This document shows positions 1 through 64,000 of a DNA stretch of 64,000 nucleotides, piece by piece. This DNA is from Plantactinospora soyae (GTDB taxonomy: Bacteria; Actinomycetota; Actinomycetes; Mycobacteriales; Micromonosporaceae). The translations under genes were made by a program, and so were the position numbers. The stretch covers positions 9,362,001 to 9,426,000 of the forward strand of contig NZ_JADBEB010000001.1 of assembly GCF_014874095.1 (NCBI RefSeq), read 5' to 3'. The notes under the pieces were generated by a model. The model had not been told where the DNA came from. It saw nothing but the letters and a program-made list of their open reading frames with translations, and ran no database searches. Each line of letters starts with the position of its first letter. The first letter of the stretch is position 1.

Positions 1-103
1 GCAGCGGCTTGCCGATCCGCAGGACCACCGGCGTACGGCTGCCCTCCTCGGCGACGGCGTCCACCTGCCGCTCAGCCACAATCTCGCCGAGTTGATAACT
101 CAT
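1..103 (-). CDS. N-terminal fragment of a small hypothetical protein (DUF6968-like)
   Basis: The minus strand reads MSYQLGEIVAERQV and then a stretch ending in PVVLRIGKPL before the window edge, so only about 34 residues are visible. I chose the ATG at 103 because a GGGGAG ribosome site lies at a good distance. The ATG at 109 is too close to that site. The IGKP turn after a short beta-rich start resembles small actinobacterial DUF6968 proteins, but the fragment is too short to assign a function. Confidence 0.45.
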   Translation of the reverse strand, partial: MSYQLGEIVAERQVDAVAEEGSRTPVVLRIGKPL

Positions 104-363
104 CGTCATGCGCTCCCCAACTCACCTCGGAAATGCGGGACCAGCGTGGCGGCGGTCGCGGTCACAGTGGAGCGCCGCCGGTCTCCCGCTTCGACGGCTC
201 GACGCCCCGGTCGGCCGCCTGGGAGGCCAATGCCGGCGGGTAGTCGTTGACTGGAATTCCCGCGTACGGATCAAGGGCCACGGCGCCATGCTAATTGACC
301 GCTGTGCGTTGGTGCCCGATGGTGGCGAGCCTGCTGGGGCCGTTCTCTGCTTTGAATTTGCGG

Positions 364-1326
364 TCAGGGCTGGTCCGCCAGGGCGGCGGTGAAACGCGTC
401 GCGAGCGTCGCCACCGCGGCCCGGAGTTCCTCGCCACCGTCGACGCGGAAGGCGAACGGGACGTTGGCCAACCACTCCTGCGCGTACATCGTCGGATTGC
501 TGGTGCTGCCGACCAGGACGCATCCGTCCCCCGACGGCTCGAGCCGTCCCATCGGAGGCCGGATCCACGGGGCCACCTCGGCCAGCGGGGCCTCGAACAC
601 GACGCGGGTGGGGAACTCCCACCCGGTACCCAGGTTCTCCTCCAGCGCCGCCACCGGGTCGAGGTCGGCGGGCGGCTCGAACTCGTACGCGGTCTGCTGG
701 ACCGCCCGGATCCGGTCGACCCGGTAGGTACGGACCGCGTCCGCGCGATGGGAGTGACACAGCAGGTACCAGCGACCGTGGCGGACGACGACGGCCCAGG
801 GATCCACCTCGGTCTCCCACTCGTGGCCGGCCTCGCTCCCATAGGTCACCAGTACGCGACGCCGGAGCGCGACGGCGGCGACGAGTGCGCTGGTGGTGGC
901 GGGATCGGGACGGGCCGAGCTCCGGTCGGGCGCGGCCGACGCGTGCTCGCGCAGCGTGGCAGCCTGCCGGCCGACGCTCTCGGGCAGCGCCTTGATGACC
1001 TTGGACAGGGCAGAACCGACGAGATCGTTGACGTCGGCGGCCGCGGGCTGACCGTCGAGCACCGCCATGACCAGGCCGAGCGCCTCGGCCTCCGTGAAGA
1101 CGACCGGAGGCAGCCGCGTACCGCGCCGAAACCGGTACCCGCCATGCGGACCCCGAACCGACTCGACGGGGATGCCGGCCTCCCGGAGGATTCCGACATA
1201 TCGCCGCGCGGCCCGCTCCGTGACACCCAGTCGCTCGCCGAGTTCGTCGGCCGTCGTGCCCGGTCGGGCCTGGATAATCTCGATGGCGCGTAGGGCCCTG
1301 GCGGTGGGGCTGAGATCGATCGGCAC
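364..1326 (-). CDS. WYL-domain transcriptional regulator (HTH_11 + WYL)
   Basis: This is a predicted DNA-binding regulator of 320 residues. The first 60 residues form a winged helix-turn-helix of the HTH_11 type (ELGERLGVTERAARRYVGIL). Residues about 150-230 form a WYL ligand-sensing domain, with RRVLVTYGS and then WAVVVRHGRWYLLCHSH. A C-terminal extension ends in a WCX-like segment. The length is normal for the family. It is divergent from the DinB and hydrolase genes starting at 1397 and 2200, so it probably controls them and itself from the short shared region. Its ligand is unknown; WYL proteins elsewhere bind nucleic acids or nucleotides. Confidence 0.85.
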   Translation of the reverse strand: MPIDLSPTARALRAIEIIQARPGTTADELGERLGVTERAARRYVGILREAGIPVESVRGPHGGYRFRRGTRLPPVVFTEAEALGLVMAVLDGQPAAADVNDLVGSALSKVIKALPESVGRQAATLREHASAAPDRSSARPDPATTSALVAAVALRRRVLVTYGSEAGHEWETEVDPWAVVVRHGRWYLLCHSHRADAVRTYRVDRIRAVQQTAYEFEPPADLDPVAALEENLGTGWEFPTRVVFEAPLAEVAPWIRPPMGRLEPSGDGCVLVGSTSNPTMYAQEWLANVPFAFRVDGGEELRAAVATLATRFTAALADQP

Positions 1327-1396
1327 CCGAGCAGATTAGGTGGTCAGGGAAAGAACCGGAAGTCGATCGTCCGGAACTGGTTCTAGCGTGATCCCC

Positions 1397-2197
1397 ATGA
1401 CCGAGTTCCGCGAGCAGGACCTCACCGGTGTCCGTTTCGAGCGCGTCAATCTCCGGGGCGCGACCTTCCGCAAGGTGTCCCTCGACGACGCCAGGATGCG
1501 TGAGGTCGACCTCACCGGGGCCCGGGTCCACGGCGCCCTGTTCCACAACAGCCGCCTGCGCGGTGTCGAGCTGGTCGATGTCGAGATCAGCGGCGAGGTA
1601 CGGAACGTCGTCGTGAACGGCGTCGACATCGCCCCGTTCGTCGAGGCCGAGCTGAACCGTCGGATGCCCGAGCGGGCGAAAATGAAGCCAGACGACCCCG
1701 ACGGGTTCCGTGAGGCGTGGGCGATCCTGGAACGGCTCTGGGAGGACACTCTCACGCGGGCGAGAAAATTCCCCGAGGCGGCGCTGCACCGCAGCGTCGA
1801 TGGCGAGTGGTCCTTCATCCAAACTCTGCGGCACCTCAACTTCGCCAGCGCCTCCTGGGTGGGCCGGATGATCGTCGGCACCGCCTCGCCGTGGCACCGG
1901 TTGGACCTGCCGTGGGACGAGGCTCCCGGGTGGGACGGTGTCCCGTGGGACCGGGAGGCCCGACCCTCGCTCGACGAGGTGCTTCCGGTCCGACGCGAAC
2001 GCCAGGCGATGGTCCGCCGCGTCATGGAGTTCCTCACCGACGAGCAGCTCGCCTCCGAGGTGACACAGACCGGGCCCACCTGGCCCCCGATGGAGACGTT
2101 CCCCTTCCGGGAATGCCTCCGCATCGTCCTCAACGAGGAATGGGAACACCGGCTCTATGCCGAACGTGACCTCACCGCACTAGAGAAGGAAAACTGA
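1397..2197 (+). CDS. Pentapeptide-repeat / DinB-superfamily fusion protein
   Basis: A 266-residue protein with two parts. Residues 1-60 hold pentapeptide repeats (A/L at every fifth position: DLTGV, NLRGA, DLTGA). Residues about 90-260 look like a DinB/YfiT-like four-helix bundle, with the histidine-rich segment SFIQTLRHLNFASASW and a late EEWEHRLYAERDL helix. In DinB-like enzymes such histidines bind a metal used by thiol-dependent transferases or hydrolases. The ATG at 1397 is preferred to an upstream GTG at 1388 because the repeat begins there. It is followed after 2 nt by the hydrolase gene, so the two are probably co-transcribed. The substrate is unknown. Confidence 0.75.
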   Translation: MTEFREQDLTGVRFERVNLRGATFRKVSLDDARMREVDLTGARVHGALFHNSRLRGVELVDVEISGEVRNVVVNGVDIAPFVEAELNRRMPERAKMKPDDPDGFREAWAILERLWEDTLTRARKFPEAALHRSVDGEWSFIQTLRHLNFASASWVGRMIVGTASPWHRLDLPWDEAPGWDGVPWDREARPSLDEVLPVRRERQAMVRRVMEFLTDEQLASEVTQTGPTWPPMETFPFRECLRIVLNEEWEHRLYAERDLTALEKEN

Positions 2198-2199
2198 TC

Positions 2200-2886
2200 A
2201 TGGACATACTGCTCATCGGCGGGCTCTGGCTCGACGGATCCGCGTGGGACGACGTCGTACCCGCGCTCCAGGCACTCGGTCACCGGCCGGTGCCGCTCAC
2301 CCTGCCCGGTCAGGGCGACGGATCCGCGTCCGCCACGCTCGACGACCAGGTGGCGACGGTGCTCGCCGCGATCGACTCGGCGTCCGGACGACCTCTGGTG
2401 GTGGGGCATTCCGCCGCCTGCACCCTGGCCTGGCTGGCCGTCGACGCGCGGCCGGAGAAGGTCGCCAAGGTCGCCCTCATCGGCGGCTTCCCCTCCGCCG
2501 ACGGGCAGCCCTACGCCGACTTCTTCCCGCTCGAGGACGGTGTCATGCCCTTCCCCGGCTGGGCCCCGTTCGAGGGACCGGACTCGGCCGACCTGAACGA
2601 GGAGGCCCGGCGCGGCTTCGTGTCCGCCGCGATCCCGGTACCCGAAGGGGTGGCCAAGGGCGTGGTACGGCTGACGGACGAGCGACGATTCGACGTACCG
2701 GTCCTGCTCGTGTGCCCCGAATTCACGCCCTCCCAGGCCAAGGAGTGGATCGACGCCGGGGAGGTACCGGAACTCCCCAGGGCCAAGCACCTCGACTACG
2801 TCGACATCGACTCGGGCCACTGGCCGATGGTCAGCCAGCCGGTCGAACTCGCCCGGATCCTCGCCGCGGCGGCCGACGAGGGCTGA
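2200..2886 (+). CDS. Alpha/beta-fold hydrolase
   Basis: A 228-residue cytosolic hydrolase. It has the oxyanion-side strand LLIGGLWLDGSAWDDVVPAL, the nucleophile elbow VVGHSAACTLAW (Ser about 69), an acidic strand VPVLLVCPEF, and a late histidine in DIDSGHWPMVSQP that completes a Ser-Asp/Glu-His triad. Its length suits the minimal RsbQ/esterase-like members. It starts 2 nt after the DinB-like gene and probably shares its transcript and WYL regulator. The substrate cannot be read from the sequence. Confidence 0.85.
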   Translation: MDILLIGGLWLDGSAWDDVVPALQALGHRPVPLTLPGQGDGSASATLDDQVATVLAAIDSASGRPLVVGHSAACTLAWLAVDARPEKVAKVALIGGFPSADGQPYADFFPLEDGVMPFPGWAPFEGPDSADLNEEARRGFVSAAIPVPEGVAKGVVRLTDERRFDVPVLLVCPEFTPSQAKEWIDAGEVPELPRAKHLDYVDIDSGHWPMVSQPVELARILAAAADEG

Positions 2887-2914
2887 ACCGGCGCCCAGCC
2901 GGGGACCCTCTGGC

Positions 2915-2968
2915 CAGGGTGTCCGAGCACGACCCAGGGGCTCTCGGGCAGGGTGTCCGAGCACGACC
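2915..2968. repeat. 20-bp direct repeat, two copies
   Basis: The 20-mer CAGGGTGTCCGAGCACGACC occurs at 2915-2934 and again, identical, at 2949-2968. It lies between the hydrolase stop and the terminator hairpin. It looks like a local duplication; no function is evident. Confidence 0.7.
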
Positions 2969-3000
2969 GGTCCAGAGCCGCGTTGAGGGCTCTGGACCGG
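2967..3000. terminator. Bidirectional terminator hairpin
   Basis: A perfect 13-bp stem (CCGGTCCAGAGCC at 2967-2979 with its complement at 2988-3000) and an 8-nt loop lie between the convergent hydrolase and lipoprotein genes. There is no clear U-tract, as is common in high-GC actinobacteria. Confidence 0.7.
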
Positions 3001-3025
3001 TGCCGGGAACGTTGACGGGCCATGC

Positions 3026-3520
3026 TCACTGGTAGACCAGGTCCAGGGTGTCGGTTCGGCCCGACCAGGTGAGGGTCAGATGCCAGCAACCGGGCTGAGG
3101 AAGGTCGATGATGGAGGGTCCAGGTCCGCCCGGGACACGACGGGTTTCGGAGGTACCGGAGCCGTCGAGTTCCGCCTCGATCACGAGATCGCCGGCCGGT
3201 TCCGAGGACTTGGACACCCAGAGGACCTTGTTCGTCGGTCCCTGCGGCCTGACGACGGTGAGCGGGTACCCGAAGATCGCGGCGACGATGTCTCCCCGGT
3301 CTCCCATGACGTGCGGCATGCTCGAGTCGCCGGTGAACCCGGCCCGAGCCCACTCAGGCAGCGGGCCGGTCTCGACCGGGCTGCCGCAACCCGTTCGAAC
3401 CGGGCGGGGCGATTCTGAAGCAGGTGGAGCCGACCGGACAGGCGCGTCCCCAGCCGTGCATCCGGCAAGGAGACCGACGACGGCCGAGAGGAGCAGGACA
3501 GCCGACTGCGGAGGTTTCAT
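3026..3520 (-). CDS. Predicted secreted lipoprotein, function unknown
   Basis: A 164-residue protein starting MKPPQSAVLLLSAVVGLLAGC, a lipoprotein signal peptide with the lipobox LLAGC (lipid-modified Cys about 21). It should be anchored on the outer face of the membrane. A Pro/Ser-rich linker and a beta-rich domain ending in CWHLTLTWSGRTDTLDLVYQ follow. The ATG at 3520 is preferred to one at 3535 because the signal peptide then starts correctly. I do not recognise the domain; similar short beta domains occur in actinobacterial cell-wall lipoproteins. Confidence 0.7.
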   Translation of the reverse strand: MKPPQSAVLLLSAVVGLLAGCTAGDAPVRSAPPASESPRPVRTGCGSPVETGPLPEWARAGFTGDSSMPHVMGDRGDIVAAIFGYPLTVVRPQGPTNKVLWVSKSSEPAGDLVIEAELDGSGTSETRRVPGGPGPSIIDLPQPGCWHLTLTWSGRTDTLDLVYQ

Positions 3521-3666
3521 GCATCTGGGAGTCACCAGGTGACCATCGAGTTCCCGGGCGGGGATCTTGAACCGGGTGATTTTCGACGCGAGGTTGCTGG
3601 GGCCGGCCCGCGCCTCGAGGCCCGTGACGGCCCGTTCGGTTCCGGCAGCGGTACGTCGCCTGCCTG

Positions 3667-4119
3667 TCAGCGCGGAGTCGTCGTCGACGGCTCGTCTTCA
3701 CGGGCGCTCCACTGACCTGCGAAGACGAACTCCAACAGCACACGGTCGCCCGCGGCCCGCATCACCAGATCCTGAGACTCCTGCAATCGGCAGATGAACT
3801 CGGCGAACAGGACCGGCGGCGCGGCCAGCAACCGCTCTGACCGCTCAAGGATCACGATCCTGCCGCCCTGGCCGACAGCGATGAGGTCCCCCAGGCAGTC
3901 ACTCCAGGCGTCCCAGTTAGCACCGAAGTAGTCCGGGAACTGCAACGCTTCCCCCAGCCGCTTCAGGACGAGTTGCCGGGTGGGATCGGGTGGAACCTCG
4001 ACTCGCAGTGGCTGGGCCTGGATGCCATGAGCGAAGGAGACGACGTAGTCGACGAGTTCGTGGTCGATGACGTACGGCGGCCCCGACAACCGACGGTTCT
4101 GGCTCAACGAGCGAAGCAT
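3667..4119 (-). CDS. Barstar-family protein (ribonuclease-inhibitor fold)
   Basis: A protein of about 150 residues with the barstar signature in the middle: LKRLGEALQFPDYFGANWDA followed by WSDCLGDL, the helix-loop that blocks the barnase active site in the classical inhibitor. The family binds and neutralises secreted or polymorphic-toxin RNases. No barnase-like nuclease gene lies next to it, so it may be an orphan immunity gene or act on a distant partner. The ATG at 4119 is used; a GTG at 4134 in frame is possible. Confidence 0.8.
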   Translation of the reverse strand: MLRSLSQNRRLSGPPYVIDHELVDYVVSFAHGIQAQPLRVEVPPDPTRQLVLKRLGEALQFPDYFGANWDAWSDCLGDLIAVGQGGRIVILERSERLLAAPPVLFAEFICRLQESQDLVMRAAGDRVLLEFVFAGQWSAREDEPSTTTPR

Positions 4120-4358
4120 GGGACATTGTCCCACCGCCGCTCATGCCACCGCTGACCGTGCGGAAGCGCCGGTGCAGCCCGCCATCACAACGGCCGCGCG
4201 TACCGGGCGGCCGCACTTTGGGTCTTGGGGTGCACTTCGGGGGCATGGACTCGTTGTGGAGGCCCTTGATCACAATGGGGAGCGGGTCGTTTGTTGCCAG
4301 TGGCAGAGGGAATACCTCTTCCGGCAGTCTAATGGGGCCACCAGAGGGGGGATTTGAA

Positions 4359-4577
4359 ATGGCTCGACAGGAGAAGAAGCAGGGTCAGCAGAACTCGGCG
4401 GCCAGTCGGAACGAGATGGCAGGAATGGACCTCCACTCAATGCGCGAACGGGCCCACTCGATGGGGATCGATGGAAGCTCGAAGATGAGTGAGGACCAGC
4501 TGCGCAAGGCAATGATGATGATCAACAAGGGGACGGACCCCATGATGGCAAAGCAGGAAGCCAAGGGGAACATGTAG
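4359..4577 (+). CDS. Small hydrophilic protein with a SAP/Rho-N-like segment
   Basis: A 72-residue protein, MARQEKKQGQQNSAASRNEM and onward, with a strong GAGGGGGG ribosome site just upstream. The segment MDLHSMRERAHSMGIDGSSK followed by MSEDQLRKAMMMI resembles the helix-extended-helix of SAP or Rho N-terminal domains, which often bind nucleic acid. It is rich in methionine and lysine and has no membrane segment. It is the last host gene before the mobile element. The role is unknown. Confidence 0.65.
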   Translation: MARQEKKQGQQNSAASRNEMAGMDLHSMRERAHSMGIDGSSKMSEDQLRKAMMMINKGTDPMMAKQEAKGNM

Positions 4578-4841
4578 TACCCACGGGTCCGTCATACCCT
4601 GTCGCTGCCGGCGATACGGCGAGCAGGTCCCGCGACAGCTCGAGGGAGCCACGACCGGAGGGCCGCCCCATCTCATCCGGAGTCGACGCTCACCCCGGCG
4701 AACTGGGCGATGTCCTCGCGCCGCAGTCCGGGTACCGCGCCGACGGGACCTACCGGGAGCAGCCCCACGTCCACGGGCTACAGCCGGGGCGGCGGAACAT
4801 CAGGAAGCCGCTGAGGGAACGCGACCACGGCGGAACATGCG
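4578..4841. other. Non-coding host sequence left of the element
   Basis: I see no supported gene in this stretch. By topology it is the sequence that originally lay downstream of rnpB before the element inserted. Confidence 0.5.
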
Positions 4842-4877
4842 ACCAGGTCAGAGCCATGATCACGGCTCCGACCTGGT
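4842..4877 (-). terminator. Displaced original rnpB terminator hairpin
   Basis: A 14-bp stem with one mismatch (ACCAGGTCAGAGCC at 4842-4855, GGCTCCGACCTGGT at 4864-4877) lies directly beyond the left 33-bp att copy on the rnpB sense strand. By site-specific recombination logic this is the host B' arm, so it should be the terminator that followed rnpB before integration. It resembles the hairpin now following rnpB at 19926-19957. Confidence 0.6.
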
Positions 4878-4880
4878 GAA

Positions 4881-4913
4881 CGACGGACGAGTCGACCTGT
4901 ACGCCGGATTTTG
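4881..4913. repeat. attL core, 33-bp copy of the rnpB 3' end
   Basis: This block, beginning CGACGGACGAGTCGACCTGT, matches 19963-19995 exactly over 33 bp. The right copy is the 3' strand of helix P1 and the adjoining conserved segment of RNase P RNA. Perfect direct repeats at the two ends of a block holding integrase and excisionase genes are the expected result of integration. Confidence 0.88.
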
Positions 4914-4961
4914 GAGCCATCAGCCTCTTGAGCAGTGACTGAGTCCGGCGAAGGCCACTGT

Positions 4962-4980
4962 GGGCCGTCGCCGGGCCGTC
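4962..4980 (+). promoter_or_regulatory. Candidate integrase arm-type sites, left
   Basis: Two direct copies of GGGCCGTC start at 4962 and 4973 (11-bp step), 49 bp inside the left core. The same octamer occurs four times at the other end. Repeats on both arms of the att core are typical of sites bound by tyrosine integrases or Xis. This is inferred from sequence only. Confidence 0.45.
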
Positions 4981-5021
4981 AGTAGCAAGATGCTTAATTA
5001 TCGCCAACGTGATACTACTGA

Positions 5022-6518
5022 CTATGCGAGCACAGCAGCCAGCTCGAAGGCCTGCCTCCGTATATCTTCCTGCTGACACCAAAGCCGAATCAGCACACTT
5101 GTTACGAACCGTAGATCCAGCCCTAGTTGAGTAGCAAGAACATCGGGCCATCGTTGATGTTCGAAGAATTCAAAACCGCCTAGGGCTACCAGTAATGCGG
5201 TTTCACTGCGACCCAAAGCTGCCGCCACTGCTTCAGAATTGCCATAGGCAAAACCGATAAGCTCTTGCTCCGGGTCCGACTTTCCGGGCAGCAAAAAAAG
5301 TCCGTTTGAGCTGTCAGCAAAATCTCGCTGGTCGGCATCAAGGACGCCAATAACCCGTACTCGCGATGCACTAGACAGGCATCTTACGCCCGCTATCACA
5401 TTATCCTTTCCGCCGGCTTGGACAACTTCTATTCCGGCGATGGAAGCATTTAAACAACCAAGGACTCCCACAAGAACCAAAGAAGCGAAGGCGTCTTCGA
5501 CCAGCACGATGACCGCCACGGGAATCTCCAACCCGACGGCACGCTGCACCTGCACAAGCGATTCGGGCTCGACGACTCTGATCTTTCCGCGAGAGCCCCT
5601 CACACACATTCTTACGTTCTTCAAGGGAAACCGGGAGAACACTTGCGGGGAGTGGGTTGCAACGATCAGCTGTAGTTTCCCTTTAAGCGCGCGACGCGCA
5701 ACTTCGTCAATGAAGGCGCGATGGCCACGTAAGGCTAGGAACGACTCAGGCTCATCAAGCATGAACATGGATCCGGCATCCAGTCTTCCTTGCTCCCAAA
5801 GAACCTGATACACCCAAAGCTCACCTAAGCTGAACGACGTATTGTCAGACTCTCGCCCGGCAGTCTTTGAGATCACGTAGGGCCTTTGCTGATACCAGCT
5901 CTCATCGTCGTCGCTCCTGCTATCCAACACGACCGTCCACATAGAGACGGAGTCATATTTTTTACCCAAGATTCCAGCGAGCGCAACAAGCTCACTTGAC
6001 TTAAACCTCTGTTCATTCAAGAGGCGCTTCTTAGAGTGCGGAAGTTCCTGATAATACCAAGTGAAGTCATTAGCCAATTCAGCAGAACTTACGTAGGCCG
6101 GCCAGTTCGTCTGCCACCCGTCAGTTGCCCACGCCTGAAAACGCTCATCGACAGACCCCGCCAGGTCGATGACTTTCTTCTCCTCATTGCCATCCACGGA
6201 TACGGTCAACTCAATCACACCAACAACAGGATTATCGACATTTCCGTACCCTTCGGCGCCCACGAATGGCGGAGTTCCGCCCCCGAATCCGAAGGCTGCC
6301 TGAATGACGCGAAGGAGCAATGTTTTTCCGGCGCCATGCGAGCCAACGATGCAAATCGCCGAGTCGAGTTCGATTACCTGCTCCTCGAATACCTCAGACT
6401 CGATAATTCGTATGGATTTAATCCACTGAGGCGGATTTGTCGCCAAGATGCGGCTCCAGACGCGACTACGCGCATCGTTCTCGCTAGCAACCATGATTAC
6501 ACCATGCCAGCCAGACAT
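5022..6518 (-). CDS. OLD-like ATPase with TOPRIM-like C-terminus (candidate defence gene)
   Basis: A 498-residue protein built like OLD-family nucleases. The N-terminal ABC-type ATPase has Walker A GSHGAGKT (59-66), a SFSLGEL signature (228-234), Walker B MFMLDEPE (251-258) and the H-loop ATHSP (287-291). The C-terminal part shows TOPRIM-like acidic motifs: VLVEDAFAS (338-346) and GVLDADQRD (391-399). OLD, GajA and retron-linked relatives cut DNA in phage defence; a nuclease role here is inference. No UvrD-like partner lies beside it, so it is a stand-alone type. GC content is visibly lower than its neighbours, which suggests recent acquisition. It sits between attL and the integrase, a usual cargo position. 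A start at 6494 is also possible; neither start has a clear ribosome site. Confidence 0.75.
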   Translation of the reverse strand: MSGWHGVIMVASENDARSRVWSRILATNPPQWIKSIRIIESEVFEEQVIELDSAICIVGSHGAGKTLLLRVIQAAFGFGGGTPPFVGAEGYGNVDNPVVGVIELTVSVDGNEEKKVIDLAGSVDERFQAWATDGWQTNWPAYVSSAELANDFTWYYQELPHSKKRLLNEQRFKSSELVALAGILGKKYDSVSMWTVVLDSRSDDDESWYQQRPYVISKTAGRESDNTSFSLGELWVYQVLWEQGRLDAGSMFMLDEPESFLALRGHRAFIDEVARRALKGKLQLIVATHSPQVFSRFPLKNVRMCVRGSRGKIRVVEPESLVQVQRAVGLEIPVAVIVLVEDAFASLVLVGVLGCLNASIAGIEVVQAGGKDNVIAGVRCLSSASRVRVIGVLDADQRDFADSSNGLFLLPGKSDPEQELIGFAYGNSEAVAAALGRSETALLVALGGFEFFEHQRWPDVLATQLGLDLRFVTSVLIRLWCQQEDIRRQAFELAAVLA

Positions 6519-6557
6519 ACACCGTGTCGAGCCTATTCGTAGCTACGGTCAAGCTAC

Positions 6558-7751
6558 CTAGCCTCTCCGCAATACCTCGTCAATGGCCTGACGTGTGCGC
6601 TCCTCGCTGGCAGGCATGAGATGCGTGTACACGCGGAGGGTGAAGCCGGGATCGGCGTGCCCGAGGTACGACGCGAGAGCCTTGATGCTCTCCCCCGCGT
6701 CCAGCAGCGCCGAGGCGTAGAAGTGGCGCAGCGCGTGCATCCCGGTCGCCCGAGTCGGCGTGATGCCGGCCGCCACGACAGCGGGTCGCCAGCTCTTGCC
6801 GTCGAAGGTGCGTCGGTTGATCGCACCGCGCCGGGTGGTAGTGAACAGGAGCGGCACCGTGACCCGCTCGTCGTCGGCCGGGTTCTCCCATGGCAGCGTG
6901 AGCGAGAGCGGGGCGAAGTCATCGACGTGCCGGCGCAGCGCCTGGGCGACGGAGTCAGGCAGCGGTACTCGGCGGTCCCGGTCGTTCTTTGGAAGGCCGA
7001 ACACCAGCCGGGAACGGACGAGCTTGACCTGACGGCAGACGTGCACCCATCCCGCGTCGAAGTCGATGTCGTCGACCCCGAGGCCGAGGATTTCCCCCTG
7101 TCGCATCCCGCACCCGGCTCCGAGGTCGACCATGGGGCGGTACCGCTGGGCGAGGCCACCGCGGATTGCCGAAACCTGTTCGTACCGCCAGGGCACCACC
7201 CGGCGCTGCACCGGTCGCGGGGGCTTGACCGACTTTGCCGAACAGGGATTCTTGGCGATCCGCTCGTCGTCGACTGCTGCGCCGAGGATGGTTCGCAGGT
7301 GGGCGAAGACCACGGCCCGGGTCGCCGGGGCAAGCTTGCCAACCATGCTGGCGTCCCACTCCCGGACGTGGCCCGGCTTGATCGAGGCCAGTTGCCGAGA
7401 GCCGAAGAACGGCAGCAGATGCTTGCGTACCCGGAACTCCGCGATCTCCCGGGTCGACTCGTCGAACGACCTCGTCCGCAGCCAGGTTTCGGCGTACTCG
7501 GCGAAGAGCATCCGACCGGCGAGCGGATCGATGTACGAGCCACGGAGCTTGTCCGTCTCGGTCGAGACGAGGAATGCCTCAGCGTCCCGCTTGGCCCGGT
7601 CGGGGAATGACTGGCTCCGCTCCCGGCCGTCCGGGCCGATGTAGCGGACCCGGTACCGGAGTCCCTTGCCGAACCGGTCGGACTTGACCCGTTCCTTACG
7701 GCCGCCAGGGTGCCGGACGACGTCGTACCAACGATCTTCCACGTGTGCCAT
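6558..7751 (-). CDS. int: Tyrosine-recombinase integrase of the AICE
   Basis: A 397-residue integrase that catalyses integration and, with Xis, excision. An N-terminal AP2-like arm-binding region (RYRVRYIGPDGRERSQSFPD), a SAM-like core-binding domain (about 80-170) and the catalytic domain follow in order. The catalytic set is complete: Arg217 (GCGMRQGEIL), Lys about 255, His339/Arg342 (HALRHF), His365 (LGHADP) and nucleophile Tyr375 (VYTHL). I chose the ATG at 7751, which overlaps the excisionase stop as TGATG; the open frame continues upstream without coding character. It stands beside attL with only the OLD-like gene between. Confidence 0.93.
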   Translation of the reverse strand: MAHVEDRWYDVVRHPGGRKERVKSDRFGKGLRYRVRYIGPDGRERSQSFPDRAKRDAEAFLVSTETDKLRGSYIDPLAGRMLFAEYAETWLRTRSFDESTREIAEFRVRKHLLPFFGSRQLASIKPGHVREWDASMVGKLAPATRAVVFAHLRTILGAAVDDERIAKNPCSAKSVKPPRPVQRRVVPWRYEQVSAIRGGLAQRYRPMVDLGAGCGMRQGEILGLGVDDIDFDAGWVHVCRQVKLVRSRLVFGLPKNDRDRRVPLPDSVAQALRRHVDDFAPLSLTLPWENPADDERVTVPLLFTTTRRGAINRRTFDGKSWRPAVVAAGITPTRATGMHALRHFYASALLDAGESIKALASYLGHADPGFTLRVYTHLMPASEERTRQAIDEVLRRG

Positions 7752-7933
7752 CAGGCCGCCGCCTGCTGACGTACCCACGACCGGACCGCTTCCGGCTCGT
7801 ACCGCAGGTGTCGGCCGACCCGGGCCGCCGGCGGACCGTACTTGACCTTGCGCCAGCGGTACAGCGTCTCCGTCGGCACCCGCAGGTACGCCGCCACGTC
7901 CCGGATAGTCCATAGCCCGTCGTTCGCCGCCAT
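7751..7933 (-). CDS. xis: Excisionase / MerR-like helix-turn-helix protein
   Basis: A 60-residue DNA-binding protein of the excisionase family. It has the typical winged-helix start LWTIRDVAAYLRVPTETLYR, then WRKVKYGPPAARVGRHLRY and an EAVRSWVRQQ tail. It should bend att DNA and steer Int toward excision. ATG 7933 overlaps the repSA stop, and its own stop overlaps the integrase start, so rep, xis and int are translationally coupled as in pSAM2. A GTG at 7936 is an alternative start. Confidence 0.88.
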   Translation of the reverse strand: MAANDGLWTIRDVAAYLRVPTETLYRWRKVKYGPPAARVGRHLRYEPEAVRSWVRQQAAA

Positions 7934-9675
7934 CACAGCCCCTCCCCCGTTGTGCCGCCTACTCCCGTCGCCGACCCGCTGTCGGGTAACTGGGCAGCCC
8001 GGTCCTTGGCGGCGAGGAGTTCGGAACGCCAGCGAGCACGCTCACTGATCGACCGCAGCAGCCGGTGAGAGAGCGGCCCTACGTCGGGATCGTCGGGCCG
8101 GGCGAGTTCCCACGCGTGCCGGACCGGTTCGACGGTAGCGCCCTGGTCGTCGACCCCGTCCAGGCCGACGGTCACGCCGAGCAGCGCCCGCACCCAGGCC
8201 CGCGCATCGTGCTTGTGGTCGGAGAGCGTCTTGCCGGACCAGTCGCGGGAGATGAGGATGCGCCGGCCGCCAATGCCGAGCGTGTCCCGCTGGTGAACCT
8301 TGCCCTTGCAGCGGCCCGGCTTGAGCCTCGCGTGTGCCTTCTTCGGCTGGACGCCGTACAGCATCCAGTTCGCGCACCGGTCGGTACACGGGGTCACCTG
8401 GAGTTCCTGCCACAGCCGGTCCAGGTGCGCCCGCTGCCGACCGGTCGTGATCTTGTGGCAGTCGCCCGTGTGCTTGGTGATGTACTTCGTGACGTACCGG
8501 ATGGTGCGTTCTGCGTCTTCGGTGCCCGGCATGACACCGCGCGCGTCGACCTGGGCGCCGAAGCGGACGAGGTGGACCGGCTCAGCGTCCGGATCGTCGT
8601 CGAGCGCGTCCGTCCAGGTGGTCAGCGGCTCGCGGGTGTCGGGGTCGACCCACGCCGACGCCTGCTCATCCCAGACCGGGAGCCGGTCGAGGGTGTACCG
8701 CTGCACGTCGGTCGACGGCCACCACACCTGGTGGTACGTAGCCGCCGCCACGGTCCGCAGCACCTCCCGGGGGATGGTGCCCCGGATGGCGAAATGCGCG
8801 TGCGGGGCGAGTCGGCGTTGCGGCTCGACACAACCCGCGTACTGGACGTTCCAGCCCTCGCAGCGGCGCAAGTTCTGCCAGAACCGGTCCAGCAGCCGGG
8901 GAAAGTGGACGGCGTCCCAGGCAGCGCGCCGGTAGTTGTACCGGTCGGGGTTGACCGGAGTGCCGTCCGGGCGGACCGGGCCGTACGAGTCCAGGGTCAG
9001 CGTCAACCACATCGACGGCCGGTACGTCGACCCGTCCGGCGCGGAGTAAGTCTTCCCGACCGTGCGCCGCTCGACCTTGCGCCGGGGTAGGTCCGGAGCG
9101 TCCTGCCGCCGCCGAGTGGAGCGCTTGCGGCGCCGCCCGGTGTCCTCGTCGCCCTGGTCGTCGTCGCCGGTTGAGTGCGGGGGCGCGACCCGTCCCCGGA
9201 GCCCCTCGGCCGCAATCGCGTCCTCCACCTCCCGGATCGCCTCGTCGAGGTCGGCGACCTGGTCCAACTGAGACGCCCGGGACGCTTCGTCGCGGGAGAA
9301 CTCCAGGTGCCCGCGCAGCAGGATCAGCGTCTTCTGTTCCTCGGTTGCCGGCTCCGGGGGCGGTAGCGGCTCGTCGTCGCGGTGCCAGCCCTCCCGAATC
9401 TGTGCCTGCCGCAGCCGGCGGTTCTTCTTCGCGCACGGCGGGCACTTGTCCTCCCGGGTCGCGCCGCACGGCAGGTCTATGACCTCGGTCAATCCGGTGG
9501 CGAGGTCTGTCCGGCGCATGGCCAGGGGGCGGATGCAGACGCCGTACTCGGTGGCGATGTCCCGCAGCACGTCCACCGCACGGGGCAGGCCCATCCGCGC
9601 CGCCCGCGACCCCGGCCGAGGAGTCTCGACGACCGGGGCAGCGGGAGCGAGGCCGGGCAGCGTCGGAGCGGTCAT
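7933..9675 (-). CDS. repSA: RepSA-type rolling-circle replication initiator
   Basis: A 580-residue protein that should nick the AICE origin to start rolling-circle replication after excision. A Cys-rich part (CGATREDKCPPCAKKN, about 70-85) may bind zinc. A basic linker (180-205) leads to the HUH-like catalytic core with His292 and His294 in LAPHAHFAIRG and candidate nucleophile tyrosines 394 and 398 in YVTKYITKH. A second Cys cluster (CTDRCANW) follows. The length matches actinobacterial RepSA proteins. It overlaps the upstream membrane-protein gene as ATGA and the xis gene as TGATG. In pSAM2 the origin lies within repSA; I could not place it here. Confidence 0.88.
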   Translation of the reverse strand: MTAPTLPGLAPAAPVVETPRPGSRAARMGLPRAVDVLRDIATEYGVCIRPLAMRRTDLATGLTEVIDLPCGATREDKCPPCAKKNRRLRQAQIREGWHRDDEPLPPPEPATEEQKTLILLRGHLEFSRDEASRASQLDQVADLDEAIREVEDAIAAEGLRGRVAPPHSTGDDDQGDEDTGRRRKRSTRRRQDAPDLPRRKVERRTVGKTYSAPDGSTYRPSMWLTLTLDSYGPVRPDGTPVNPDRYNYRRAAWDAVHFPRLLDRFWQNLRRCEGWNVQYAGCVEPQRRLAPHAHFAIRGTIPREVLRTVAAATYHQVWWPSTDVQRYTLDRLPVWDEQASAWVDPDTREPLTTWTDALDDDPDAEPVHLVRFGAQVDARGVMPGTEDAERTIRYVTKYITKHTGDCHKITTGRQRAHLDRLWQELQVTPCTDRCANWMLYGVQPKKAHARLKPGRCKGKVHQRDTLGIGGRRILISRDWSGKTLSDHKHDARAWVRALLGVTVGLDGVDDQGATVEPVRHAWELARPDDPDVGPLSHRLLRSISERARWRSELLAAKDRAAQLPDSGSATGVGGTTGEGL

Positions 9676-10244
9676 CGCACGATCCCGACGACCTGGGGCC
9701 GGTTCTGATGGACCACGCCCAGCGGCGGCCGGACCGTCGGCGTGACCAGTTGAGGCGTGGCGACAGGTGCGGGCATGTCGCCGGTCGGTTCGGGTTGCCG
9801 AACGGATTCGGTCTGCTCGACCACGACCGCCACCAGTTCGGCGGTAGCCGGGTCAGCAGCGGTTTCCGGGGTGGCGGGTGCACTGGACAGGACGACCTTG
9901 ACCAGGGCGAGGAAGGCCAGCGAGGGGACAGCGGCGACGATCCAGCCCCACACCGACGGTTCGGCTTCGGCGACCTGGGCCGCGAGGGAGAGCAGCGCGA
10001 AGGCCACCAGGAGCACGCCGACCAGGCCGACGGGTCGACCGGTGCGACGTCGGGCGCGGATCTCCAGGCCGAGGTAGATCGCCATCAGTTCGACGGCTAC
10101 CGCGTTGGCCCAGCCGATCCAGTCGGGTTGGCCGTGCGCGACGGTCAGGTCATGGACGTGGGTGAAGGCAGCGGCGCCGGCCATCCCGCCGATGGCGAGC
10201 AGGATCAGCACCCGTACGACCGATTCGGTCCGGTGGCGGTTCAT
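9672..10244 (-). CDS. DUF2637-type membrane protein, Spd (spread) candidate
   Basis: A 190-residue protein with about four transmembrane helices: VLILLAIGGMAGAAAF, WANAVAVELMAIYLGL, LVGVLLVAFALLSLAA and WGWIVAAVPSLAFLALVKVV. A Pro/Ala-rich cytosolic tail follows. DUF2637 proteins are standard members of AICEs and Streptomyces plasmids, where Spd proteins support intramycelial spread of the element. That role is inferred from position between tra and rep. It is coupled to repSA by an ATGA overlap. Confidence 0.75.
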   Translation of the reverse strand: MNRHRTESVVRVLILLAIGGMAGAAAFTHVHDLTVAHGQPDWIGWANAVAVELMAIYLGLEIRARRRTGRPVGLVGVLLVAFALLSLAAQVAEAEPSVWGWIVAAVPSLAFLALVKVVLSSAPATPETAADPATAELVAVVVEQTESVRQPEPTGDMPAPVATPQLVTPTVRPPLGVVHQNRPQVVGIVR

Positions 10245-10432
10245 CGCTGGCTCCGATTCGGGGTCTCGCGGATGGTCAGGTCGACCCGGATGCGCCGGCC
10301 GTCCATGTCGTCGCGGCGGTTGATGATGTCGGCGAGCACGCGCAGGGCGTCGGCGATCTGGTCGGGCGGGCCGACGAGCCGGACGAGCAGCGGCCGGCGG
10401 AGTCTGTTGACGAGTCGGGTGAAGGGGTTCAC
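10241..10432 (-). CDS. Small AICE protein of unknown function
   Basis: A 63-residue protein starting at GTG 10432 (read as MNPFTRLVNRLRRP). A GGAGG ribosome site at 10443-10447 supports this start, while the longer open frame reading from 10717 has no such support. It has an amphipathic middle (PPDQIADALRVLADIINRRD) and a basic end. It sits in the tra-rep operon and overlaps the next gene by 4 nt. I do not recognise a family. Confidence 0.6.
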   Translation of the reverse strand: MNPFTRLVNRLRRPLLVRLVGPPDQIADALRVLADIINRRDDMDGRRIRVDLTIRETPNRSQR

Positions 10433-10437
10433 GGCGG

Positions 10438-10689
10438 TTACCTCCGGGCCGGGCGGACGTCGGTGCGGATGTGGTCGGGCGGATCGCCGAGGGAAGCGAC
10501 GGCTTCGGAGAGGCAGCGCCACAGCGCCCACGCCTCGTCGGGGGTCAGGGACATCCGGCGTCGACCCGCGCCGACGGCGAGATAGACCGGGTACGGGTCG
10601 GGCCGGTCGGGGTCGACCCGGACGGATACCGCCGTAGCCGGTTCCGGTGTACGGAGCCGGTAGAACCGGCGACCGGACGGCGCGGTCAT
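10438..10689 (-). CDS. Small AICE protein of unknown function
   Basis: An 83-residue protein with a beta-rich start (FYRLRTPEPATAVSVRVD) and a helical end (LTPDEAWALWRCLSEAVASL). It overlaps the traSA stop as ATGA, so it is co-translated with the transfer gene. Small genes at this place in AICEs are often listed with spd functions; nothing in the sequence proves that here. Confidence 0.62.
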   Translation of the reverse strand: MTAPSGRRFYRLRTPEPATAVSVRVDPDRPDPYPVYLAVGAGRRRMSLTPDEAWALWRCLSEAVASLGDPPDHIRTDVRPARR

Positions 10690-12308
10690 CGGCGCTCACC
10701 GCCGTTGTCCCGGTCAAGCAGGTTCCGCAGCGACTCGGGCAGCAGCGGCCCGGAGGGGCGTCGCGGCAGCGGGACGCGGGCCGGCTCGGTGGCGGTTTCC
10801 CGACCGACCTGGGCGAGGATGTCCGCCGCGTCGACCGGGGCTGGGTGCTGGACCGCCATGGCCCGGATGTCGTCGTCGGTGACGTAGGAGAAGCGGACCC
10901 GGATCGGTTCCGGGGTGCCGTCGAGGATCACGTAGCCGACGCCCTTGGCCCATCGGGGCATCTGGTCGGCCAGCGCGCCCCGGTTACGGGCACCGTCACC
11001 GAGGACCATGTCGACCTGGGACGCTTCGGTCAGGCCGAGCGCGATCCGGGTCGGGAACAGGTCCCGGAACGGCAGTACCTCTTTGCGGGGGTCCTGCAAC
11101 GCGGCGACGACCAGGACCCCGACGCCGGCCCCCTGGGACAGCAGCAGCCCCAGCGACGAGGCGATCCGCTTACGCAGGTCCGCGTCTTGCAGGTAGGCCG
11201 TGAGCGCGGCCATCTCGTCGATGACGACCACGACCAGGGGGTCAGCCTCGGTCGGGGTGTGGACCCGGACGACGCCGGCCAACCGAGTCTGTCGCTCTCG
11301 CAGTACCTCTACCGCTTCGTCGAGCAGGTCCGCCATTGCCTCGAAGGACTTGCACGCGAACCGGGCGAACATCGGCCGCCCGATCGCAAACTCCATCCAG
11401 CCCTTGGGATCGATGACCCACAGCCGCACCAGGCCGGAGGCGATCCCGCCGCCAAGCGCCCGGACCAGCGACCAGAGGACGGAACCCTTGCCGCGCCGGG
11501 TCGCGCCGCCGACCAGGACGTGTGTCGCCAGCAGATGAAGGGACCAGGTGCGCAGGTCTTCCCGTCGGGCCAGGGCAAGCGCGGTGAAGTCCGGGACCGT
11601 CGGGACCGGGAACGGTGGCACGACGGTACGCAGCGCGTCGGTACGCACCAGGACCAGGTAGACGACGGTCGGGCGATCCCGGAAGCGAACCCGGTCCACA
11701 GCCCGCAGCAGCCAGCCGAGCCGGCCGGAACGCGTCGGCGGTTCGTCCGGACATTCGGAGTAGACCCGGGCGTGCCGTCGACCAAAGGCGTACGCCAGGT
11801 TCGCCGTGACGTTCTGGAACTCTTCCGGGGTCTGGCCCCGGACCATCCGGACGGTCAGCACGTCGAGCGCCTGATCCGAGCGGACCGCCAGCAGCTCCGG
11901 CAGGACGGTCCGATGGTCGTACGTCGCGGCGAGGCCGCACAGCGTCATGGCTTCACGCCAGACCCGCCGATAGACGAACACCCGCCGGAGCGAGCCCAGC
12001 AGTGGACCGGCCAACCAGGCCCACCAGGACGACTCGTGTCGCCACCGCCACACCGCCGAGGCCGCCGACAGCAGGACCACCGGCACGACCAGGCCGGGCC
12101 AGTCGTACTCGACGTACAGGGTGAGAGCCAGGGCCGCCGTGCCGGTGGCGACGGGGTGGCGTAAGCACCACCAGGCCGCCCGCCAGGACCAGCGCAGCAG
12201 CAGACCGAGCAGTACCGCCCAGACCGGCAGTTCGAACCGCTTGGGTCGGGCGATCAGCAGATCCCCGGCCGAGGTCATCACCACTTCACCGCGAGGCCGC
12301 CCGATCAC
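10686..12308 (-). CDS. traSA: FtsK/SpoIIIE-type conjugal DNA translocase TraSA
   Basis: A 540-residue hexameric motor that moves double-stranded element DNA into recipient hyphae. Two to three membrane helices occupy residues 29-85. The RecA-like motor follows, with Walker A GGATRRGKGS (267-276) and Walker B VVVVIDE (359-365). The C-terminal part (about 450-540) would hold the DNA-recognition winged helix. It is the only transfer gene, as in pSAM2, since actinomycete transfer needs one FtsK-like protein and no relaxase. ATG 12308 overlaps the upstream zinc-ribbon gene as ATGA; an internal ATG at 12278 is a weaker option. Confidence 0.92.
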   Translation of the reverse strand: MIGRPRGEVVMTSAGDLLIARPKRFELPVWAVLLGLLLRWSWRAAWWCLRHPVATGTAALALTLYVEYDWPGLVVPVVLLSAASAVWRWRHESSWWAWLAGPLLGSLRRVFVYRRVWREAMTLCGLAATYDHRTVLPELLAVRSDQALDVLTVRMVRGQTPEEFQNVTANLAYAFGRRHARVYSECPDEPPTRSGRLGWLLRAVDRVRFRDRPTVVYLVLVRTDALRTVVPPFPVPTVPDFTALALARREDLRTWSLHLLATHVLVGGATRRGKGSVLWSLVRALGGGIASGLVRLWVIDPKGWMEFAIGRPMFARFACKSFEAMADLLDEAVEVLRERQTRLAGVVRVHTPTEADPLVVVVIDEMAALTAYLQDADLRKRIASSLGLLLSQGAGVGVLVVAALQDPRKEVLPFRDLFPTRIALGLTEASQVDMVLGDGARNRGALADQMPRWAKGVGYVILDGTPEPIRVRFSYVTDDDIRAMAVQHPAPVDAADILAQVGRETATEPARVPLPRRPSGPLLPESLRNLLDRDNGGERR

Positions 12309-12487
12309 TTGGCACCCCGCAGGGACACGAACCGGCCCGATGCGTCACGCACCGGAGGCAGCGGAAGGACGAGCTGATCGACACAGACGACACATCGGCC
12401 GTTGCCGCCGGTGGCCGGGTCGAATCGGGACTGACACACGTTGCACCGGGGCCGCCGAGGGCCAGCCGGACGCTTACGCTGGGACAC
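12305..12487 (-). CDS. Small zinc-ribbon protein in the AICE operon
   Basis: A 60-residue protein starting at GTG 12487 with a GAGAGG ribosome site. Two CxxC pairs, CNVC and CVVC, about 20 residues apart should form a zinc ribbon, and the flanks are basic (SQRKRPAGPRRPR). It overlaps traSA as ATGA. It may be a small DNA-binding partner of transfer or replication, but no function is known. Confidence 0.6.
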   Translation of the reverse strand: MSQRKRPAGPRRPRCNVCQSRFDPATGGNGRCVVCVDQLVLPLPPVRDASGRFVSLRGAK

Positions 12488-12529
12488 GTCACTACCTCTC
12501 TCGTCACGAGCAGGGGGAAGACAGAGAGG

Positions 12530-12567
12530 GGCGGGGCTGCCGTCCGCCAAGATCAGACAGCCCCGCC
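12530..12567 (-). terminator. Hairpin between pra and the tra operon
   Basis: A 10-bp perfect stem (GGCGGGGCTG at 12530-12539, complement at 12558-12567) lies between the Pra-like gene and the zinc-ribbon/traSA genes that follow on the same strand. It may terminate or attenuate pra transcripts so that fewer reach tra and rep. Confidence 0.55.
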
Positions 12568-12581
12568 CACACTTGAAGCGG

Positions 12582-12983
12582 CTACGCAGCCGCCTTCTGC
12601 TTGCCGGCCACACCAGCCGGAGCACGCAACGCGGTAGCCCGCAGGGAGTACGCCATCCGGCCGTTGTTCGCCACGTACGGCGTGACCGTCATGCCCTCGA
12701 ACTCCACCGCCTCGAACGGCGCACCGGTCGGCGGGACGGGCTGGTAGTCAGCCGAGATCTTCACCGTCGTCTCCCGCGACCGCTTCCCAAGCTCCGGGTC
12801 CAGGTCCATCACCCGGACCTGCCACACCCGCTGACCGGTCAGCTTGTCCTTCGCCGGGCTGCGCCGGCCGGTCTTCTCGTCGTAGTCCTCCACCTCACCC
12901 AGCGACTCGGGCACCAACGCGCACCCCGCCGGGAACACGTCTTCACAACGCACGGCGAACCTCGTACCGCCACGCAGAGCCAT
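12582..12983 (-). CDS. pra: Pra-like activator of AICE replication, integration and excision
   Basis: A 133-residue protein starting MALRGGTRFAVRCEDVFPAG, with a beta-rich body (KLTGQRVWQVRVMDLDPELG) and the end PFEAVEFEGMTVTPYVANNG. This layout matches proteins annotated as plasmid replication, integration and excision activators in Streptomyces AICEs. In pSAM2, Pra switches on the rep-xis-int operon and is repressed by KorSA. Here the gene is divergent from the GntR repressor and shares the operator-bearing 138-bp region with it. The call rests on remembered family resemblance plus position. Confidence 0.75.
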   Translation of the reverse strand: MALRGGTRFAVRCEDVFPAGCALVPESLGEVEDYDEKTGRRSPAKDKLTGQRVWQVRVMDLDPELGKRSRETTVKISADYQPVPPTGAPFEAVEFEGMTVTPYVANNGRMAYSLRATALRAPAGVAGKQKAAA

Positions 12984-13015
12984 CGCTCAGACCTCCACCT
13001 GTCGCCCTGGCTGGC

Positions 13016-13105
13016 TTGACTAGCCAGGTAATGTGGATCAAAGGTAGGCCGGCTTGGCTAGTCATGTCAATGACAGTTGGGGAACTTTCCTAGCTTGGCT
13101 AGTCA
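13016..13105. promoter_or_regulatory. Three operator copies between pra and the GntR gene
   Basis: The near-palindrome TTGRCTAGYCA occurs three times: TTGACTAGCCA at 13016-13026, and TTGGCTAGTCA at 13054-13064 and 13095-13105. The first copy is inverted relative to the other two. The last lies 17 bp before the GntR start and the first 33 bp before the pra start. The likely ligand is the GntR protein at 13122, giving autorepression and repression of pra, the KorSA circuit of pSAM2. Confidence 0.75.
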
Positions 13106-13121
13106 GCGGTAGTGTCCGGTC

Positions 13122-13964
13122 ATGAGTCTTGACCCTGATGACCCGCGCACTCCCTCGCAGCAGATCGCCGCCGCGCTCCGCGCCGAGATCAAGACAGGCA
13201 AGTTCGCCCCAGGCGAGAAATTGCCGTCACAACACGATCTCGTCGAACGGTTCAGCGTCGCCCGCGAGACGATCAAGGCAGCGCTACGCAAGCTGCAAGA
13301 CGAGCGGTTGATCGTCACCCGCCAGGGCAGCGGCACCTTCGTCCGCGCCAACACCGAACGGCCGGTCGGACTACGGCCGCACGTCGAACGCGCCTTCGAG
13401 GCCACGAACGTCACGATCGACTTCGCCGGCTTCTCCGGAGAGACGCTCTACAACGCCATCCAAGAAACCCTGGACAAGGTACGCATCGGCCGACTCACCC
13501 CGGAGTCGATCCGACTGCGAGTGCTGATCTCCGACATGACCGCACCGATGGCGATCCCCTGCCGCGCCGAGGACCAGGCCGACGACCCCGCCATCCGCGC
13601 CCGAGCCCGCCGGATCACCGACCGATCGATCCACGCCGTAACCGACGCCGTACAGGAACTCGCAGACCTGGGCCTGGTCAAGACCGCCACCGCCGACGTA
13701 CGGGTACACAAGGCAGCCCCGTTGTTCAAGCTCTTCATCATCAACGAGCAGGAAGCGTTCTTCGGCTTCTACCCGGTCGTCGAACACACGGTGATGATCG
13801 ACGGCAAGCCGATGGCGATCTACGACGCGATGGGCAAGGACGCCATCCTGTTCCCGTTCACGCCCAGCGACGAGGACTCCTCCAACGACGCCCTCTACGT
13901 GGAGCAGGCCCGCGCCTGGTTCGACAGCATGTGGGGAACCATCGCCCGCGAGTACGCATCGTGA
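13122..13964 (+). CDS. korSA: GntR-family repressor, KorSA type
   Basis: A 280-residue regulator. Residues 8-75 are a GntR winged helix (QQIAAALRAEIKTGKFAPGE, LPSQHDLVERFSVARETIKA, QGSGTFV). The C-terminal domain is of the kind seen in AICE GntR repressors and ends WFDSMWGTIAREYAS. In pSAM2, KorSA keeps the element silent by repressing pra and itself. The three TTGRCTAGYCA sites upstream support the same circuit. The stop overlaps the next gene as GTGA. Confidence 0.85.
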   Translation: MSLDPDDPRTPSQQIAAALRAEIKTGKFAPGEKLPSQHDLVERFSVARETIKAALRKLQDERLIVTRQGSGTFVRANTERPVGLRPHVERAFEATNVTIDFAGFSGETLYNAIQETLDKVRIGRLTPESIRLRVLISDMTAPMAIPCRAEDQADDPAIRARARRITDRSIHAVTDAVQELADLGLVKTATADVRVHKAAPLFKLFIINEQEAFFGFYPVVEHTVMIDGKPMAIYDAMGKDAILFPFTPSDEDSSNDALYVEQARAWFDSMWGTIAREYAS

Positions 13965-14650
13965 GCCGTACCGACCTTGCCGCCGTCGTCGGCTGCGCCC
14001 GCGTCGTCCTGCTCGACTTCGACGGACCGGTGTGCAGCATCTTCGCCCAGCGCCCCGCGTCGACCGTCGCCCATGAACTGCGCCGCCTGCTCGTCGACCA
14101 GGGCGTGACGCTGCCCGCCGAGATCCTGCACGAGCCCGACCCGTTGGCCGTTCTACGGTTCACCGCGACACTCGGGCGGCCCGCCGTCGCCCGCCAGGTC
14201 GAAGAGGCGCTGTGCCGCGAGGAGGTCACCGCGGCCCGTACCGCCGAGCCGACCCCGTACGGCCGTGAGGTCATCGTGGCCGCGCACCAGACCGGCCGCC
14301 GGGTCGCCGTGGTGTCGAACAACTCCGCCGGTTCGATTCACGCCTACCTGACCGGTCGCCGGCTTACCAGCTATGTCCACCCGGTCATCGGCCGCGCCCC
14401 CGCCAACCCCGACCGGATGAAGCCGAACCCGGCCCCGGTCCTGGACGCCGTCCGGGAGCTGCACGCCGACCCAGAGCATTGCGTCCTGGTCGGCGACTCG
14501 CTCAGCGACATCGAAGCGGCCCACGCCGCCGGGGTCGCCTCCATCGGGTACGCCAACAAGCGAGGCAAACGCGAGCGGTTCGCCGCAGCGGACGCCGTTA
14601 TCGACAGCATGGCCGAACTGGTAGCCGCCTTCGCCGTCGACGAGCTGTAG
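13961..14650 (+). CDS. HAD-superfamily hydrolase linked to the AICE repressor
   Basis: A 229-residue predicted phosphatase. Motif I VVLLDFDGPV supplies the nucleophile Asp, motif II is the Ser/Asn of VVSNNS, motif III the Lys of DRMKPNP, and motif IV VGDSLSDIEAA. A helical cap lies between motifs I and II. It starts at GTG 13961, overlapping the repressor stop, so the two proteins are made together. HAD genes recur next to GntR genes in AICEs, yet their substrate is unknown; a role in nucleotide or phosphosugar turnover is possible. Confidence 0.82.
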   Translation: MSRTDLAAVVGCARVVLLDFDGPVCSIFAQRPASTVAHELRRLLVDQGVTLPAEILHEPDPLAVLRFTATLGRPAVARQVEEALCREEVTAARTAEPTPYGREVIVAAHQTGRRVAVVSNNSAGSIHAYLTGRRLTSYVHPVIGRAPANPDRMKPNPAPVLDAVRELHADPEHCVLVGDSLSDIEAAHAAGVASIGYANKRGKRERFAAADAVIDSMAELVAAFAVDEL

Positions 14651-14675
14651 CACCCTCAGCACCCCCGCACACGAG

Positions 14676-14701
14676 CGCCCCGGTCGAACATTCCCGGGGC
14701 G
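14676..14701. terminator. Terminator between convergent HAD and Nudix genes
   Basis: A stem CGCCCCGG (14676-14683) with CCGGGGCG (14694-14701) and a 10-nt loop lies in the 63-bp gap between the two convergent stop codons. Confidence 0.6.
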
Positions 14702-14713
14702 TTACTCCTGCCC

Positions 14714-15181
14714 CTAATCGACGTGCGGCACCCGCCCCGCGAGGTAGTCCGCGATCTGCCGCCGCATCGTCGGGTGGATGTCCAGCCCCGCCAGCTCAGC
14801 CGGCAGGAACCAGGCAACGTCACTCGCCTCGTCGCTCGCCGCCGGAGCCCCGCCGATGGGCCGGGCCAGCAACGTCACCTCGTACTCCTGACGAACCTCA
14901 CCATCGGAGTACGCCACGATGTGCCCCGGATCGGAGTAGACGCCAACGATGCCGGTGACCTCGACCTCGACCCCGGTCTCCTCCAGGGTTTCCCGGACCG
15001 CGCACTCTGACGGAGTCTCGCCGATCTCCATCTTGCCCATCGGCAAAGCCCACTGGTCGGTGTCGCGTCGCCGTTGCAGCAGGATCGCGCCATGGTCGTT
15101 GACCGCCAGCACCCCGCAAGCAGGAACGAGCGTGTTCGCCTTCGGCGCGTCCGGATCGTTCCAGTGCTCGACGCGACCCAT
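14714..15181 (-). CDS. Nudix hydrolase, Pif-like immunity candidate
   Basis: A 155-residue protein with a complete Nudix box, GKMEIGETPSECAVRETLEE followed by TGVEV (pattern GX5EX7REUXEEXGU). Such enzymes cleave nucleoside diphosphates linked to another group. In pSAM2 the Nudix-motif protein Pif blocks transfer between cells that already hold the element; the same job is plausible here. The ATG at 15181 lies 2 nt after the stop of the XRE-type gene, so the two are coupled. Confidence 0.82.
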   Translation of the reverse strand: MGRVEHWNDPDAPKANTLVPACGVLAVNDHGAILLQRRRDTDQWALPMGKMEIGETPSECAVRETLEETGVEVEVTGIVGVYSDPGHIVAYSDGEVRQEYEVTLLARPIGGAPAASDEASDVAWFLPAELAGLDIHPTMRRQIADYLAGRVPHVD

Positions 15182-15183
15182 CC

Positions 15184-15939
15184 TCAGACCTCCGTCCCCA
15201 GCCACGGCACCGCCGTAGCCCACACCCGGTCGAAGGTGGCCGTGTAGTGGTCGAACAACCCGCCACCGTCGACCTTACGGAGATGGAACGTCGGATTGGC
15301 CGACGCCGCCTCACCGTACGCGTGCGGGTTAGTCAGGATCTCGTCGTCGTACCGGAACAGGCTCGCGTAGAGCGTGGTCGGATGAAGCCGAATCTCGCAC
15401 CTGTCCACGCCAGCAAGCTCCCGGTAGTACGTCAAGGACGCCCGGATCTTCGCCGCCAGCGTGCCGCCAAGTCCCTCCTCACGATCCCGGACCGCAACCG
15501 CGTCACTGGTCGGATCGCCGAAGCACAGCCGGACTTGCACCCCGGCCGACAGCCGATCGGCGAGCATGCGCGCCACCCGAGGCTGTGTCTGAGCGAAGAA
15601 CGTCCCGGAGAACACCAGCACGTCAATCCGCTCCTGGGCCTCCGTCAGCAGTCGTAGCCACGTCTCACGCGGCACCGACGCCCGATCCGGGAACACCTCG
15701 ATCAACTCCGCGCGGCTGGCGTCATCCCGCTTGCCAGCGACCGAAGCGAGCACAGCAGGCCACAGGTACGCCTCTTCCGCACCCAACCGCCGCGCCGTCG
15801 CCCACCGATGCCGCCGATGCGGAACGCGGCCCAGGCTGATCCACCGCTCCACCGTCTTCGGATCAACACCGCACTCATCGGCCAGGTCCTCAACCCGTAC
15901 GCCACGACGGACCATCACCGTCCGCAGACGTTCGTTCAT
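15184..15939 (-). CDS. XRE-type HTH protein with a C-terminal DUF5919-like domain
   Basis: A 251-residue protein. Residues 1-65 form an HTH (MNERLRTVMVRRGVRVEDLA, ECGVDPKTVERWISLGR). Residues about 100-250 resemble DUF5919, distantly related to phospholipase D folds: IDVLVFSGTFFAQTQPRVAR, VRLCFGDPTSDAV and FHLRKVDGGGLFDHYTATFD. It is coupled to the Nudix gene. This pairing occurs in many actinobacterial AICEs. It probably represses its own operon through the GACGT repeats upstream. I chose ATG 15939 because the HTH begins there. Confidence 0.78.
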   Translation of the reverse strand: MNERLRTVMVRRGVRVEDLADECGVDPKTVERWISLGRVPHRRHRWATARRLGAEEAYLWPAVLASVAGKRDDASRAELIEVFPDRASVPRETWLRLLTEAQERIDVLVFSGTFFAQTQPRVARMLADRLSAGVQVRLCFGDPTSDAVAVRDREEGLGGTLAAKIRASLTYYRELAGVDRCEIRLHPTTLYASLFRYDDEILTNPHAYGEAASANPTFHLRKVDGGGLFDHYTATFDRVWATAVPWLGTEV

Positions 15940-15948
15940 CTCCCCATT

Positions 15949-16011
15949 GGACGTCTCCGCTACAGGACGTTTCAAGCCCGTCACAGGACGTTTCTTGACG
16001 CCCCCAGACGT
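15949..16011. promoter_or_regulatory. Phased GACGT repeats upstream of the XRE/Nudix operon
   Basis: GGACGTC at 15949, GGACGT at 15965 and 15986, and AGACGT at 16006 are spaced 16, 21 and 20 bp, about two helical turns for the last steps. The 11-mer ACAGGACGTTT is repeated exactly at 15962 and 15983. The cluster begins just upstream of the XRE start, so it is a likely operator array. Confidence 0.5.
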
Positions 16012-16206
16012 CGACCGACAGTCCACCAGGGCGGATGCGCCGTACCCGCCACCAGCCGTTGACTACACACCGTCGTACGGAGTTGTCCGTGTCTTCGTGC
16101 CCGCCGTAACGGCCGCGAGGGCAGGTGAGTACGACACCAACGGTCGGGGTGCGGGCCTTCCCCGTCAGCTCGCGCCCCGACCCTCAGATCCGAAGGAGAA
16201 CGGGAC

Positions 16207-16560
16207 GTGTCCGGACACCGACGCTCCGGGGAGTGGCCGCCCCGAAACTCAATCACCCCAGGGGCAAGCCAACATCCATCGTGGATAGCGGAGCCGACCG
16301 AGCAAGACAATCGATTCGTCCTGCACATACCCTTTTTCGCCTCTGACATCGGCGCCGCCTTCAAGCGAGCGGGGTTAGTCGCCGACGTCTTGATGTTCCT
16401 GCCTCACTTTGAGCAAGGCGAGAGTACCGTCACATACGAGGGCGACCAAGACAATCACTACAGCATAATCTGTGATCGGCCGTTCCCCGACGGAATCCGC
16501 TGCCCCCTCCACCGCTGCCACTCAGGCGAATGCCGCCCCGTTCGAGAAATCGGACGTTGA
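16207..16560 (+). CDS. Hypothetical Cys/His-rich small protein
   Basis: A 117-residue frame starting at GTG 16207, 8 nt after an AAGGAG ribosome site. The first third is low in complexity. The remainder looks coding (RFVLHIPFFASDIGAAFKRA, then FLPHFEQGESTVTYEGDQDN) and ends with several Cys and His residues (CDRPFPDGIRCPLHRCHSGE). The end might bind metal. It is divergent from the XRE/Nudix operon inside the element. No family is recognised. Confidence 0.5.
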   Translation: MSGHRRSGEWPPRNSITPGASQHPSWIAEPTEQDNRFVLHIPFFASDIGAAFKRAGLVADVLMFLPHFEQGESTVTYEGDQDNHYSIICDRPFPDGIRCPLHRCHSGECRPVREIGR

Positions 16561-16936
16561 AGACCCAACCTTCTCGTTAGCGGACCCTCTGTTACGTTTT
16601 CAGGACGACCCTAAACGGGGCCACACGCGCCGCTAGCTGGGCATGCATATGGCCCCGCTGTCCCTCCGTGCCGGCCAGGCAACGTGCCCAGTGGATGGCG
16701 CAAAGGGCGGATGGCCGGTACCGCCACAGACCGATCGGTCTGGGAACGTAGTGACGGTTCATCGCCGGCACCCGGCCGCACGAGCGACACGGCGCGGAGA
16801 AGGGCACACCGGATCCACGCGGCCGGTCACGGCCGTTGGGGGTACACCGTGACGTCAAGGTCTAATTGACGTGGCAGGACGGCCGGCGGTCCGCCCCCGA
16901 GGACGGCTTGACGGCAGACGGGATGACGATGCATCC
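16561..16936. other. Intergenic stretch with a 16-bp palindrome
   Basis: I see no convincing gene. The perfect palindrome CAGACCGATCGGTCTG at 16727-16742 could be an operator for a dimeric repressor or a small hairpin. Short open frames on both strands here lack a ribosome site and coding character. Confidence 0.5.
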
Positions 16937-18115
16937 CTAGGAATACGTTGTGGAAGTTTGTTCGTATGTGGTTGGCGACTCAATTGTATCCAAGACCTCG
17001 GCTGCTGCGTAATAGAGCCGTCCGCCGCGTCCGTGCGGGCCGATGTACTCAAGCCACCCGTAGCTGGCTGCCCTGTCTAGCAGGTTACGGGCTCCCTGAA
17101 GAGTCCCACCAATGTTTCCCTGCACCCTCTTGGCCGTTATGAAGGGGTTTTGGAACATGAGAGGAATAAGGGCGCCTACTCGCGATCGGTCATCCCTGCA
17201 CTGTCGATAGTATTTTTCACGCAAAGCAACTAGCTTCGTCGCCCTTGTTGCTGCATCTGCAGATTGCTCTTTGATGGCTTGGCAGAAAAATTGAATCCAG
17301 CCCTGGATCGAGCCAGACTCCCTTACTGCTTGAAGATGATCATAGTATTCACGACGGTGCGTCTCAAGATATCCCGACAGGTACAGGAGTGGCGCAGCCA
17401 GACGTTGTTCCTGTATCAACTGGAGTACTATTATTAGGCGGCCAATTCTTCCATTACCATCCAAGAATGGGTGAATAGTCTCGAATTGATAATGCATCAA
17501 TGCACTGCGCACAAGCAGGGGAATCCTGCTATCCTCATTGACAAATCGTTCCCAGTCAGTCAGAAGTTCGGGTAGATGCTCCGGCAAAGGGGGGACAAAT
17601 AAGGCATTCGAAGGAGTGGACCCCCCGATCCATACCGGGGAGCGCCTAACTTCTCCCGGCAAACGGTCGTCACCTCGAACGCCTTCCATTAGCGCCTCAT
17701 GCACTTCTTTGATGAGTCGCATAGTGAGGGGAAGCGTGTTAATCAAACGAAGTCCCGCCCGTGTCGCCGAGAGGTACCGCCCCACTTCGGCAATGTCATT
17801 GGTTCTTTCTGACGCGTCCTCTTCTGCCTTCAAGACCTCAGTCAGCGAAGCGTTCGTTCCCTCAATGCGAGAACTCGCTATAGCTTCGCGAGTCAGGAAG
17901 GGACCGACCAATAGTTCTGGCTGAGAAATAAGTCGCCCTAGACCCTGGAGGCGTCCGAGTGCATTATCCGCCTCCGACAGGAGAAGGACCGTATCATTGT
18001 CAAATGAAAGCATGCGAGGTAGTGGCTCAGGCATATAGTAGGTAAAAGCCCACTTGTCACCCGGCCGTTGGGTAGGGTAACCAAAGGGAGTCTTGCCATA
18101 GTTCGCGGCTTCCAT
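16937..18115 (-). CDS. Fic-domain AMP-transferase (AMPylase)
   Basis: A 392-residue Fic protein. The core motif HPFLDGNGRIGR (215-226) is complete, with catalytic His215. An N-terminal inhibitory motif SSRIEG (81-86, pattern S/TxxxE G/N) marks a self-inhibited class II enzyme, preceded by the usual Fic N-terminal region. A C-terminal winged-helix-like part (FITAKRVQGNIGGTLQGARN) may bind DNA. Fic enzymes move AMP from ATP to Tyr, Thr or Ser of target proteins. GC content is lower than in the AICE backbone, so it is probably acquired cargo. The 72-bp tandem repeats begin 34 bp upstream. Confidence 0.88.
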   Translation of the reverse strand: MEAANYGKTPFGYPTQRPGDKWAFTYYMPEPLPRMLSFDNDTVLLLSEADNALGRLQGLGRLISQPELLVGPFLTREAIASSRIEGTNASLTEVLKAEEDASERTNDIAEVGRYLSATRAGLRLINTLPLTMRLIKEVHEALMEGVRGDDRLPGEVRRSPVWIGGSTPSNALFVPPLPEHLPELLTDWERFVNEDSRIPLLVRSALMHYQFETIHPFLDGNGRIGRLIIVLQLIQEQRLAAPLLYLSGYLETHRREYYDHLQAVRESGSIQGWIQFFCQAIKEQSADAATRATKLVALREKYYRQCRDDRSRVGALIPLMFQNPFITAKRVQGNIGGTLQGARNLLDRAASYGWLEYIGPHGRGGRLYYAAAEVLDTIESPTTYEQTSTTYS

Positions 18116-18123
18116 GACAGGTT

Positions 18124-18129
18124 AGTATA
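18124..18129 (-). promoter_or_regulatory. Predicted -10 box of a leaderless fic transcript
   Basis: On the minus strand TATACT lies 8 nt before the fic ATG and there is no ribosome-binding site between them. Transcription would therefore start at or within a base or two of the ATG, a leaderless arrangement common in actinobacteria. The -35 position falls at the edge of the tandem-repeat array. Confidence 0.45.
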
Positions 18130-18148
18130 CCAACAGAACCGCGCAAGT

Positions 18149-18699
18149 CGTTGGCATATCGCGGCTCCTGCCAACGACCACGGTGCTCCTGTTTGCGTGA
18201 GCGTTCAAGGGGCCAAGTGTCGTTGGCATGTCACGGCTCCTGCCAACGACCACGGTGCTCCTGTTTGCGTGAGCGTTCAAGGGGCCAAGTGTCGTTGGCA
18301 TGTCACGGCTCCTGCCAACGACCACGGCGTTCCTGTTTGCATGAGCGTTCAAGGGGCCAAGTGTCGTTGGCATGTCACGGCTCCTGCCAACGACCACGGC
18401 GTTCCTGTTTGCATGAGCGTTCAAGGGGCCAAGTGTCGTTGGCATGTCACGGCTCCTGCCAACGACCACGGCGTTCCTGTTTGCATGAGCGTTCAAGGGG
18501 CCAAGTGTCGTTGGCATGTCACGGCTCCTGCCAACGACCACGGCGTTCCTGCTTGCATGAGCGTTCAAGGGGCCAAGTGTCGTTGGCATGTCACGGCTCC
18601 TGCCAACGACCACGGCGTTCCTGCTTGCATGAGCGTTCAAGGGGCCAAGTGTCGTTGGCATGTCACGGCTCCTGCCAACGACCACGGCGTTCCTGCTTG
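18149..18699. repeat. Array of 72-bp tandem repeats, 7.6 copies, each with a stem-loop
   Basis: Copies begin at 18149, 18221, 18293, 18365, 18437, 18509, 18581 and 18653 (partial), each exactly 72 bp apart. Each unit contains CGTTGGCA and its complement TGCCAACG 12 nt apart, an 8-bp hairpin. Copies differ at only a few bases and the changes are ordered: two variants early, three identical middle copies, two identical later copies. This pattern fits stepwise local duplication. Since 72 is a multiple of three, long open frames cross the array on both strands, but the changes alter residues in those frames, so coding is unlikely. Confidence 0.9.
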
Positions 18700-19413
18700 T
18701 GCAAGGGAAAGCTGCGAGCCATGGCAACCCCTGGTACAGCATGGGAGCAGGACGCCATGTGGTAACCGGGAGTTCAAGTCGGTCAGCAGGTACAGGGTTG
18801 TCCAGGTCAACACTGGCTGGTTGTCGGCGGATGACACGCTCAACGAGCTTGTCCATCTCATCCAACGGCGCCAGGTCGAGGGACTGTCGACAGCAGCGCT
18901 GACAGCAACCAGGCAGGACGGCAGCGCGCGAGTGCGGGCCGAGACGGACGAGGCTTCGACCTAACGGCCGTTCCCAGAGCGCAATGAACGTGCTGTACCG
19001 AGCTTCTAAGCGAGACGTCGACACAGACATCCTGCAAGGCGTCCCTGTCTACACCGCGCGCACTGCCGAAATAGTCTTTTTTGGATCAAGGCACCGCGCT
19101 CCGCGCGGTGCGGGCGGCAAGCCCGGCCGGCGGCACGCCGCCCCGGCTGCCTCCGGCGCCGGGGCGGGAAGCCACCGACAGCCGCCGGGGCACCGCCTCT
19201 AACAAGGGGAGCATCCCCAACGAGGTCGTGACGGAAGCTGGCGGGGCTGGCCACCGTCGTGGTTGGGGCTTCCGGCTGCCGCGCCAGTCCAAAACACGGA
19301 CTGGCTTGCCACTGAGTCGCCCGGCCGGCCGCCAACTCCACCGCCAGGACGTGCCCGACCCCATCCTCCACGTCGCCCACCGCCCACGGGAAAGGCCGCC
19401 ACGGAGCCCGTAC
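18700..19413. other. Gene-poor stretch with GC-rich hairpins
   Basis: No supported gene. From 19091 a run of hairpins appears, for example GCACCGCG (19091-19098) with CGCGGTGC (19104-19111) and CCCCGG (19141-19146) with CCGGGG (19159-19164). The minus strand from 19030 down to the repeats is open and could be a remnant, but lacks a ribosome site and a recognisable domain. Confidence 0.45.
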
Positions 19414-19716
19414 TCACTCAGCCTGCGGAGCCTCGCCAGGTCGGCCATGGCCACACTCCAGGACATTCCCGGACCGGCCGTCGACCACCTGCACCTCGTA
19501 GGGGTCGCCAGCGTTCGCCCAGACAATCACGTGATCGGAGATGACGCTGACCGAGAATTCGGGATCGACGGCACCGCCAATCACGACAAAGGTCTCCTCC
19601 GGCTGCAACCAGAAGTCCTCCCCGAAGGGCTCGACGAAGAGGCAGACCACCTGGTCGCCGACGTTACTCACGGGCAGCCTGCGTCTACCATCCACGCCCG
19701 GCAGGGGCTCATCCAC
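19414..19716 (-). CDS. Hypothetical small beta-rich protein at the right end of the AICE
   Basis: A 100-residue acidic protein. From residue 16 it reads like folded coding sequence (VSNVGDQVVCLFVEPFGEDF, then FVVIGGAVDPEFSVSVISDH). A GTG at 19671 would give an 85-residue form without the loose N-terminus. There is no signal peptide or membrane segment. It lies between the hairpin cluster and the right att region. No family is recognised. Confidence 0.5.
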   Translation of the reverse strand: MDEPLPGVDGRRRLPVSNVGDQVVCLFVEPFGEDFWLQPEETFVVIGGAVDPEFSVSVISDHVIVWANAGDPYEVQVVDGRSGNVLECGHGRPGEAPQAE

Positions 19717-19835
19717 AGCCCGGCACCTTAACGCCTACCTGCGCCCGGCCACCCACTGGCCGCCGCGCCACGGAGAGGGCACCACTCACCGGCCCCGTAG
19801 CGGGGAGCATCAAGGGGACCGGGTCGCCCATTCCT

Positions 19836-19874
19836 GGGCCGTCTCTGGGCCGTCTGGGCCGTCACCGGGCCGTC
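19836..19874 (+). promoter_or_regulatory. Candidate integrase arm-type sites, right
   Basis: Four direct copies of GGGCCGTC start at 19836, 19847, 19856 and 19867. The last lies within CCGGGCCGTCAG, a 12-mer also present at 4971 beside attL. All copies face the same way at both ends. In the excised circle they would flank the core on both sides, as expected for attP arm sites. Confidence 0.45.
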
Positions 19875-19925
19875 AGACGCCGCCCAACAGTGACCAAGGT
19901 CAACCAACAGCACCAGACAAAGAAG

Positions 19926-19957
19926 CAGGTCACGGCCTTGATCAGGACCGTGACCTG
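19926..19957 (-). terminator. Element-supplied terminator downstream of rnpB
   Basis: A perfect 10-bp stem (CAGGTCACGG at 19926-19935, CCGTGACCTG at 19948-19957) follows the rnpB 3' end and is followed on the minus strand by CTTCTTTGTC. By recombination topology this DNA belongs to the element. It resembles the displaced host hairpin at 4842-4877, including the AGGTC arms and a TGATCA loop. Confidence 0.65.
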
Positions 19958-19961
19958 GGGT

Positions 19962-20418
<457 letters not shown>

Positions 20419-20425
20419 GTACCCA

Positions 20426-20456
20426 ATGTTAGCGATGATCCGTAAAAGCGATCCAC
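20426..20456 (-). promoter_or_regulatory. Possible rnpB promoter
   Basis: Upstream of the RNA 5' end the minus strand holds TAACAT (20426-20431), a fair -10 box 7 nt before the P1 start, with TGGATC at 20451-20456 as a weak -35. The spacing of 19 bp is long, so the -35 is doubtful. Confidence 0.4.
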
Positions 20457-20559
20457 CGGACCCGACTCCACCGGGCGGCACAGCAACCGGGAAGGATGCC
20501 GGGTCTCCAGGGGCCCCCGGTCAGGCTCCAACAGAACGGTGAGTAAGGCTGCACCCGAG

Positions 20560-20745
20560 CTGCTCCTGTCTGGCGGTGTCCAGTTCCGGCCCCTTGGGGC
20601 TGACCAGTACGGCTGAAAGGCCCCCGCCGCCGGTGGGGTGCCGTCGTCGCCGGGGATCCAGCCACCCCACCGGACTCTGCCCGAGTGAGTCCTCGGGTCA
20701 GGGAGTCGCCGACTCCGGCTCTCATGATGCCCACCCCCGTGAGCA
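20560..20745 (-). pseudogene. Decayed fragment of a second sigma-operon membrane-protein gene
   Basis: This stretch resembles the middle of the gene at 25405-26904. GGGTCAGGGAGTCGCCGA is shared with 25958 onward, and GGGCTGACCAGTACGGC with 25858 onward. Translations match in pieces in two frames: GDSLTRGL against GDSLTRDL, and VRWGGWIPGDD against VRWSGWIFDED. The shift between frames shows it is broken. It lies next to the stop of the PEP-enzyme gene. Confidence 0.7.
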
Positions 20746-20770
20746 GCCGTCGGGGTTGGGGCATCCGCCG

Positions 20771-21997
20771 TCAGCCCACCGGGAGCGCCCGGAGCAGCCG
20801 CTGGAGCTCTCCGACGCACATCATGTATCCGGTCGGGGTGGGCAGTCGTTCGAGGTAATACTCCAGGTCCGCACCGAGCGAGAACACTCTGGTCGGGGTT
20901 CCGGTCTTCCGTGCGTCCTCGATGGCCTTGCCCAGGCCATCGAGGACGGCTGGGTGCCGGGTGCGGTACGACTCGGCCACCAGGTGGTTGCTGCGGTCGG
21001 CGGCGAGATAGAACTGCGCCAGGTCCTTGGTGCCGAGGAAGAGTTCATCGGCGCCGGCAGCGCAGATGGCCGACGTGGCGTGGACCGCCGCCGGCGTCTC
21101 GATGAACGCGGACAGGGGTATCTCGGCCGGCAGGCCGAGGTGGGGCCGGAGCTTCGCGAACTCCTCGGCATCGTTGAGGAACGGGGCCGAGAGGCTCACT
21201 CGCGCCGCCCGGGCGCCGAGCCGTGCCTGCAAGGTCTCCAGCATGACGTGCAGCGCCTGCGGATAGGCGACCGACCTGAGCAGCCACCGTGTGCCGTGCA
21301 GGCCCATGTCGGGATTCGGCTCGGGCTGGACCGGGGCCTGCTCCGTGATCCGGGCAGCATCGTCGGAACGCAGATCGAGCATCCGCAGGATCAGTTGCTG
21401 GCCCGGCAGAAGCTGCTCGACGTACGTCTGTAGCTGGCCTGCGATCGCCCGCCCGTAGGCGTCGATGCCGGCCGTCCCGCCGTACAGCGCGTCGATCGGG
21501 CTGAGGGCCGCGGCCAGGCACAGGAACTCCTCGCGCAGGAAGAACGATTCGACTCGCGCCGCACCCGGGCCACTGGTGTTGACGGTGCGGATGTCATCGA
21601 GGTCGGCGATCACCGCGCAGGCCGAGCCGAGCTGCTCCGGTGACGGCATGCTCGTCCCCGTCGGCTCGGTCTCGGCGCTGCCGCCGGAGCCGAAGGTGAT
21701 CGACTGGCTTCGCAGGTCCAGTGTCACTTCGCCAATGAGCTTGTCGAGGTCGGTCCGGTCGACACGCAGGACGGGGATGCTCTTGGCGCGGCAGATCGAC
21801 TGCATATGGCCGGTCAGACCGCCCGAGCTACAGACAACCGCGCGGGCGGCCATGATGGCGGCGTACAGCTTCGGGTTGAGGGAGGGGGCGACGAGGATGG
21901 AGCCGTCGAGTGGTTCGCCGGTGCGATTGCACGGTCCGCCCACCACCGGCTCGGTGCCGGGGGTGAGCAGGACGCCGCAGATCCGTTGTTCGGTCAC
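20771..21997 (-). CDS. PEP-utilising enzyme (enzyme I / PEP synthase-like) lacking an N-terminal domain
   Basis: A 408-residue protein with two of the three usual parts. Residues about 30-110 are the swivelling phosphohistidine domain, with the reactive His in SSGGLTGHMQSICRAKSIPV. Residues 140-408 are the PEP-binding barrel: NPDMGLHGTRWLLR, DELFLGTKDLAQFYLAADRS and the terminal Cys in MMCVGEL. Full enzyme I is about 570 residues; here the HPr-binding or ATP-grasp part is missing. It may pass phosphate from PEP to an unknown acceptor, or be a repurposed enzyme. GTG 21997 overlaps the FAD-protein stop, so the two are coupled. Confidence 0.75.
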   Translation of the reverse strand: MTEQRICGVLLTPGTEPVVGGPCNRTGEPLDGSILVAPSLNPKLYAAIMAARAVVCSSGGLTGHMQSICRAKSIPVLRVDRTDLDKLIGEVTLDLRSQSITFGSGGSAETEPTGTSMPSPEQLGSACAVIADLDDIRTVNTSGPGAARVESFFLREEFLCLAAALSPIDALYGGTAGIDAYGRAIAGQLQTYVEQLLPGQQLILRMLDLRSDDAARITEQAPVQPEPNPDMGLHGTRWLLRSVAYPQALHVMLETLQARLGARAARVSLSAPFLNDAEEFAKLRPHLGLPAEIPLSAFIETPAAVHATSAICAAGADELFLGTKDLAQFYLAADRSNHLVAESYRTRHPAVLDGLGKAIEDARKTGTPTRVFSLGADLEYYLERLPTPTGYMMCVGELQRLLRALPVG

Positions 21998-23847
21998 GTG
22001 ACCTCCGTATCTTCATCGGCCGAGATCCGCAGTTGCCCGCGTAACTGCCGTGGTGTAACCGAGATGTCCGTGAGCCGCTTGACCGCCTCCTGAAGGACAG
22101 CGGTCCGGATCAGGTGGCCGTGCGCTCCGGCGCGGATGGCGCGGAAGCTGACGGTGGTACGCAGGTGGGCTTCCAGGCGGGCATCAAGACGCACGCGCTC
22201 GTCCCTGCGCCTGGCCGCCAGCCGCCTGACCTCAAGAGAGACGGCCTCCTCGAACGCCGGCCGGGTCGATTCACCGGCGACGAGCGTGTGGCAGAACTCG
22301 GCAGCGGCCCGGCGCGCCGCGCCGTCGCAGCGCAGTTCGAGTCGTTCGATCAGGTGGGCGGCGACCACGATCGAGTGGTTCTTGATCGCGGCAAGGTTGA
22401 ACGCGAAGGCGCCGGCGCGGCCGTTGCGCACTATCTCGTCGCCTTCCCGCATCACACCGATCGCGGAGAGCGGGATGATCGGCTCACCGCCGGGTTTCAG
22501 GGGGGTTCCCCGGTCGTCGACCTCGATGCCTCGTCCCGTGCGCTGGTGGGGCATGACCACCTGCCTGGTCAGAAGGTTCTTCCAGAGCCGTGAACCGACC
22601 TGGGTGTAGTCGGCTTCTCTGCCGACGTTGCACACCACCAGGTCGGCCGGGATGACGCGCCTGGTCGTGGGTGCCGTGACGGTGACGGCCAGCCGGTCTG
22701 ATCCGACCGGGGCGATCTGCTCGACCTTGCCGATGACGACCTCCACGGAACCGTGGTCCGCGGACAGCGCGTGCTCGACGATCGACGTCGTGTACCGCAC
22801 GGCACCGACTCGGAGCGCGGCGATCTGGGTGCCGAAGTCGTCGAGCAGGCGGCGCAGTTCGTCGGTCGGGATCCGGTCGATGATCGTCGGGAGGTGTGGT
22901 TCCCACGCCTTGGCCACCCGCTCGGTGACGACCTGCTGGTCGATCTCGGGATGGTCGTCGCGCACTGCCGCGCAGGCGGTCTCCCACTCGGCCCGGATCC
23001 GCGCCCGGAACTCCTCCCGGTTCTGGTACGGCTCAAGCAGACGCGCGGGAACGGGCAGTTGGACGACGTCGTGCTGGTGATGCTCGGGGTACGCCCGTGG
23101 GGTGGTGCCGGACCTGGAGACCAGGTGGATGGGCCCGGTGTGGCCCTGCCGCAGCAGCAGGGCCGCGGAGTCGTACGCGCTGAGCACCGTCCCGACGATC
23201 ACCACGCTCGCCGGGCGCGGCACCGCCAGGAGTCTGCGGACGCCATCGGTCGAGTACGGGTGCCGGATGAAGGCGTCATGTGCCAGCACGTCGACGGCGA
23301 ACGCCGGCCACTTGAGTTCCAGGCCGGTCGCGAGCACCACGTGATCTGCCGTCAGGGTCGAGGTGTGCTCGGTGTCAGTCCCGGCGGCGTGCCGGATGGT
23401 CGCCTCCACATCGTCGGCGTGGATGCCGAGGTCCACCGCCTCGCCCTCGGCCTCGACAAGGTCGACTCCCGGGTATGCCGCGCGGCGTGCCTCCGCCATC
23501 CGGTCGGTCAGGTAGTCGTGATAGATCCGGCGAGGGGCTGGCCCGTGTTCGACGAACTCGAAGTCGGCCCACGGTGCCGGCCAGTGTTGCCGGTCGGCCT
23601 CCCGGTTGGCCCAGCGTACGAAGTCGTCGACGTCCTCCCGGAACGCCGACATCCGGCCCGCCTGGATGTTGAAGACGTGATCCCAGGGATTACCGTCCCG
23701 GTGATAGGCCACGCCGGCGTACCGGTATTCAGAGCGCCGCTCCAGCATCACTATTTCGAGTGGTGTGCGGGCGAACTGGAGGAGCCGGATCGCGGTGGCG
23801 GTGCCGGCCAGTCCGGCGCCGATAATGAGAATTCGCGGGTGACGCAT
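21994..23847 (-). CDS. FAD/NAD(P)-binding protein
   Basis: A 617-residue flavoprotein. It opens with the dinucleotide fold ILIIGAGLAGTATAIRLL, shows an FAD motif near HVVLATGLELKWPAF, a second Rossmann-like segment ASVVIVGTVLSAYDSAALLL for NAD(P), and VVCNVGREADYTQV later. The layout fits the FAD_NAD_binding_9 group, whose members often act in specialised metabolism. ATG 23847 is preceded by GGAGG at a good distance; the frame extending to 23970 lacks one. Its stop overlaps the PEP-utilising enzyme, so both probably serve one pathway. The substrate is unknown. Confidence 0.8.
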   Translation of the reverse strand: MRHPRILIIGAGLAGTATAIRLLQFARTPLEIVMLERRSEYRYAGVAYHRDGNPWDHVFNIQAGRMSAFREDVDDFVRWANREADRQHWPAPWADFEFVEHGPAPRRIYHDYLTDRMAEARRAAYPGVDLVEAEGEAVDLGIHADDVEATIRHAAGTDTEHTSTLTADHVVLATGLELKWPAFAVDVLAHDAFIRHPYSTDGVRRLLAVPRPASVVIVGTVLSAYDSAALLLRQGHTGPIHLVSRSGTTPRAYPEHHQHDVVQLPVPARLLEPYQNREEFRARIRAEWETACAAVRDDHPEIDQQVVTERVAKAWEPHLPTIIDRIPTDELRRLLDDFGTQIAALRVGAVRYTTSIVEHALSADHGSVEVVIGKVEQIAPVGSDRLAVTVTAPTTRRVIPADLVVCNVGREADYTQVGSRLWKNLLTRQVVMPHQRTGRGIEVDDRGTPLKPGGEPIIPLSAIGVMREGDEIVRNGRAGAFAFNLAAIKNHSIVVAAHLIERLELRCDGAARRAAAEFCHTLVAGESTRPAFEEAVSLEVRRLAARRRDERVRLDARLEAHLRTTVSFRAIRAGAHGHLIRTAVLQEAVKRLTDISVTPRQLRGQLRISADEDTEVT

Positions 23848-24340
23848 ACATGCCTCCGTCGTCGTATCCGGAGCGCGCTTTTCCCAGCTCGCCCGGATGT
23901 TCTCGATGCTGAACGGCAGGCACACCGCCACACGAGCGACGAATTCCCATACACGTGGCCCGGCACGCAAAAAACTGCACTCCGGATGTCGCGGGAAAGA
24001 AGGGATTCCTGCGTCGTGACCACGACACGGGGAGGTCGGTCATCCATCTCGGCAATTACGTCGCGTCCCTCGGATTGCAGTCCGCCTGCCGGGCAGGGTC
24101 CCATCATAAGGGTTCGACCTCCGTCGCGTCAGGCCTTGATCCCCCGAGGCGCAAGATCCACTGGGGACGTTCGGCCGGATTTGCTCAGTCTGGCCGCTAA
24201 CGTCGTGGACATTCATCTCCGTTCTTGCGGAATACGATGGCGCTCCACCTGCGGAACCTGCGCATCACCAGGTCAGCGGGCAGGTCACCCGATCGCATCC
24301 ACAATGACGGCATTGAGGGATGGCATCGAGGCCACTAGAT
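23848..24340. other. Divergent intergenic region
   Basis: No supported gene. It should hold the promoter of the leftward FAD/PEP operon and whatever drives the rightward AhpD-like gene. It is less GC-rich near 23900-24060 than the neighbouring genes. Confidence 0.4.
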
Positions 24341-24564
24341 TCAGCGGACATGGGACCGCCCACGGAGCCGATCGGATGCATCCCCCGGCGCGACCGTGTG
24401 CCGGAAGCCGCCGAGCACATCCTGCCGGAGCCGCTGGGCACGTGCGACGACTGCGGGTTCGCGTCGTTCGGCGACGACACGTCGACATCGCGGGACCGGC
24501 CTTCGTGAAAGTCCGCGCCCGGATCGAGGGCACCCAGCTGGCCGACGAGAGACTAGGAGCGTGA
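24341..24564 (+). pseudogene. C-terminal remnant of a MetE-like methyltransferase gene
   Basis: One frame gives IGCIPRRDRVPEAAEHILPE followed by LGTCDDCGFASFGDDTSTSR, and another continues VKVRARIEGTQLADERLGA to a stop at 24564. Joined, these resemble the C-terminal end of cobalamin-independent methionine-synthase-type proteins, including the zinc Cys in DDCGF. The frame break and the absence of the catalytic barrel mark it as a remnant. Its stop is 4 nt before the AhpD-like start. Confidence 0.6.
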
Positions 24565-24568
24565 TGGC

Positions 24569-25111
24569 ATGGCACACATCGACCTAGGGGTGAACGAGAA
24601 GGAGTTCCCTGGCATCAGCGGGCCGATGCAATTCCGCCCGGAGACGGCCAAGCCGCTCAACGAGCTGGCCGAGGTGCTCCTCCGTAGTCCGAACACGCTG
24701 ACGTCCGGCGAACGCGAGCTGATCGCAGCCTACGTGTCCGGCGGCAACGAGTGCCGCTTCTGCTGCGCGTCGCACTCGGCGTTCGCCGCGGCGCAGCTCG
24801 ACGGCGGCATCGGGGTCGTCAACCTGGTGGTCGCCGACCCGGACGCGGCGCCCATCTCGGCCAAGCTCCGCGCGCTGCTGCGGATCGCCGCCGCAGTACG
24901 CGAGGGCGGCCGCACGGTCACCACCGAGCTGGTCGCCGCGGCACGCGCCGAGGGTGCCACCGACATCGAGATCCACGACACGGTGCTGATCGCGGCGGCC
25001 TTCTGCATGTACAACCGATACGTCGACGGGCTGGCCACCTTCGCACCCGAGGATCCCGAGCAGTACGCCAAGCGCGCGCAGCGGATCGTCGAGTCCGGCT
25101 ACGGCGCCTGA
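24569..25111 (+). CDS. Carboxymuconolactone decarboxylase / AhpD-like protein
   Basis: A 180-residue all-helical protein of the AhpD/peroxidase-related group. The redox motif ECRFCCASHS (ExxxCxxCxxxH type, about residues 57-66) should be the thiol pair that reduces peroxide or relays electrons. The end (AFCMYNRYVDGLATFAPEDP) is usual for the group. It lies divergent from the FAD/PEP operon and directly after the MetE-like remnant, so it may once have been expressed with it. The substrate is not known. Confidence 0.82.
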   Translation: MAHIDLGVNEKEFPGISGPMQFRPETAKPLNELAEVLLRSPNTLTSGERELIAAYVSGGNECRFCCASHSAFAAAQLDGGIGVVNLVVADPDAAPISAKLRALLRIAAAVREGGRTVTTELVAAARAEGATDIEIHDTVLIAAAFCMYNRYVDGLATFAPEDPEQYAKRAQRIVESGYGA

Positions 25112-25180
25112 GCCTCACCGGGTGACAGCGGTGGGGTGATTGCCGGGCTTGGCCGGCGTGGTGGGGCACGTCCTTCTTGC

Positions 25181-25260
25181 CGTGCGGCAGGTCCTGGGCG
25201 GCGTCCCGGGTGCCGGTCGAGAGGTACGCGGTGCGCGGCGGCGACGCAGTTCGTCCGGGC
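25181..25260 (-). pseudogene. N-terminal fragment of a second SigE-type sigma gene
   Basis: Positions 25181-25236 match 27371-27426 within the intact sigma gene with only a few mismatches (shared run GCAGGTCCTGGGCGGCGTCC). The minus-strand translation gives TAYLSTGTRDAAQDL against TAYLLTGTRDAAQDL. The rest of the gene is missing. With the fragment at 20560 it suggests a broken second sigma/regulator operon. Confidence 0.72.
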
Positions 25261-25283
25261 CGAGCCCGCACGCCCGCCAGGGA

Positions 25284-25312
25284 GGGATCACCCCCGCGTG
25301 CGCGGGGAGCAG
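25284..25312. CRISPR. Single orphan type I-E-like CRISPR repeat
   Basis: A 29-nt sequence with the palindromic core CCCCGCG-TG-CGCGGGG, flanked by GGGATCAC and AGCAG, matches the pattern of actinobacterial type I-E repeats. No second copy stands 61 bp away on either side and no cas gene is in the window. It is therefore a solitary repeat, perhaps an array relic or a sequence carried by recombination. Confidence 0.6.
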
Positions 25313-25404
25313 ACGTCCTGACCAGCAGCTCTAAAGATCAAACACGGTCCGGGGACGCCCGGGGACGGCGAGCGGGAAGTTGCCCGCCGCCCCCGGAGTC
25401 AGCC

Positions 25405-26900
25405 TCACCATTCGGTCAAAAAGCTCTCGCCGAACATCTGTCGCCCGGTGTCACGCTCGACCAGTTCCGTCGAGGCGATGGTCCTACCGGCCGTGTCGAG
25501 GGCCCGCACGGTCAACTTGGTGCCGAGCGGGACGGTGAACAGAGCGGCGCCGCGCTGCTGCGGGCTGACGTCGGGCAGCACATTCCCCGCCGCGTCGATC
25601 ACCGAGTACGAGGCGTCGGTCGCCCGCCCCACCACGAGCAGCCGGTCCGACAACACCGCCCGACCACCGGCCCGCTCCGGAATCCGTACCGTGATCAGAT
25701 CGGCGGAGTTGGTGTAGCCGGTGGAGACGAGGGACCAATTCTCCCGGTCGGCGTCGGGTGCCGCCGGATCATCCGGGGCAGGATCATCCTGCCCGGCCAG
25801 TGCCAGCATGCCCTTCACGCCCGGCCCGACCTGCAAGAGCACCGGTCCCGGGGCGCTCGGGCTGACCAGTACGGCCGGCGGAATCTCGACGCCGGTCCGG
25901 ATGTCTTCGTCGAAGATCCAGCCGGACCACCGTACCGCCGGGGCGAGATCCCGGGTCAGGGAGTCGCCGAAGCCGGCTCTGCGGGCCAGTTCCCAGTACG
26001 ACCCGATCGCGGCCGATGCCACGGGCCCGTCGATCGTCGTCGCGCCGACGCTCGGCGTAACAGGTGCGGCCGGCACCGCCGATCCGGTGACCTCGTCGAG
26101 CTGGGCGCCGAGCGGAGCCCGGTGCCGGAGCGTCCCATCACAGGTGGCTCGCCAGTACCCGGTCGCCGGCACCCGCTCGTCGAGCGCGTAGTCACCACCC
26201 GGCGCCGGTCGCCAGTTCCGCCGGATTCCGTCGGCCACCGGGCCGATCGTCGCGGTCTGCGACACCTCGACCGCGCAGCCGGCCGGGGCAAGGCCCAGGG
26301 TGAACCGCACCGACGAGTCGTCGCCCCCCTGGATGGTCTCCGATACGACGAGGAACGGCTCGACCCGCGCGTTCATGATGCCCGCCCCCAGAATCAGCTC
26401 CTGGGCGGACGCCCCCCGCCGAGCCATCCGGGTCACCAGGCTGGCCCTCGAATCGGAGTGGTACGCGACGACGACCGATCGGGCCTTCGGAAAGTCGTGT
26501 ACGAAGAGCACCTTGGCCTCGGGCAGCGCTGCGGCGCCCTGGCCGACCCGGTCCGCCACGAATGCCTGGGTGAGCCCGTCGACCAGTGCCCGGTCGTCGC
26601 CGAGGTTGCCCCGGGCCGGGGACTCGATCAGCCGCCAGCTCAGGTCCGAGGTGACCGGATAACCGTTCTCCGGAAACCGGGGGCTCCCCCGTCCGTCACC
26701 GGGCCCGGCCGGACCCAGCCCCACTACCCCGGATCCGAGCAGCGCGGTGGTCAACAGCGTCGCCAGGCCACCGCCGATCCCGGCGAACCTGACCCGTCGC
26801 CGACGGCGCGTGTGCCGGCGCAACAGCAGCGCGTACGGATCCTCGTCCGGTGCCACCGACTCGGCCAGTCGGGCGAACCCTGCGCGCAGCTCGTCCACAC

Positions 26901-26904
<4 letters not shown>
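25405..26904 (-). CDS. Membrane-anchored partner of the SigE-type sigma factor (putative anti-sigma role)
   Basis: A 499-residue protein. Residues 1-40 are cytosolic (MSVDELRAGFARLAESVAPD), followed by a basic stretch RRHTRRRRRVRF and one membrane helix (about 40-65, GIGGGLATLLTTALLGSGVV). The remaining 430 residues are outside the cell and beta-rich. ATG 26904 overlaps the sigma stop as ATGA. Such membrane partners of SigE-family factors are usual in Micromonosporaceae. An inhibitory role is inferred; no zinc anti-sigma motif is visible. Confidence 0.72.
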
Positions 26905-27479
<575 letters not shown>

Positions 27480-27554
27480 ATGCCGTCCCTTCTGCTGGCC
27501 AGTGTCACCGAACAGAACGCGGCAGGTCGCCGGGAAGTTGAGAGGGTGGGCGGA

Positions 27555-28016
27555 TCAGCCTCGACCGGTGATCGATCTCAGCACCACACCCACGACGGCG
27601 TCGACGGGGACGTAGCCGTACTGCCGGGAGTCGCCGCTGCCGTCGGGGTTGTCGCCGAGCAGCACCAGGCTGCCGGGCGGCACCAGCGGCCCCGAACCGT
27701 CGATCGGAAACGGAACCGGGTCACCGGGCACGGCGGCGACCCGCTTGATGACCCGGCTGTTGCGCAGCCGGTCCTCGGGGGTGACCCATCCCGGTAGCGG
27801 CCGGACCGTCTCGGGCAGGTCGACCACGGCCACCTGCCCGCTCCGGACCCGGGCGCCGGGACGGCGGCGTACCAGTAGGCGGTCGCCGTTTCGATAGGTC
27901 GGCGCCATGCTGGGACCGCGCACGGTGACCACCAGGTGCCGGCCCCGCAGCCAGCAGAACCAGCCGGCCAGCGCCGCCACCACCGTCACGGCCACGGCTG
28001 CGGCCGGCCAGGTCAT
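27555..28016 (-). CDS. S26-family signal peptidase
   Basis: A 153-residue type I signal peptidase. An N-terminal membrane helix (about 4-22) precedes box B RGPSMAPTYRNGDRLLV with catalytic Ser36, box D VIKRVAAVPGD with catalytic Lys91, and box E LLGDNPDGSGDSR. It acts on the outer side of the membrane to cut leader peptides. Its ATG overlaps the ABC exporter stop as ATGA, so it is probably dedicated to the peptide exported by that transporter rather than to general secretion. Confidence 0.87.
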   Translation of the reverse strand: MTWPAAAVAVTVVAALAGWFCWLRGRHLVVTVRGPSMAPTYRNGDRLLVRRRPGARVRSGQVAVVDLPETVRPLPGWVTPEDRLRNSRVIKRVAAVPGDPVPFPIDGSGPLVPPGSLVLLGDNPDGSGDSRQYGYVPVDAVVGVVLRSITGRG

Positions 28017-29878
28017 GCCGGGGCCGCCGCGGCGTAGCCACGGGCCTGGAGGTTGAACAGCCGGGCATAGACGCCGTCGACCGCCAGCAACGTGTCGTGG
28101 TCGCCCAGTTCGGCGATCTGGCCGTCGGCGAGTACGGCGATCTGCCCGGCGTCCCGGACCGTGTTGAGCCGATGCGAGATCAGCAGGCTGGTGCCGTTGC
28201 CCCGGTGCCTCCGAAGCTGGCTGTGGATCTCGGCCTCGGCCTCGGCGTCAAGTCCGGAGCTGGGTTCGTCGAGGATCAGCAGGTCCCGGTCCTCCCGCAG
28301 CAGCGCCCGGGCCAGGGCCAGTCGTTGGCCCTGTCCACCGGAGAGCAGTACGCCGGTGTCGGCGTCCTCGGAATCAATGCCCTCCAGGAACATCCGGGTC
28401 AGCATCGTGTCGTAGCCCTTCGGCAGCCGGGTCAGCGCCTCGTGCACCCCGGCCCGTCGCCCCGCCGCCTCGATCCGGTCCCGGTCGCCGAGTAGCGACA
28501 GGTCGCCGACCCCGATGTTCTCGGCCGCCGAGAGTTCGTACTCGACGTAGTCCTGGAACACGGTGCCGATCCGCTGCCGCAGTTCGTCGGGATCGAGGTC
28601 CCGCAGGTCGACCCCGTTCCACCGGATCTCTCCCCGGACGGGGTCGTAGAGCCGGCAGAGCAGTTTGACGACGGTGCTCTTGCCCGAGCCATTGAGGCCG
28701 ACCAGTGCGGTGGCCTGCCCGGCCGGGAGGACGAGGTTGACGCCGCGCAGCACCCAGGGCCGGCTGGGCCCGTACCGGAACCAGACGTCGCGGAACTCGA
28801 TCCCGTCAACCAGCGCCGGCACCGGGGCCGGGGTCGCCGGTACCGGCAGGTCGGGTTCCGTCGTGGTCGCCACGTGGAAATGGTCCATCATCATCAGCGC
28901 GTGGTGCACGGCACCGAACTGTCCCACGATGCCCGACAGCCCACCCTGGACCCCGGCCACGGCGGCGACGAAGACGGTCACGTCCCCGATGGTGAGCTGA
29001 CCGGACCGGGCAGCCAGAACCGCCCAGACCAGGCCGCCGCCGGCCACCGCCGCGCCGAGCAGGGCGAGCATGCTCTGCACCTTCAGGTCCCGACGGTCAA
29101 CGGACCGGCTGTCGGCGTTCGCGGACCGCAGCTCGGCGAGCATCCTGGCCCGAAAGAAGGCGCCCAGCCCGAAGAGCCGGATCTCCTTCGCCTCCCGGGG
29201 CATGCTGAGCAGGTTCGCGTAGAAGTGCTGGCGCCGGTTGGCGTGGCCGATCCGCCACATGGTCGCGGTGCGGAGCCGGCTCAGCAGCAGTTCGGCCCGG
29301 ATCGTCGGCAGTGCCGCGACGGCCACCGCCAACAGCAGCCACGGGTTGACCACCCAGAGGGTGACCATGAACCCGCCGGTGGTCAGCAGGTCCCGGCCGA
29401 TTCCGGTGCCATTGGTCACCAGGTCGCCCGGGCTGCTGCTGCCGAACTGCTGGGCGAGCTGGATCCGGGTGTGGAACGGGGGGTCCTCCAGTTTGGTCAG
29501 ACCCCGCAACCGTTGGTGCAGCGCGCGGTAGAGCCGGTCCACGGCGGCCAGCCGGACCTGCCGGCCCAGTTCCGTCTGGGCGTACCGGGACAGCATGGGC
29601 AGCACGACGGTGGCGATCCCGGCCACCGCCAGCGCGCCGGCGAGCCAGACCAGGGTCCGGTCGGCCATGCCCCCGACCAGACCGTCCAGCACCAGCCGGG
29701 TGAGCCAGGCCGCCCCCACCGGCGCCAGGCCGGCGGCAACGGTCAACGCGAGCAGTCCAGCGAGGCTCTGCGGAGCCGCCCGGACCGCCAGTCCTGCGGC
29801 GGTCCGGGCGTGGCTCCACATCACCCGTGCGGGAAGTGGTTCCGCTCCGGACCCCGCGGCGCCGGGACCTCCGGTCAC
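28013..29878 (-). CDS. ABC transporter with fused membrane and ATPase domains, peptide-exporter type
   Basis: A 621-residue half-transporter that should work as a dimer. About six membrane helices occupy residues 30-330. The ATPase follows, with Walker A VGLNGSGKST (about 395-404), signature LLSGGQGQRLALARAL and Walker B LLILDEPSSGLD. There is no C39 leader-peptidase domain at the N-terminus, which fits the separate S26 peptidase gene that overlaps it. GTG 29878 overlaps the redoxin stop as GTGA. It probably exports the cysteine-rich peptide encoded at 30691. Confidence 0.85.
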   Translation of the reverse strand: MTGGPGAAGSGAEPLPARVMWSHARTAAGLAVRAAPQSLAGLLALTVAAGLAPVGAAWLTRLVLDGLVGGMADRTLVWLAGALAVAGIATVVLPMLSRYAQTELGRQVRLAAVDRLYRALHQRLRGLTKLEDPPFHTRIQLAQQFGSSSPGDLVTNGTGIGRDLLTTGGFMVTLWVVNPWLLLAVAVAALPTIRAELLLSRLRTATMWRIGHANRRQHFYANLLSMPREAKEIRLFGLGAFFRARMLAELRSANADSRSVDRRDLKVQSMLALLGAAVAGGGLVWAVLAARSGQLTIGDVTVFVAAVAGVQGGLSGIVGQFGAVHHALMMMDHFHVATTTEPDLPVPATPAPVPALVDGIEFRDVWFRYGPSRPWVLRGVNLVLPAGQATALVGLNGSGKSTVVKLLCRLYDPVRGEIRWNGVDLRDLDPDELRQRIGTVFQDYVEYELSAAENIGVGDLSLLGDRDRIEAAGRRAGVHEALTRLPKGYDTMLTRMFLEGIDSEDADTGVLLSGGQGQRLALARALLREDRDLLILDEPSSGLDAEAEAEIHSQLRRHRGNGTSLLISHRLNTVRDAGQIAVLADGQIAELGDHDTLLAVDGVYARLFNLQARGYAAAAPA

Positions 29879-30450
29879 GCCCCCACCGGTACGGCCACGA
29901 CGTCCGCGGCGTGGTGGCTGACAACCGTGCCGTTCTCGTCCAGCCGGCCCATCGCGGGGTACCCGGTGATCCTGAAGGCGTCGTGCAGCGGTTCCTTCCG
30001 TCCCCGCTCGATCACCACCAGGGCCACCTCCCGGAGTTGCGCCACCATCTCGGCCCGGTCCGCCTCCGTCTCGCCGGACACGACCGCCAGCGCACCCTGT
30101 CGCCCGGCCGGCAGCGCGCGGGCCGCCTCGACGAACCGGGGCAGCCACTCTCCGCACGCGGAGCAGGTCGTGGAGAAGAAGCCGACCAGCCCGCCCCGGG
30201 CAAGGTCCGCCTCACTGATTCGGTGCCCGTCGATCGTCTCGACGGCGAACGGTGCGGGCCGGCGACCTGGTCCGATCATGAGTTCCGGCTTCGGCGCCGT
30301 CTCGGCGAGGGCGACGAGCCGCTCCGAGTGGTCCCGTAGCCGTCGGATCACACCGAGCATGAGCACCAGGTTGAGGAGCGTGACGGCGACGCACACGATC
30401 ACCACTGCAACGAGGATCATCATCAGTTTTCCTTCGAATTCCTGCTGCAC
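29875..30450 (-). CDS. Membrane-anchored thioredoxin-like (redoxin) protein
   Basis: A 191-residue protein with one N-terminal membrane helix (about 10-33, MMILVAVVIVCVAVTLLNLV) and an extracytoplasmic redoxin domain. The active site is FFSTTCSACGEW with Cys96 and Cys99, as in TlpA/MauD proteins. The cis-Pro region is TGYPAMGRLD. It likely makes or corrects disulfides in the peptide made by the upstream gene, which has eight cysteines. Starts at 30423 or 30420 would also keep the helix. Confidence 0.82.
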   Translation of the reverse strand: MQQEFEGKLMMILVAVVIVCVAVTLLNLVLMLGVIRRLRDHSERLVALAETAPKPELMIGPGRRPAPFAVETIDGHRISEADLARGGLVGFFSTTCSACGEWLPRFVEAARALPAGRQGALAVVSGETEADRAEMVAQLREVALVVIERGRKEPLHDAFRITGYPAMGRLDENGTVVSHHAADVVAVPVGA

Positions 30451-30523
30451 CGATAGGGATTGGAGTCAATGCGGAGACGCCCCGTCGAGCGCGCCCCTGA
30501 TCAGGGCCGGAATACGCCGAACC

Positions 30524-30562
30524 GGCTGCCGCCGACCCACGAGCACGGGTACGGCGGCAGCC
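30524..30562 (-). terminator. Hairpin between the peptide gene and its processing genes
   Basis: An 11-bp perfect stem (GGCTGCCGCCG at 30524-30534, complement at 30552-30562) with a further CCC/GGG pairing inside lies in the 240-bp gap downstream of the precursor gene. No U-tract follows. It may stop most transcripts, so precursor is made in excess, with some read-through to the redoxin, ABC and peptidase genes. Confidence 0.5.
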
Positions 30563-30690
30563 AGTCAAACGGGACGGTGAACTCCTGGCGAACGCCTTCG
30601 GTTATTTGCGACCCACCGCTGCCGCAAGAACCCCTGTCCGGAACGGCTCAACAGCCTGAACAGCGACGCTCACCACCGATTGTGCGCCGT

Positions 30691-30897
30691 CTAGTCGACG
30701 TGGCAGGGGCCGCAGGAGACGTCTCGACCGCTGTTCGCGCAGTAGCACTGCTTGTGCTGGCCACCGCTGCACGGCAGGGTGTAGTAGCACGGACCAGTGT
30801 ACGGATAGGCCCCACACGGACAGCTCGCTGCCGCGCTGGTGGCGGGCACGAACTTGCTCAGCATCCGATCGCTGAGCTCTTCCAGTTTCCTGAACAT
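30691..30897 (-). CDS. Cysteine-rich secreted peptide precursor (bacteriocin-like candidate)
   Basis: A 68-residue precursor. Residues 1-24 (MFRKLEELSDRMLSKFVPAT plus SAAA) look like an amphipathic leader ending in small residues. Residues 25-68 hold eight cysteines: CPC, GPC, LPC, CYC and CGPC. ATG 30897 has an AAGGGGAG ribosome site. The following same-strand genes encode a disulfide-handling redoxin, an ABC exporter and an S26 peptidase, which fits a leader-cleaved, disulfide-rich peptide. From memory, myxobacterial fulvocin C is a 45-residue bacteriocin with eight cysteines, so the mature size and Cys count are alike; I have not aligned them. Other options are a signalling peptide or a metal-binding peptide. 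Confidence 0.7.
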   Translation of the reverse strand: MFRKLEELSDRMLSKFVPATSAAASCPCGAYPYTGPCYYTLPCSGGQHKQCYCANSGRDVSCGPCHVD

Positions 30898-32186
30898 CTG
30901 CTCCCCTTCCGGTGAACGGGTCGCCGAATCCATACAGGATAGCAATGCGCTGGGTTCCGCGCTCGGCGACGGTTCCGCAACGCTATCAGGATCACTTCCA
31001 GACAAGCAACGCTCGTGAATGGATAGATCCCGATCCGCTCGTCGGCGGAATAAGCGTGACGACCGGCCAACGCCGCCGTACGGTGGCGCACGGGCCCATG
31101 TGCGCGAGGATGCCAGTGCGCTGGCCAGCACGTCAACCCCTGCGCCACCGTTCCACACCGCCGGACCCGGCTCGACTTCACGGACTGTCACTCGGCCGAA
31201 CCGTCCACCCTCGGAGTCAATGGCACGGTAATGCGCATGCATTTCTGCGCGCATATCCGCGAGACGGCTCCACTGTGGCACGCCGAGCACGCCGCACCGG
31301 CAACGACACCACATTTTCTCAATTCAACACATCGCCACGTCGACCAGAACTGCTGCTTCCGGAACTTCGACGGAATCGTCCAGAGCAGATCCGCGATCGC
31401 AACCGGAACCACGTCGAACTTTCTGGGCGAGGAACTGCTTTCGATACTTATCGGTAACCGCCGGGAAGTTCCGCTCTGCTCGACAATGCGCACACCCGGA
31501 CAGGGCGATGGGAATCGGCCGTACGCGCGATGCTGCCGGGTCACCAATTCCGAGATTCCGGTCCGGACAGCCGGAAGTGCACAACGTCCACCCCGACCAA
31601 TGGTGGGCTCGCTCCCATCGACGACCTCCGCAGTTCAGCCACCCGGCGCTCGGACCGGACCGGACCGGCGTCAGTTGCGGGCAGTCGACGACTCCGGTCG
31701 ACAAAGAACGCTTGATCGTCGCCGTAGCCCGGGCCGGGGAAGGACGTACCGGGAAAGCTGGATCATCGTTGCCAGCGGCTCCGCCCCGTTTCCCGATACC
31801 GTCGCGGGATTCCGGTGGGCACCGACGCCAGCCGGCCGTGCCTACGAAGCCGAATCCGCGGGGCGGGCCGCGCCGAAGCGGGAGCGTCACGGATCTTCTC
31901 GGGCCACTCGGTTCCGCCGCCGGGAAGTCGGAGGAACCGGATCCGATCCCTTGAAAGCGCGCCAACATCCCCGTGCCGGGACAACTGCCGCGATGCGCGC
32001 CGTCGAGGAGATCATCGAACGCCAACGGCGACCCGAGATCCTGGCGCGGATACGCACCGGGCGAGATCAATTCGGCCGGCTACCCACCGTAAACATGATC
32101 GGCTTTTCTCCGGTGCGCGACGGCAGCCGTCGACCGGCGAGCCGGAGGGCAGCCGCCGACCGACGAGCCGTTAGCCTCGACGATCT
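30898..32186. other. Long region without a supported gene upstream of the peptide operon
   Basis: About 1.3 kb with lower GC and several open frames on both strands, none with a ribosome site, domain or steady codon bias. Near the peptide gene the minus strand carries TATCCT about 50 nt before the ATG, a possible -10 box. The stretch could hold a decayed gene or regulatory DNA. Confidence 0.45.
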
Positions 32187-32948
32187 ATGGAGTTTCCCGA
32201 GATGCTGCTGCTGGTCGGCGCGGGGCTCACCGCCGGCACGGTGAACGCGGTGGCCGGTGGCGGCTCGCTCGTCACGTTCCCCGCGCTGATCGCGGTCGGT
32301 CTGCCGCCGGTGCCGGCGACCGTCTCCAACTCGATCGCGGTCTTCCCGGGTTACCTGGCCAGCGTGGTCGGCAGCCGGGCGGACCTACCGGAGCGACGCC
32401 GGCTGCTCCGGCTGCTTCCGGGAACCGCCCTGGGCACCGCCGCCGGCTGTGCGCTGCTGCTCTCCACCCCCGCGCGGGCGTTCGAACTGATCGTGCCGTT
32501 CCTGGTGCTGGGCGCGACGGCCGTACTCGCCTTCCAGGACCAGTTGCGCCGGCTGGTCGGGCATCCCCGGGAGCTCGACCCACGGCGTCGAAGCCGCTCC
32601 GTACAGCTCATGGTCGTGCTGGGCGCGGTCTACGGCGGCTACTTCGGCGCCGCGCTCGGAGTCATGCTGCTCGCCGGCCTGGCCCTGTTCCTGGACGAGA
32701 CGCTGGTCCGGGTCAGCGCGATCAAGAACGTGCTGTCCGCGGTGGTCGGGGTGACCACCACGGCCACCTTCGCCGCGTTCGGCCCGGTCGACTGGGCCGC
32801 CGTCGCGCTGGTCGCGCCCGCGACCATCGGCGGCGGGTACGGCGGCGCCTGGCTGGTCCGCCGGATGCGGCCGACCGTACTCAAGGCCGTGATAGTGCTC
32901 TTCGGTACGGCGATCGGCCTGCTCCTGCTCTACCGCGCGCTCTCCTGA
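32187..32948 (+). CDS. TauE/SafE-family (TSUP) membrane permease
   Basis: A 253-residue integral membrane protein with about eight helices. The two family half-repeats show in GTVNAVAGGGSLVTFPALIA near the start and in GYFGAALGVMLLAGLALFLD in the middle. The family moves sulfonates, sulfite or other organic anions out of the cell. It converges with the MctP gene across a strong terminator hairpin. The substrate cannot be told. Confidence 0.87.
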   Translation: MEFPEMLLLVGAGLTAGTVNAVAGGGSLVTFPALIAVGLPPVPATVSNSIAVFPGYLASVVGSRADLPERRRLLRLLPGTALGTAAGCALLLSTPARAFELIVPFLVLGATAVLAFQDQLRRLVGHPRELDPRRRSRSVQLMVVLGAVYGGYFGAALGVMLLAGLALFLDETLVRVSAIKNVLSAVVGVTTTATFAAFGPVDWAAVALVAPATIGGGYGGAWLVRRMRPTVLKAVIVLFGTAIGLLLLYRALS

Positions 32949-32962
32949 CCCGTAGGGGCGAT

Positions 32963-33020
32963 CCCCGTGATCAGGGAGGCCGTCTCCGGGAGGCGCCGGG
33001 ACGGTTCCCTGATCACGGGG
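32963..33020. terminator. Bidirectional terminator between tauE-like and mctP genes
   Basis: A perfect 15-bp stem, CCCCGTGATCAGGGA at 32963-32977 with its complement at 33006-33020, encloses a smaller CCGTC/GACGG stem. It lies in the gap between the two convergent genes. Confidence 0.8.
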
Positions 33021-33052
33021 ACCTCGTCGGTGGTTGGTCGTTCGGTTGCGGG

Positions 33053-34726
33053 TCAGACCTTGGGGGCCGGTTCGGTCGGCTCGGCCACCAACTCGGTCTC
33101 CTGCCGGGGACCCGGGACGAGCCTCGGGTCGCCCTCGTCGGCGAAGTAGTCGTCCCGCTCGGTGCCGTCGGCTCCCTCGGTCACCTTCGCGGCCCGCAGG
33201 ATCAGCGTGACGATCACCGCGACCAGCAGGTTGACCGCGACCGCGACGAGTCCGACGTAGATGGTCTTCGTCGAGCCGTCGAAGCCGAACTTCTCCAGCG
33301 GGAAGGCTGACCCGCCGAAGTGCAGCCGCTTCGTCGCCGGGTTGGGGATCTGGTAGAGCATCCACATCCCCAGGCCCATTCCGGCGGCCCAGCCGGCGAT
33401 CAGCGCGCCACGGTGGAACCAACGGGTGTAGAGGCCCAGCGCGACCGCCGGCAGCGTCTGGAGGATGATGACGCCGCCGATGAGCTGGAGGTCGATCGAG
33501 AACTGCGGGTCGAGGAAGACGATGCAGGCGACCGCGCCGACCTTGACCACCAGCGAGGTGATCTTGGAGACGTTAGCCTCCTGCGCCGGTGAGGCGTCCT
33601 TGCGCAGGTACTCCTTGTAGATGTTCCGGGTGAACAGGTTCGCGGCGGCGATCGACATGATGGCCGCCGGCACCAGTGCCCCGATCCCGATTGCCGCGAA
33701 CGCCACCCCGGCGAACCAGCTCGGGAACTGCTGCTCGAACAGCAGCGGCACCACCGTGTTGTTGTCGACGGTGCCCTCGGTCGAGCCGGGCAGTGGGGTG
33801 ACCCCGGCCGCGATGGCGGCGTACCCGAGCAGGGCGATCAACCCGAGCAGCAGGCTGTACGCCGGCAGCGCCGACATGTTCCGCTTGATCACGTCCCGGC
33901 TCCGACTGGCCAGTACGCCGGTCAGGCTGTGCGGGTACAGGAACAGCGCCAGTGCCGAGCCCAGCGCCAGGGTGATGTACTGCAACTGGTTGTTCGCGTT
34001 CAGCGTGATGCCGTCGTTCGTGGACGGACTCGCGTCGAACTTCGCGTCCGCCGCGTCGAAGATGCTCCCCCAGCCACCCAGCTTGTACGGCAGGTAGATG
34101 ATCGCCACCAGGATCACGATGTAGATCAGCGTGTCCTTGACGAACGCGATCAGCGCCGGTGCCCGCAGCCCGGACTGGTACGTGTACGCGGCCAGGATGG
34201 CGAAGGCGATGATGATCGGCAGGTGCCGGGCGATGGTGCTCTCCCCGGTCACCCCCATCGTCTTGAGCACCGCCTCGATGCCCACCAGTTGCAGCGCGAT
34301 GTACGGCATGGTCGCGACGATGCCGGTGATCGCGATGATCAGCGCCAGCGTCGGCGAGTCGAACCGCTTCCGGACGAAGTCGGCCGGGGTGACGAACCCG
34401 TGCCGGTGCGACACCGACCAGAGCCGGACCAGCACCAGGAAGACCAGCGGATAGATGATGATCGTGTACGGCACGGCGAAGAACCCGGCCGCGCCGGCCC
34501 CGAACAGCAGCGCCGGTACGGCCACGAAGGTGTACGCGGTGTAGAGGTCGCCGCCGACCAGGAACCAGGTGATCCAGCCGCCGAAGCTGCGCCCGCCGAG
34601 TCCCCACTCGTCGAGGTGGTTGATGTCCTTCGGCGCCCGCCACCGGGCCGCCACGAAGCCCATTCCGCTGACCAGCAGGAACAGGACCGCGAAGACGATG
34701 ATCTCAGTGAGATGGTCCCGCCACAC
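33053..34726 (-). CDS. mctP: Sodium:solute symporter, monocarboxylate type
   Basis: A 557-residue transporter with about 13 membrane helices and the sodium:solute symporter pattern: a start EWGLGGRSFGGWITWFLVGG and a middle ALFLYPHSLTGVLASRS. This group includes MctP, which takes up lactate, pyruvate and similar acids. The C-terminal 50 residues are cytosolic and acidic. It follows the DUF3311 gene closely, the usual pairing for this subgroup. Confidence 0.88.
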   Translation of the reverse strand: MWRDHLTEIIVFAVLFLLVSGMGFVAARWRAPKDINHLDEWGLGGRSFGGWITWFLVGGDLYTAYTFVAVPALLFGAGAAGFFAVPYTIIIYPLVFLVLVRLWSVSHRHGFVTPADFVRKRFDSPTLALIIAITGIVATMPYIALQLVGIEAVLKTMGVTGESTIARHLPIIIAFAILAAYTYQSGLRAPALIAFVKDTLIYIVILVAIIYLPYKLGGWGSIFDAADAKFDASPSTNDGITLNANNQLQYITLALGSALALFLYPHSLTGVLASRSRDVIKRNMSALPAYSLLLGLIALLGYAAIAAGVTPLPGSTEGTVDNNTVVPLLFEQQFPSWFAGVAFAAIGIGALVPAAIMSIAAANLFTRNIYKEYLRKDASPAQEANVSKITSLVVKVGAVACIVFLDPQFSIDLQLIGGVIILQTLPAVALGLYTRWFHRGALIAGWAAGMGLGMWMLYQIPNPATKRLHFGGSAFPLEKFGFDGSTKTIYVGLVAVAVNLLVAVIVTLILRAAKVTEGADGTERDDYFADEGDPRLVPGPRQETELVAEPTEPAPKV

Positions 34727-34732
34727 CGCCGC

Positions 34733-34975
34733 TCACCTCCGCTTCTTCGTCATCTGGTAGACCAGCGTCGTGGTGGAGACCCCGAGCAGGATGAAGGCCA
34801 GCTGTAGCCAGTAGAAGACCGGAAACCCGAACAGCCGGGGTGAGTCGTAGTTGAACAGCAGCGTGACCAGTGGCACCACGATCGGGATGAAGAGCAGCCA
34901 GTTCCACGGACTGTGGTCCTTCGCTCTGGACACCGCCGGGACCGGCGCCGCCTGTGGGGTGTCAGGTTCGCTCAT
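34733..34975 (-). CDS. DUF3311 small membrane subunit
   Basis: An 80-residue protein with two membrane helices (WNWLLFIPIVVPLVTLLF and FYWLQLAFILLGVSTTTLVY) and a basic end. DUF3311 proteins are regularly encoded just before an MctP-like symporter, as here with a 6-nt gap, and may form a small partner subunit of it. Confidence 0.85.
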   Translation of the reverse strand: MSEPDTPQAAPVPAVSRAKDHSPWNWLLFIPIVVPLVTLLFNYDSPRLFGFPVFYWLQLAFILLGVSTTTLVYQMTKKRR

Positions 34976-35293
34976 GCCGTCACCTCGCTGCGCTCGGCGC
35001 CGTCGTGAGCTGTTCCAGCCCTGGACCGGCTGATTCGCTCGCTTCGCTCGCTCATACCGGAACTCCTCCGGGACTGTCCGTCATGGATCTACATGTGACG
35101 CCGGAGGTTAGGGCAGAGTGACGGCCGTCACCTGGCCACCTCGGGACCGTTGCGCCCAACGGCGACCACGGTGCGCCGAATGGTGACCAACGGGACCAAC
35201 AAGGCCCGCATAGCGGATCTTTCAGATCAAAGAACAGATCGAAGGCCGGCGATAGGCCTTGATCGCCGGTCGGGAGGTTGCCATGCTGACCGG
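34976..35293. other. Divergent promoter region
   Basis: A gene-free stretch between the DUF3311/mctP operon and the hydrolase gene. It contains the simple repeat CGCTCGCTTCGCTCGCTC near 35037. I see no certain promoter. Confidence 0.45.
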
Positions 35294-36172
35294 GTGCCGA
35301 GATTCCGCTCGTACGACACCACCGAACTGGCGTACCACGTGCTCGGCTCCGGGCCACCGTTGGTCTGCCTGCCCGGGGGGCCGGCCAGAGCGTCGAGCTA
35401 CCTCGGCGACCTGGGCGGACTGAGCCGGGAACGCACCCTGCTCAAGCTCGATCTGCGCGGCAGCGGCGAGTCGGCTGTGCCGGAGGATCCCGCGAGCTAC
35501 CGGTGCGACCGGCTCGTGGACGACGTCGAGGCGTACCGGATCCACCTCGGACTGGACCGGATGGACCTGCTGGCCCACTCCGCCGCCGGAAACCTCGCCG
35601 AGCTGTACGCGGCCCGGTTCCCCCACCGGCTGGCCCGACTCGTACTGGTCGCGCCCGGCCTGCGGTCGGTCGGGGTGGAGACGGTCGGCTTCGCCGAGGC
35701 GGTCGCCGCCCGGTCAACCCAGTGGTGGTACCCGGAGGCGAAGGCGGCGATGGACGCCTGGCAGGAGGCGGCGACCCGGGGCGCGGCACCCGAAGAAATC
35801 GCGGCGCACCGCACCGCCGCCGCCCCGTTCGCGTACGGGCGGTGGGACGAGCGGGCCCGGGCACACGTCGAGGCCGAACAGGAGGAGCGGTCCGGACCGG
35901 CCTCCGCCGGGTACTACGCCGGGTTCGCCCCGGACGTCGCGGCGGTTCGCGCGGCACTGACCGGACTCGACGCCCCGGTACTGATCGTGGCCGGTGAACT
36001 GGACCCCGCGCCGACGCCGCAGGCCGCCGAACTGCTCGCCGCGCTCTTCCCGAAGGCCGAGGTCGCGGTCCAGGACGGCGCCAGCCACTCCCCCTGGATC
36101 GACGACCACGGCAGGTTCGTCAAGACCGTGCTCGCCTTCCTCGCCGACGGGCGTCCCGCCGACGAGCGCTGA
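35294..36172 (+). CDS. Alpha/beta hydrolase, proline-iminopeptidase-like
   Basis: A 292-residue hydrolase with the fold order of proline iminopeptidase-like enzymes: an oxyanion loop LVCLPGGPARASSYLGDLGG, nucleophile elbow LLAHSAAGNLAEL with the Ser, an Asp in VLIVAGELDPAPTPQ and a late His in VQDGASHSPWIDDHG. GTG 35294 begins the conserved part; upstream in-frame sequence reads as non-coding. The true substrate is unknown. Confidence 0.82.
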   Translation: MPRFRSYDTTELAYHVLGSGPPLVCLPGGPARASSYLGDLGGLSRERTLLKLDLRGSGESAVPEDPASYRCDRLVDDVEAYRIHLGLDRMDLLAHSAAGNLAELYAARFPHRLARLVLVAPGLRSVGVETVGFAEAVAARSTQWWYPEAKAAMDAWQEAATRGAAPEEIAAHRTAAAPFAYGRWDERARAHVEAEQEERSGPASAGYYAGFAPDVAAVRAALTGLDAPVLIVAGELDPAPTPQAAELLAALFPKAEVAVQDGASHSPWIDDHGRFVKTVLAFLADGRPADER

Positions 36173-36200
36173 ACTTCACGGGCACCCGGGAGGTCAGGGG

Positions 36201-37421
36201 TCAGATCCCGGCCAGGTGGGCGGTGTCGTTGACGGTCCGGACCGCCATCCCGCCGTCCGGCCAGATGTCCATGAGGGACAGGCCGGCCGGATCGAGGTAG
36301 AGCCGGTGCAGGAAGGCGTCCGTCGCGGCGAGCGCGTCCCGCAGCGCGATCTTCACCGGCGAGACGTGCGAGACCACCACCACCGTCTCCCCCGGGTACG
36401 AGTCCAGCAGCTTGGCCATCGCCCGGTTCACCCGGATGGTCACCTCGACGAAGGACTCCCCGCCCGGCGGGGCGACTGCCGGCGAGGCCAGCCAGGCGTC
36501 GAGTTCGGCCGGCCACCGCTCGCGTACCTCGGCGAAGGTCCGACCCTCCCAGTCGCCGAAGTCGCACTCGATCAGGTCCGGCTCGACCACCAGCGGTACG
36601 CCACCGAGCCCACCGGCGATGATCCCGGCCATCGACGTACACCGGGACAGCGGTGAGCTGACCACGGCGGCGACCGAGGAGACCAGGCCGGCCACCCGGC
36701 GGGCCGCCGCCCCGGCCTGGGCCAGGCCACGGTCGGAGAGCGGTACGTCGCCCCGGCCGGAGTACCGGCCCCGCTGGGTGTACTCCGTCTCGCCGTGCCG
36801 GAGCAGCAGCAACCGGGTGGCGGTGTCCGACGGTCGCGGCTCCCAGGAACTCTTCGCCGTGGACCCCTGGGCGGCGACCTCGTGGGACTTTGCCCGCCCG
36901 CTCGGATCGGCGGGTGCCTCGGCCCCGCCGGACTCGGCCGCCGGCCCGGTGGCGGCGGTGTCCCGGGAGACGCTCGGCACCTTGCCGGCGGCCAGGTCCA
37001 TCGCCGCGTTGGCGAGCGCGTCGGCGTGCCGGTTCCGCTCCCGGGGAATCCAGGTGTACGACACCGAGTCGAACCGGCGGACCAGGCCGGCCGCCTGGGC
37101 GGCGAGCGGCCGGAGCCCGGCGTTCTTGATCTGCCAGCGGCCGGCCATCTGCTCGACGACCAGCTTGGAGTCCATCCGTACCTCGACCCCGGCCGCCCCC
37201 GTCTCGCGGGCGGCCTCCAGCCCGGCGATCAGGCCCCGGTACTCCGCGACGTTGTTGGTGGCGACGCCGATCGACTCGGAGCGCTCGGCCAGCACCTCGC
37301 CGGTACCGGCGTCCCGGACCACGGCGCCGTAGCCGGCCGGACCGGGGTTGCCCCGCGCGCCGCCGTCCGCCTCCACCACGACCCTACGACCGGGCACCGG
37401 TCCCCCCTCGATTCTGGTCAT
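36201..37421 (-). CDS. Bifunctional RNase H / acid phosphatase
   Basis: A 406-residue two-domain protein like M. tuberculosis Rv2228c. Residues 13-145 are RNase HI (EADGGARGNPGPAGYGAVVR, the Glu in NNVAEYRGL, and the Asp of RHADALAN). Residues about 200-400 are a histidine-phosphatase domain (LLLLRHGETEYTQRGRYSGR; VVVVSHVSPVKIA). It removes RNA from RNA-DNA hybrids, and the second domain is linked in the family to alpha-ribazole phosphatase activity of cobalamin synthesis. It begins 9 nt after the zinc-ribbon gene. Confidence 0.93.
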   Translation of the reverse strand: MTRIEGGPVPGRRVVVEADGGARGNPGPAGYGAVVRDAGTGEVLAERSESIGVATNNVAEYRGLIAGLEAARETGAAGVEVRMDSKLVVEQMAGRWQIKNAGLRPLAAQAAGLVRRFDSVSYTWIPRERNRHADALANAAMDLAAGKVPSVSRDTAATGPAAESGGAEAPADPSGRAKSHEVAAQGSTAKSSWEPRPSDTATRLLLLRHGETEYTQRGRYSGRGDVPLSDRGLAQAGAAARRVAGLVSSVAAVVSSPLSRCTSMAGIIAGGLGGVPLVVEPDLIECDFGDWEGRTFAEVRERWPAELDAWLASPAVAPPGGESFVEVTIRVNRAMAKLLDSYPGETVVVVSHVSPVKIALRDALAATDAFLHRLYLDPAGLSLMDIWPDGGMAVRTVNDTAHLAGI

Positions 37422-37430
37422 CGACTACGG

Positions 37431-38171
37431 TCACAGCCCCGACTCGGCGGTACGCACCATGATCCGCCGGCACTCCTCACAGCGCACCACCTCGTCCGGT
37501 GCGGCGGCCCGGATCCGGGCCCGGTCCGCGCCGTACAGGTCCAGCCGGCAGCCGCCGCAGCGTCCGCCCTGCATCAGCGCCGCGCCGAGCCCGCCCGAGG
37601 TTTCCCGGATCTTGTCGTAGAGCGTCACCAGGTCGGCCGGCAGGTCGTCCGCGAGCGGCTGCCGCGCGCCGACCTTGAACTCCTGCTCCTTGGTGATCTC
37701 GGCAAGGGTCTGGTTCCGCCGTTCCTCGGTCTCGGCACGCCGCTCCCGAATCGCCGTGAGCCGCTGTCCGATCCCGTCGAGTACGCCCTGCGCGGTTTCC
37801 CGCTGCTCCATCAGCTCCAGCTCGGCGTCCTCCAGCTCGGTCTGCCGCCGGTTGAGCGAGGCCATCTCGTGCTGCAACGCCTCCAGTTCCCGGGCCGGGC
37901 CGGAGCCGACCGTCAGCCGCGCCTGGTCCCGGTCCTTGCGGATCCGGACCTGCTCGACGTCCCGTTCCAGCCGGGCGATGTCACGATCCAGGTCGTCCAC
38001 CGCCACCTGGGCCCGGACCCGCTCGTCCTCCAGCCCGGACAGCTCCCGGGCCTGCGCCTCCAGCTCGGCGTGCTCGGGCAGCGTACGGCGCCGGTGGGCG
38101 AGCTGCGCCAGCCCGGTGTCGATCGCCTGTAAGTCGAGCAGACGACGCTGGTCCTTCGGGTCGGCCTTCAT
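37431..38171 (-). CDS. Zinc-ribbon coiled-coil protein (CT398/Rv2229c type)
   Basis: A 246-residue protein. Residues 5-180 form a long antiparallel coiled coil rich in Glu, Arg and Leu. The C-terminus is a four-cysteine zinc ribbon (GGRCGGCRLDLYG and VVRCEECRRIMVR). The group may bind nucleic acid or bridge protein partners; its exact job is not known. It is coupled to the upstream Nif3-like gene by ATGA and is followed by the RNase H gene, the conserved actinobacterial order. Confidence 0.88.
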   Translation of the reverse strand: MKADPKDQRRLLDLQAIDTGLAQLAHRRRTLPEHAELEAQARELSGLEDERVRAQVAVDDLDRDIARLERDVEQVRIRKDRDQARLTVGSGPARELEALQHEMASLNRRQTELEDAELELMEQRETAQGVLDGIGQRLTAIRERRAETEERRNQTLAEITKEQEFKVGARQPLADDLPADLVTLYDKIRETSGGLGAALMQGGRCGGCRLDLYGADRARIRAAAPDEVVRCEECRRIMVRTAESGL

Positions 38172-39109
38172 CGGCGGGACTCCTTGTCCACTGGAGATGC
38201 GGGGGATGCCATGGGAGGTGCGGGATGTACCGCGGGTGCGGAGGAGGCAGCGTGCACCGTCCAGGGGTCGGTGTCCAGATCGGACACCACGGTCTCGACG
38301 GGAAGCCGCTTCCGCAGGTGTTCGGCGACGTCGTCCAGCCAGGGCCGCTCCGTCGCCCAGTGGGCGGCGTCCAGCAGGGCCGGCCCGCCGCCGGCGAGGT
38401 GCTCGCTGACCGGATGGTGGCGCAGGTCGGCGGTGAGGTACGCGTCGACACCGGCCCGCTCGGCGTCGGCGAGGTAGGAGTCGCCGGCCCCGCCGCTGAC
38501 CGCCACGGTCCGGACCAGCCGGTCCGGCTCGCCCGCGGCGCGTACGCCCCAGGCGGTGGGCGGCAGCACCTGGGCGGCGTACGCGGCCAGGTCGGCGAGC
38601 GTCATCGGGGTGGGCAGCCGGCCGATCCGGCCGATTCCCCGCCCCTGCCCCACCGCCGGGTCGCCCGGGGCGGGCGGAACCAGTGGACGCAGGTCGATCA
38701 GGCCCAGTCGGGCGGCCAGCGCGTCGGAGACGCCCGGACTGGCCACGTCGGCGTTGGTGTGCGCGACGTACAGCGCGACGTCGTTCTTGATCAGCTCGTG
38801 CACGATCCGGCCCTTGTAGGTGGTGGCGGCCACCGACGAGACGCCACGGAGCAGGAGCGGATGATGCGCCACGATCAGGTCGGCCCGCTGGTCGAGCGCT
38901 TCCGCGACGGTCTCGGGCACCACGTCGACAACGCAGCAGACCCGACGTACCGGGGCGGAGGGATCACCGACCACCAGACCCACCCGGTCCCACCCCTGCG
39001 CCCAGGCCGGCGGATAACGCTCGTCGAGCGTCGCCACGACGTCGGCCACACTGACCTTCGGAGATCCGGATGCACCCACGGCGGCCCAGCTTACCGGCGA
39101 TGGCACCAC
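38168..39109 (-). CDS. Nif3-like dinuclear metal-centre protein
   Basis: A 313-residue member of the Nif3/YbgI family. It has metal-binding HHPLLLRGVSSV, HTNADVASPGV and the late HHPVSEHLAG and DAAHWATERPWLDDVAEHL pattern. Family members form hexamers with two metal ions per subunit and have been linked to GTP cyclohydrolase-like roles. The first 20 residues are uncertain, since a later GTG could serve as start. First gene of the Nif3, zinc-ribbon, RNase H operon. Confidence 0.9.
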   Translation of the reverse strand: MVPSPVSWAAVGASGSPKVSVADVVATLDERYPPAWAQGWDRVGLVVGDPSAPVRRVCCVVDVVPETVAEALDQRADLIVAHHPLLLRGVSSVAATTYKGRIVHELIKNDVALYVAHTNADVASPGVSDALAARLGLIDLRPLVPPAPGDPAVGQGRGIGRIGRLPTPMTLADLAAYAAQVLPPTAWGVRAAGEPDRLVRTVAVSGGAGDSYLADAERAGVDAYLTADLRHHPVSEHLAGGGPALLDAAHWATERPWLDDVAEHLRKRLPVETVVSDLDTDPWTVHAASSAPAVHPAPPMASPASPVDKESRR

Positions 39110-39194
39110 GGTGGCGTCGGCGGCGTCGCTCCGGGCCCCGTCGAGCGTACGGCGACCTCGCTCCGGCCCGCCCCGGCCGCCGTCGGCCGGGAAC

Positions 39195-39764
39195 TCAGCC
39201 GAGCTGACCGCTGACCGAGAATCTGCTCCGCAGCGCCGTGACGGCCATCTCCCACGGAAAACTCTCCAGGTGACGCTCGCCCATGCCCGGCGGATGCAGC
39301 GGCATGACGTGGTCGCCGAAGAGCACCGTGACGTCCCAGTCCCGGAGGCGGGCGATGCTCTCCCGGAAGGCCGGATGCGCCGCCATCGCGGCGTTCGTGA
39401 ACGGCATCGCCACGATCGGCAGCCCCTTGCCCAGTCCCTCGACCAGAAGACCGAGGGCGAGCGTGTCGGCGATGCCGGCGGCCCACTTGTTGATCGTGTT
39501 GACCGTGGCCGGACAGACGATCATGGCGTCCGCGTCGGGCAGCACGTCCGGATCCCCCGGGTTCTTGTACGTCGACCGCACCGGATGCCCGGTCTGTCGG
39601 GTCAACGCCGGTACGTCGGTGAACTTCGTCCCGTCCGGGGTCAGGATGACGCACACGTCCCATCCGTCACGCTGCCCCGAGTCGACCAGCCGGCCGACGT
39701 CCCGGGTCACCGGCGAACCGCAGGCGAGCACGTACAGCACCCGTGATCCCGTCGTCTCCGTCAC
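39195..39764 (-). CDS. Flavoprotein of the phosphopantothenoylcysteine-decarboxylase fold
   Basis: A 189-residue HFCD-type flavoprotein. The FMN-binding pieces are VLYVLACGSPVTRDVGRLVD, the PATVNTINKWAAGIADTLAL segment typical of the fold, and a late IVAMPFTNAAMAAHPAFRES. Such stand-alone flavoproteins occur near XRE-TPR regulators in actinomycetes and have no settled role. It lies 22 nt downstream of the regulator gene and is likely in its operon. Confidence 0.82.
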   Translation of the reverse strand: MTETTGSRVLYVLACGSPVTRDVGRLVDSGQRDGWDVCVILTPDGTKFTDVPALTRQTGHPVRSTYKNPGDPDVLPDADAMIVCPATVNTINKWAAGIADTLALGLLVEGLGKGLPIVAMPFTNAAMAAHPAFRESIARLRDWDVTVLFGDHVMPLHPPGMGERHLESFPWEMAVTALRSRFSVSGQLG

Positions 39765-39786
39765 GGGGCAATCCCGCGCAGCGCGG

Positions 39787-41019
39787 TCATATTCCTACTC
39801 CCATGTGCTCAGCCAACTCCGCAAACGGCGCCGGCGGCGCACCCCTTGTGCGACGGAGCACGTTTGACATCACCTCGTGCGCGATCGGCCGGCACCGGAT
39901 CTCGGACGGAGCGAGCCGGTCGCCGTCGACCAGCGCCTCGCCGGCCTTGTCCAGGTCGCCGATCTGCGCGAACCCCCGGGCCAGGTCCAGCATGTGATGG
40001 GCCCGCCGCTCCGGCAGCAGCGCGTTGAACCCGTCCTGCCCCATGATCTTCTGCTCGTGGGTGTCGACCGCCTGCCAGCCCTCGCCGAGTTCCACCGCCG
40101 CCGCGGCCCGGTGCAGTTCCAGGTTCGTCGGCCCGAAACTGGTCCAGTAGTGGTTCTGGTCGCTCCCGAGCGCCCCGGCCACCTCCTCGGCGCCGTTCAC
40201 CAGGTCCCGGACCGTGTTGTTGTCACCCATCCGGGCGGCCGCCATCGCACCCTGCAACAGCAGCATCCCGTAGACCGAGAGCCGCTCCGGGTTCGAGTCG
40301 TTGCCGCCGCCCGGCGCGAGCCGGTTGGCGACGCTGACGTTGACCTCCAGCGCCGGCCGGGCCCGGCCGAGCGCCAGCAGCGCGCTGCCGACCCGGTAGG
40401 TGGCCACGCCGGCCAGCAGCGGATCGTCGGCCCGCTGCGACACCGCCATCGAGCGATCGGCGGCGAGCCAGGCCAACTCGTACTCGCCCAGCTTGCGCAG
40501 CGCCGACGAGGCGATCTGGTACACCTGCCCCAGCAGGTGGGCGGCCGGCTGGGCATCGTCCCCGTTGGCGACGCTGTCCAGCGCCTGCGCGTCCCGGACC
40601 AGCTTCGGCAGCGCCCGGGTCAGTACGCCGTACCGGGCGTACTGGAAGGTCAGCCAGGCGTGGTTCACCGACTTGGTCATCTCGGCCAGCGACGGCGGCT
40701 GCGGAGTCGTCGCGAAGAACGTACTCATCGAGTCGTAGCGCTCCAGCGCAGAGCGGATCTCCTCCACCTCGACCTCGTCGATGCAGGTGAGGCCGTCGGC
40801 CCGGCGTTCGGGCTCCTTGCCGAGCAGCAGCGAGGCGTCGAGCTGCAGGACGTCGGCGATCTCGTACAGCACGGAGAACTTGTCCAACCGGCGTACGCCC
40901 CGCTCGACCTTGTCCACCCAGCTCTTCGACTTTCCGAGCCGATCGGCGAAGACCTGCTGCGACATCTTGCGGCGACCGCGCCAGTAGGCGACCCGGCGAC
41001 CGATCGGCAGCTCATCCAC
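39787..41019 (-). CDS. XRE-family regulator with TPR-like C-terminal region
   Basis: A 410-residue protein. Residues 1-65 are an XRE helix-turn-helix (GRRVAYWRGRRKMSQQVFAD, KSKSWVDKVERGVRRLD). The remainder is a helical repeat region of TPR type. GTG 41019 has a GGAGG site and lies just before the HTH; the longer frame to 41223 reads as non-coding. It faces the Prim-Pol gene across 238 bp. Such regulators in streptomycetes link development or antibiotic control to peptide or nucleotide signals; the ligand is unknown here. Confidence 0.82.
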   Translation of the reverse strand: MDELPIGRRVAYWRGRRKMSQQVFADRLGKSKSWVDKVERGVRRLDKFSVLYEIADVLQLDASLLLGKEPERRADGLTCIDEVEVEEIRSALERYDSMSTFFATTPQPPSLAEMTKSVNHAWLTFQYARYGVLTRALPKLVRDAQALDSVANGDDAQPAAHLLGQVYQIASSALRKLGEYELAWLAADRSMAVSQRADDPLLAGVATYRVGSALLALGRARPALEVNVSVANRLAPGGGNDSNPERLSVYGMLLLQGAMAAARMGDNNTVRDLVNGAEEVAGALGSDQNHYWTSFGPTNLELHRAAAAVELGEGWQAVDTHEQKIMGQDGFNALLPERRAHHMLDLARGFAQIGDLDKAGEALVDGDRLAPSEIRCRPIAHEVMSNVLRRTRGAPPAPFAELAEHMGVGI

Positions 41020-41257
41020 GTCCGCCCCTCCTCTCTGCGTCGACGACGCCTCCGGCGGCCGGAAGAACACCCCGACCAAAGCGTGATGACCTCGTGTCTG
41101 TGCTGGTCGCACAGCATGTACGTCACCCCACAGGCGGCCGCTCGTAGCTTTCGATGCAACTTGCGGCTGTCTGACCGGACAAACGACCGCGCCATGACGC
41201 CAGTGACGGGCTTCGACCTGCATAACTGGCTGAGATCGTCAATTTAGGGGGTTCGCC

Positions 41258-41941
41258 ATGATGTGGGGAAGAGTCCGTCCGCCCACAGTCCGGCTCAGCC
41301 AACTCGACCGGGTCCGGCTGCGCCGGGTCGCCGTCCGCTACGCGGGGCACGGCTGGGACGTCACACCCGGCGCCTGCCTGGCCCGACATCGATTCGTCTG
41401 CGGCCGGGCCGGCTGCCCGACCACCGGCTGCCATCCCGCCCTTGAGCAGTGGGAACAGACCGCCACCGCCGATCCGGCCCGGGTCGCCACCTGGTGGCGG
41501 ATCCGTCCGCACGCGATCCTGCTGGCCACCGGACGGGCCTTCGACGTCCTGGAGGTCCCCGCCTACCTCGGCCGGTACGCGCTGGAACAGGCCCGCCCCC
41601 GGCTGTACGGCGCCGTCTCCGGTCAGCTGCGCGGCCCGGTGGCGATCACCCCGGGTGGGCGGTGGATGTTCCTGGTCCGTTCCGGCGAGCCGCTGCGGCC
41701 GGAGCTGGACAACTCCCTCTACGTGGTCCGGCACGGCCCCGGCTCGTGGATTCCGGCCCCGCCGACCCGGCTGCCGGAGGGGACGGTCCGCTGGGCCGTC
41801 TCGCCGGAGGAGAGCCGGTGGCGGCTGGCCGATCCGTACTGCGTACAGGAGTTGCTCATCGAGGCGCTGGAAGTCGTCACGCCCTCCCTGCCCGCCCCGC
41901 TCTTCCCCGCCCACCTGCCGGTCCCACGCCGAGGCTTCTGA
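41258..41941 (+). CDS. Bifunctional primase/polymerase N-terminal domain protein
   Basis: A 227-residue protein resembling the Prim-Pol (archaeo-eukaryotic primase) domain found alone in many actinomycetes. It has a zinc-like knuckle CGRAGCPTTGCHP and WEQTATADPARVATWW, followed by GRAFDVLEVP, the usual place of a catalytic acidic pair. Only one acidic residue stands there (FDVLEVP), so polymerase activity is uncertain. It is divergent from the XRE-TPR gene, an arrangement often conserved. Confidence 0.72.
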   Translation: MMWGRVRPPTVRLSQLDRVRLRRVAVRYAGHGWDVTPGACLARHRFVCGRAGCPTTGCHPALEQWEQTATADPARVATWWRIRPHAILLATGRAFDVLEVPAYLGRYALEQARPRLYGAVSGQLRGPVAITPGGRWMFLVRSGEPLRPELDNSLYVVRHGPGSWIPAPPTRLPEGTVRWAVSPEESRWRLADPYCVQELLIEALEVVTPSLPAPLFPAHLPVPRRGF

Positions 41942-42135
41942 GCCGCCCCGGTGGGCCGGGTCCAGGCGGGCGGTCCGGGCCCGGTCGTACGGTCCGACCC
42001 CGGTCGTACGGTCCCCGCCCACCTGCCCGGTCCCGACCGACCGCTCGCAGGGCCGGCCAGGAGAAGCGTGAGAGCCGGCCCGGACCGGGTACTCCGGCGG
42101 CGGACTGGTAGACGTCTGAGGAGAGGGCCCTGGCC

Positions 42136-42390
42136 ATGCTCAGCAAAGAGGATCAGCGCCGGTTTGACGAGATCACGCACCAGCTCCGCGTAACCGATCC
42201 GGAGTTCGTCGCCCGGCTGGGCGACCGGAGCAGGCTCCGCCGTGCCCGACTGATACTCGTGTTGACCTTCGTATTGTGGGCCACGGTACCGGCCCTGGTC
42301 GTCCTCGGCGGCTGGCTGGCCGTGGCGATCGCCCCGGCGGTCCTGGTCGCGGCCACCCTGTTGATGTGGCAGGCGCGACGGAACCGGTGA
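42136..42390 (+). CDS. DUF3040 membrane protein
   Basis: An 84-residue protein with a hydrophilic start (MLSKEDQRRFDEITHQLRVT) and two membrane helices (ARLILVLTFVLWATVPALVV and WLAVAIAPAVLVAATLLMW). DUF3040 proteins are actinobacterial and of unknown role. Confidence 0.85.
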   Translation: MLSKEDQRRFDEITHQLRVTDPEFVARLGDRSRLRRARLILVLTFVLWATVPALVVLGGWLAVAIAPAVLVAATLLMWQARRNR

Positions 42391-42425
42391 GCCCGGCTGC
42401 CCGGTCGCCCGGGTGGCGCTACCGC

Positions 42426-43451
42426 TCAGCCCTGCTCCGCGCCGAAGCGGAGGTAGGCCCGGCGAAGCCGCTCGGCCAGTCCGGGTCCGCCGATCGCCGC
42501 GCCGGGCGGACCGAGCTGGCGCAGCACCAGCTCCGGCTCCGTCGCCAGGGTCGGCCCTCGGGTCGGCAGCGGCACCGGGGCCAGCCAGAACCGGTCGACC
42601 ATCCCGGACAACGGCTCGGCGGGCAGGTCGGCGAGCGCCAGCTCGGCACCGACCGGAGCCGGCTGCGCCGGGCCCGGCGACGTGGCGGACGGCGCCGATC
42701 CGTCGACACCGGACAATGCGGCGCCGGTACGGGCCCGACGGCGGCCACCGGATCGCGCTGTCGCACCGGCCCCGGCAGCCCCGTGCCCGGTACCCGGGTC
42801 GGCGCCGGTGTCGCCGCCGCGCAGCTCCCGTAGTCGGGCCAGCAGCCGGGCCCGGTCCCGCCCCCGCCAGTGCAGCAGCTGGAACGGATCCGCGTCGAAG
42901 GCCTCGGCGAGCAGATAGAACGTCGCGGCCAGATGCTTGCAGGGCACCGCGAAGTCCGGGCAGTTGCACCGCTGGTCCAGCTCGTTGATCCGGGCCGGAA
43001 ACAACGGTGCGCCCGCCTCGGTGAAGACCGCCTCCAACTCCGGCGGTACGTCACCGGCGAGCAGCCGCGCGCTGAACAGCGCCTGCGCGGCGAGCAACGT
43101 CTCGATCCGGGCCCACACCGGTTCGGCGAACGGGCGCAGTCGGATCGACACCTGGTAGGGCGCGGGCCGGGAACCCTGCACCAGGGCGGTCACCTCGCCG
43201 GGCGCCACCTCGAGCGAGAGCACCTGCCCGGCCCGGGCGTACGACCGGCCCCGGGTGAGCCGGGTGCCGAGGGCGAACGACTCGAGTACGTCGAGGAAGC
43301 GCCGGGACCACCAGGACTGCCCGATGGCCCCCCGGGCGGTACGCGCCCGCAGTCCACCGGAGACCCGGCGCGGTGGGCCGTACTCGGCGAAGTCGGGCCC
43401 GCCGGAGCGCCTCGGCTCGCCCGTGCCGTCGCCCCTGGACTTGCCGGTCAC
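42426..43451 (-). CDS. SWIM zinc-finger protein paired with the SNF2 helicase
   Basis: A 341-residue protein with a SWIM zinc finger (CNCPDFAVPCKHLAATFYLL, pattern CxCxnCxH) in the middle. A Gly/Ala/Arg-rich linker and a C-terminal helical part follow. GTG 43451 overlaps the SNF2 stop as GTGA, so the two proteins are made together. The pair is usual in actinomycetes and may act on DNA or nucleoprotein, perhaps in repair. The longer frame to 43691 is only a shadow of the helicase gene. Confidence 0.85.
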   Translation of the reverse strand: MTGKSRGDGTGEPRRSGGPDFAEYGPPRRVSGGLRARTARGAIGQSWWSRRFLDVLESFALGTRLTRGRSYARAGQVLSLEVAPGEVTALVQGSRPAPYQVSIRLRPFAEPVWARIETLLAAQALFSARLLAGDVPPELEAVFTEAGAPLFPARINELDQRCNCPDFAVPCKHLAATFYLLAEAFDADPFQLLHWRGRDRARLLARLRELRGGDTGADPGTGHGAAGAGATARSGGRRRARTGAALSGVDGSAPSATSPGPAQPAPVGAELALADLPAEPLSGMVDRFWLAPVPLPTRGPTLATEPELVLRQLGPPGAAIGGPGLAERLRRAYLRFGAEQG

Positions 43452-46400
43452 TCCACCACCGCCCCGGTCTCGAGGGCGAAGAGCTGCCGCAGCTCCGATG
43501 TCGACAGTTCGGTGAGCCACTGCTCCCCGGTGCCGACGATCCTCGCGGCCAGTCCGCGCTTCTCGGCGATCATCGCCGCGATCTTCTCCTCCACGGTGCC
43601 GGCACAGACGAACTTCCGGACCTGTACCGCACGCCGCTGGCCGATCCGGAACGCCCGGTCGGTGGCCTGGTCCTCCACCGCCGGATTCCACCAGCGGTCG
43701 ACGTGGATGACGTGGTTGGCGGCGGTCAGGGTCAGCCCGGTGCCGCCGGCCTTCAGGGAGAGGATGAACAGCGCCGGACCGTCCTCACCGGCCGCGGTGG
43801 ACCCGTCCGCCGGCAGACCCTGGAAGCGGGCCACCATCGCGTCCCGGTCCGCCTTGCCGATCCCGCCGTGCAGGTAGAGCACCTCCCGGCCGAACCGGGC
43901 GGCCAGGTGCGCCCGGAGCATGCCGCCGAATTCGGCGTACTGGCTGAAGATCAGTGCCTTCTCGCCGGCCGCCAGCACCTCGTCGAGGATCTCCTCCAGC
44001 CGGGCGAGCTTGCCGGACCGGCCGGAGAGCGTCGAGCTGTCCCGCAGCAACTGGGCCGGGTGGTTGCAGACCTGTTTCAGCCTGGTCATGGTGGCCAGCA
44101 CCAACCCGCGCCGCTCGATCCCCTCGCTGGACTCGATCTTGGCCATCATGTCGTCCACCACCGCCTGGTAGAGGGACGCCTGCTCCCGGGTGAGGTTGCA
44201 GAGCACCTCCATCTCCAGCTTCTCCGGCAGGTCGGTGATGATCGACTTGTCGGTCTTCACCCGTCGGAGCACGAACGGGCCGGTGATCCGGCGCAGCCGC
44301 GCCGCCGCCTCGTCGTCCCCGTGCCGCTCGATCGGCTCGGCGTACCGCTTCTTGAAGGCCGACGCGCCACCGAGCAGGCCGGGATTGGCGAACTCCATGA
44401 TCGACCACAGGTCGGCCAGGCGGTTCTCGACCGGCGTACCGGTGACCGCCACCCGGTGCCGGGCGGGCAGTGCCCGGACCGCGCCGGCCTGCCGGCTCGC
44501 GGCATTCTTGATCGACTGTGCCTCGTCCACCACGATCCGGTGCCAGTCGATCTCGGCCAGCGCGGCCGCGTCCCGGGCCGCCAGCGAGTACGTGGTGAGC
44601 ACCAGGTCCGCGTCCCGCACCGCCGCGACGAACTCCGCCCCGCGCGGGCGCTCGGCACCATGGTGTACGTGCACCAGCAGCTCCGGTGCGAACCGCGCCG
44701 CCTCCCGCTGCCAGTTGCCGACCAGGGACATCGGACAGACCAGCAGGGTCGGACCGGCCTCCGTCGGGTCCCCGGCGATCAGCGCCAACATCATGATCGT
44801 CTTACCCAGCCCCATGTCGTCGGCGAGGATGCCGCCGAGGCCGAGTGACTGGAGGAAGCTCAGCCAGGCCAGCCCTCGCCGCTGGTACGGGCGCAGCGTG
44901 CCCCGGAAGCCCTCCGGCGCGTCCCGGGGGGTGAGGTGCCGCTCGGCCTGCCCGGCGAGCAGGTCACCGAGCGGGCCGTCGGCACTGACCCCGAGCACCG
45001 GCAACGCCTCCGGATCGTCCTGACTGGCCAGGCCGAGCCGGAGCAGGTCGCCGACGGTCAGTTCGCCGCCCGCCCGGAGCAGCTTGAGTCCGGCCGCGAG
45101 CCGCTTGGCGTCCAGCTCGACCCACTGGCCACGGAGCCGGACCAGCGGCGTCTTCAGCTTCGCCAGCGCCCGCAGTTCGGTACCGGAGAGCGGCTGGTCG
45201 CCCAGCGCCAGCTCCCACTCGTAGTCGACCAGCGCGTCCATCCCCAGCGAGCTGCGCGAGGCAACGGTCCCCGGGGCGGTACGGGTACGCGCCTGCAACC
45301 GGGCGCCGAGTCGCGCGCCCGGCCGCTGCCACCAGGAGGGCAGCAGCACCCCGAACCCGGCGGCGTGCAGCACCGGCGCGCCGTCGCGGAGAAACCGGTG
45401 TGCCCCCTCGGTATCCAACTCCAGAGCCTCCGGCGCGGCCGTACGCAGCGCGTCGTCCAGCTCCGGCCACAGCCGGCTGGCCCGGCCCAGCTCGGTCAGC
45501 AGCGTCTCCTGGGGCGCGGCCAGGTGCCGGGCCAGCGCCCGCAGATCGGCTCGGGCGGTCCAGATCCGGTCCGCCCCGACGACCAGACTCGGCTCGTCGG
45601 CGGCCTGGAGGGCGAACTCCACCCGCCAACGGCCGCCCGAGCCGTCGGAGCTGTCTGGGGCGTCAAAGTCGCCCGAGCCGTCGGAGCCGTCGCCCGAGCC
45701 GTCGGAGCCGTCCGGGCTTGCTTCCGCCTCGTCGGCCTCGGCCAGGTCGATGATCAGTCCGGTGGCGGCGTCGATCTCCGCCGGGGCGGCCGGCTCGACG
45801 AGGCGGAAGCACGCCCGGACCGGACTGCCGGCGGCATCCCGTTGCCAGGCGCGCAACTCGGTGTCGAGCGCGACGAGCGCCTCCGGCCGCGCCGTGAACC
45901 CCCGCTGCCGTCCGGTCAGCGCCCGCAGCCAGGCCCGTACGGCGGCGTCGGCGGCGCTGGCCCGACCCGCCCCGATCAGGCGTACTCCCTCCAGGGTGCT
46001 CCGGGCGGCGGCGTCGGTGAGCGCGTCCAGCGCGTCCGCGACCGTGGCCGCCGCCGAGCCGCCCGGTACGGCCGCAGCGTCCGACGGTGCGGTGGCATCC
46101 GCCCCCGGTGCCTCGGCCGCGGCCCGGGTCACCGGCGGCAGTGCCATGGTGAGCGCGCGGGCCCAGCCGGCGTCCGCGCCGGTCAGCAACGGTCGCCAGA
46201 CCGCGTCGGCCGACGTGGCGGACCGGCTCGACTGATCGGCGTCGACGCCACGCCGCACCCCGGGCAGGGCCCGTCCCCGGCGTACCAGTTCGACGGCGAA
46301 CCCGGCCAGCCCGGCGAGATGTCGCAACGACGCCCCGTGCACCGCCCCGGTCACCTCCGGAGCGCCGGGAGCCGCCCCGGCACCGAGCGGTCCCTGCTCG

Positions 46401-46765
46401 CCGAACGCGATCAGCACGGGCAGCGCGTGGTCGGCGTCGTACTCCAGGACCGGCACCTGCCACCGCGCCAGGGTCACCGGCCCCCGGGCGGGCTCGGCCG
46501 GGTCGGTGCGGACCAGCTCCGGCGAGTCGGCGGGGGCGCCGGAGCGGGTGGGCAGGGCGAGCGGGACCGTGTCGGTCGTCGCCTTGGCGGCGAGGTCACC
46601 GAGCGCTCCGGTCAGCCCGGGATGCCCGACCGCGAACGGATGTGGCCGGCTCCTGGGCGGGCGACCGGGCCGACGCGGTGGTCGGGCGGGCAGCGTCGAA
46701 TCCTCACCCCACACCGCGAGCCGGCCGCCGGCCAGCCACACGCCGTGGATGACCAGCACGGACAC
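43448..46765 (-). CDS. SNF2-family DEAD/DEAH helicase
   Basis: A large SWI2/SNF2 ATPase of about 1105 residues. The long N-terminal part (1-600) contains the SNF2 helicase-associated region and an acidic Asp/Ser/Gly stretch around 45663-45720. The motor follows: LADDMGLGKT (motif I, about 648), VVDEAQSIKN (motif II), and the C-terminal helicase motifs with LKAGGTGLTLTAANHVIHVD and QATDRAFRIGQ. GTG 46765 fits the start MSVLVIHGVWLAGGRLAVW. It would move along double-stranded DNA and remodel bound protein. Confidence 0.9.
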   Translation of the reverse strand: MSVLVIHGVWLAGGRLAVWGEDSTLPARPPRRPGRPPRSRPHPFAVGHPGLTGALGDLAAKATTDTVPLALPTRSGAPADSPELVRTDPAEPARGPVTLARWQVPVLEYDADHALPVLIAFGEQGPLGAGAAPGAPEVTGAVHGASLRHLAGLAGFAVELVRRGRALPGVRRGVDADQSSRSATSADAVWRPLLTGADAGWARALTMALPPVTRAAAEAPGADATAPSDAAAVPGGSAAATVADALDALTDAAARSTLEGVRLIGAGRASAADAAVRAWLRALTGRQRGFTARPEALVALDTELRAWQRDAAGSPVRACFRLVEPAAPAEIDAATGLIIDLAEADEAEASPDGSDGSGDGSDGSGDFDAPDSSDGSGGRWRVEFALQAADEPSLVVGADRIWTARADLRALARHLAAPQETLLTELGRASRLWPELDDALRTAAPEALELDTEGAHRFLRDGAPVLHAAGFGVLLPSWWQRPGARLGARLQARTRTAPGTVASRSSLGMDALVDYEWELALGDQPLSGTELRALAKLKTPLVRLRGQWVELDAKRLAAGLKLLRAGGELTVGDLLRLGLASQDDPEALPVLGVSADGPLGDLLAGQAERHLTPRDAPEGFRGTLRPYQRRGLAWLSFLQSLGLGGILADDMGLGKTIMMLALIAGDPTEAGPTLLVCPMSLVGNWQREAARFAPELLVHVHHGAERPRGAEFVAAVRDADLVLTTYSLAARDAAALAEIDWHRIVVDEAQSIKNAASRQAGAVRALPARHRVAVTGTPVENRLADLWSIMEFANPGLLGGASAFKKRYAEPIERHGDDEAAARLRRITGPFVLRRVKTDKSIITDLPEKLEMEVLCNLTREQASLYQAVVDDMMAKIESSEGIERRGLVLATMTRLKQVCNHPAQLLRDSSTLSGRSGKLARLEEILDEVLAAGEKALIFSQYAEFGGMLRAHLAARFGREVLYLHGGIGKADRDAMVARFQGLPADGSTAAGEDGPALFILSLKAGGTGLTLTAANHVIHVDRWWNPAVEDQATDRAFRIGQRRAVQVRKFVCAGTVEEKIAAMIAEKRGLAARIVGTGEQWLTELSTSELRQLFALETGAVVE

Positions 46766-46975
46766 GTCCCTTCTTCGGCGGCAGGAGTCAACCGGGCGAT
46801 CCATTTCTAGCATCCCCGCCCGACACCTCGGCGGTTGGACGGGCCGCCGGCCGAGGGAATGTCGGCAGCCGTCCGGCGCCATTCCTACGCCGTCCGGCCG
46901 CTCCCTGGCATTTTTCGGCATTACCCCAGTCACGAATCGAACAGTTACGGGCTTCGGGCCGTACTAACAGACAGG

Positions 46976-47347
46976 ATGACGATAGGTATGGATGCGTCGG
47001 CATCACGAGGCGAGGCGGTGACCATGGACTTCCCCATCGTGAAGCGAGCCACGCCAGGCCGCTATCTCCTCCGCGGGCTGCTCTCCTGCGGGCCCTGCGA
47101 CGAGTTGCTGATCCCGTCCTTCTCGTCGAGCGGACGCCGGTACTACGGCTGTCCCCGACGGCAGTGCCCCCGGCCCTGGATACCGGCCGAGCAGACCGAG
47201 CAACTCGTCTGGGCGCACTTCGCGTCGACGTACGGGGCAGCCGCCCGTGACGTACCGGGCGACCAGCGGCAGGCGATCCTGACCGCCGTACTCGCCCGGG
47301 TCAGCATCGGCGTACGGATCGCCGACCTCCAGTACCACTGGCGCTGA
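46976..47347 (+). CDS. Stand-alone recombinase-type zinc beta-ribbon protein
   Basis: A protein of about 123 residues. RYLLRGLLSCGPCDELLIPS followed by YYGCPRRQCPRPW has the four cysteines of the zinc beta-ribbon of large serine recombinases, with the following helix EQLVWAHFAS. The catalytic serine domain is absent. Starts at 46976, 46988 or 47024 are possible. It may be a remnant or a recruited DNA-binding module. Confidence 0.68.
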   Translation: MTIGMDASASRGEAVTMDFPIVKRATPGRYLLRGLLSCGPCDELLIPSFSSSGRRYYGCPRRQCPRPWIPAEQTEQLVWAHFASTYGAAARDVPGDQRQAILTAVLARVSIGVRIADLQYHWR

Positions 47348-47404
47348 GCACGGGGTACCGGCGAACCGCTGCGCCCGGGGCGCCGACGACGGCAGGATGA
47401 CTGC

Positions 47405-47611
47405 ATGGAGGGCAGCACGGAGATCGCACTGGTCGGTGGTGCGGCAGACGGCGGCACGGTGACCGTCGACCTCGACGTGCACGGCCGGCCGCCGCTCACC
47501 CACCACCATCTGGTCGACGGTCGGCTCGCCAACGCGGAGATCTACGAACTCGAGTCGGTTCTCGGCGACGGGCCACCCTGGCTGTACCGGTGGCGCGGCC
47601 CGGCGACCTGA
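47405..47611 (+). CDS. Small hypothetical protein
   Basis: A 68-residue protein that is beta-rich and acidic (STEIALVGGAADGGTVTVDL, HHHLVDGRLANAEIYELESV). No membrane or signal segment. It lies shortly after the zinc-ribbon gene. No family is recognised. Confidence 0.5.
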   Translation: MEGSTEIALVGGAADGGTVTVDLDVHGRPPLTHHHLVDGRLANAEIYELESVLGDGPPWLYRWRGPAT

Positions 47612-47775
47612 GCGCCTCCGACGGCCGTCCTGCGTCGTCAGGGAGCGACACCGCCCGACGCGGCCGGGTCGCGCCGGCGACCGCCGTGGGCGGGCCCACC
47701 GACCGCGGACGCGGACCGGCCCCGGCGGGATCACCCACCGGGGCCGGCTCGGTCGGGCCGGACCTACCGGGGCGG

Positions 47776-48507
47776 CTACCTGCCGCCGCGGAAGACCCGG
47801 ATCGTCGCCATGCCGCCCAGCGCCACCGCACCGAGCAGCACCGCCCAGATGACCGTCGTGTTCAGTCCGGTACCGAACTCCGCGTTGGCCTTCGCGTTGG
47901 CCACCAGGGAACTGTCCGGCGGCACGGGCATGGCCACCGGGGGCAGTTCCGCGTAACGGACCAGGCCGGTGCTCTCCAGCAGGGTCATGTGGGTCATCAC
48001 GAAGCCGTTGGCGTCCTCGGCGAGCTTGCGTACGGTCTCGTTCCGGGTGCCCGACCGGACCGCCCCGATGACCGGGAAGATCGCGCCGTGCGCCGCCCGG
48101 AGCCGGTCCACGAAGATCCGGTCGAACCGATCACCGGACGCCTTCGCCATCTCGTCGAGCCAGCCCTTCTGCTGGGCGCTCGGCTCGGCGGGCAACTGGA
48201 CGCCCAGCTTGTTGGCCGCCTCGACGGTCAACTCGTCCAACTTGTCGTGCTGCTTGGCGATCTCGGCGCCGACCTCCCGGACCCGCTGATTCACGCCCTT
48301 TTCGGCCGCCATCGTTCCGGCCGGCATCTCCCACAGCCCGGCCAGCCGTACCCCGTTCAACAGGGCCATGTCGGTCGCACCGAGTTGGGTCGGCCCGGCC
48401 GGTGCCGCCATGCCCACACCGGGCAACATCAGCAGTCCGACGACGAGGCCAGCCAGGACGGTTGCCGTCCGGCGCGTTGCCTTTACCGCAGATCGGGCCG
48501 TGGCCAC
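47776..48507 (-). CDS. DUF4142 exported membrane-anchored protein
   Basis: A 243-residue protein. It starts at GTG 48507 with a GGGAGG site, has a signal helix (ATVLAGLVVGLLMLPGVGMA), an alpha-helical DUF4142 domain with repeated Asp/His-bearing helices (EIAKQHDKLDELTVEAANKL; GFVMTHMTLLEST), and a C-terminal membrane helix (VIWAVLLGAVALGGMATIRV). DUF4142 resembles ferritin-like four-helix bundles, but its task is unknown. Confidence 0.85.
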   Translation of the reverse strand: MATARSAVKATRRTATVLAGLVVGLLMLPGVGMAAPAGPTQLGATDMALLNGVRLAGLWEMPAGTMAAEKGVNQRVREVGAEIAKQHDKLDELTVEAANKLGVQLPAEPSAQQKGWLDEMAKASGDRFDRIFVDRLRAAHGAIFPVIGAVRSGTRNETVRKLAEDANGFVMTHMTLLESTGLVRYAELPPVAMPVPPDSSLVANAKANAEFGTGLNTTVIWAVLLGAVALGGMATIRVFRGGR

Positions 48508-48751
48508 CTGCTCAACCTCCCAGAGATACAACGCCGAAGTGGCGGGGATATCGGCCAGGACGCTATTGCGCGGCACGGTTATGAGTCAATCTCAACGGGC
48601 CGAAGGAAGCGAAGCTTAGGCCACTCTTAAAGGAAACCTATACCGGCGGGTAGCCGTGGACCCGCCACGGCGCCGAGGGGCGACGTGTCGGCCGGAACGG
48701 GAAGCGGGGTGCCGGAACACCGGCACCCCGCTGCCACGTCGCTGGAGACGG

Positions 48752-48823
48752 TGGGCGCGGCAGGTTTCGAACCTGCGACCCCTCGCTTGTAAGGCGAGTG
48801 CTCTCCCGCTGAGCTACGCGCCC
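48752..48823 (-). tRNA. tRNA-Val, anticodon TAC
   Basis: A 72-nt cloverleaf on the minus strand. The 7-bp acceptor pairs GGGCGCG with CGCGCCC and carries discriminator A. The anticodon arm is CTCGC-CTTACAA-GCGAG and the T arm carries GGTTCGAAACC. The 3' CCA is not encoded. Confidence 0.95.
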
Positions 48824-48915
48824 GGAACGCCCGTCACGGCCACCGGCGGCGGCTAGCTTACCCCGACCACGGGGGTGGGCGTCGACCGACCAACGATCTT
48901 GGTCCGGTCGGACGG

Positions 48916-49380
48916 TCAGCCCGACGCCATGGCAAGCGCCTTCCGCCAGCCCGCCTGGTCGCGCGGTTCGCCGGGCTGGTTCAGCTCGGCGAACCGGACC
49001 GTTCCGGTTCTGTCGATCACGAACGTGCCCCGGTTGGCATAACCGGCCGCGTCGTTGAAGACGCCGTACGCCCGGGCCACGGCCCCGTGCGGCCAGAAAT
49101 CGGCGAGCATCGGGAACTCGTACCCCTCCCGGTCGGCCCACACCTTGTGTGCGAAGACCGAGTCGACGCTGACGGTCAGCACCTGCACGTCGTCGTTCTG
49201 GTACTCGTGGAGGTTGTCCCGCAGCTCGGCCAACTCCCCCTGGCAGGTGCCGGTGAAGGCCAACGGGTAGAAGACCAGCAGGACGACCCGCCGGCCCTGG
49301 AAGTCGGCCAGCCGTACCTCCTGGTTGTTCTGGTTCTTCATCACGAAGTCCGGCGCCGGGGCACCAACCTCGATCGACAT
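48916..49380 (-). CDS. ahpE: AhpE-type peroxiredoxin
   Basis: A 154-residue peroxiredoxin like Rv2238c. The peroxidatic Cys lies in FYPLAFTGTCQGELAEL, here with a single catalytic Cys (1-Cys pattern). It should reduce hydrogen peroxide and peroxynitrite. ATG 49380 is used rather than 49398 because the family start MSIEVGAPAPDF follows. Its neighbours DUF3052 and aceE match the mycobacterial order. Confidence 0.88.
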   Translation of the reverse strand: MSIEVGAPAPDFVMKNQNNQEVRLADFQGRRVVLLVFYPLAFTGTCQGELAELRDNLHEYQNDDVQVLTVSVDSVFAHKVWADREGYEFPMLADFWPHGAVARAYGVFNDAAGYANRGTFVIDRTGTVRFAELNQPGEPRDQAGWRKALAMASG

Positions 49381-49518
49381 GCGGCTCCTCCTGGTCATGG
49401 GGCATCCGCCGGCTGATCATGAGCATCAGCCGACCCGGCCGGGTCCCGCCGGATTTCCGTTACGGGTCCCGCCACGAACCCCGTCCGGGCGGTCGGCGCC
49501 CGGACCGTGGTCCGCGGG

Positions 49519-49962
49519 TTACTTCTTCGCCTTGGCGCCCCGGCGCAGGACCAGCCGTGCGCCGCTCCAGTCCTTGCCGGCGTTCACCGTCGAGGTCTGT
49601 TGCAGGCCGGCGGTGGGTGCCGCCTCACTGATCTCGCTCGGCTCGACGTGGCCGTCCCGTCCGGCCTTCGGGGTCAGCAGCCACACCACACCGTTGTCGG
49701 CCAGCGGGCTGAGCGTCTCGACGAGCATCTCGAACAGGTCACCGTCGCCGTCCCGGTACCAGAGCAGCACCGCGTCCACGACCTCGTCGGTGTCCTCGTC
49801 TACCAGCTCTCCGCAGCGATCGGTCAGGGCGTCGCGGAGATCCTGGTCGACGTCGTCGTCGTACCCCATCTCCATGACGACCATCCCCGGCTCGATGCCG
49901 AACCGGTCCGCCAGACTCCGTACGCCGTCGGCGGCCTGACCAGCGGTCGCGCTCACTGTCAC
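49519..49962 (-). CDS. DUF3052 protein (Rv2239c-like)
   Basis: A 147-residue cytosolic protein, with GIEPGMVVMEMGYDDDVDQD near the start, VDAVLLWYRDGDGDLFEMLV in the middle and a basic end GARLVLRRGAKAKK. The family is actinobacterial and unassigned. GTG 49956 gives better ribosome-site spacing than GTG 49962; either is possible. It is regularly found by ahpE and aceE. Confidence 0.85.
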   Translation of the reverse strand: MTVSATAGQAADGVRSLADRFGIEPGMVVMEMGYDDDVDQDLRDALTDRCGELVDEDTDEVVDAVLLWYRDGDGDLFEMLVETLSPLADNGVVWLLTPKAGRDGHVEPSEISEAAPTAGLQQTSTVNAGKDWSGARLVLRRGAKAKK

Positions 49963-50068
49963 GTGCCTCCTCATCTCCACTGCCAGCGGCATCCCATGCG
50001 ACACCGATAGCGCAAAGTCCACACAGTTGTCCCGCCGCGCGCAAGTGGCGCACCGAGTCGAAGGGAAT

Positions 50069-52543
50069 TTACCGTGCCAGCAGCGTTCGGGCACCCTGGG
50101 TAATGGCCTCTTCGGAGACGAGAACCTGACGGGCAGCCGGGCCCAGCGGGACGAAAGTGTCGATTGAGGCAACTCTACGGGCAGAACCGACAAATCCGGC
50201 ATCGACCAGAGCCGCCACCACCCCCTCGCCGACCCCGCCGGACCGGCGCGTCTCGTCCACGACCAGCACCCGGCCGGTCGCGGAGGCCTCCCGGATGATG
50301 TCCGCCACCGGCAGCGGAGCCAGCCAGCGCAGGTCCAGGACCCGGGTACCGACGTCCTCCTCGGCCAGTTTCGCGGCCGCCCGCAGCGACATCCGAACCC
50401 CGTTACCGAACGTGATTATCGTGACGTCTTCGGCCGATCCGACGCCGTACACCCGGCCCCGGCCGATCGGCACGTGGCCGGCCGTCCACCCGCCCGGCCC
50501 CTGGTAGGGGGCGAGCCACTCGCCGTCGCCGTCGGCGTACAGGTCCCGGGTGTGGTAGAGCGCGATCGGCTCCAGGAACACGCAGACGCTGCCGTCGACC
50601 GCCGCACTGGCCAGGCACGAGCGCAGCATCGCCGCGGCGTCGTCGGCCCGCGCCGGCACCGCGAGCACCAGCCCCGGAACATCCCGGAGTACGGCCAGCG
50701 AGTTGTCGTTGTGGAAGTGCCCGCCGAACCCCTCCTGGTACGCCAGCCCGGCGATCCGCACCACCATCGGATTGCGGTACGCCCCCCGGGAGAAGTACTG
50801 CATCGTGGCCGCCTCGCCCCGCAACTGGTCCTCGGCGTTGTGCAGGTACGCCAGATACTGGATCTCCGGCACCGGCAGCATCCCGCTCAGTCCGGCGCCG
50901 AGCCCGAGGCCGAGCACCGACGTCTCGTCCAGCAGCGTGTCGAAGACCCTGGGCGCGCCGAAGCGGTCCCGCAGGCCCTTCGTCACCCCGTACACCCCGC
51001 CCTTGACCGCCACGTCCTCGCCGAACACCGTCATGCCCGGATGGTCGAGCAGCCCGTCGGCCAGTGCGGCGTTGATCGTCTGGGCCAGGGTGAGCGGGCC
51101 CTCCTGCTCGGGCAACTTGGCGCCGAAGGCGGCCTTGCGGGCGGCGGCTGCCGGCCCGGCGGCCCGTCCGGCGGCGTCGGTGATCTCCTTGGCGACCCGG
51201 ACCGGCCGCCTCGGCGCGAGCGGCGCCACGATGTCCGCCGCGTGCTCCAGCTTGCGTTCGCCGAGCACCTCCTCGGCGACCTTGCGCACCTGCCAGCCGA
51301 TCTCGTCGTACCGGGCGATCAGCTCCGCCGGGGTGGCCAGGCCGGCCTCGGCGAGCAGTCTGGCGGTGGCCACCACCGGATCCCGCTCCACGTCCCGGGC
51401 GATCTCGGCGGTGGTCCGGTACGCGATCTCCGCGTCCGCGCCGGCGTGACCCATCAACCGCACCGTGGACAGGTGCAGTACGGCCGGCCGCCGGTGCCGG
51501 CGTACCCAGGCCGCCGCCTCCACCGCGACGTCGTACGTCTCGACCAGGTCGCAGCCGTCGGCGGAGAAGTACCGGATGCCCGGCTTGGCCCGCAGCGCCT
51601 GGGCCACCCAGCCGTCCGGCGACTTCACGCTGATGCCCAGGCCGTTGTCCTCGCAGACGAAGAGCACCGGGATGCGGAGCCCGGTGTGGTCGCACCAGCC
51701 GGCGGTGTTGAACGCGGCGACCGCCGTGGCGTGGTTCACCGAGGCATCGCCGAAGGAGCAGACCACGATGGCGTCGGCCGGCCAGGGCGACTCGGCCTCG
51801 GCACGCTGCCGGTTCGGGCCGCCGGTCGACCGTCGGCCGATCGGCCGGGCCCGCCCGTCACCCAGCCGGCGCAGCCGCTCGATGGCGAACCCGATGCCCA
51901 CGGCCCGGGGCAGGTGCGAGGCGATGGTGGAGGTGGTCGGCACGATCGCGAGGGCGGCGTTGCCGAAGACCTTGTGCCGGCCGCCGGCCACCGGCTCTTC
52001 GGCCGAGGCCACCACCCCACGCAGTACGTCCCGGGCGGCGCTGATGATCGCGTCCGGCGCGCCGTCCTCGTCGTCGCCGTCGGAGTCCCCGCCCCGGCGC
52101 TCGACGCCGTTGCCCTCCACGCCACGCATCGCCTCGGCCACCCGTTCGGCGACCCCCACCCGGCGGGGCGCGGCCTCGTCGGTGTCGGCGCGCCCCGGGT
52201 CCGCCTGCCCGACCCGGGCGCAGTAGAACGCCCCGGACCGGTAGTGCAGCAGGGCCGGATCGGTAGGCCGGACGGCGAGCGCCACCGCCGCGTTCCCCTC
52301 GTGTCCGGAGGAGCCGATGGTGTAGAACCCCTCACCGAAGCTGCGTAACCAGCGGGCCGCGAGGTCCAGGTGTCGGCTGGCGAGTTGGGCGTCGTACAGT
52401 TCCAGGGCCCGTCCGCCGTCGAGCGTGCCGCCGTCCCGGACCGGCTCCTCGGCCGACCGCCCGGACGTCGACGCCGGGACGGCACCGACCGCCTCCCGGA
52501 ACCGTTCGTCGAGATCTTGAGGGGTGGTCACGTCGGACAGCAT
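50069..52543 (-). CDS. Fused alpha/beta E1 of a 2-oxoacid dehydrogenase
   Basis: An 824-residue protein that joins both E1 subunits in one chain. The first half carries the thiamine-diphosphate site (VVCSFGDASVNHATAVAAFN through FVCEDN). The second half, after residue about 460, is the transketolase-like beta part (TLAQTINAALADGLLDHPGM, VFGEDVAVKGGVYGVTKGLR). It should decarboxylate a 2-oxoacid, perhaps a branched-chain one, and pass the acyl group to an E2. No E2 or E3 is next to it. A GTG at 52531 is an alternative start. Confidence 0.85.
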   Translation of the reverse strand: MLSDVTTPQDLDERFREAVGAVPASTSGRSAEEPVRDGGTLDGGRALELYDAQLASRHLDLAARWLRSFGEGFYTIGSSGHEGNAAVALAVRPTDPALLHYRSGAFYCARVGQADPGRADTDEAAPRRVGVAERVAEAMRGVEGNGVERRGGDSDGDDEDGAPDAIISAARDVLRGVVASAEEPVAGGRHKVFGNAALAIVPTTSTIASHLPRAVGIGFAIERLRRLGDGRARPIGRRSTGGPNRQRAEAESPWPADAIVVCSFGDASVNHATAVAAFNTAGWCDHTGLRIPVLFVCEDNGLGISVKSPDGWVAQALRAKPGIRYFSADGCDLVETYDVAVEAAAWVRRHRRPAVLHLSTVRLMGHAGADAEIAYRTTAEIARDVERDPVVATARLLAEAGLATPAELIARYDEIGWQVRKVAEEVLGERKLEHAADIVAPLAPRRPVRVAKEITDAAGRAAGPAAAARKAAFGAKLPEQEGPLTLAQTINAALADGLLDHPGMTVFGEDVAVKGGVYGVTKGLRDRFGAPRVFDTLLDETSVLGLGLGAGLSGMLPVPEIQYLAYLHNAEDQLRGEAATMQYFSRGAYRNPMVVRIAGLAYQEGFGGHFHNDNSLAVLRDVPGLVLAVPARADDAAAMLRSCLASAAVDGSVCVFLEPIALYHTRDLYADGDGEWLAPYQGPGGWTAGHVPIGRGRVYGVGSAEDVTIITFGNGVRMSLRAAAKLAEEDVGTRVLDLRWLAPLPVADIIREASATGRVLVVDETRRSGGVGEGVVAALVDAGFVGSARRVASIDTFVPLGPAARQVLVSEEAITQGARTLLAR

Positions 52544-52817
52544 TACCGACGCCGGCCACCCCTGACCACTCAGACACGTCGCAACGGGACAGTGTGTCGC
52601 AACCGTCAGTTCTTACCCGGCTCCGCCGCGTCGCCACAGCCGACCGATCTGCTGCCCCGAACGGCTTCGCCGACCAGGCACACCCGACCGAATCCGGCAA
52701 TGCCGCTCCCTTGCCTTCACTCGATGTTCGACGGGTAGTTATCGGGACGATCAACCCAGGGAACCGGTGATCGCCAGGCTGCTCCCAGTCTGTCCACGCA
52801 GATCCTGGGAGATCCCG

Positions 52818-54470
52818 ATGGCCCTGTCCCGCCGTACCCTCCTGCTCACCAGCGCCGCGGTCGGTGCCGCCGGCGCGGTCACCGTGCTGCCCTCGGCCGC
52901 CGTAGCCGGCCGGCCGCTCCGCACCGATCCCTTCACCCTCGGCGTGGCCTCCGGCGACCCGGACCACGACGGTTTCGTGCTCTGGACCCGGCTGGCCCCG
53001 ACCCCGCTCGCCGAGGACGGCCTGGGCGGGATGCCGAACCGGACCGTGCCGGTGCGCTGGGAGCTCGCCGCCGACGAGCGGTTCCGGCACGTCGTACGGC
53101 GCGGTAGCGCGGTGGCCCGCCCGGAGTCGGGGCACAGCGTGCACGTCGAACTGGACGGCCTACAGCCGGGACGCGAGTACTTCTACCGGTTCCATGCCGA
53201 GCGGCACACCTCGCCGGTCGGCCGGACCCGCACCGCGCCGGCACCGTGGGCGTCCGGTGGCAAGCTCGTGATGGCCTTCGCCTCCTGCTCGCAGTTCGAG
53301 CACGGCTACTTCACCGCGTACCGGCGCCTCGCCGAGGAGGACCCGGACCTGGTCCTGCACCTGGGCGACTACCAGTACGAGTACACCAAGGACTCGTACA
53401 ACATCCCGGGCGGCAACCCGCGCGACCACGAGGGCCCGGAGACCGTCACCCTGGCGAACTACCGGCAGCGGCACGCGCAGTACAAGTCCGACCCGGACCT
53501 CCAGGCGGCGCACCAGGTCGCCCCCTGGGTGGTGGTCTTCGACGACCACGAGGTCGACAACAACTGGGCCGACGAGGTGTACGAGCGGCCGGACATCCCG
53601 CAGCCGGACTTCCTGGCCCGGCGGGCGGCGGCGTTCCAGGCGTACTACGAGAACATGCCGCTGCGCCGTACCTCGATCCCGCGCGGCATCGACCTCCAGC
53701 TCTACCGCCGGATCCGGTGGGGGCGGCTGGCCAACTTCCACATGCTGGACACCCGGCAGTACCGGGACGACCAGGCCTGCGGCGACGGCACCCGGGACTG
53801 CCCGGCCGCGCTCGACCCGGCCCGCTCCATCACCGGCGCCGAGCAGGAGCGCTGGCTGATCGACGGCTTCCGCCGCTCGGAGGCCCGCTGGGACGTCCTC
53901 GGCCAGCAGGTCTTCTTCGGCCAGCGGGACACCGACGCCGGCCCGGCCAAGTTCACCTCGATGGACAGTTGGGACGGGTACGTCGGCTCCCGGGACCGGA
54001 TCACCCGGGGCTGGGTCGAGGCCAGGGTCCGGAACCCGATCGTGCTGACCGGGGACGTGCACGCGCACTGGGCCACCGACCTCAAGCTCGACTACGACGA
54101 CCCGACCTCGCGTACGGTCGGCAGCGAGCTGGTCTGCTCCTCGATCACCTCGGGCGGCGACGGCGCCGACTCGGTGACCGGCAGTCACCCGTACTTCCCG
54201 CACAACCCGCACCTGAAGTTCCACAACAACCAGCGCGGCTACGTGCTGACGAGGTTCACCGAGCGGGCGTTCAGCGCGGACTTCAAGGTGCTGCCGCAGG
54301 TCACCACGCCGGGCGCCCCGGTGCACACCCGGGCGTCGTTCGTGGTCGAGGACCGGGTGCCGGGGCTACGGCAGACGTACGACCGACCGGTCGACCCGGC
54401 CACCGCCGCCGCCCGGTCCGCCGTGGACCCGGCCGCCGAGACCCGGGCCCAGGAAACCCTCCGCCCCTAG
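52818..54470 (+). CDS. phoD: PhoD-family alkaline phosphatase / phosphodiesterase
   Basis: A 550-residue secreted enzyme. The signal peptide has the twin-arginine pattern SRRTLLLTSAAVGAAGAVTV, so it is exported folded by Tat. The metallophosphatase core shows LVLHLGDYQYEYT, VVVFDDHEVDNNWADEVYE and LTGDVHAHWATDL, the metal ligands of PhoD (iron and calcium in the known enzyme). ATG 52818 has a GGGAGATCCCG site. It releases phosphate from organic phosphates outside the cell. Confidence 0.92.
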   Translation: MALSRRTLLLTSAAVGAAGAVTVLPSAAVAGRPLRTDPFTLGVASGDPDHDGFVLWTRLAPTPLAEDGLGGMPNRTVPVRWELAADERFRHVVRRGSAVARPESGHSVHVELDGLQPGREYFYRFHAERHTSPVGRTRTAPAPWASGGKLVMAFASCSQFEHGYFTAYRRLAEEDPDLVLHLGDYQYEYTKDSYNIPGGNPRDHEGPETVTLANYRQRHAQYKSDPDLQAAHQVAPWVVVFDDHEVDNNWADEVYERPDIPQPDFLARRAAAFQAYYENMPLRRTSIPRGIDLQLYRRIRWGRLANFHMLDTRQYRDDQACGDGTRDCPAALDPARSITGAEQERWLIDGFRRSEARWDVLGQQVFFGQRDTDAGPAKFTSMDSWDGYVGSRDRITRGWVEARVRNPIVLTGDVHAHWATDLKLDYDDPTSRTVGSELVCSSITSGGDGADSVTGSHPYFPHNPHLKFHNNQRGYVLTRFTERAFSADFKVLPQVTTPGAPVHTRASFVVEDRVPGLRQTYDRPVDPATAAARSAVDPAAETRAQETLRP

Positions 54471-54480
54471 TTCGGTGCAA

Positions 54481-54526
54481 GGAAGGGCCCCTTCCTATCG
54501 CTTTTTGTAGAAGAAGGGGCCCTTCC
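54481..54526. terminator. Perfect 14-bp hairpin after phoD
   Basis: GGAAGGGCCCCTTC at 54481-54494 pairs with its complement at 54513-54526 across an 18-nt loop that includes TTTTT. Similar GGAAGGG/CCCTTCC hairpins are scattered through Micromonospora genomes as I recall. It lies between the convergent phoD and yjbQ genes. Confidence 0.75.
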
Positions 54527-54547
54527 TAACACCCTGGGCCCCCGTGA

Positions 54548-54952
54548 TCAGCCCGGCAGGAACGAGAACCGGACCTGCCGGGTGGTGTTGTCGCCGTTGG
54601 TGTCGACCAGGCAGATCGACTGCCAGGTGCCGAGTGCGAGCCGGCCGCCCAGTACGGGCAGCGTCGCGTACGGCGGCACGAAGGCCGGCAGTACGTGGTC
54701 GCGCCCGTGCCCCGGTGATCCGTGCCGGTGCCGCCAGCGCTCGTCGGTGGGCAGCACATCGTCCAGCGCGGTCAGCAGGTCGTCGTCGGAGCCCGCCCCG
54801 GTCTCGATGATCGCCAGCCCGGCCGTGGCGTGCGGCACGAAGACGTGCAGCAGCCCGTCACCCCTGCCGGCGAGAAACTGCTCGGCCTCTCGGGTGATGT
54901 CCCGGACCACGGGTCGGGATCCGGTCCGGATCGTGATCACCTCGCTCTGCAT
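54548..54952 (-). CDS. yjbQ: YjbQ/UPF0047 protein (secondary thiamine-phosphate synthase type)
   Basis: A 134-residue cytosolic protein with the family core VFVPHATAGLAIIETGAGSD, then HRHGSPGHGRDHVLPAF and the end GTWQSICLVDTNGDNTTRQV. The E. coli YjbQ has weak thiamine-phosphate synthase activity; the real role is open. ATG 54952 is used because the family begins MQSEVITIRT. Confidence 0.88.
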   Translation of the reverse strand: MQSEVITIRTGSRPVVRDITREAEQFLAGRGDGLLHVFVPHATAGLAIIETGAGSDDDLLTALDDVLPTDERWRHRHGSPGHGRDHVLPAFVPPYATLPVLGGRLALGTWQSICLVDTNGDNTTRQVRFSFLPG

Positions 54953-55158
54953 GAGCCTCAGTCTGCCGGAACGGGCGACTCCGGCGCAGCCGGGCGGCAC
55001 GGCGGACGGGCGCTGACGCAACGCGCCTCAAAATGATCTTCGACCGGAAGATCTGCGGCGAAGACCGCCATGTTGCCGGAAAGTTACCCCCTGGTACCTG
55101 TGTCGAGCATCGCGTCTGCGCGGTCTAGACGTGACGGAGCTAGGCATGAGGAGGCAGG

Positions 55159-55236
55159 ATGGCGCTAGAGACCTATCCCACACACAACCTAGGGACAGCC
55201 TGTGGCCACGGAACGCAAGCGCCCGGTGATCAGTGA
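55159..55236 (+). CDS. Possible 25-codon leader ORF overlapping aceE
   Basis: ATG 55159 follows a strong AGGAGGCAGG site and opens a 25-codon frame ending TGA at 55234-55236. It runs 35 nt past the aceE GTG at 55202 in another frame. The aceE start itself has only a weak site. Coupled or competing translation is possible. The peptide itself looks unremarkable. Confidence 0.35.
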
Positions 55237-57958
55237 CGGCCTGCCGAGCCAGCTTCCGGACATCGACCCCGAAGAAACCAGCGAGTGGGTCGAGTCACTT
55301 GACGGTGTCATCGACGACCGAGGTGCCAAACGCGCCCGGTACGTCATGCTGCGCCTGCTGGAGCGGGCCAGAGAGCGCCAGGTCGGGGTGCCGCCCCTGA
55401 CCACCACCGACTACATCAACACGATCCCGCCGGAGCAGGAACCCTGGTTCCCCGGCGACGAGCACATAGAGCGACGGATCCGGGCGTACATCCGATGGAA
55501 CGCCGCCATGCTCGTGCACCGCGCCCAGCGGCCGGAGATCGGCGTCGGCGGACACATCTCCACCTACGCCAGCTCGGCCTCGCTCTACGAGGTCGGCTTC
55601 AACCACTTCTTCCGGGGCAAGAACCATCCGGGCGGTGGCGACCAGATCTTCTACCAGGGCCACGGCTCGCCGGGGATGTACGCCCGGGCGTACATGGAGG
55701 GCCGGCTCTCCGAGGACCAGCTCGACGGCTTCCGGCAGGAGCTCTCGCACCCGGGCGGCGGCCTGCCGTCGTACCCGCACCCGCGGCTGATGCCGGACTT
55801 CTGGGAGTTCCCCACCGTCTCGATGGGGCTCGGTGGGATCAACGCGATCTACCAGGCCCGGTTCAACCGCTACCTGCACCACCGGGGCATCAAGGACACC
55901 TCCGACCAGCACGTATGGGCCTTCCTCGGCGACGGCGAGATGGACGAGGTGGAGTCGCTCGGTGCGATCGGGGTGGCGGCCCGCGAGGAGCTGGACAACC
56001 TCACCTTCGTGATCAACTGCAACCTCCAGCGGCTGGACGGCCCGGTCCGGGGCAACGGCAAGGTGATGCAGGAGCTGGAGGCGTTCTTCCGGGGCGCCGG
56101 CTGGAACGTGATCAAGGTGGTCTGGGGCCGGGAGTGGGACCCGCTGCTCGCGGCGGACACCGACGGCGCGCTGGTCAACCTGATGAACACCACGGCGGAC
56201 GGCGACTACCAGACCTACAAGGCGGAGTCCGGGGCGTACGTCCGGGAGCACTTCTTCGGCCGTGACCCGCGGACCCGCAAGATGGTCGAGCACCTCTCCG
56301 ACGACGAGATCTGGAACCTGAAGCGGGGCGGGCACGACTACCGGAAGCTCTACGCCGCGTACAAGGCGGCCACCGAGCACACCGGCCAGCCCACCGTGAT
56401 CCTGGCCAAGACGATCAAGGGTTGGACGCTCGGTTCGAGCTTCGAGGGCCGCAACGCGACCCACCAGATGAAGAAGCTGACCCTGGACGACCTGAAGACC
56501 TTCCGGGACCGCCTCTACCTGGACATCCCCGACAAGCAGCTGGAGACGAACCCCTACCTCCCGCCGTACTACCACCCGGGCGAGAAGTCCGAGGAGATGG
56601 AGTACCTGCAGGAGCGGCGGCAGCAGCTCGGCGGCTACCTGCCCTCGCGGCGGACCGCCTGGACGCCGCTGCCGGTTCCCGGCTCGGAACGGTTCGCCGA
56701 CGTCAAGCGGGGCTCCGGCAAGCAGAAGATCGCCACCACGATGGCGTTCGTCCGGCTGCTCAAGGACGTGATGAAGGACCGGGAGTTCGGCAAGCGGTTC
56801 GTGCCGATCATTCCGGACGAGGCCCGGACCTTCGGGATGGACTCGCTCTTCCCGACCCAGAAGATCTACTCTCCGCACGGCCAGAAGTACACCTCGGTCG
56901 ACCGGGAGCTGTTCCTGTCGTACAAGGAGTCGACCAGCGGGCAGATCCTGCACGAGGGGATCAACGAGGCCGGCTCGGTCGCGTCGTTCACCGCCGCCGG
57001 CTCGGCGTACGCCACCCACGGCGAGCCGATGATCCCGCTGTACATCTTCTATTCGATGTTCGGCTTCCAGCGCACCGGTGACGCGTTCTGGGCCGCCGCC
57101 GACCAGATGGCCCGGGGCTTCGTGCTCGGCGCCACCGCCGGCCGGACCACGCTCAACGGTGAGGGGCTGCAGCACGAGGACGGTCACTCGCACCTGATCG
57201 CCGCGACCAACCCGGCCGTGGTGGCGTACGACCCGGCGTTCGCGTTCGAGATGGCGCACATCTTCGAGCACGGCCTGCACCGGATGTACGGCGAGAAGCC
57301 GGAGAACGTCTTCTACTACCTGACCGTCTACAACGAGCCGATCCTGCAGCCGGTGGAGCCGGCCGAGGTCGACGTGGACGGGCTGCTCCGGGGGATCTAC
57401 CGGTACTCGCCGGCCTCCTCGGTCCCGGGTCAGGACGGCGGCGACGGCCCGCGGGCCAACATCCTGGCCTCCGGCACCGGTATGCAGTGGGCGTTGAAGG
57501 CGCAGAACCTGCTGGCCCAGGACTGGGGGGTGGCGGCCGACGTCTGGTCGGTGACCTCCTGGACCGAGCTGCGCCGGGACGCGGTGGAGTGCGAGCAGCA
57601 CAACCTCCTGCACCCCGGCGACGAGCAGCGGGTGCCGTACATCCAGCGCAAGCTGGCCGACGCGCAGGGGCCGGTGGTGGCGGTCAGCGACTGGATGCGG
57701 GCGGTACCCGACCTGATCTCCCGCTGGATCCCGGGCGACTACACCTCGCTGGGCACCGACGGCTTCGGTCTCTCGGACACCCGGCACGCGCTGCGCCGGC
57801 ACTTCCACGTGGACGCGGAGTCGGTGGCCGTGGCCACGCTGCGCCAGCTGGCGCTCCGTGGGGTGGTTCCGGCCTCGGTACCGGTCGAGGCGGCGAAGAA
57901 GTACGCGATCGACGACATCGGGGCGGCTCCGGTGGGCGAGACCGGCGGGGACTCCTGA
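55202..57958 (+). CDS. aceE: Pyruvate dehydrogenase E1, homodimeric type
   Basis: A 918-residue E1 that decarboxylates pyruvate and passes acetyl to the lipoyl E2 of the pyruvate dehydrogenase complex. The start [20 protein letters not shown] is conserved in actinobacteria. The thiamine site is [17 protein letters not shown] (about 240-256), and the transketolase-like part continues with [17 protein letters not shown] and [23 protein letters not shown] 55202 is the only start that fits the family. Confidence 0.95.
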
Positions 57959-58019
57959 GCGGCGGTCGCTGAGCAAGGTCCGCGAGGGGCGGGTTGTCGC
58001 AGCCGCGACACCCCGCCCC

Positions 58020-58457
58020 TCAGCCGACCGTGGCCATCCCGGTGAGCCGGGCGAGTGAGCCTTCGAGGTCGGCACCGACCCGGCGCATCCCCCAGCGCAG
58101 CAGCGCCCCGCTGACCGGGCCGGCGGGCCACCGCACCATGATCAGACGAACCGAGGTGCCGTCCTCCTCCGGCGTGAGTTCGACGTACACCTCGGTGCGC
58201 GCCTCGGCGCGGGCGCCGGAGCCCTCGACCCGCTCGCGCCACGCGATCAACGTCGGCTCCTGGTAGGCGATCACCTCGGCGTCCAACGCCCGCCCGGCGG
58301 CGTGCACCCGTTGCCGTCGGCCGATCCCCTCGCCCGAGAGCACCTCCGCCTGTCGCACTCCGGCCAGCCAGCCCGGCAGGTCCTCGGCCCGCTGGACCAG
58401 GTCCCACACGGCCTCGATCGGCGCCGACACCCGTGCGCTGCGTTCTATGAGCATCAT
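58020..58457 (-). CDS. SRPBCC (START-like) small-ligand-binding protein
   Basis: A protein of about 145 residues with the polyketide-cyclase-like fold: IERSARVSAPIEAVWDLVQR start, EVIAYQEPTLIAWRERVEGS middle, and a long C-terminal helix GALLRWGMRRVGADLEGSLA. Such proteins hold a lipid or polyketide-like ligand in a deep pocket. ATG 58457 or 58454 is the start. The ligand is unknown. Confidence 0.8.
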   Translation of the reverse strand: MMLIERSARVSAPIEAVWDLVQRAEDLPGWLAGVRQAEVLSGEGIGRRQRVHAAGRALDAEVIAYQEPTLIAWRERVEGSGARAEARTEVYVELTPEEDGTSVRLIMVRWPAGPVSGALLRWGMRRVGADLEGSLARLTGMATVG

Positions 58458-58629
58458 CCCTAGCCGCCTCCATTGCGGACAACCTGTGACCATTCGCAGC
58501 TTATTCACAATTACGGGCGAAATCGGACGATTGCGGGATGACACGCCGAAATGAACTACCACGGTGAAGTTCGACCGGGGGACGAAACCTGGTGGCGGCC
58601 GGCTCGGGAGGTCTGCGTAGGCTTGGGCC

Positions 58630-60042
58630 GTGACGGTACGCGTACGCTTCGCCCCCTCCCCGACCGGAATGTTCCACGTCGGCGGTGCCCGCTCGGCCCT
58701 GCAGAACTGGATCTACGCCAAGCAGCAGGGTGGCGTCTTCGTGCTCCGGGTCGAGGACACCGACGCGGCCCGGAACCGGCCGGAGTGGACCGAGGGGATC
58801 CTGTCCGCGCTGGACTGGATCGGGATCGAACGGGGCAGCTACGAGGGGCCGTACTTCCAGTCCGCGAACGCGAGCGAGCATCGGAACGCGGCGACCCGGC
58901 TGCAGAACGAGGGCCGGGCGTACTACTGCGACTGCACCCGGGAGTCGATCCAGGCGCGTACCGGCTCGCAGTACCAGGGCTACGACGGCTTCTGCCGCGA
59001 CCGTGGTCTGGAAGCGGGCCCCGGCCGAGCGCTGCGCTTCCGTACACCGGACGAGGGCGAGACCGTGGTGGTCGACCTGATCCGCGGCGAGCCGACGTTC
59101 GAGAACAAGTTGATCGAGGACTTCGTGATCGCCCGGGGTGACGGCTCGGCCGTCTTCCTGCTGGCGAACGTGGTGGACGACCTCACCATGGGCATCACCC
59201 ACGTCATCCGGGCCGAGGAGCACCTGCCGAACACGCCCAAGCAGCAGCTGCTGTGGGACGCGCTCGGGGTCAAGCCGCCGATCTGGGCACACGTACCGGT
59301 GGTGGTCAACGAGAAGCGGCAGAAGCTCTCCAAGCGGCGGGACAAGGTCGCCCTGGAGGCGTACCGCGACGAGGGCTACCTGGCCAGCGCCATGCGCAAC
59401 TACCTGATGCTGCTCGGCTGGGCGCCCTCGGGCGACCGGGAGATCGTGCCGTGGTCGGTGATCGAGTCGGAGTTCCGGCTGGCCGAGGTGAACCCGTCGC
59501 CGGCGTTCTTCGACGAGAAGAAGCTGCGCGCGTTCAACGGCGAGTACATCCGGGCCCTGCCGGTCGAGGAGTTCGTCGATGCCTGCCAGCCGTGGCTGAC
59601 CGGCACCGACACGATCGCCCCGCCGCCGTGGCGGCCGGAGGAGTTCGACGCAGCCGCGTTCGCCGCCGTGGCACCGCTCGCGCAGACCCGGGTCGCGCTG
59701 CTCAGCGAGATCGTCGCGAACGTCGACTTCCTCTTCCTCGAATCCCCGCTGATCGACGAGGCGGCCTGGGCGAAGAGCACCAAGGGCGACGCCGCCGAAC
59801 TGCTCGACGACGCCGTCGCGGCGTTCGAGGCGCTGCCGACCTGGGAGACGGAGCCGCTCAAGGCGACGCTGGAGGAGGTCGGCACCCGCCGTGGGCTCAA
59901 GCTCGGCAAGACCCAGGCGCCGATCCGGGTGGCGGTCACCGGGCGCAGCGTCGGACTGCCGCTGTTCGAGTCGCTGGTCGTACTCGGTCGGGACCGGACC
60001 CTCACCCGGCTACGCGCGGCCCGGGTCCGGCTACAGCCCTGA
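58630..60042 (+). CDS. gltX: Glutamyl-tRNA synthetase
   Basis: A 470-residue class I tRNA synthetase. The HIGH-like site is [18 protein letters not shown] (about 7-24), where GMFHVGGAR replaces HIGH as is usual, and the KMSKS-like loop is [12 protein letters not shown] (about 231-242). A Cys pair in YYCDCTRES is present. The C-terminal anticodon-binding helices are complete (about 350-470). GTG 58630 starts the conserved [13 protein letters not shown]. Confidence 0.94.
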
Positions 60043-60069
60043 CCCGGCCGGGGCCCGTGCCCTGCGGCC

Positions 60070-60139
60070 GGAGCGTGCCGTCAGGCGCGGCACGGGGGCG
60101 CGCCGTTACTCCGCAGCGCGGGAGCGTGCCGTCAGGCGG
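60070..60139. repeat. 18-bp direct repeat after gltX
   Basis: GGAGCGTGCCGTCAGGCG occurs at 60070-60087 and 60122-60139. The second copy lies within the end of the CopC-like gene, which suggests a local duplication of its 3' end. Confidence 0.65.
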
Positions 60140-60729
60140 CGGCGGAGCAGCAGTCCGCCGGCCAGCGCCGCGAGCAGCAGCGCCCCGCCGACGACCCATG
60201 GCCACCATGCCGAACCGTCCTGGTCGGCGGCCCGGCTCAGCGGCTGCGCCGCCGCCGGACTCGACGTTGCGGCCGCGGACGGACTCGGCCCGGCCGGGGG
60301 TACGTCGGTAGCCGTCGCCGCGGGTAACGGTGACGCGGTCGGGGCAACTCCCACGGTGAGCGTGAACCGGACCTCCCCCTTGATCGGGTGCCCGTCGCCC
60401 GAGGCGACCTGGTACTGGACGATGTAGAGCCCGGCGACGCCCGGCCGGAACGGAACGGTCACTCGGGAACCGGCATAGGAAGGTTTCCCCGCCGTTGCGG
60501 AAATGTTGTCGGGGCCCGTTACCGTGACCCGGGTGGTGGTCGGATCGAGCCGTGCGAGGAAGGTCAGCCGCACGTCGGCCGGCGCCTTCCCGAGCCGGAC
60601 ACCGTTGCGGGGATCGCTGCCGGTCAACGAGTTGTGCGCAGCCGCCGGAGCGGCCGGCAGGAGCACCCAGAGCACCCCTGTCACGACACTGAGCAGCAGT
60701 GTTCCCACACGGGTGACCCGGCGCCCCAT
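60106..60729 (-). CDS. CopC-like copper-binding exported protein
   Basis: A 207-residue exported protein. The signal peptide ends in PAAPAAAHNS, leaving His as the first mature residue, the copper ligand of CopC. The beta domain carries PRNGVRLGKAPADVRLTFLA and QYQVASGDGHPIKGEVRFTL with the second His ligand region. A Ser/Pro linker and a C-terminal membrane helix follow (WPWVVGGALLLAALAGGLLL). ATG 60729 has a GGGGGG ribosome site. It probably handles copper outside the membrane. Confidence 0.85.
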   Translation of the reverse strand: MGRRVTRVGTLLLSVVTGVLWVLLPAAPAAAHNSLTGSDPRNGVRLGKAPADVRLTFLARLDPTTTRVTVTGPDNISATAGKPSYAGSRVTVPFRPGVAGLYIVQYQVASGDGHPIKGEVRFTLTVGVAPTASPLPAATATDVPPAGPSPSAAATSSPAAAQPLSRAADQDGSAWWPWVVGGALLLAALAGGLLLRRRLTARSRAAE

Positions 60730-60963
60730 GATCCCCCCCATCCCGCTACGATTCGGCGAACTGATCAATGGCTCGACACTTAGTCGACCCTGGATCGCAG
60801 ATAGTTCCAATTACTGCTCGTGCGGGTGCAACCGAGCGACGTCCTGCGGAGTCTTTGTAGTTAGCACGGCAGGTCCATCTGCGACAGTGTCGTGCGCTTC
60901 ACCGACCAACCAGCACGTGACCTGCATCATGGCCACCATCGAGACGGGGCGAGGAGGTCGGCG

Positions 60964-61617
60964 ATGGCCGGAGAGGTGAGTCGTCGACTAGTCGGCGCGG
61001 TCACGCTGCTGGTAGCGGCGGGCAGTTGGTTGGCGATCGGCGGTGTGGCGTCCGCCAAGCCGGCGCCGAAACCCACATCGATAGTCATCACGAGCAAGAG
61101 CATGCCCGACCCGCTGACCCTGCGGGCCGACGGCAACGAGGACCTCTTCGAGGCGGTCCTCGACCAGGTGGACTGGCTGACCGGTGACGGACCCGCCACC
61201 GCACCGAAGGCCGCCGATCTGGGGATGAAATTCACGGTCGTGGTGCACGTCGGTGACGCCGCCAAGAAGTCCTACGATCTCTACCCGCTGGCCAAGGGCG
61301 GCCCGCGTGCCTTCCGACCGGCCAAACAGCCGGACCGGACCCAGCCCGGCGCGGGCTGGTTCTTCGGCCGACTGACCATGGGAGAGACACTGCTGGCGGC
61401 CGGTGCCCCGTTGCCCGAGCAGAACATCACCCTGCACGGCGGTGGTGTCGGCGGCGGCGAACGGGTGATCCCGGACGACGCGATCGGCACCGGCGAGGAC
61501 GTCAACCGACTGCTCGGTGAACTGCGCCAGTTGATGCTGTTGAACGGCGCCGTACTGGTCTCGATCACGCTCGGGTTGGCCGGCATCGCACTGCTGGTAC
61601 GGCGCCGTACCCGCTGA
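60964..61617 (+). CDS. Hypothetical exported membrane-anchored protein
   Basis: A 217-residue protein with a signal peptide (LVGAVTLLVAAGSWLAIGGV), a beta-rich extracytoplasmic part (SIVITSKSMPDPLTLRADGN, GPRAFRPAKQPDRTQPGAGW) and a C-terminal membrane helix (LLNGAVLVSITLGLAGIALL) with a basic tail. ATG 60964 has a GAGGAGG site. No family is recognised. It is divergent from the CopC-like gene. Confidence 0.72.
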   Translation: MAGEVSRRLVGAVTLLVAAGSWLAIGGVASAKPAPKPTSIVITSKSMPDPLTLRADGNEDLFEAVLDQVDWLTGDGPATAPKAADLGMKFTVVVHVGDAAKKSYDLYPLAKGGPRAFRPAKQPDRTQPGAGWFFGRLTMGETLLAAGAPLPEQNITLHGGGVGGGERVIPDDAIGTGEDVNRLLGELRQLMLLNGAVLVSITLGLAGIALLVRRRTR

Positions 61618-61651
61618 GCTGCTGGCGCAGCGCCGTACCCGCTGAGCTGCC
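61601..61651. repeat. Tandem duplication at the end of the exported-protein gene
   Basis: The 20-mer CGCCGTACCCGCTGAGCTGC occurs at 61602 and 61632, 30 bp apart. The first copy includes the gene stop codon; the second lies just beyond. It looks like a simple duplication. Confidence 0.7.
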
Positions 61652-62484
61652 GATCGCCCGGTGCCGGCTCAGCACCAGCGGCGCGGTGGACGGTCCCGCC
61701 GGACCGCTCGGCGAGAGGGCCGTACCGCGCCGTGGCGGTGCGCTCCGGCCCAGCCAGGCCGGTCGGTCTGGCAACCCGGCGTACGGCGGCAGTCCACGTC
61801 GTCCGCCTCGTCGTCCGGTGCCCCACCGGAGCCCTCCGCCGATCCGGTGGCCTCGCCGACCTCCTCGGGAATGCCGAGGCGACCCGGCTCGGCGGCGGCA
61901 GGGCGACCCGGCTCGCCCGGCCGGGGCCGGGGAATCAGTCGCGACCGCTCCCGACCTCGTTCCGGTTCGGCGCTGCCGGTACTCCGGTCGACCTCGTCCG
62001 AACCGGCCCCCCGGCCGGAACGGGCGGCCGGGTCCGCGGCCCGCGTCGCGTCGAGCTGATCGCCCGGCGCCACCCGTGGGTCCAGGTCGGCGCGCTCCGC
62101 CGGATCTCCGGACTCGACGCCGGGCCGGCCGGGAAGCCCCTCGACCGGTCCCGCCGGTAGTCCGGCACTCGCCCCGCACACCCAGCGGAGCCGGTTGGCG
62201 GGGCCGAGCGGAGGCAGCGAGTCATGATCACCAAGCAGCGGATTCGGCTCACCGTCGGCACAGCCGTGCTCAGCGTCATGCGCCACCCAAGCCTCCTCAC
62301 ACTCGCCGCCGGATGGGCGGTCGCCCCGGTGGGAAGTGGTGCCACGTCCGTGATCGGTGGTCAGGACGGAGCATCCGCGTCGTCGGGACCATGTCACCGT
62401 ACTGGTCCGAGGTGACGGACTCGACGCCGCCGTGACGAGAACTGGTGCAATCCGCCCCGAACAAGGTCCAGATGTCCCGCGCGT
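61652..62484. other. GC-rich region without a supported gene
   Basis: About 0.8 kb. A 63-codon frame at 62224-62415 (+) has a GGAGG site and a weakly hydrophobic middle but no steady coding character. Frames on the minus strand (61669-62397) are Arg/Pro/Gly-rich. I would not call any of these. Confidence 0.4.
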
Positions 62485-63021
62485 TCAGTCCTCGGCCGGC
62501 TTCGGAAACACGGTGGCCCAGAGCGGGAACGCGACGAGCCAGATCACCATCGCGACGGTGAGCCGCGCGATCCAGCCGAACAGTTCCTGCGTACGGCTCA
62601 GGTCTCCGACCAGAAGAATGCCCAGGCCGAGCAGTCCGCTGGCGATGAACCAGCCCAGCAGTCCCTTCCCCCACTCCCGCCACTCGTAGCGCGTCCGGGC
62701 CGGGCCGCCCTTCGGTGGTTTGACCGGCGGCGGTCCTCCGGCGAAGCGGTGGGCGAACCGCTGGTCGGCCCAGCGGATCATGCTGGGCCCGAACGCGACG
62801 GAGAATCCGAGGTAGGCGGCGGCCAGGCCGTGGACGAACTCGGCCGTCGCGCCCCGGCGCAGATCCAGCACGGTCGCGACCAGGATGACGAGGTCGATCA
62901 ACGGCGTGGCGAACAGCAGCAGGGCTCCCAGCCGGGGCAGCCGGAGCAGGTACCGGGCGATCAACCCGGCGCCGAGCAACACCCAGAAGCCGATCTCGCC
63001 CCCGACGATCACCGCCACCAC
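62485..63021 (-). CDS. Hypothetical membrane protein
   Basis: A 178-residue protein with about four membrane helices: EIGFWVLLGAGLIARYLLRL, LGALLLFATPLIDLVILVAT, LLGWFIASGLLGLGILLVGD and WIARLTVAMVIWLVAFPLWA. A cytosolic loop (PPPVKPPKGGPARTRYEWRE) sits between the second and third groups. GTG 63021 has a GGGGAGG site; the frame to 63318 lacks support. It is divergent from the sensor-kinase gene. Confidence 0.7.
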   Translation of the reverse strand: MVAVIVGGEIGFWVLLGAGLIARYLLRLPRLGALLLFATPLIDLVILVATVLDLRRGATAEFVHGLAAAYLGFSVAFGPSMIRWADQRFAHRFAGGPPPVKPPKGGPARTRYEWREWGKGLLGWFIASGLLGLGILLVGDLSRTQELFGWIARLTVAMVIWLVAFPLWATVFPKPAED

Positions 63022-63217
63022 CGTCGGTACCTCCCCTGTTTGCGCTGCCGACCGTCGTGCCAAGTCTGTCCGGGCACCTCGGCCGTAACGTCGCCACCGC
63101 TGCCGAGATGCGGGTCCGCCGAAAGAGGTACGGCTACATCCTTCGACGGACCCGCGCCGCCCGGCCTCGTCGGCAGGACTGACGGCAACGGTCGGAGGAT
63201 GTGATGGGATCAGTAAC

Positions 63218-64000
63218 GTGACAGCCCGCCTGAGCCTGGACCGAGGGACACTGTCCCGCGACATCGCGCTGGGGTTCGCCTCGCTCGCGGGCGGTCTGGT
63301 GATGCTGGCTCTCGGCATCTACCAGCCAATCAACCCCGGCCTCCTGGACGCCTCACCACTGGTCACCCTCGGTACGCTCCTCGCCACCTGTACGGCCGTC
63401 GCGCTGCGCCGGGTGGCCACCCGGGCCGGTCTGGCACTCGGTACGGTCGCGTTCGCCGTCGACCTGGCCTGCGGCTCGTCGCTGCCCACCACCCTGGTCT
63501 ACACCCAGGTGCTCTTCGACTCCTGCGTCTACGGGCCGCCGAGGCTGTGGCGCCGGCTGTTGTGGATCAACCTGACCGTCACCGGACTCGCCGCGCTGAC
63601 CGGCGTGCTTCTCATGCGTCCGGCCTGGCAGGGCATCGGGCTGGCTGTTCCGGTGGTGCTGATCGGCGTACTGCCGGTGGTCGGTGGCATCAGCGTCCGG
63701 CAGTACCGCGACCAGGCCGCCGCCGAACGGGCCAGGGCCGAGCAGACCGCCCGGCTGGCCGAACTCGACCGGCGGCAGGCGGTGGCGGCGGAGCGGAGCC
63801 GGATGGCCCGGGAACTGCACGACGTCATCGCCAACCATCTGAGTGCGGTCGCCATCCACGCCACGGCGGCGCTGTCGGTGTCGGGGCTCGACCGCGCCCA
63901 GCGGGACCAGGCCCTGCGGGTGATCCGCGAGAACAGCGTGCAGGGGCTCGTCGAGATGCGACAGATGATCGGCCTGCTCCGCGAACCGGCCGAGACCGAG
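63218..64000 (+). CDS. Two-component sensor histidine kinase, N-terminal part
   Basis: A kinase cut by the window edge after 261 codons, starting at GTG 63218. About five membrane helices occupy the first 165 residues, then a coiled linker (QYRDQAAAERARAEQTARLA), and the HisKA_3 dimer/phosphoacceptor motif SRMARELHDVIANHLSAVAI with the His that becomes phosphorylated. The ATPase domain lies beyond the window. It is of the NarL/DesK-partner type, so a LuxR-type response regulator is expected next. Confidence 0.87.
   Translation, partial: MTARLSLDRGTLSRDIALGFASLAGGLVMLALGIYQPINPGLLDASPLVTLGTLLATCTAVALRRVATRAGLALGTVAFAVDLACGSSLPTTLVYTQVLFDSCVYGPPRLWRRLLWINLTVTGLAALTGVLLMRPAWQGIGLAVPVVLIGVLPVVGGISVRQYRDQAAAERARAEQTARLAELDRRQAVAAERSRMARELHDVIANHLSAVAIHATAALSVSGLDRAQRDQALRVIRENSVQGLVEMRQMIGLLREPAETE

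Follow-up and report, generated by a model that had tools for sequence, protein, structure and literature searches.

A Plantactinospora soyae operon that appears to belong to an actinobacterial family of variable, probably disulfide-rich peptides

In the operons of sublancin (with BdbB) and pediocin (with a CxxC accessory protein), an ABC-exported peptide is accompanied by a dedicated thiol-disulfide protein, and the double-glycine leader is cut by the C39 domain of the exporter. The prochlorosins combine a conserved leader with hypervariable cores, and one machine serves many unlinked precursors; their cores carry lanthionines made by ProcM. Fulvocin C is a peptide of about 45 residues with eight cysteines.

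In Streptomyces, the decRiPPter study of 2020 picked out mauE clusters that encode Cys-rich precursors, and its authors suggested a role of MauE in precursor modification (PMC7794033). According to the accessible text of that paper, the candidates have MauE, in one family together with MauD, and predicted precursors with at least eight cysteines, and the filter required transporter, peptidase and regulator genes. The same source describes the maturation of methylamine dehydrogenase, in which MauE and a MauD/TlpA-like redoxin act on a Cys-rich substrate (PMC7794033). The actifensins are small, disulfide-rich actinobacterial peptides present in several copies in some strains; the portions consulted give a 69-residue propeptide with a 32-residue leader, and transporter and protease genes nearby (PMC6989792, PMC11561630). 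In a plain-text search outside subscription papers and preprints, decRiPPter was the one overlapping work, and the defensin papers were the other result.

The window analyzed here is a stretch of 64,000 nucleotides from Plantactinospora soyae. Four genes on its minus strand were read from the sequence in the order precursor, redoxin, ABC exporter and S26 peptidase (Table 1). An initial annotation had described a 68-residue precursor with a leader and eight cysteines, a membrane redoxin with CxxC, an ABC exporter without its own peptidase and an S26 peptidase, with stop and start codons overlapping from the redoxin onward. All of these features were found. The redoxin and exporter genes overlap at GTGA (29875-29878, minus strand), and the exporter and peptidase genes overlap at ATGA (28013-28016, minus strand). 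The precursor and redoxin genes are separated by 267 nt, and a promoter and terminator scan detected neither kind of site in this gap. The likely start of the redoxin is the ATG at 30423, which is preceded by GAAGGAAA.

Table 1. Coordinates of the operon features in the window.
Feature	Position	Strand	Remarks
Precursor ribosome-binding site, GGAAGGGGAG	30901..30910	-	Purine-rich, immediately before the start ATG (30897)
Precursor gene	30691-30897	-	68 aa, 8 Cys
Precursor leader, residues 1-24, MFRKLEELSDRMLSKFVPATSAAA	30826..30897	-	Without cysteine; conserved in 25 family members
A22-x-A24 motif	30826..30834	-	Predicted S26 cleavage site after residue 24, from alignments
Precursor core, residues 25-68 and stop	30691..30825	-	44 aa, 8 Cys, four disulfides predicted
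Membrane-anchored TlpA/ResA/MauD-like redoxin	29875..30423	-	CSAC at 30154-30165, conserved Pro157
MsbA-like ABC exporter (permease-ATPase)	28013..29878	-	PF00664 and PF00005, no C39 domain
S26 signal-peptidase-type protease	27555..28016	-	Ser36 at 27909-27911, Lys91 at 27744-27746

The redoxin has an N-terminal helix. It matched the ResA profile with an E value of 2.3e-5 (24.4 bits, below the model cutoff of 170) and the Pfam thioredoxin family with a score of 14.6, below the curated cutoff of 23.5. In an alignment of 18 sequences, Cys88 and Pro157 were invariant and Cys91 was conserved in at least 90%. The predicted structure (pLDDT 93) gave fold matches of the ResA/TlpA type, and the best profile and fold matches were ResA, TlpA, StoA and CcmG. 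Judged from this model, the protein is of the TlpA/ResA type, having a thioredoxin fold, a CxxC motif and the conserved proline, with Pfam and NCBIfam scores under the cutoffs. The redoxin of one related locus (L139) does not have the second cysteine of CxxC; another redoxin is located nearby in that locus.

The ABC exporter matched the ABC_membrane and ABC_tran families and not the C39 peptidase, and its relatives from precursor loci are 48-78% identical. A C39 double-glycine bacteriocin was rejected, since the exporter has no C39 match and the leader ends in A-x-A; even a loose pattern, with G and then G, A or S immediately ahead of the first cysteine, occurred in only 9 of 167 precursors. 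The locus thus differs from those of sublancin and pediocin in its A-x-A leader and separate S26 protease. The latter protein matched PF10502 (E 9.3e-19) and sigpep_I_bact (69.8 bits; cutoff 47) and has one N-terminal hydrophobic stretch. Its Ser36-Lys91 dyad is invariant in 16 sequences, as in S26 signal peptidases. PADLOC matched the exporter to defence models, which were judged to be generic ATPase matches, and left the precursor, the redoxin and the S26 protein unmatched. The window operon has no MauE, and the best MauE copy of this genome lies elsewhere; the MauE proteins of relatives were PF07291 in 12 of 12 cases.

The precursor has no match in Pfam, NCBIfam or PHROGs, and 25 family members tried against Pfam and NCBIfam matched no family. 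The link to fulvocin C made in the initial annotation gains no support from these profile searches; the likeness noted is one of size and cysteine count. Family leaders are about 24 residues long and end in a near-invariant A-x-A. In a 25-row leader alignment A22 and A24 are invariant; in a 54-row alignment A24 is invariant and A22 is kept in at least 90%. The pattern [AVGST]-x-A fits 166 of 167 precursors, a permissive count in which the last alanine is fixed by construction, so that the two alignments are the better evidence. The leader end is predicted to be a signal-peptidase-type site. Cleavage there would leave 44 residues, in agreement with the mature part of about 44 residues given in the initial annotation, and the predicted core with four disulfides has a monoisotopic mass of 4638.78 Da. 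A Sec or Tat secreted protein was rejected on hydropathy and motif counts: leader hydropathy is low (the maximum over 10 residues has a median of 0.98 in 166 family leaders), no Sec-type hydrophobic core was found on this measure, and a twin-arginine-like motif occurs in 1 of 167 precursors. A helix was predicted for the leader only in the low-confidence AlphaFold2 model of the precursor (four orthologues, pLDDT 49), which was not usable as a structure.

The window precursor is under purifying selection. Among four orthologues all eight cysteines are invariant, and the pooled dN/dS was 0.33 for the leader and 0.34 for the core. In other words, leader and core evolve at an equal rate in the window's own group. 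In a 16-member group with 10 invariant cysteines, the values were 0.11 for the leader and 0.51 for the core.

Of 300 genomes from the family to which the window belongs, 112 contain relatives of the precursor. A phylum-wide search at E 1e-4 found the genome itself and one other among 296; therefore the precursor family is patchy. Named relatives come from Streptomyces, Nonomuraea, Micromonospora and Embleya, and ten loci on such records contain precursor, MauE, redoxin, ABC exporter and S26 peptidase. The operon on the S. clavuligerus megaplasmid encodes two precursors beside the four machine genes MauE, redoxin, ABC exporter and S26 peptidase. Six of the 29 matched plasmid records were examined, and in the annotated ones the relatives are labelled hypothetical proteins. 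Among the matches listed in one scan, 5 of 80 loci exceed 50% identity.

The initial annotation would have been refuted if the precursor were not conserved beside these genes in relatives, and the reverse was observed. Outside four multi-copy genomes, redoxin, ABC exporter and S26 peptidase share a stretch of about 16 kb with the precursor in 62 of 67 loci and, counted by genome, in 57 of 60 sampled genomes. It should be mentioned that the three profiles derive from the loci collected first, among them the window, and that the 60 extra neighbourhoods were stronger or better-assembled matches rather than random ones, six of them from one genome (G010). MauE is present in 56 of the 67 loci, and all four machine genes in 54. 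Among the 62 loci with all three genes, 28 arrangements occur when extra copies and the presence of MauE are counted. Of the five incomplete loci, L031 and L044 are missing S26, L132 the ABC exporter, L136 both of these, and L145 all three genes. A machine without a recognized precursor was seen in five of nine fetched loci (L177, L178, L179, L181 and L182) and in L186.

The gene set of decRiPPter type, namely MauE, a Cys-rich precursor, a transporter and a peptidase, is thus found together in those 54 loci of relatives and is incomplete in the window, where MauE is absent. It is likely that the decRiPPter mauE families are the same as the present precursor family, as matched by description. 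The former are computed Streptomyces candidates, and the accessible text mentions no A-x-A leader, cysteine parity, hypervariability or multi-copy genomes (PMC7794033). Methylamine dehydrogenase differs in its substrate: in the present family this would be a short peptide, accompanied by a dedicated ABC exporter and S26 protease. The actifensins differ in having six cysteines and a GA-type leader end, and the portions consulted do not mention a thioredoxin (PMC6989792, PMC11561630). Membership in the defensins is not supported: their pattern CX(2,18)CX(3)CX(2,12)CX(4,17)CXC, as given in the accessible text of PMC11561630, does not fit the window core, and it fits 7 of the 167 precursors of the family against 9.35 when the cores are shuffled.

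The cores of the family differ almost completely, with 130 cysteine spacings among 167 distinct precursors. However different they are, 164 of these precursors have an even number of cysteines: 5 have four, 57 six, 70 eight, 30 ten and 2 twelve. The three exceptions, all with seven, are two adjacent genes with 7 Cys each and a precursor with one leader and six core cysteines. A weak match with five cysteines and no operon (L096 in G636) had been dropped before this count; if it is included, 164 of 168 are even. Parity was also even in 123 of 126 core clusters, in 46 of 47 precursors read in one genome and in 11 of 11 distinct precursors on named records. In a control of 392 small, unrelated ORFs with four or more cysteines 67% were also even, an imperfect null, since ORF cysteine counts decay from four upward. 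The precursor counts fit complete disulfide pairing. A conserved leader, a hypervariable core and linked, dedicated maturation and export genes together suggest a RiPP-like system.

In the four multi-copy genomes, all 16 loci of the sampled set contained the precursor alone, and the machine was located elsewhere. Dozens of different precursors occur in some genomes. One of them (G013) gave about 61 scattered precursor matches (profile, E 0.001), of which 47 precursors were read, and genome-wide searches for ABC exporter, MauE and redoxin gave a single strong copy of each. About 20 candidates were scored per genome in the whole-family searches, so that copy numbers from these searches are to be read as "at least". 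The pattern in G013 resembles a disulfide analogue of the prochlorosins; in the family, predicted disulfides and a redox, export and S26 set take the place of lanthionines and ProcM.

Taken together, it is very probable that the operon makes, exports, folds and trims a ribosomal disulfide-rich peptide by a dedicated machine. The following order of steps, topology, redox direction and cleavage may be proposed. The conserved leader of about 24 residues would address the precursor to the dedicated ABC exporter. Outside the membrane, the anchored TlpA/MauD-like redoxin would oxidize or isomerize the cysteines until all are paired, and in most relatives it might be re-oxidized by the MauE-type membrane protein. 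The S26 protease would then cut after A-x-A and set free a peptide of 44 residues and four disulfides. Since the leader is conserved and the core can vary freely, one machine could handle widely different cores, whether these are encoded next to it or at a distance. The earlier proposal that the linked genes supply disulfide formation, export and leader cleavage thus gains support from comparison among genomes.

For the role of the peptide we lean slightly towards an extracellular, antagonistic one, bacteriocin- or toxin-like. The peptides might instead be secreted regulators, metal-binding peptides, enzyme inhibitors or envelope components, which appears somewhat doubtful. The neighbours examined showed no conspicuous immunity-type gene (with crude gene calls; unassigned clusters mainly in L112-L126), which would suit such a function, and the BTAD-domain regulators of the SARP kind near many loci would permit a developmental or signalling one. 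However, one leader with hypervariable cores, dozens per genome, would be the usual mark of recognition or an arms race. Six and ten cysteines are common; for metal clusters, multiples of four might be expected.

The direction of the redox step bears on a second alternative. TlpA/ResA-type proteins are often reductants, and ResA, TlpA, StoA and CcmG are known mainly as such; the redoxin could therefore be a reductase or isomerase. With MauE, it would keep or reshuffle thiols during export, while disulfides would form by general extracytoplasmic oxidation. This is considered unlikely. The missing MauE of the window agrees with it, whereas most relatives carry MauE, for which a disulfide-forming role in methylamine dehydrogenase has been speculated in the accessible text of PMC7794033. 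The even parity suggests a fully paired end product under either reading.

That an enzyme from another part of the genome uses the cysteines to form lanthionine or other thioethers is highly improbable. The maturation genes are sometimes unlinked in this family, and the cores contain 7.9% Ser and 7.7% Thr. However, thioethers require no even number of cysteines, and the parity favours disulfides, as the initial annotation had expected. Its statement that no lanthipeptide or thioether enzyme is present also held: a lanthipeptide was rejected because no lanthionine synthetase was found, and YcaO and radical SAM families were likewise absent, in the four operon proteins, seven window neighbours and two recurrent neighbour clusters of relatives (MauE and SARP) scanned. 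That the precursor is a chance frame beside a housekeeping export operon has a negligible probability: the DNA is GC-rich and the ORF sits within a longer open frame of 207 aa, yet the gene has a ribosome-binding site and a GC3 of 0.82, relatives in S. clavuligerus are annotated as hypothetical proteins, and its conserved leader, its occurrence with the same gene neighbours in many genomes and the purifying selection on it all point to a real gene.

The operon appears to be one member of an actinobacterial family that has been little described, with a single conserved leader in front of a highly variable peptide, probably held together by disulfides. With modest confidence, we suggest that this family may be a class of ribosomal peptides in its own right, the disulfide equivalent of the prochlorosins. 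Its features would be one A-x-A leader, a single MauE/redoxin/ABC/S26 machine acting in trans when genes are scattered, well over 100 cysteine frameworks and up to about 60 precursors per genome, and the adjacent 7-Cys pair would form a covalent heterodimer through an intermolecular disulfide. The conserved leader and the even cysteine counts make the family directly minable and testable. If this reading of the family is correct, a large and scarcely annotated store of miniproteins with natural disulfide folds is present in some actinobacteria, and a single machine from nature, able to fold unrelated cysteine frameworks behind a removable leader, would be a general bacterial tool for disulfide peptides.

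The window precursor gave no match up to E 1 in Pfam, NCBIfam or PHROGs, and the 25 members of the first precursor alignment gave none up to 0.1 in Pfam or NCBIfam, except for one marginal DUF match at 0.096. A PDB search with the precursor profile returned nothing significant. When the window precursor was used as a single query, 12 of 101 related genomes, counting the window's own, gave matches. The 25-row alignment matched 112 of 300 genomes of the host's family, Micromonosporaceae (26 of 44 genera), and 21 of 345 genomes across the class; across the phylum, a 54-row alignment with a stricter cutoff matched 2 of 296, one being the window's own genome. Therefore, the precursor family is common in Micromonosporaceae and patchy elsewhere.

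What is conserved is the leader, which spans about 24 residues with the approximate pattern L-[AG]-D-R-x-L-x-x-x-V-P-x-x-x-A-x-A; a strongly hydrophobic stretch is absent from these leaders. Ala22 and Ala24 are invariant in the 25-row alignment; in the 54-row alignment Ala24 is invariant and Ala22 is present in at least 90%. The cores are almost free to vary, with 130 distinct cysteine spacings among 167 precursors. In a 16-member group, dN/dS was 0.11 for the leader and 0.51 for the core, with all 10 cysteines retained; in the window's own four-member group, the values were 0.33 and 0.34, with all 8 cysteines retained. At the sequence level, the related precursors show selection as real proteins.

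The number of cysteines is even in 164 of the 167 distinct precursors (4 in 5, 6 in 57, 8 in 70, 10 in 30, and 12 in 2) and odd in three, which have 7; none has 9. One weak match with 5 cysteines and no operon (L096) was left out of the 167. When similar cores were grouped, 123 of 126 were even. Of 392 small ORFs unrelated to the family and carrying 4 or more cysteines, 67% were also even, a loose control because a decaying cysteine distribution raises this figure. The leaders are free of cysteine in 166 precursors; in the odd precursor of locus L302, six cysteines belong to the core and one extra cysteine to the leader. The remaining two, which have the only odd cores, are encoded by adjacent genes with seven cysteines each (L040:7868-8263 in G064:C2, the same as L011), so that an intermolecular bridge is possible, and this pair may form a heterodimer through such a disulfide. 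We infer that complete pairwise bonding would impose such evenness, in keeping with the disulfides proposed in the initial annotation. Evenness would not follow from thioethers, free thiols or metal sites alone, and the frequent 6- and 10-cysteine precursors argue against four-cysteine metal clusters.

In the window operon, GGAAGGGGAG is located directly 5' of the precursor ATG. The precursor gene is separated by 267 nt from the redoxin gene, and the redoxin, ABC and S26 genes are linked by GTGA and ATGA overlaps. A C39 match was not found in the ABC exporter. The Pfam thioredoxin score of the redoxin was under the cutoff, as was its weak match to the ResA profile. Its AlphaFold2 model, based on an alignment with 17 relatives (pLDDT 93), has a single long N-terminal helix, and the top PDB matches of the model are ResA/TlpA-type thiol-disulfide proteins. 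Downstream of the S26 gene, 75 nt away and also on the minus strand, is an ECF sigma factor gene (26901-27479); next comes a large open frame (25405-26700, minus) that has no Pfam match. The host genome (G000) is GC-rich (9.7 Mb), and the window covers G000:C1:9362001-9426000; the GC content is about 59%, against roughly 70%, at window positions 4001-6000 and 16001-18000, and these two stretches are possibly acquired DNA.

Features of the window operon and of related loci
Feature	Location	Strand	Remarks
Precursor gene	ATG 30897, stop 30691	minus	68 residues, 8 Cys
Redoxin gene	29875-30423	minus	second in window operon
ABC exporter gene	28013-29878	minus	ABC_membrane and ABC_tran domains
S26 protease gene	27555-28016	minus	Peptidase_S26 match, 9.3e-19
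Second precursor system	L147:2762-9195 (G000:C1:7981400-7997400)		redoxin, ABC, weaker S26 match
Further MauE-redoxin-ABC group, window's genome	L320:6363-10018 (G000:C1:7560000-7574000)		precursor not recognised there
S. clavuligerus operon	L266:4946-9171 (pF1D18A)		compact; precursors WP_003953191.1, WP_009999284.1

Neighbourhoods, most of them 16 kb long, were searched with profiles for four proteins: the redoxin, ABC and S26, whose profiles came from the first loci, and a fourth protein that recurred. In the first set, which consisted of the window and 22 neighbourhoods covering the places matched by the window precursor alone, all three genes were present in 12 of 23; nine of the others were precursor-only (genomes G010, G013 and G032) and two were without S26. 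A further 60 neighbourhoods, selected from the family-wide and class-wide matches, brought the total to 83; the 16 of these in G010, G013, G032 and G126 were all precursor-only. Outside these four genomes, the three genes occur in 62 of 67 loci and in 57 of the 60 genomes that these loci represent (the exceptions are G354, G465 and G636), and the complete loci show 28 arrangements. The fourth protein was identified as MauE, since 12 of 12 copies scanned match PF07291; it is present in 56 of these 67 loci. BTAD-domain regulators of the SARP/AfsR kind also recur nearby (cluster in 44 loci; BTAD in 5 of 5 scanned).

MauE was not found in the profile search of the window neighbourhood; elsewhere in this genome there are one strong copy and three weaker ones. 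The second precursor-redoxin-S26-ABC locus (L147) is 1.4 Mb from the window operon. Its core (VCQPTC...CRFTNTRFK...) has 8 cysteines, is unlike that of the window operon and has close counterparts in two other genomes.

In nine chosen genomes, for which more candidates were scored per genome than in the earlier searches, precursor matches at E 0.001 numbered 61 in G013, 37 in G126, 36 in G032, 24 in G119, 20 in G010, 14 in G110, 9 each in G045 and G465, and 2 in the window's genome. The precursors read had even cysteine numbers in 46 of 47 cases in G013 and 14 of 14 in G126. For the ABC at E 1e-60, G013 had a single match; G010, G126 and G110 each had a close match plus a weaker one, and G032 had two close matches and a weaker one. 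The central loci of G010, G126 and G110 are MauE-redoxin-ABC-S26, and those of G013 and one locus of G032 are ABC-S26 alone. In the 7.2-Mb genome G013, MauE and redoxin each have one strong and one weaker match, both apart from the ABC-S26 pair; ABC, MauE and redoxin thus have a single strong copy each, these copies are unlinked, and about 61 precursor matches are scattered. This means that precursors and machinery can be unlinked, an organisation resembling that of the prochlorosins. No precursor was found near the machinery in five of nine machinery loci retrieved.

An ABC-based scan gave more than 50% identity, among the matches listed, in Nonomuraea sp. SYSU D8015, Streptomyces echinatus, S. 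atratus, Micromonospora sp. CB01531 and Actinomadura barringtoniae. In the A. barringtoniae stretch, MauE, redoxin and ABC are present; precursor and S26 were not recognised. A plasmid search gave 29 records (26 Streptomyces, 2 Embleya and 1 Nonomuraea), of which six were inspected: S. clavuligerus, S. atratus, Streptomyces sp. NBC_00376 and NBC_00053, Nonomuraea gerenzanensis and Embleya sp. Counted from the start, the cysteine number is even (4, 6 or 8) in each of the 11 distinct precursors from named records. The order in S. clavuligerus is two precursors, MauE, redoxin, ABC and S26; both precursors and the redoxin are annotated as "hypothetical".

In the proposed mechanism, the leader would be recognised by the ABC exporter and the precursor exported, its cysteines would be oxidised or isomerised outside the membrane by the redoxin with MauE, and S26 would cut after A-x-A. 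Since the redoxin resembles ResA/TlpA proteins, which are often reductants, it is uncertain in which direction this redox step would run. The predicted product of the window operon is a peptide of 44 residues with four disulfides and a computed mass of 4638.78 Da.

An open-access text search gave one overlapping description, decRiPPter (PMC7794033). This study lists three candidate families that contain mauE, and mauD as well in one of them; three Streptomyces strains are given for them, and the precursor in each has 8 or more cysteines. The overlap is by description, namely MauE with a cysteine-rich precursor, and the passages on these families report no follow-up (PMC7794033). The actifensins, disulfide-rich bacteriocins of actinobacteria, are described as having six cysteines and a leader end unlike that of the present family (PMC6989792). 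Because decRiPPter overlaps and the actifensins differ, as far as these descriptions go, the precursor family seems related to known kinds, with a fair chance of deserving its own class. No immunity-type gene stood out among the neighbours, as judged from crude gene calls with some clusters lacking identification, and this points away from a classical bacteriocin. The variability of the core sequences points to a possible role of the peptides in antagonism or defence. The S. clavuligerus pF1D18A operon offers a practical test system.
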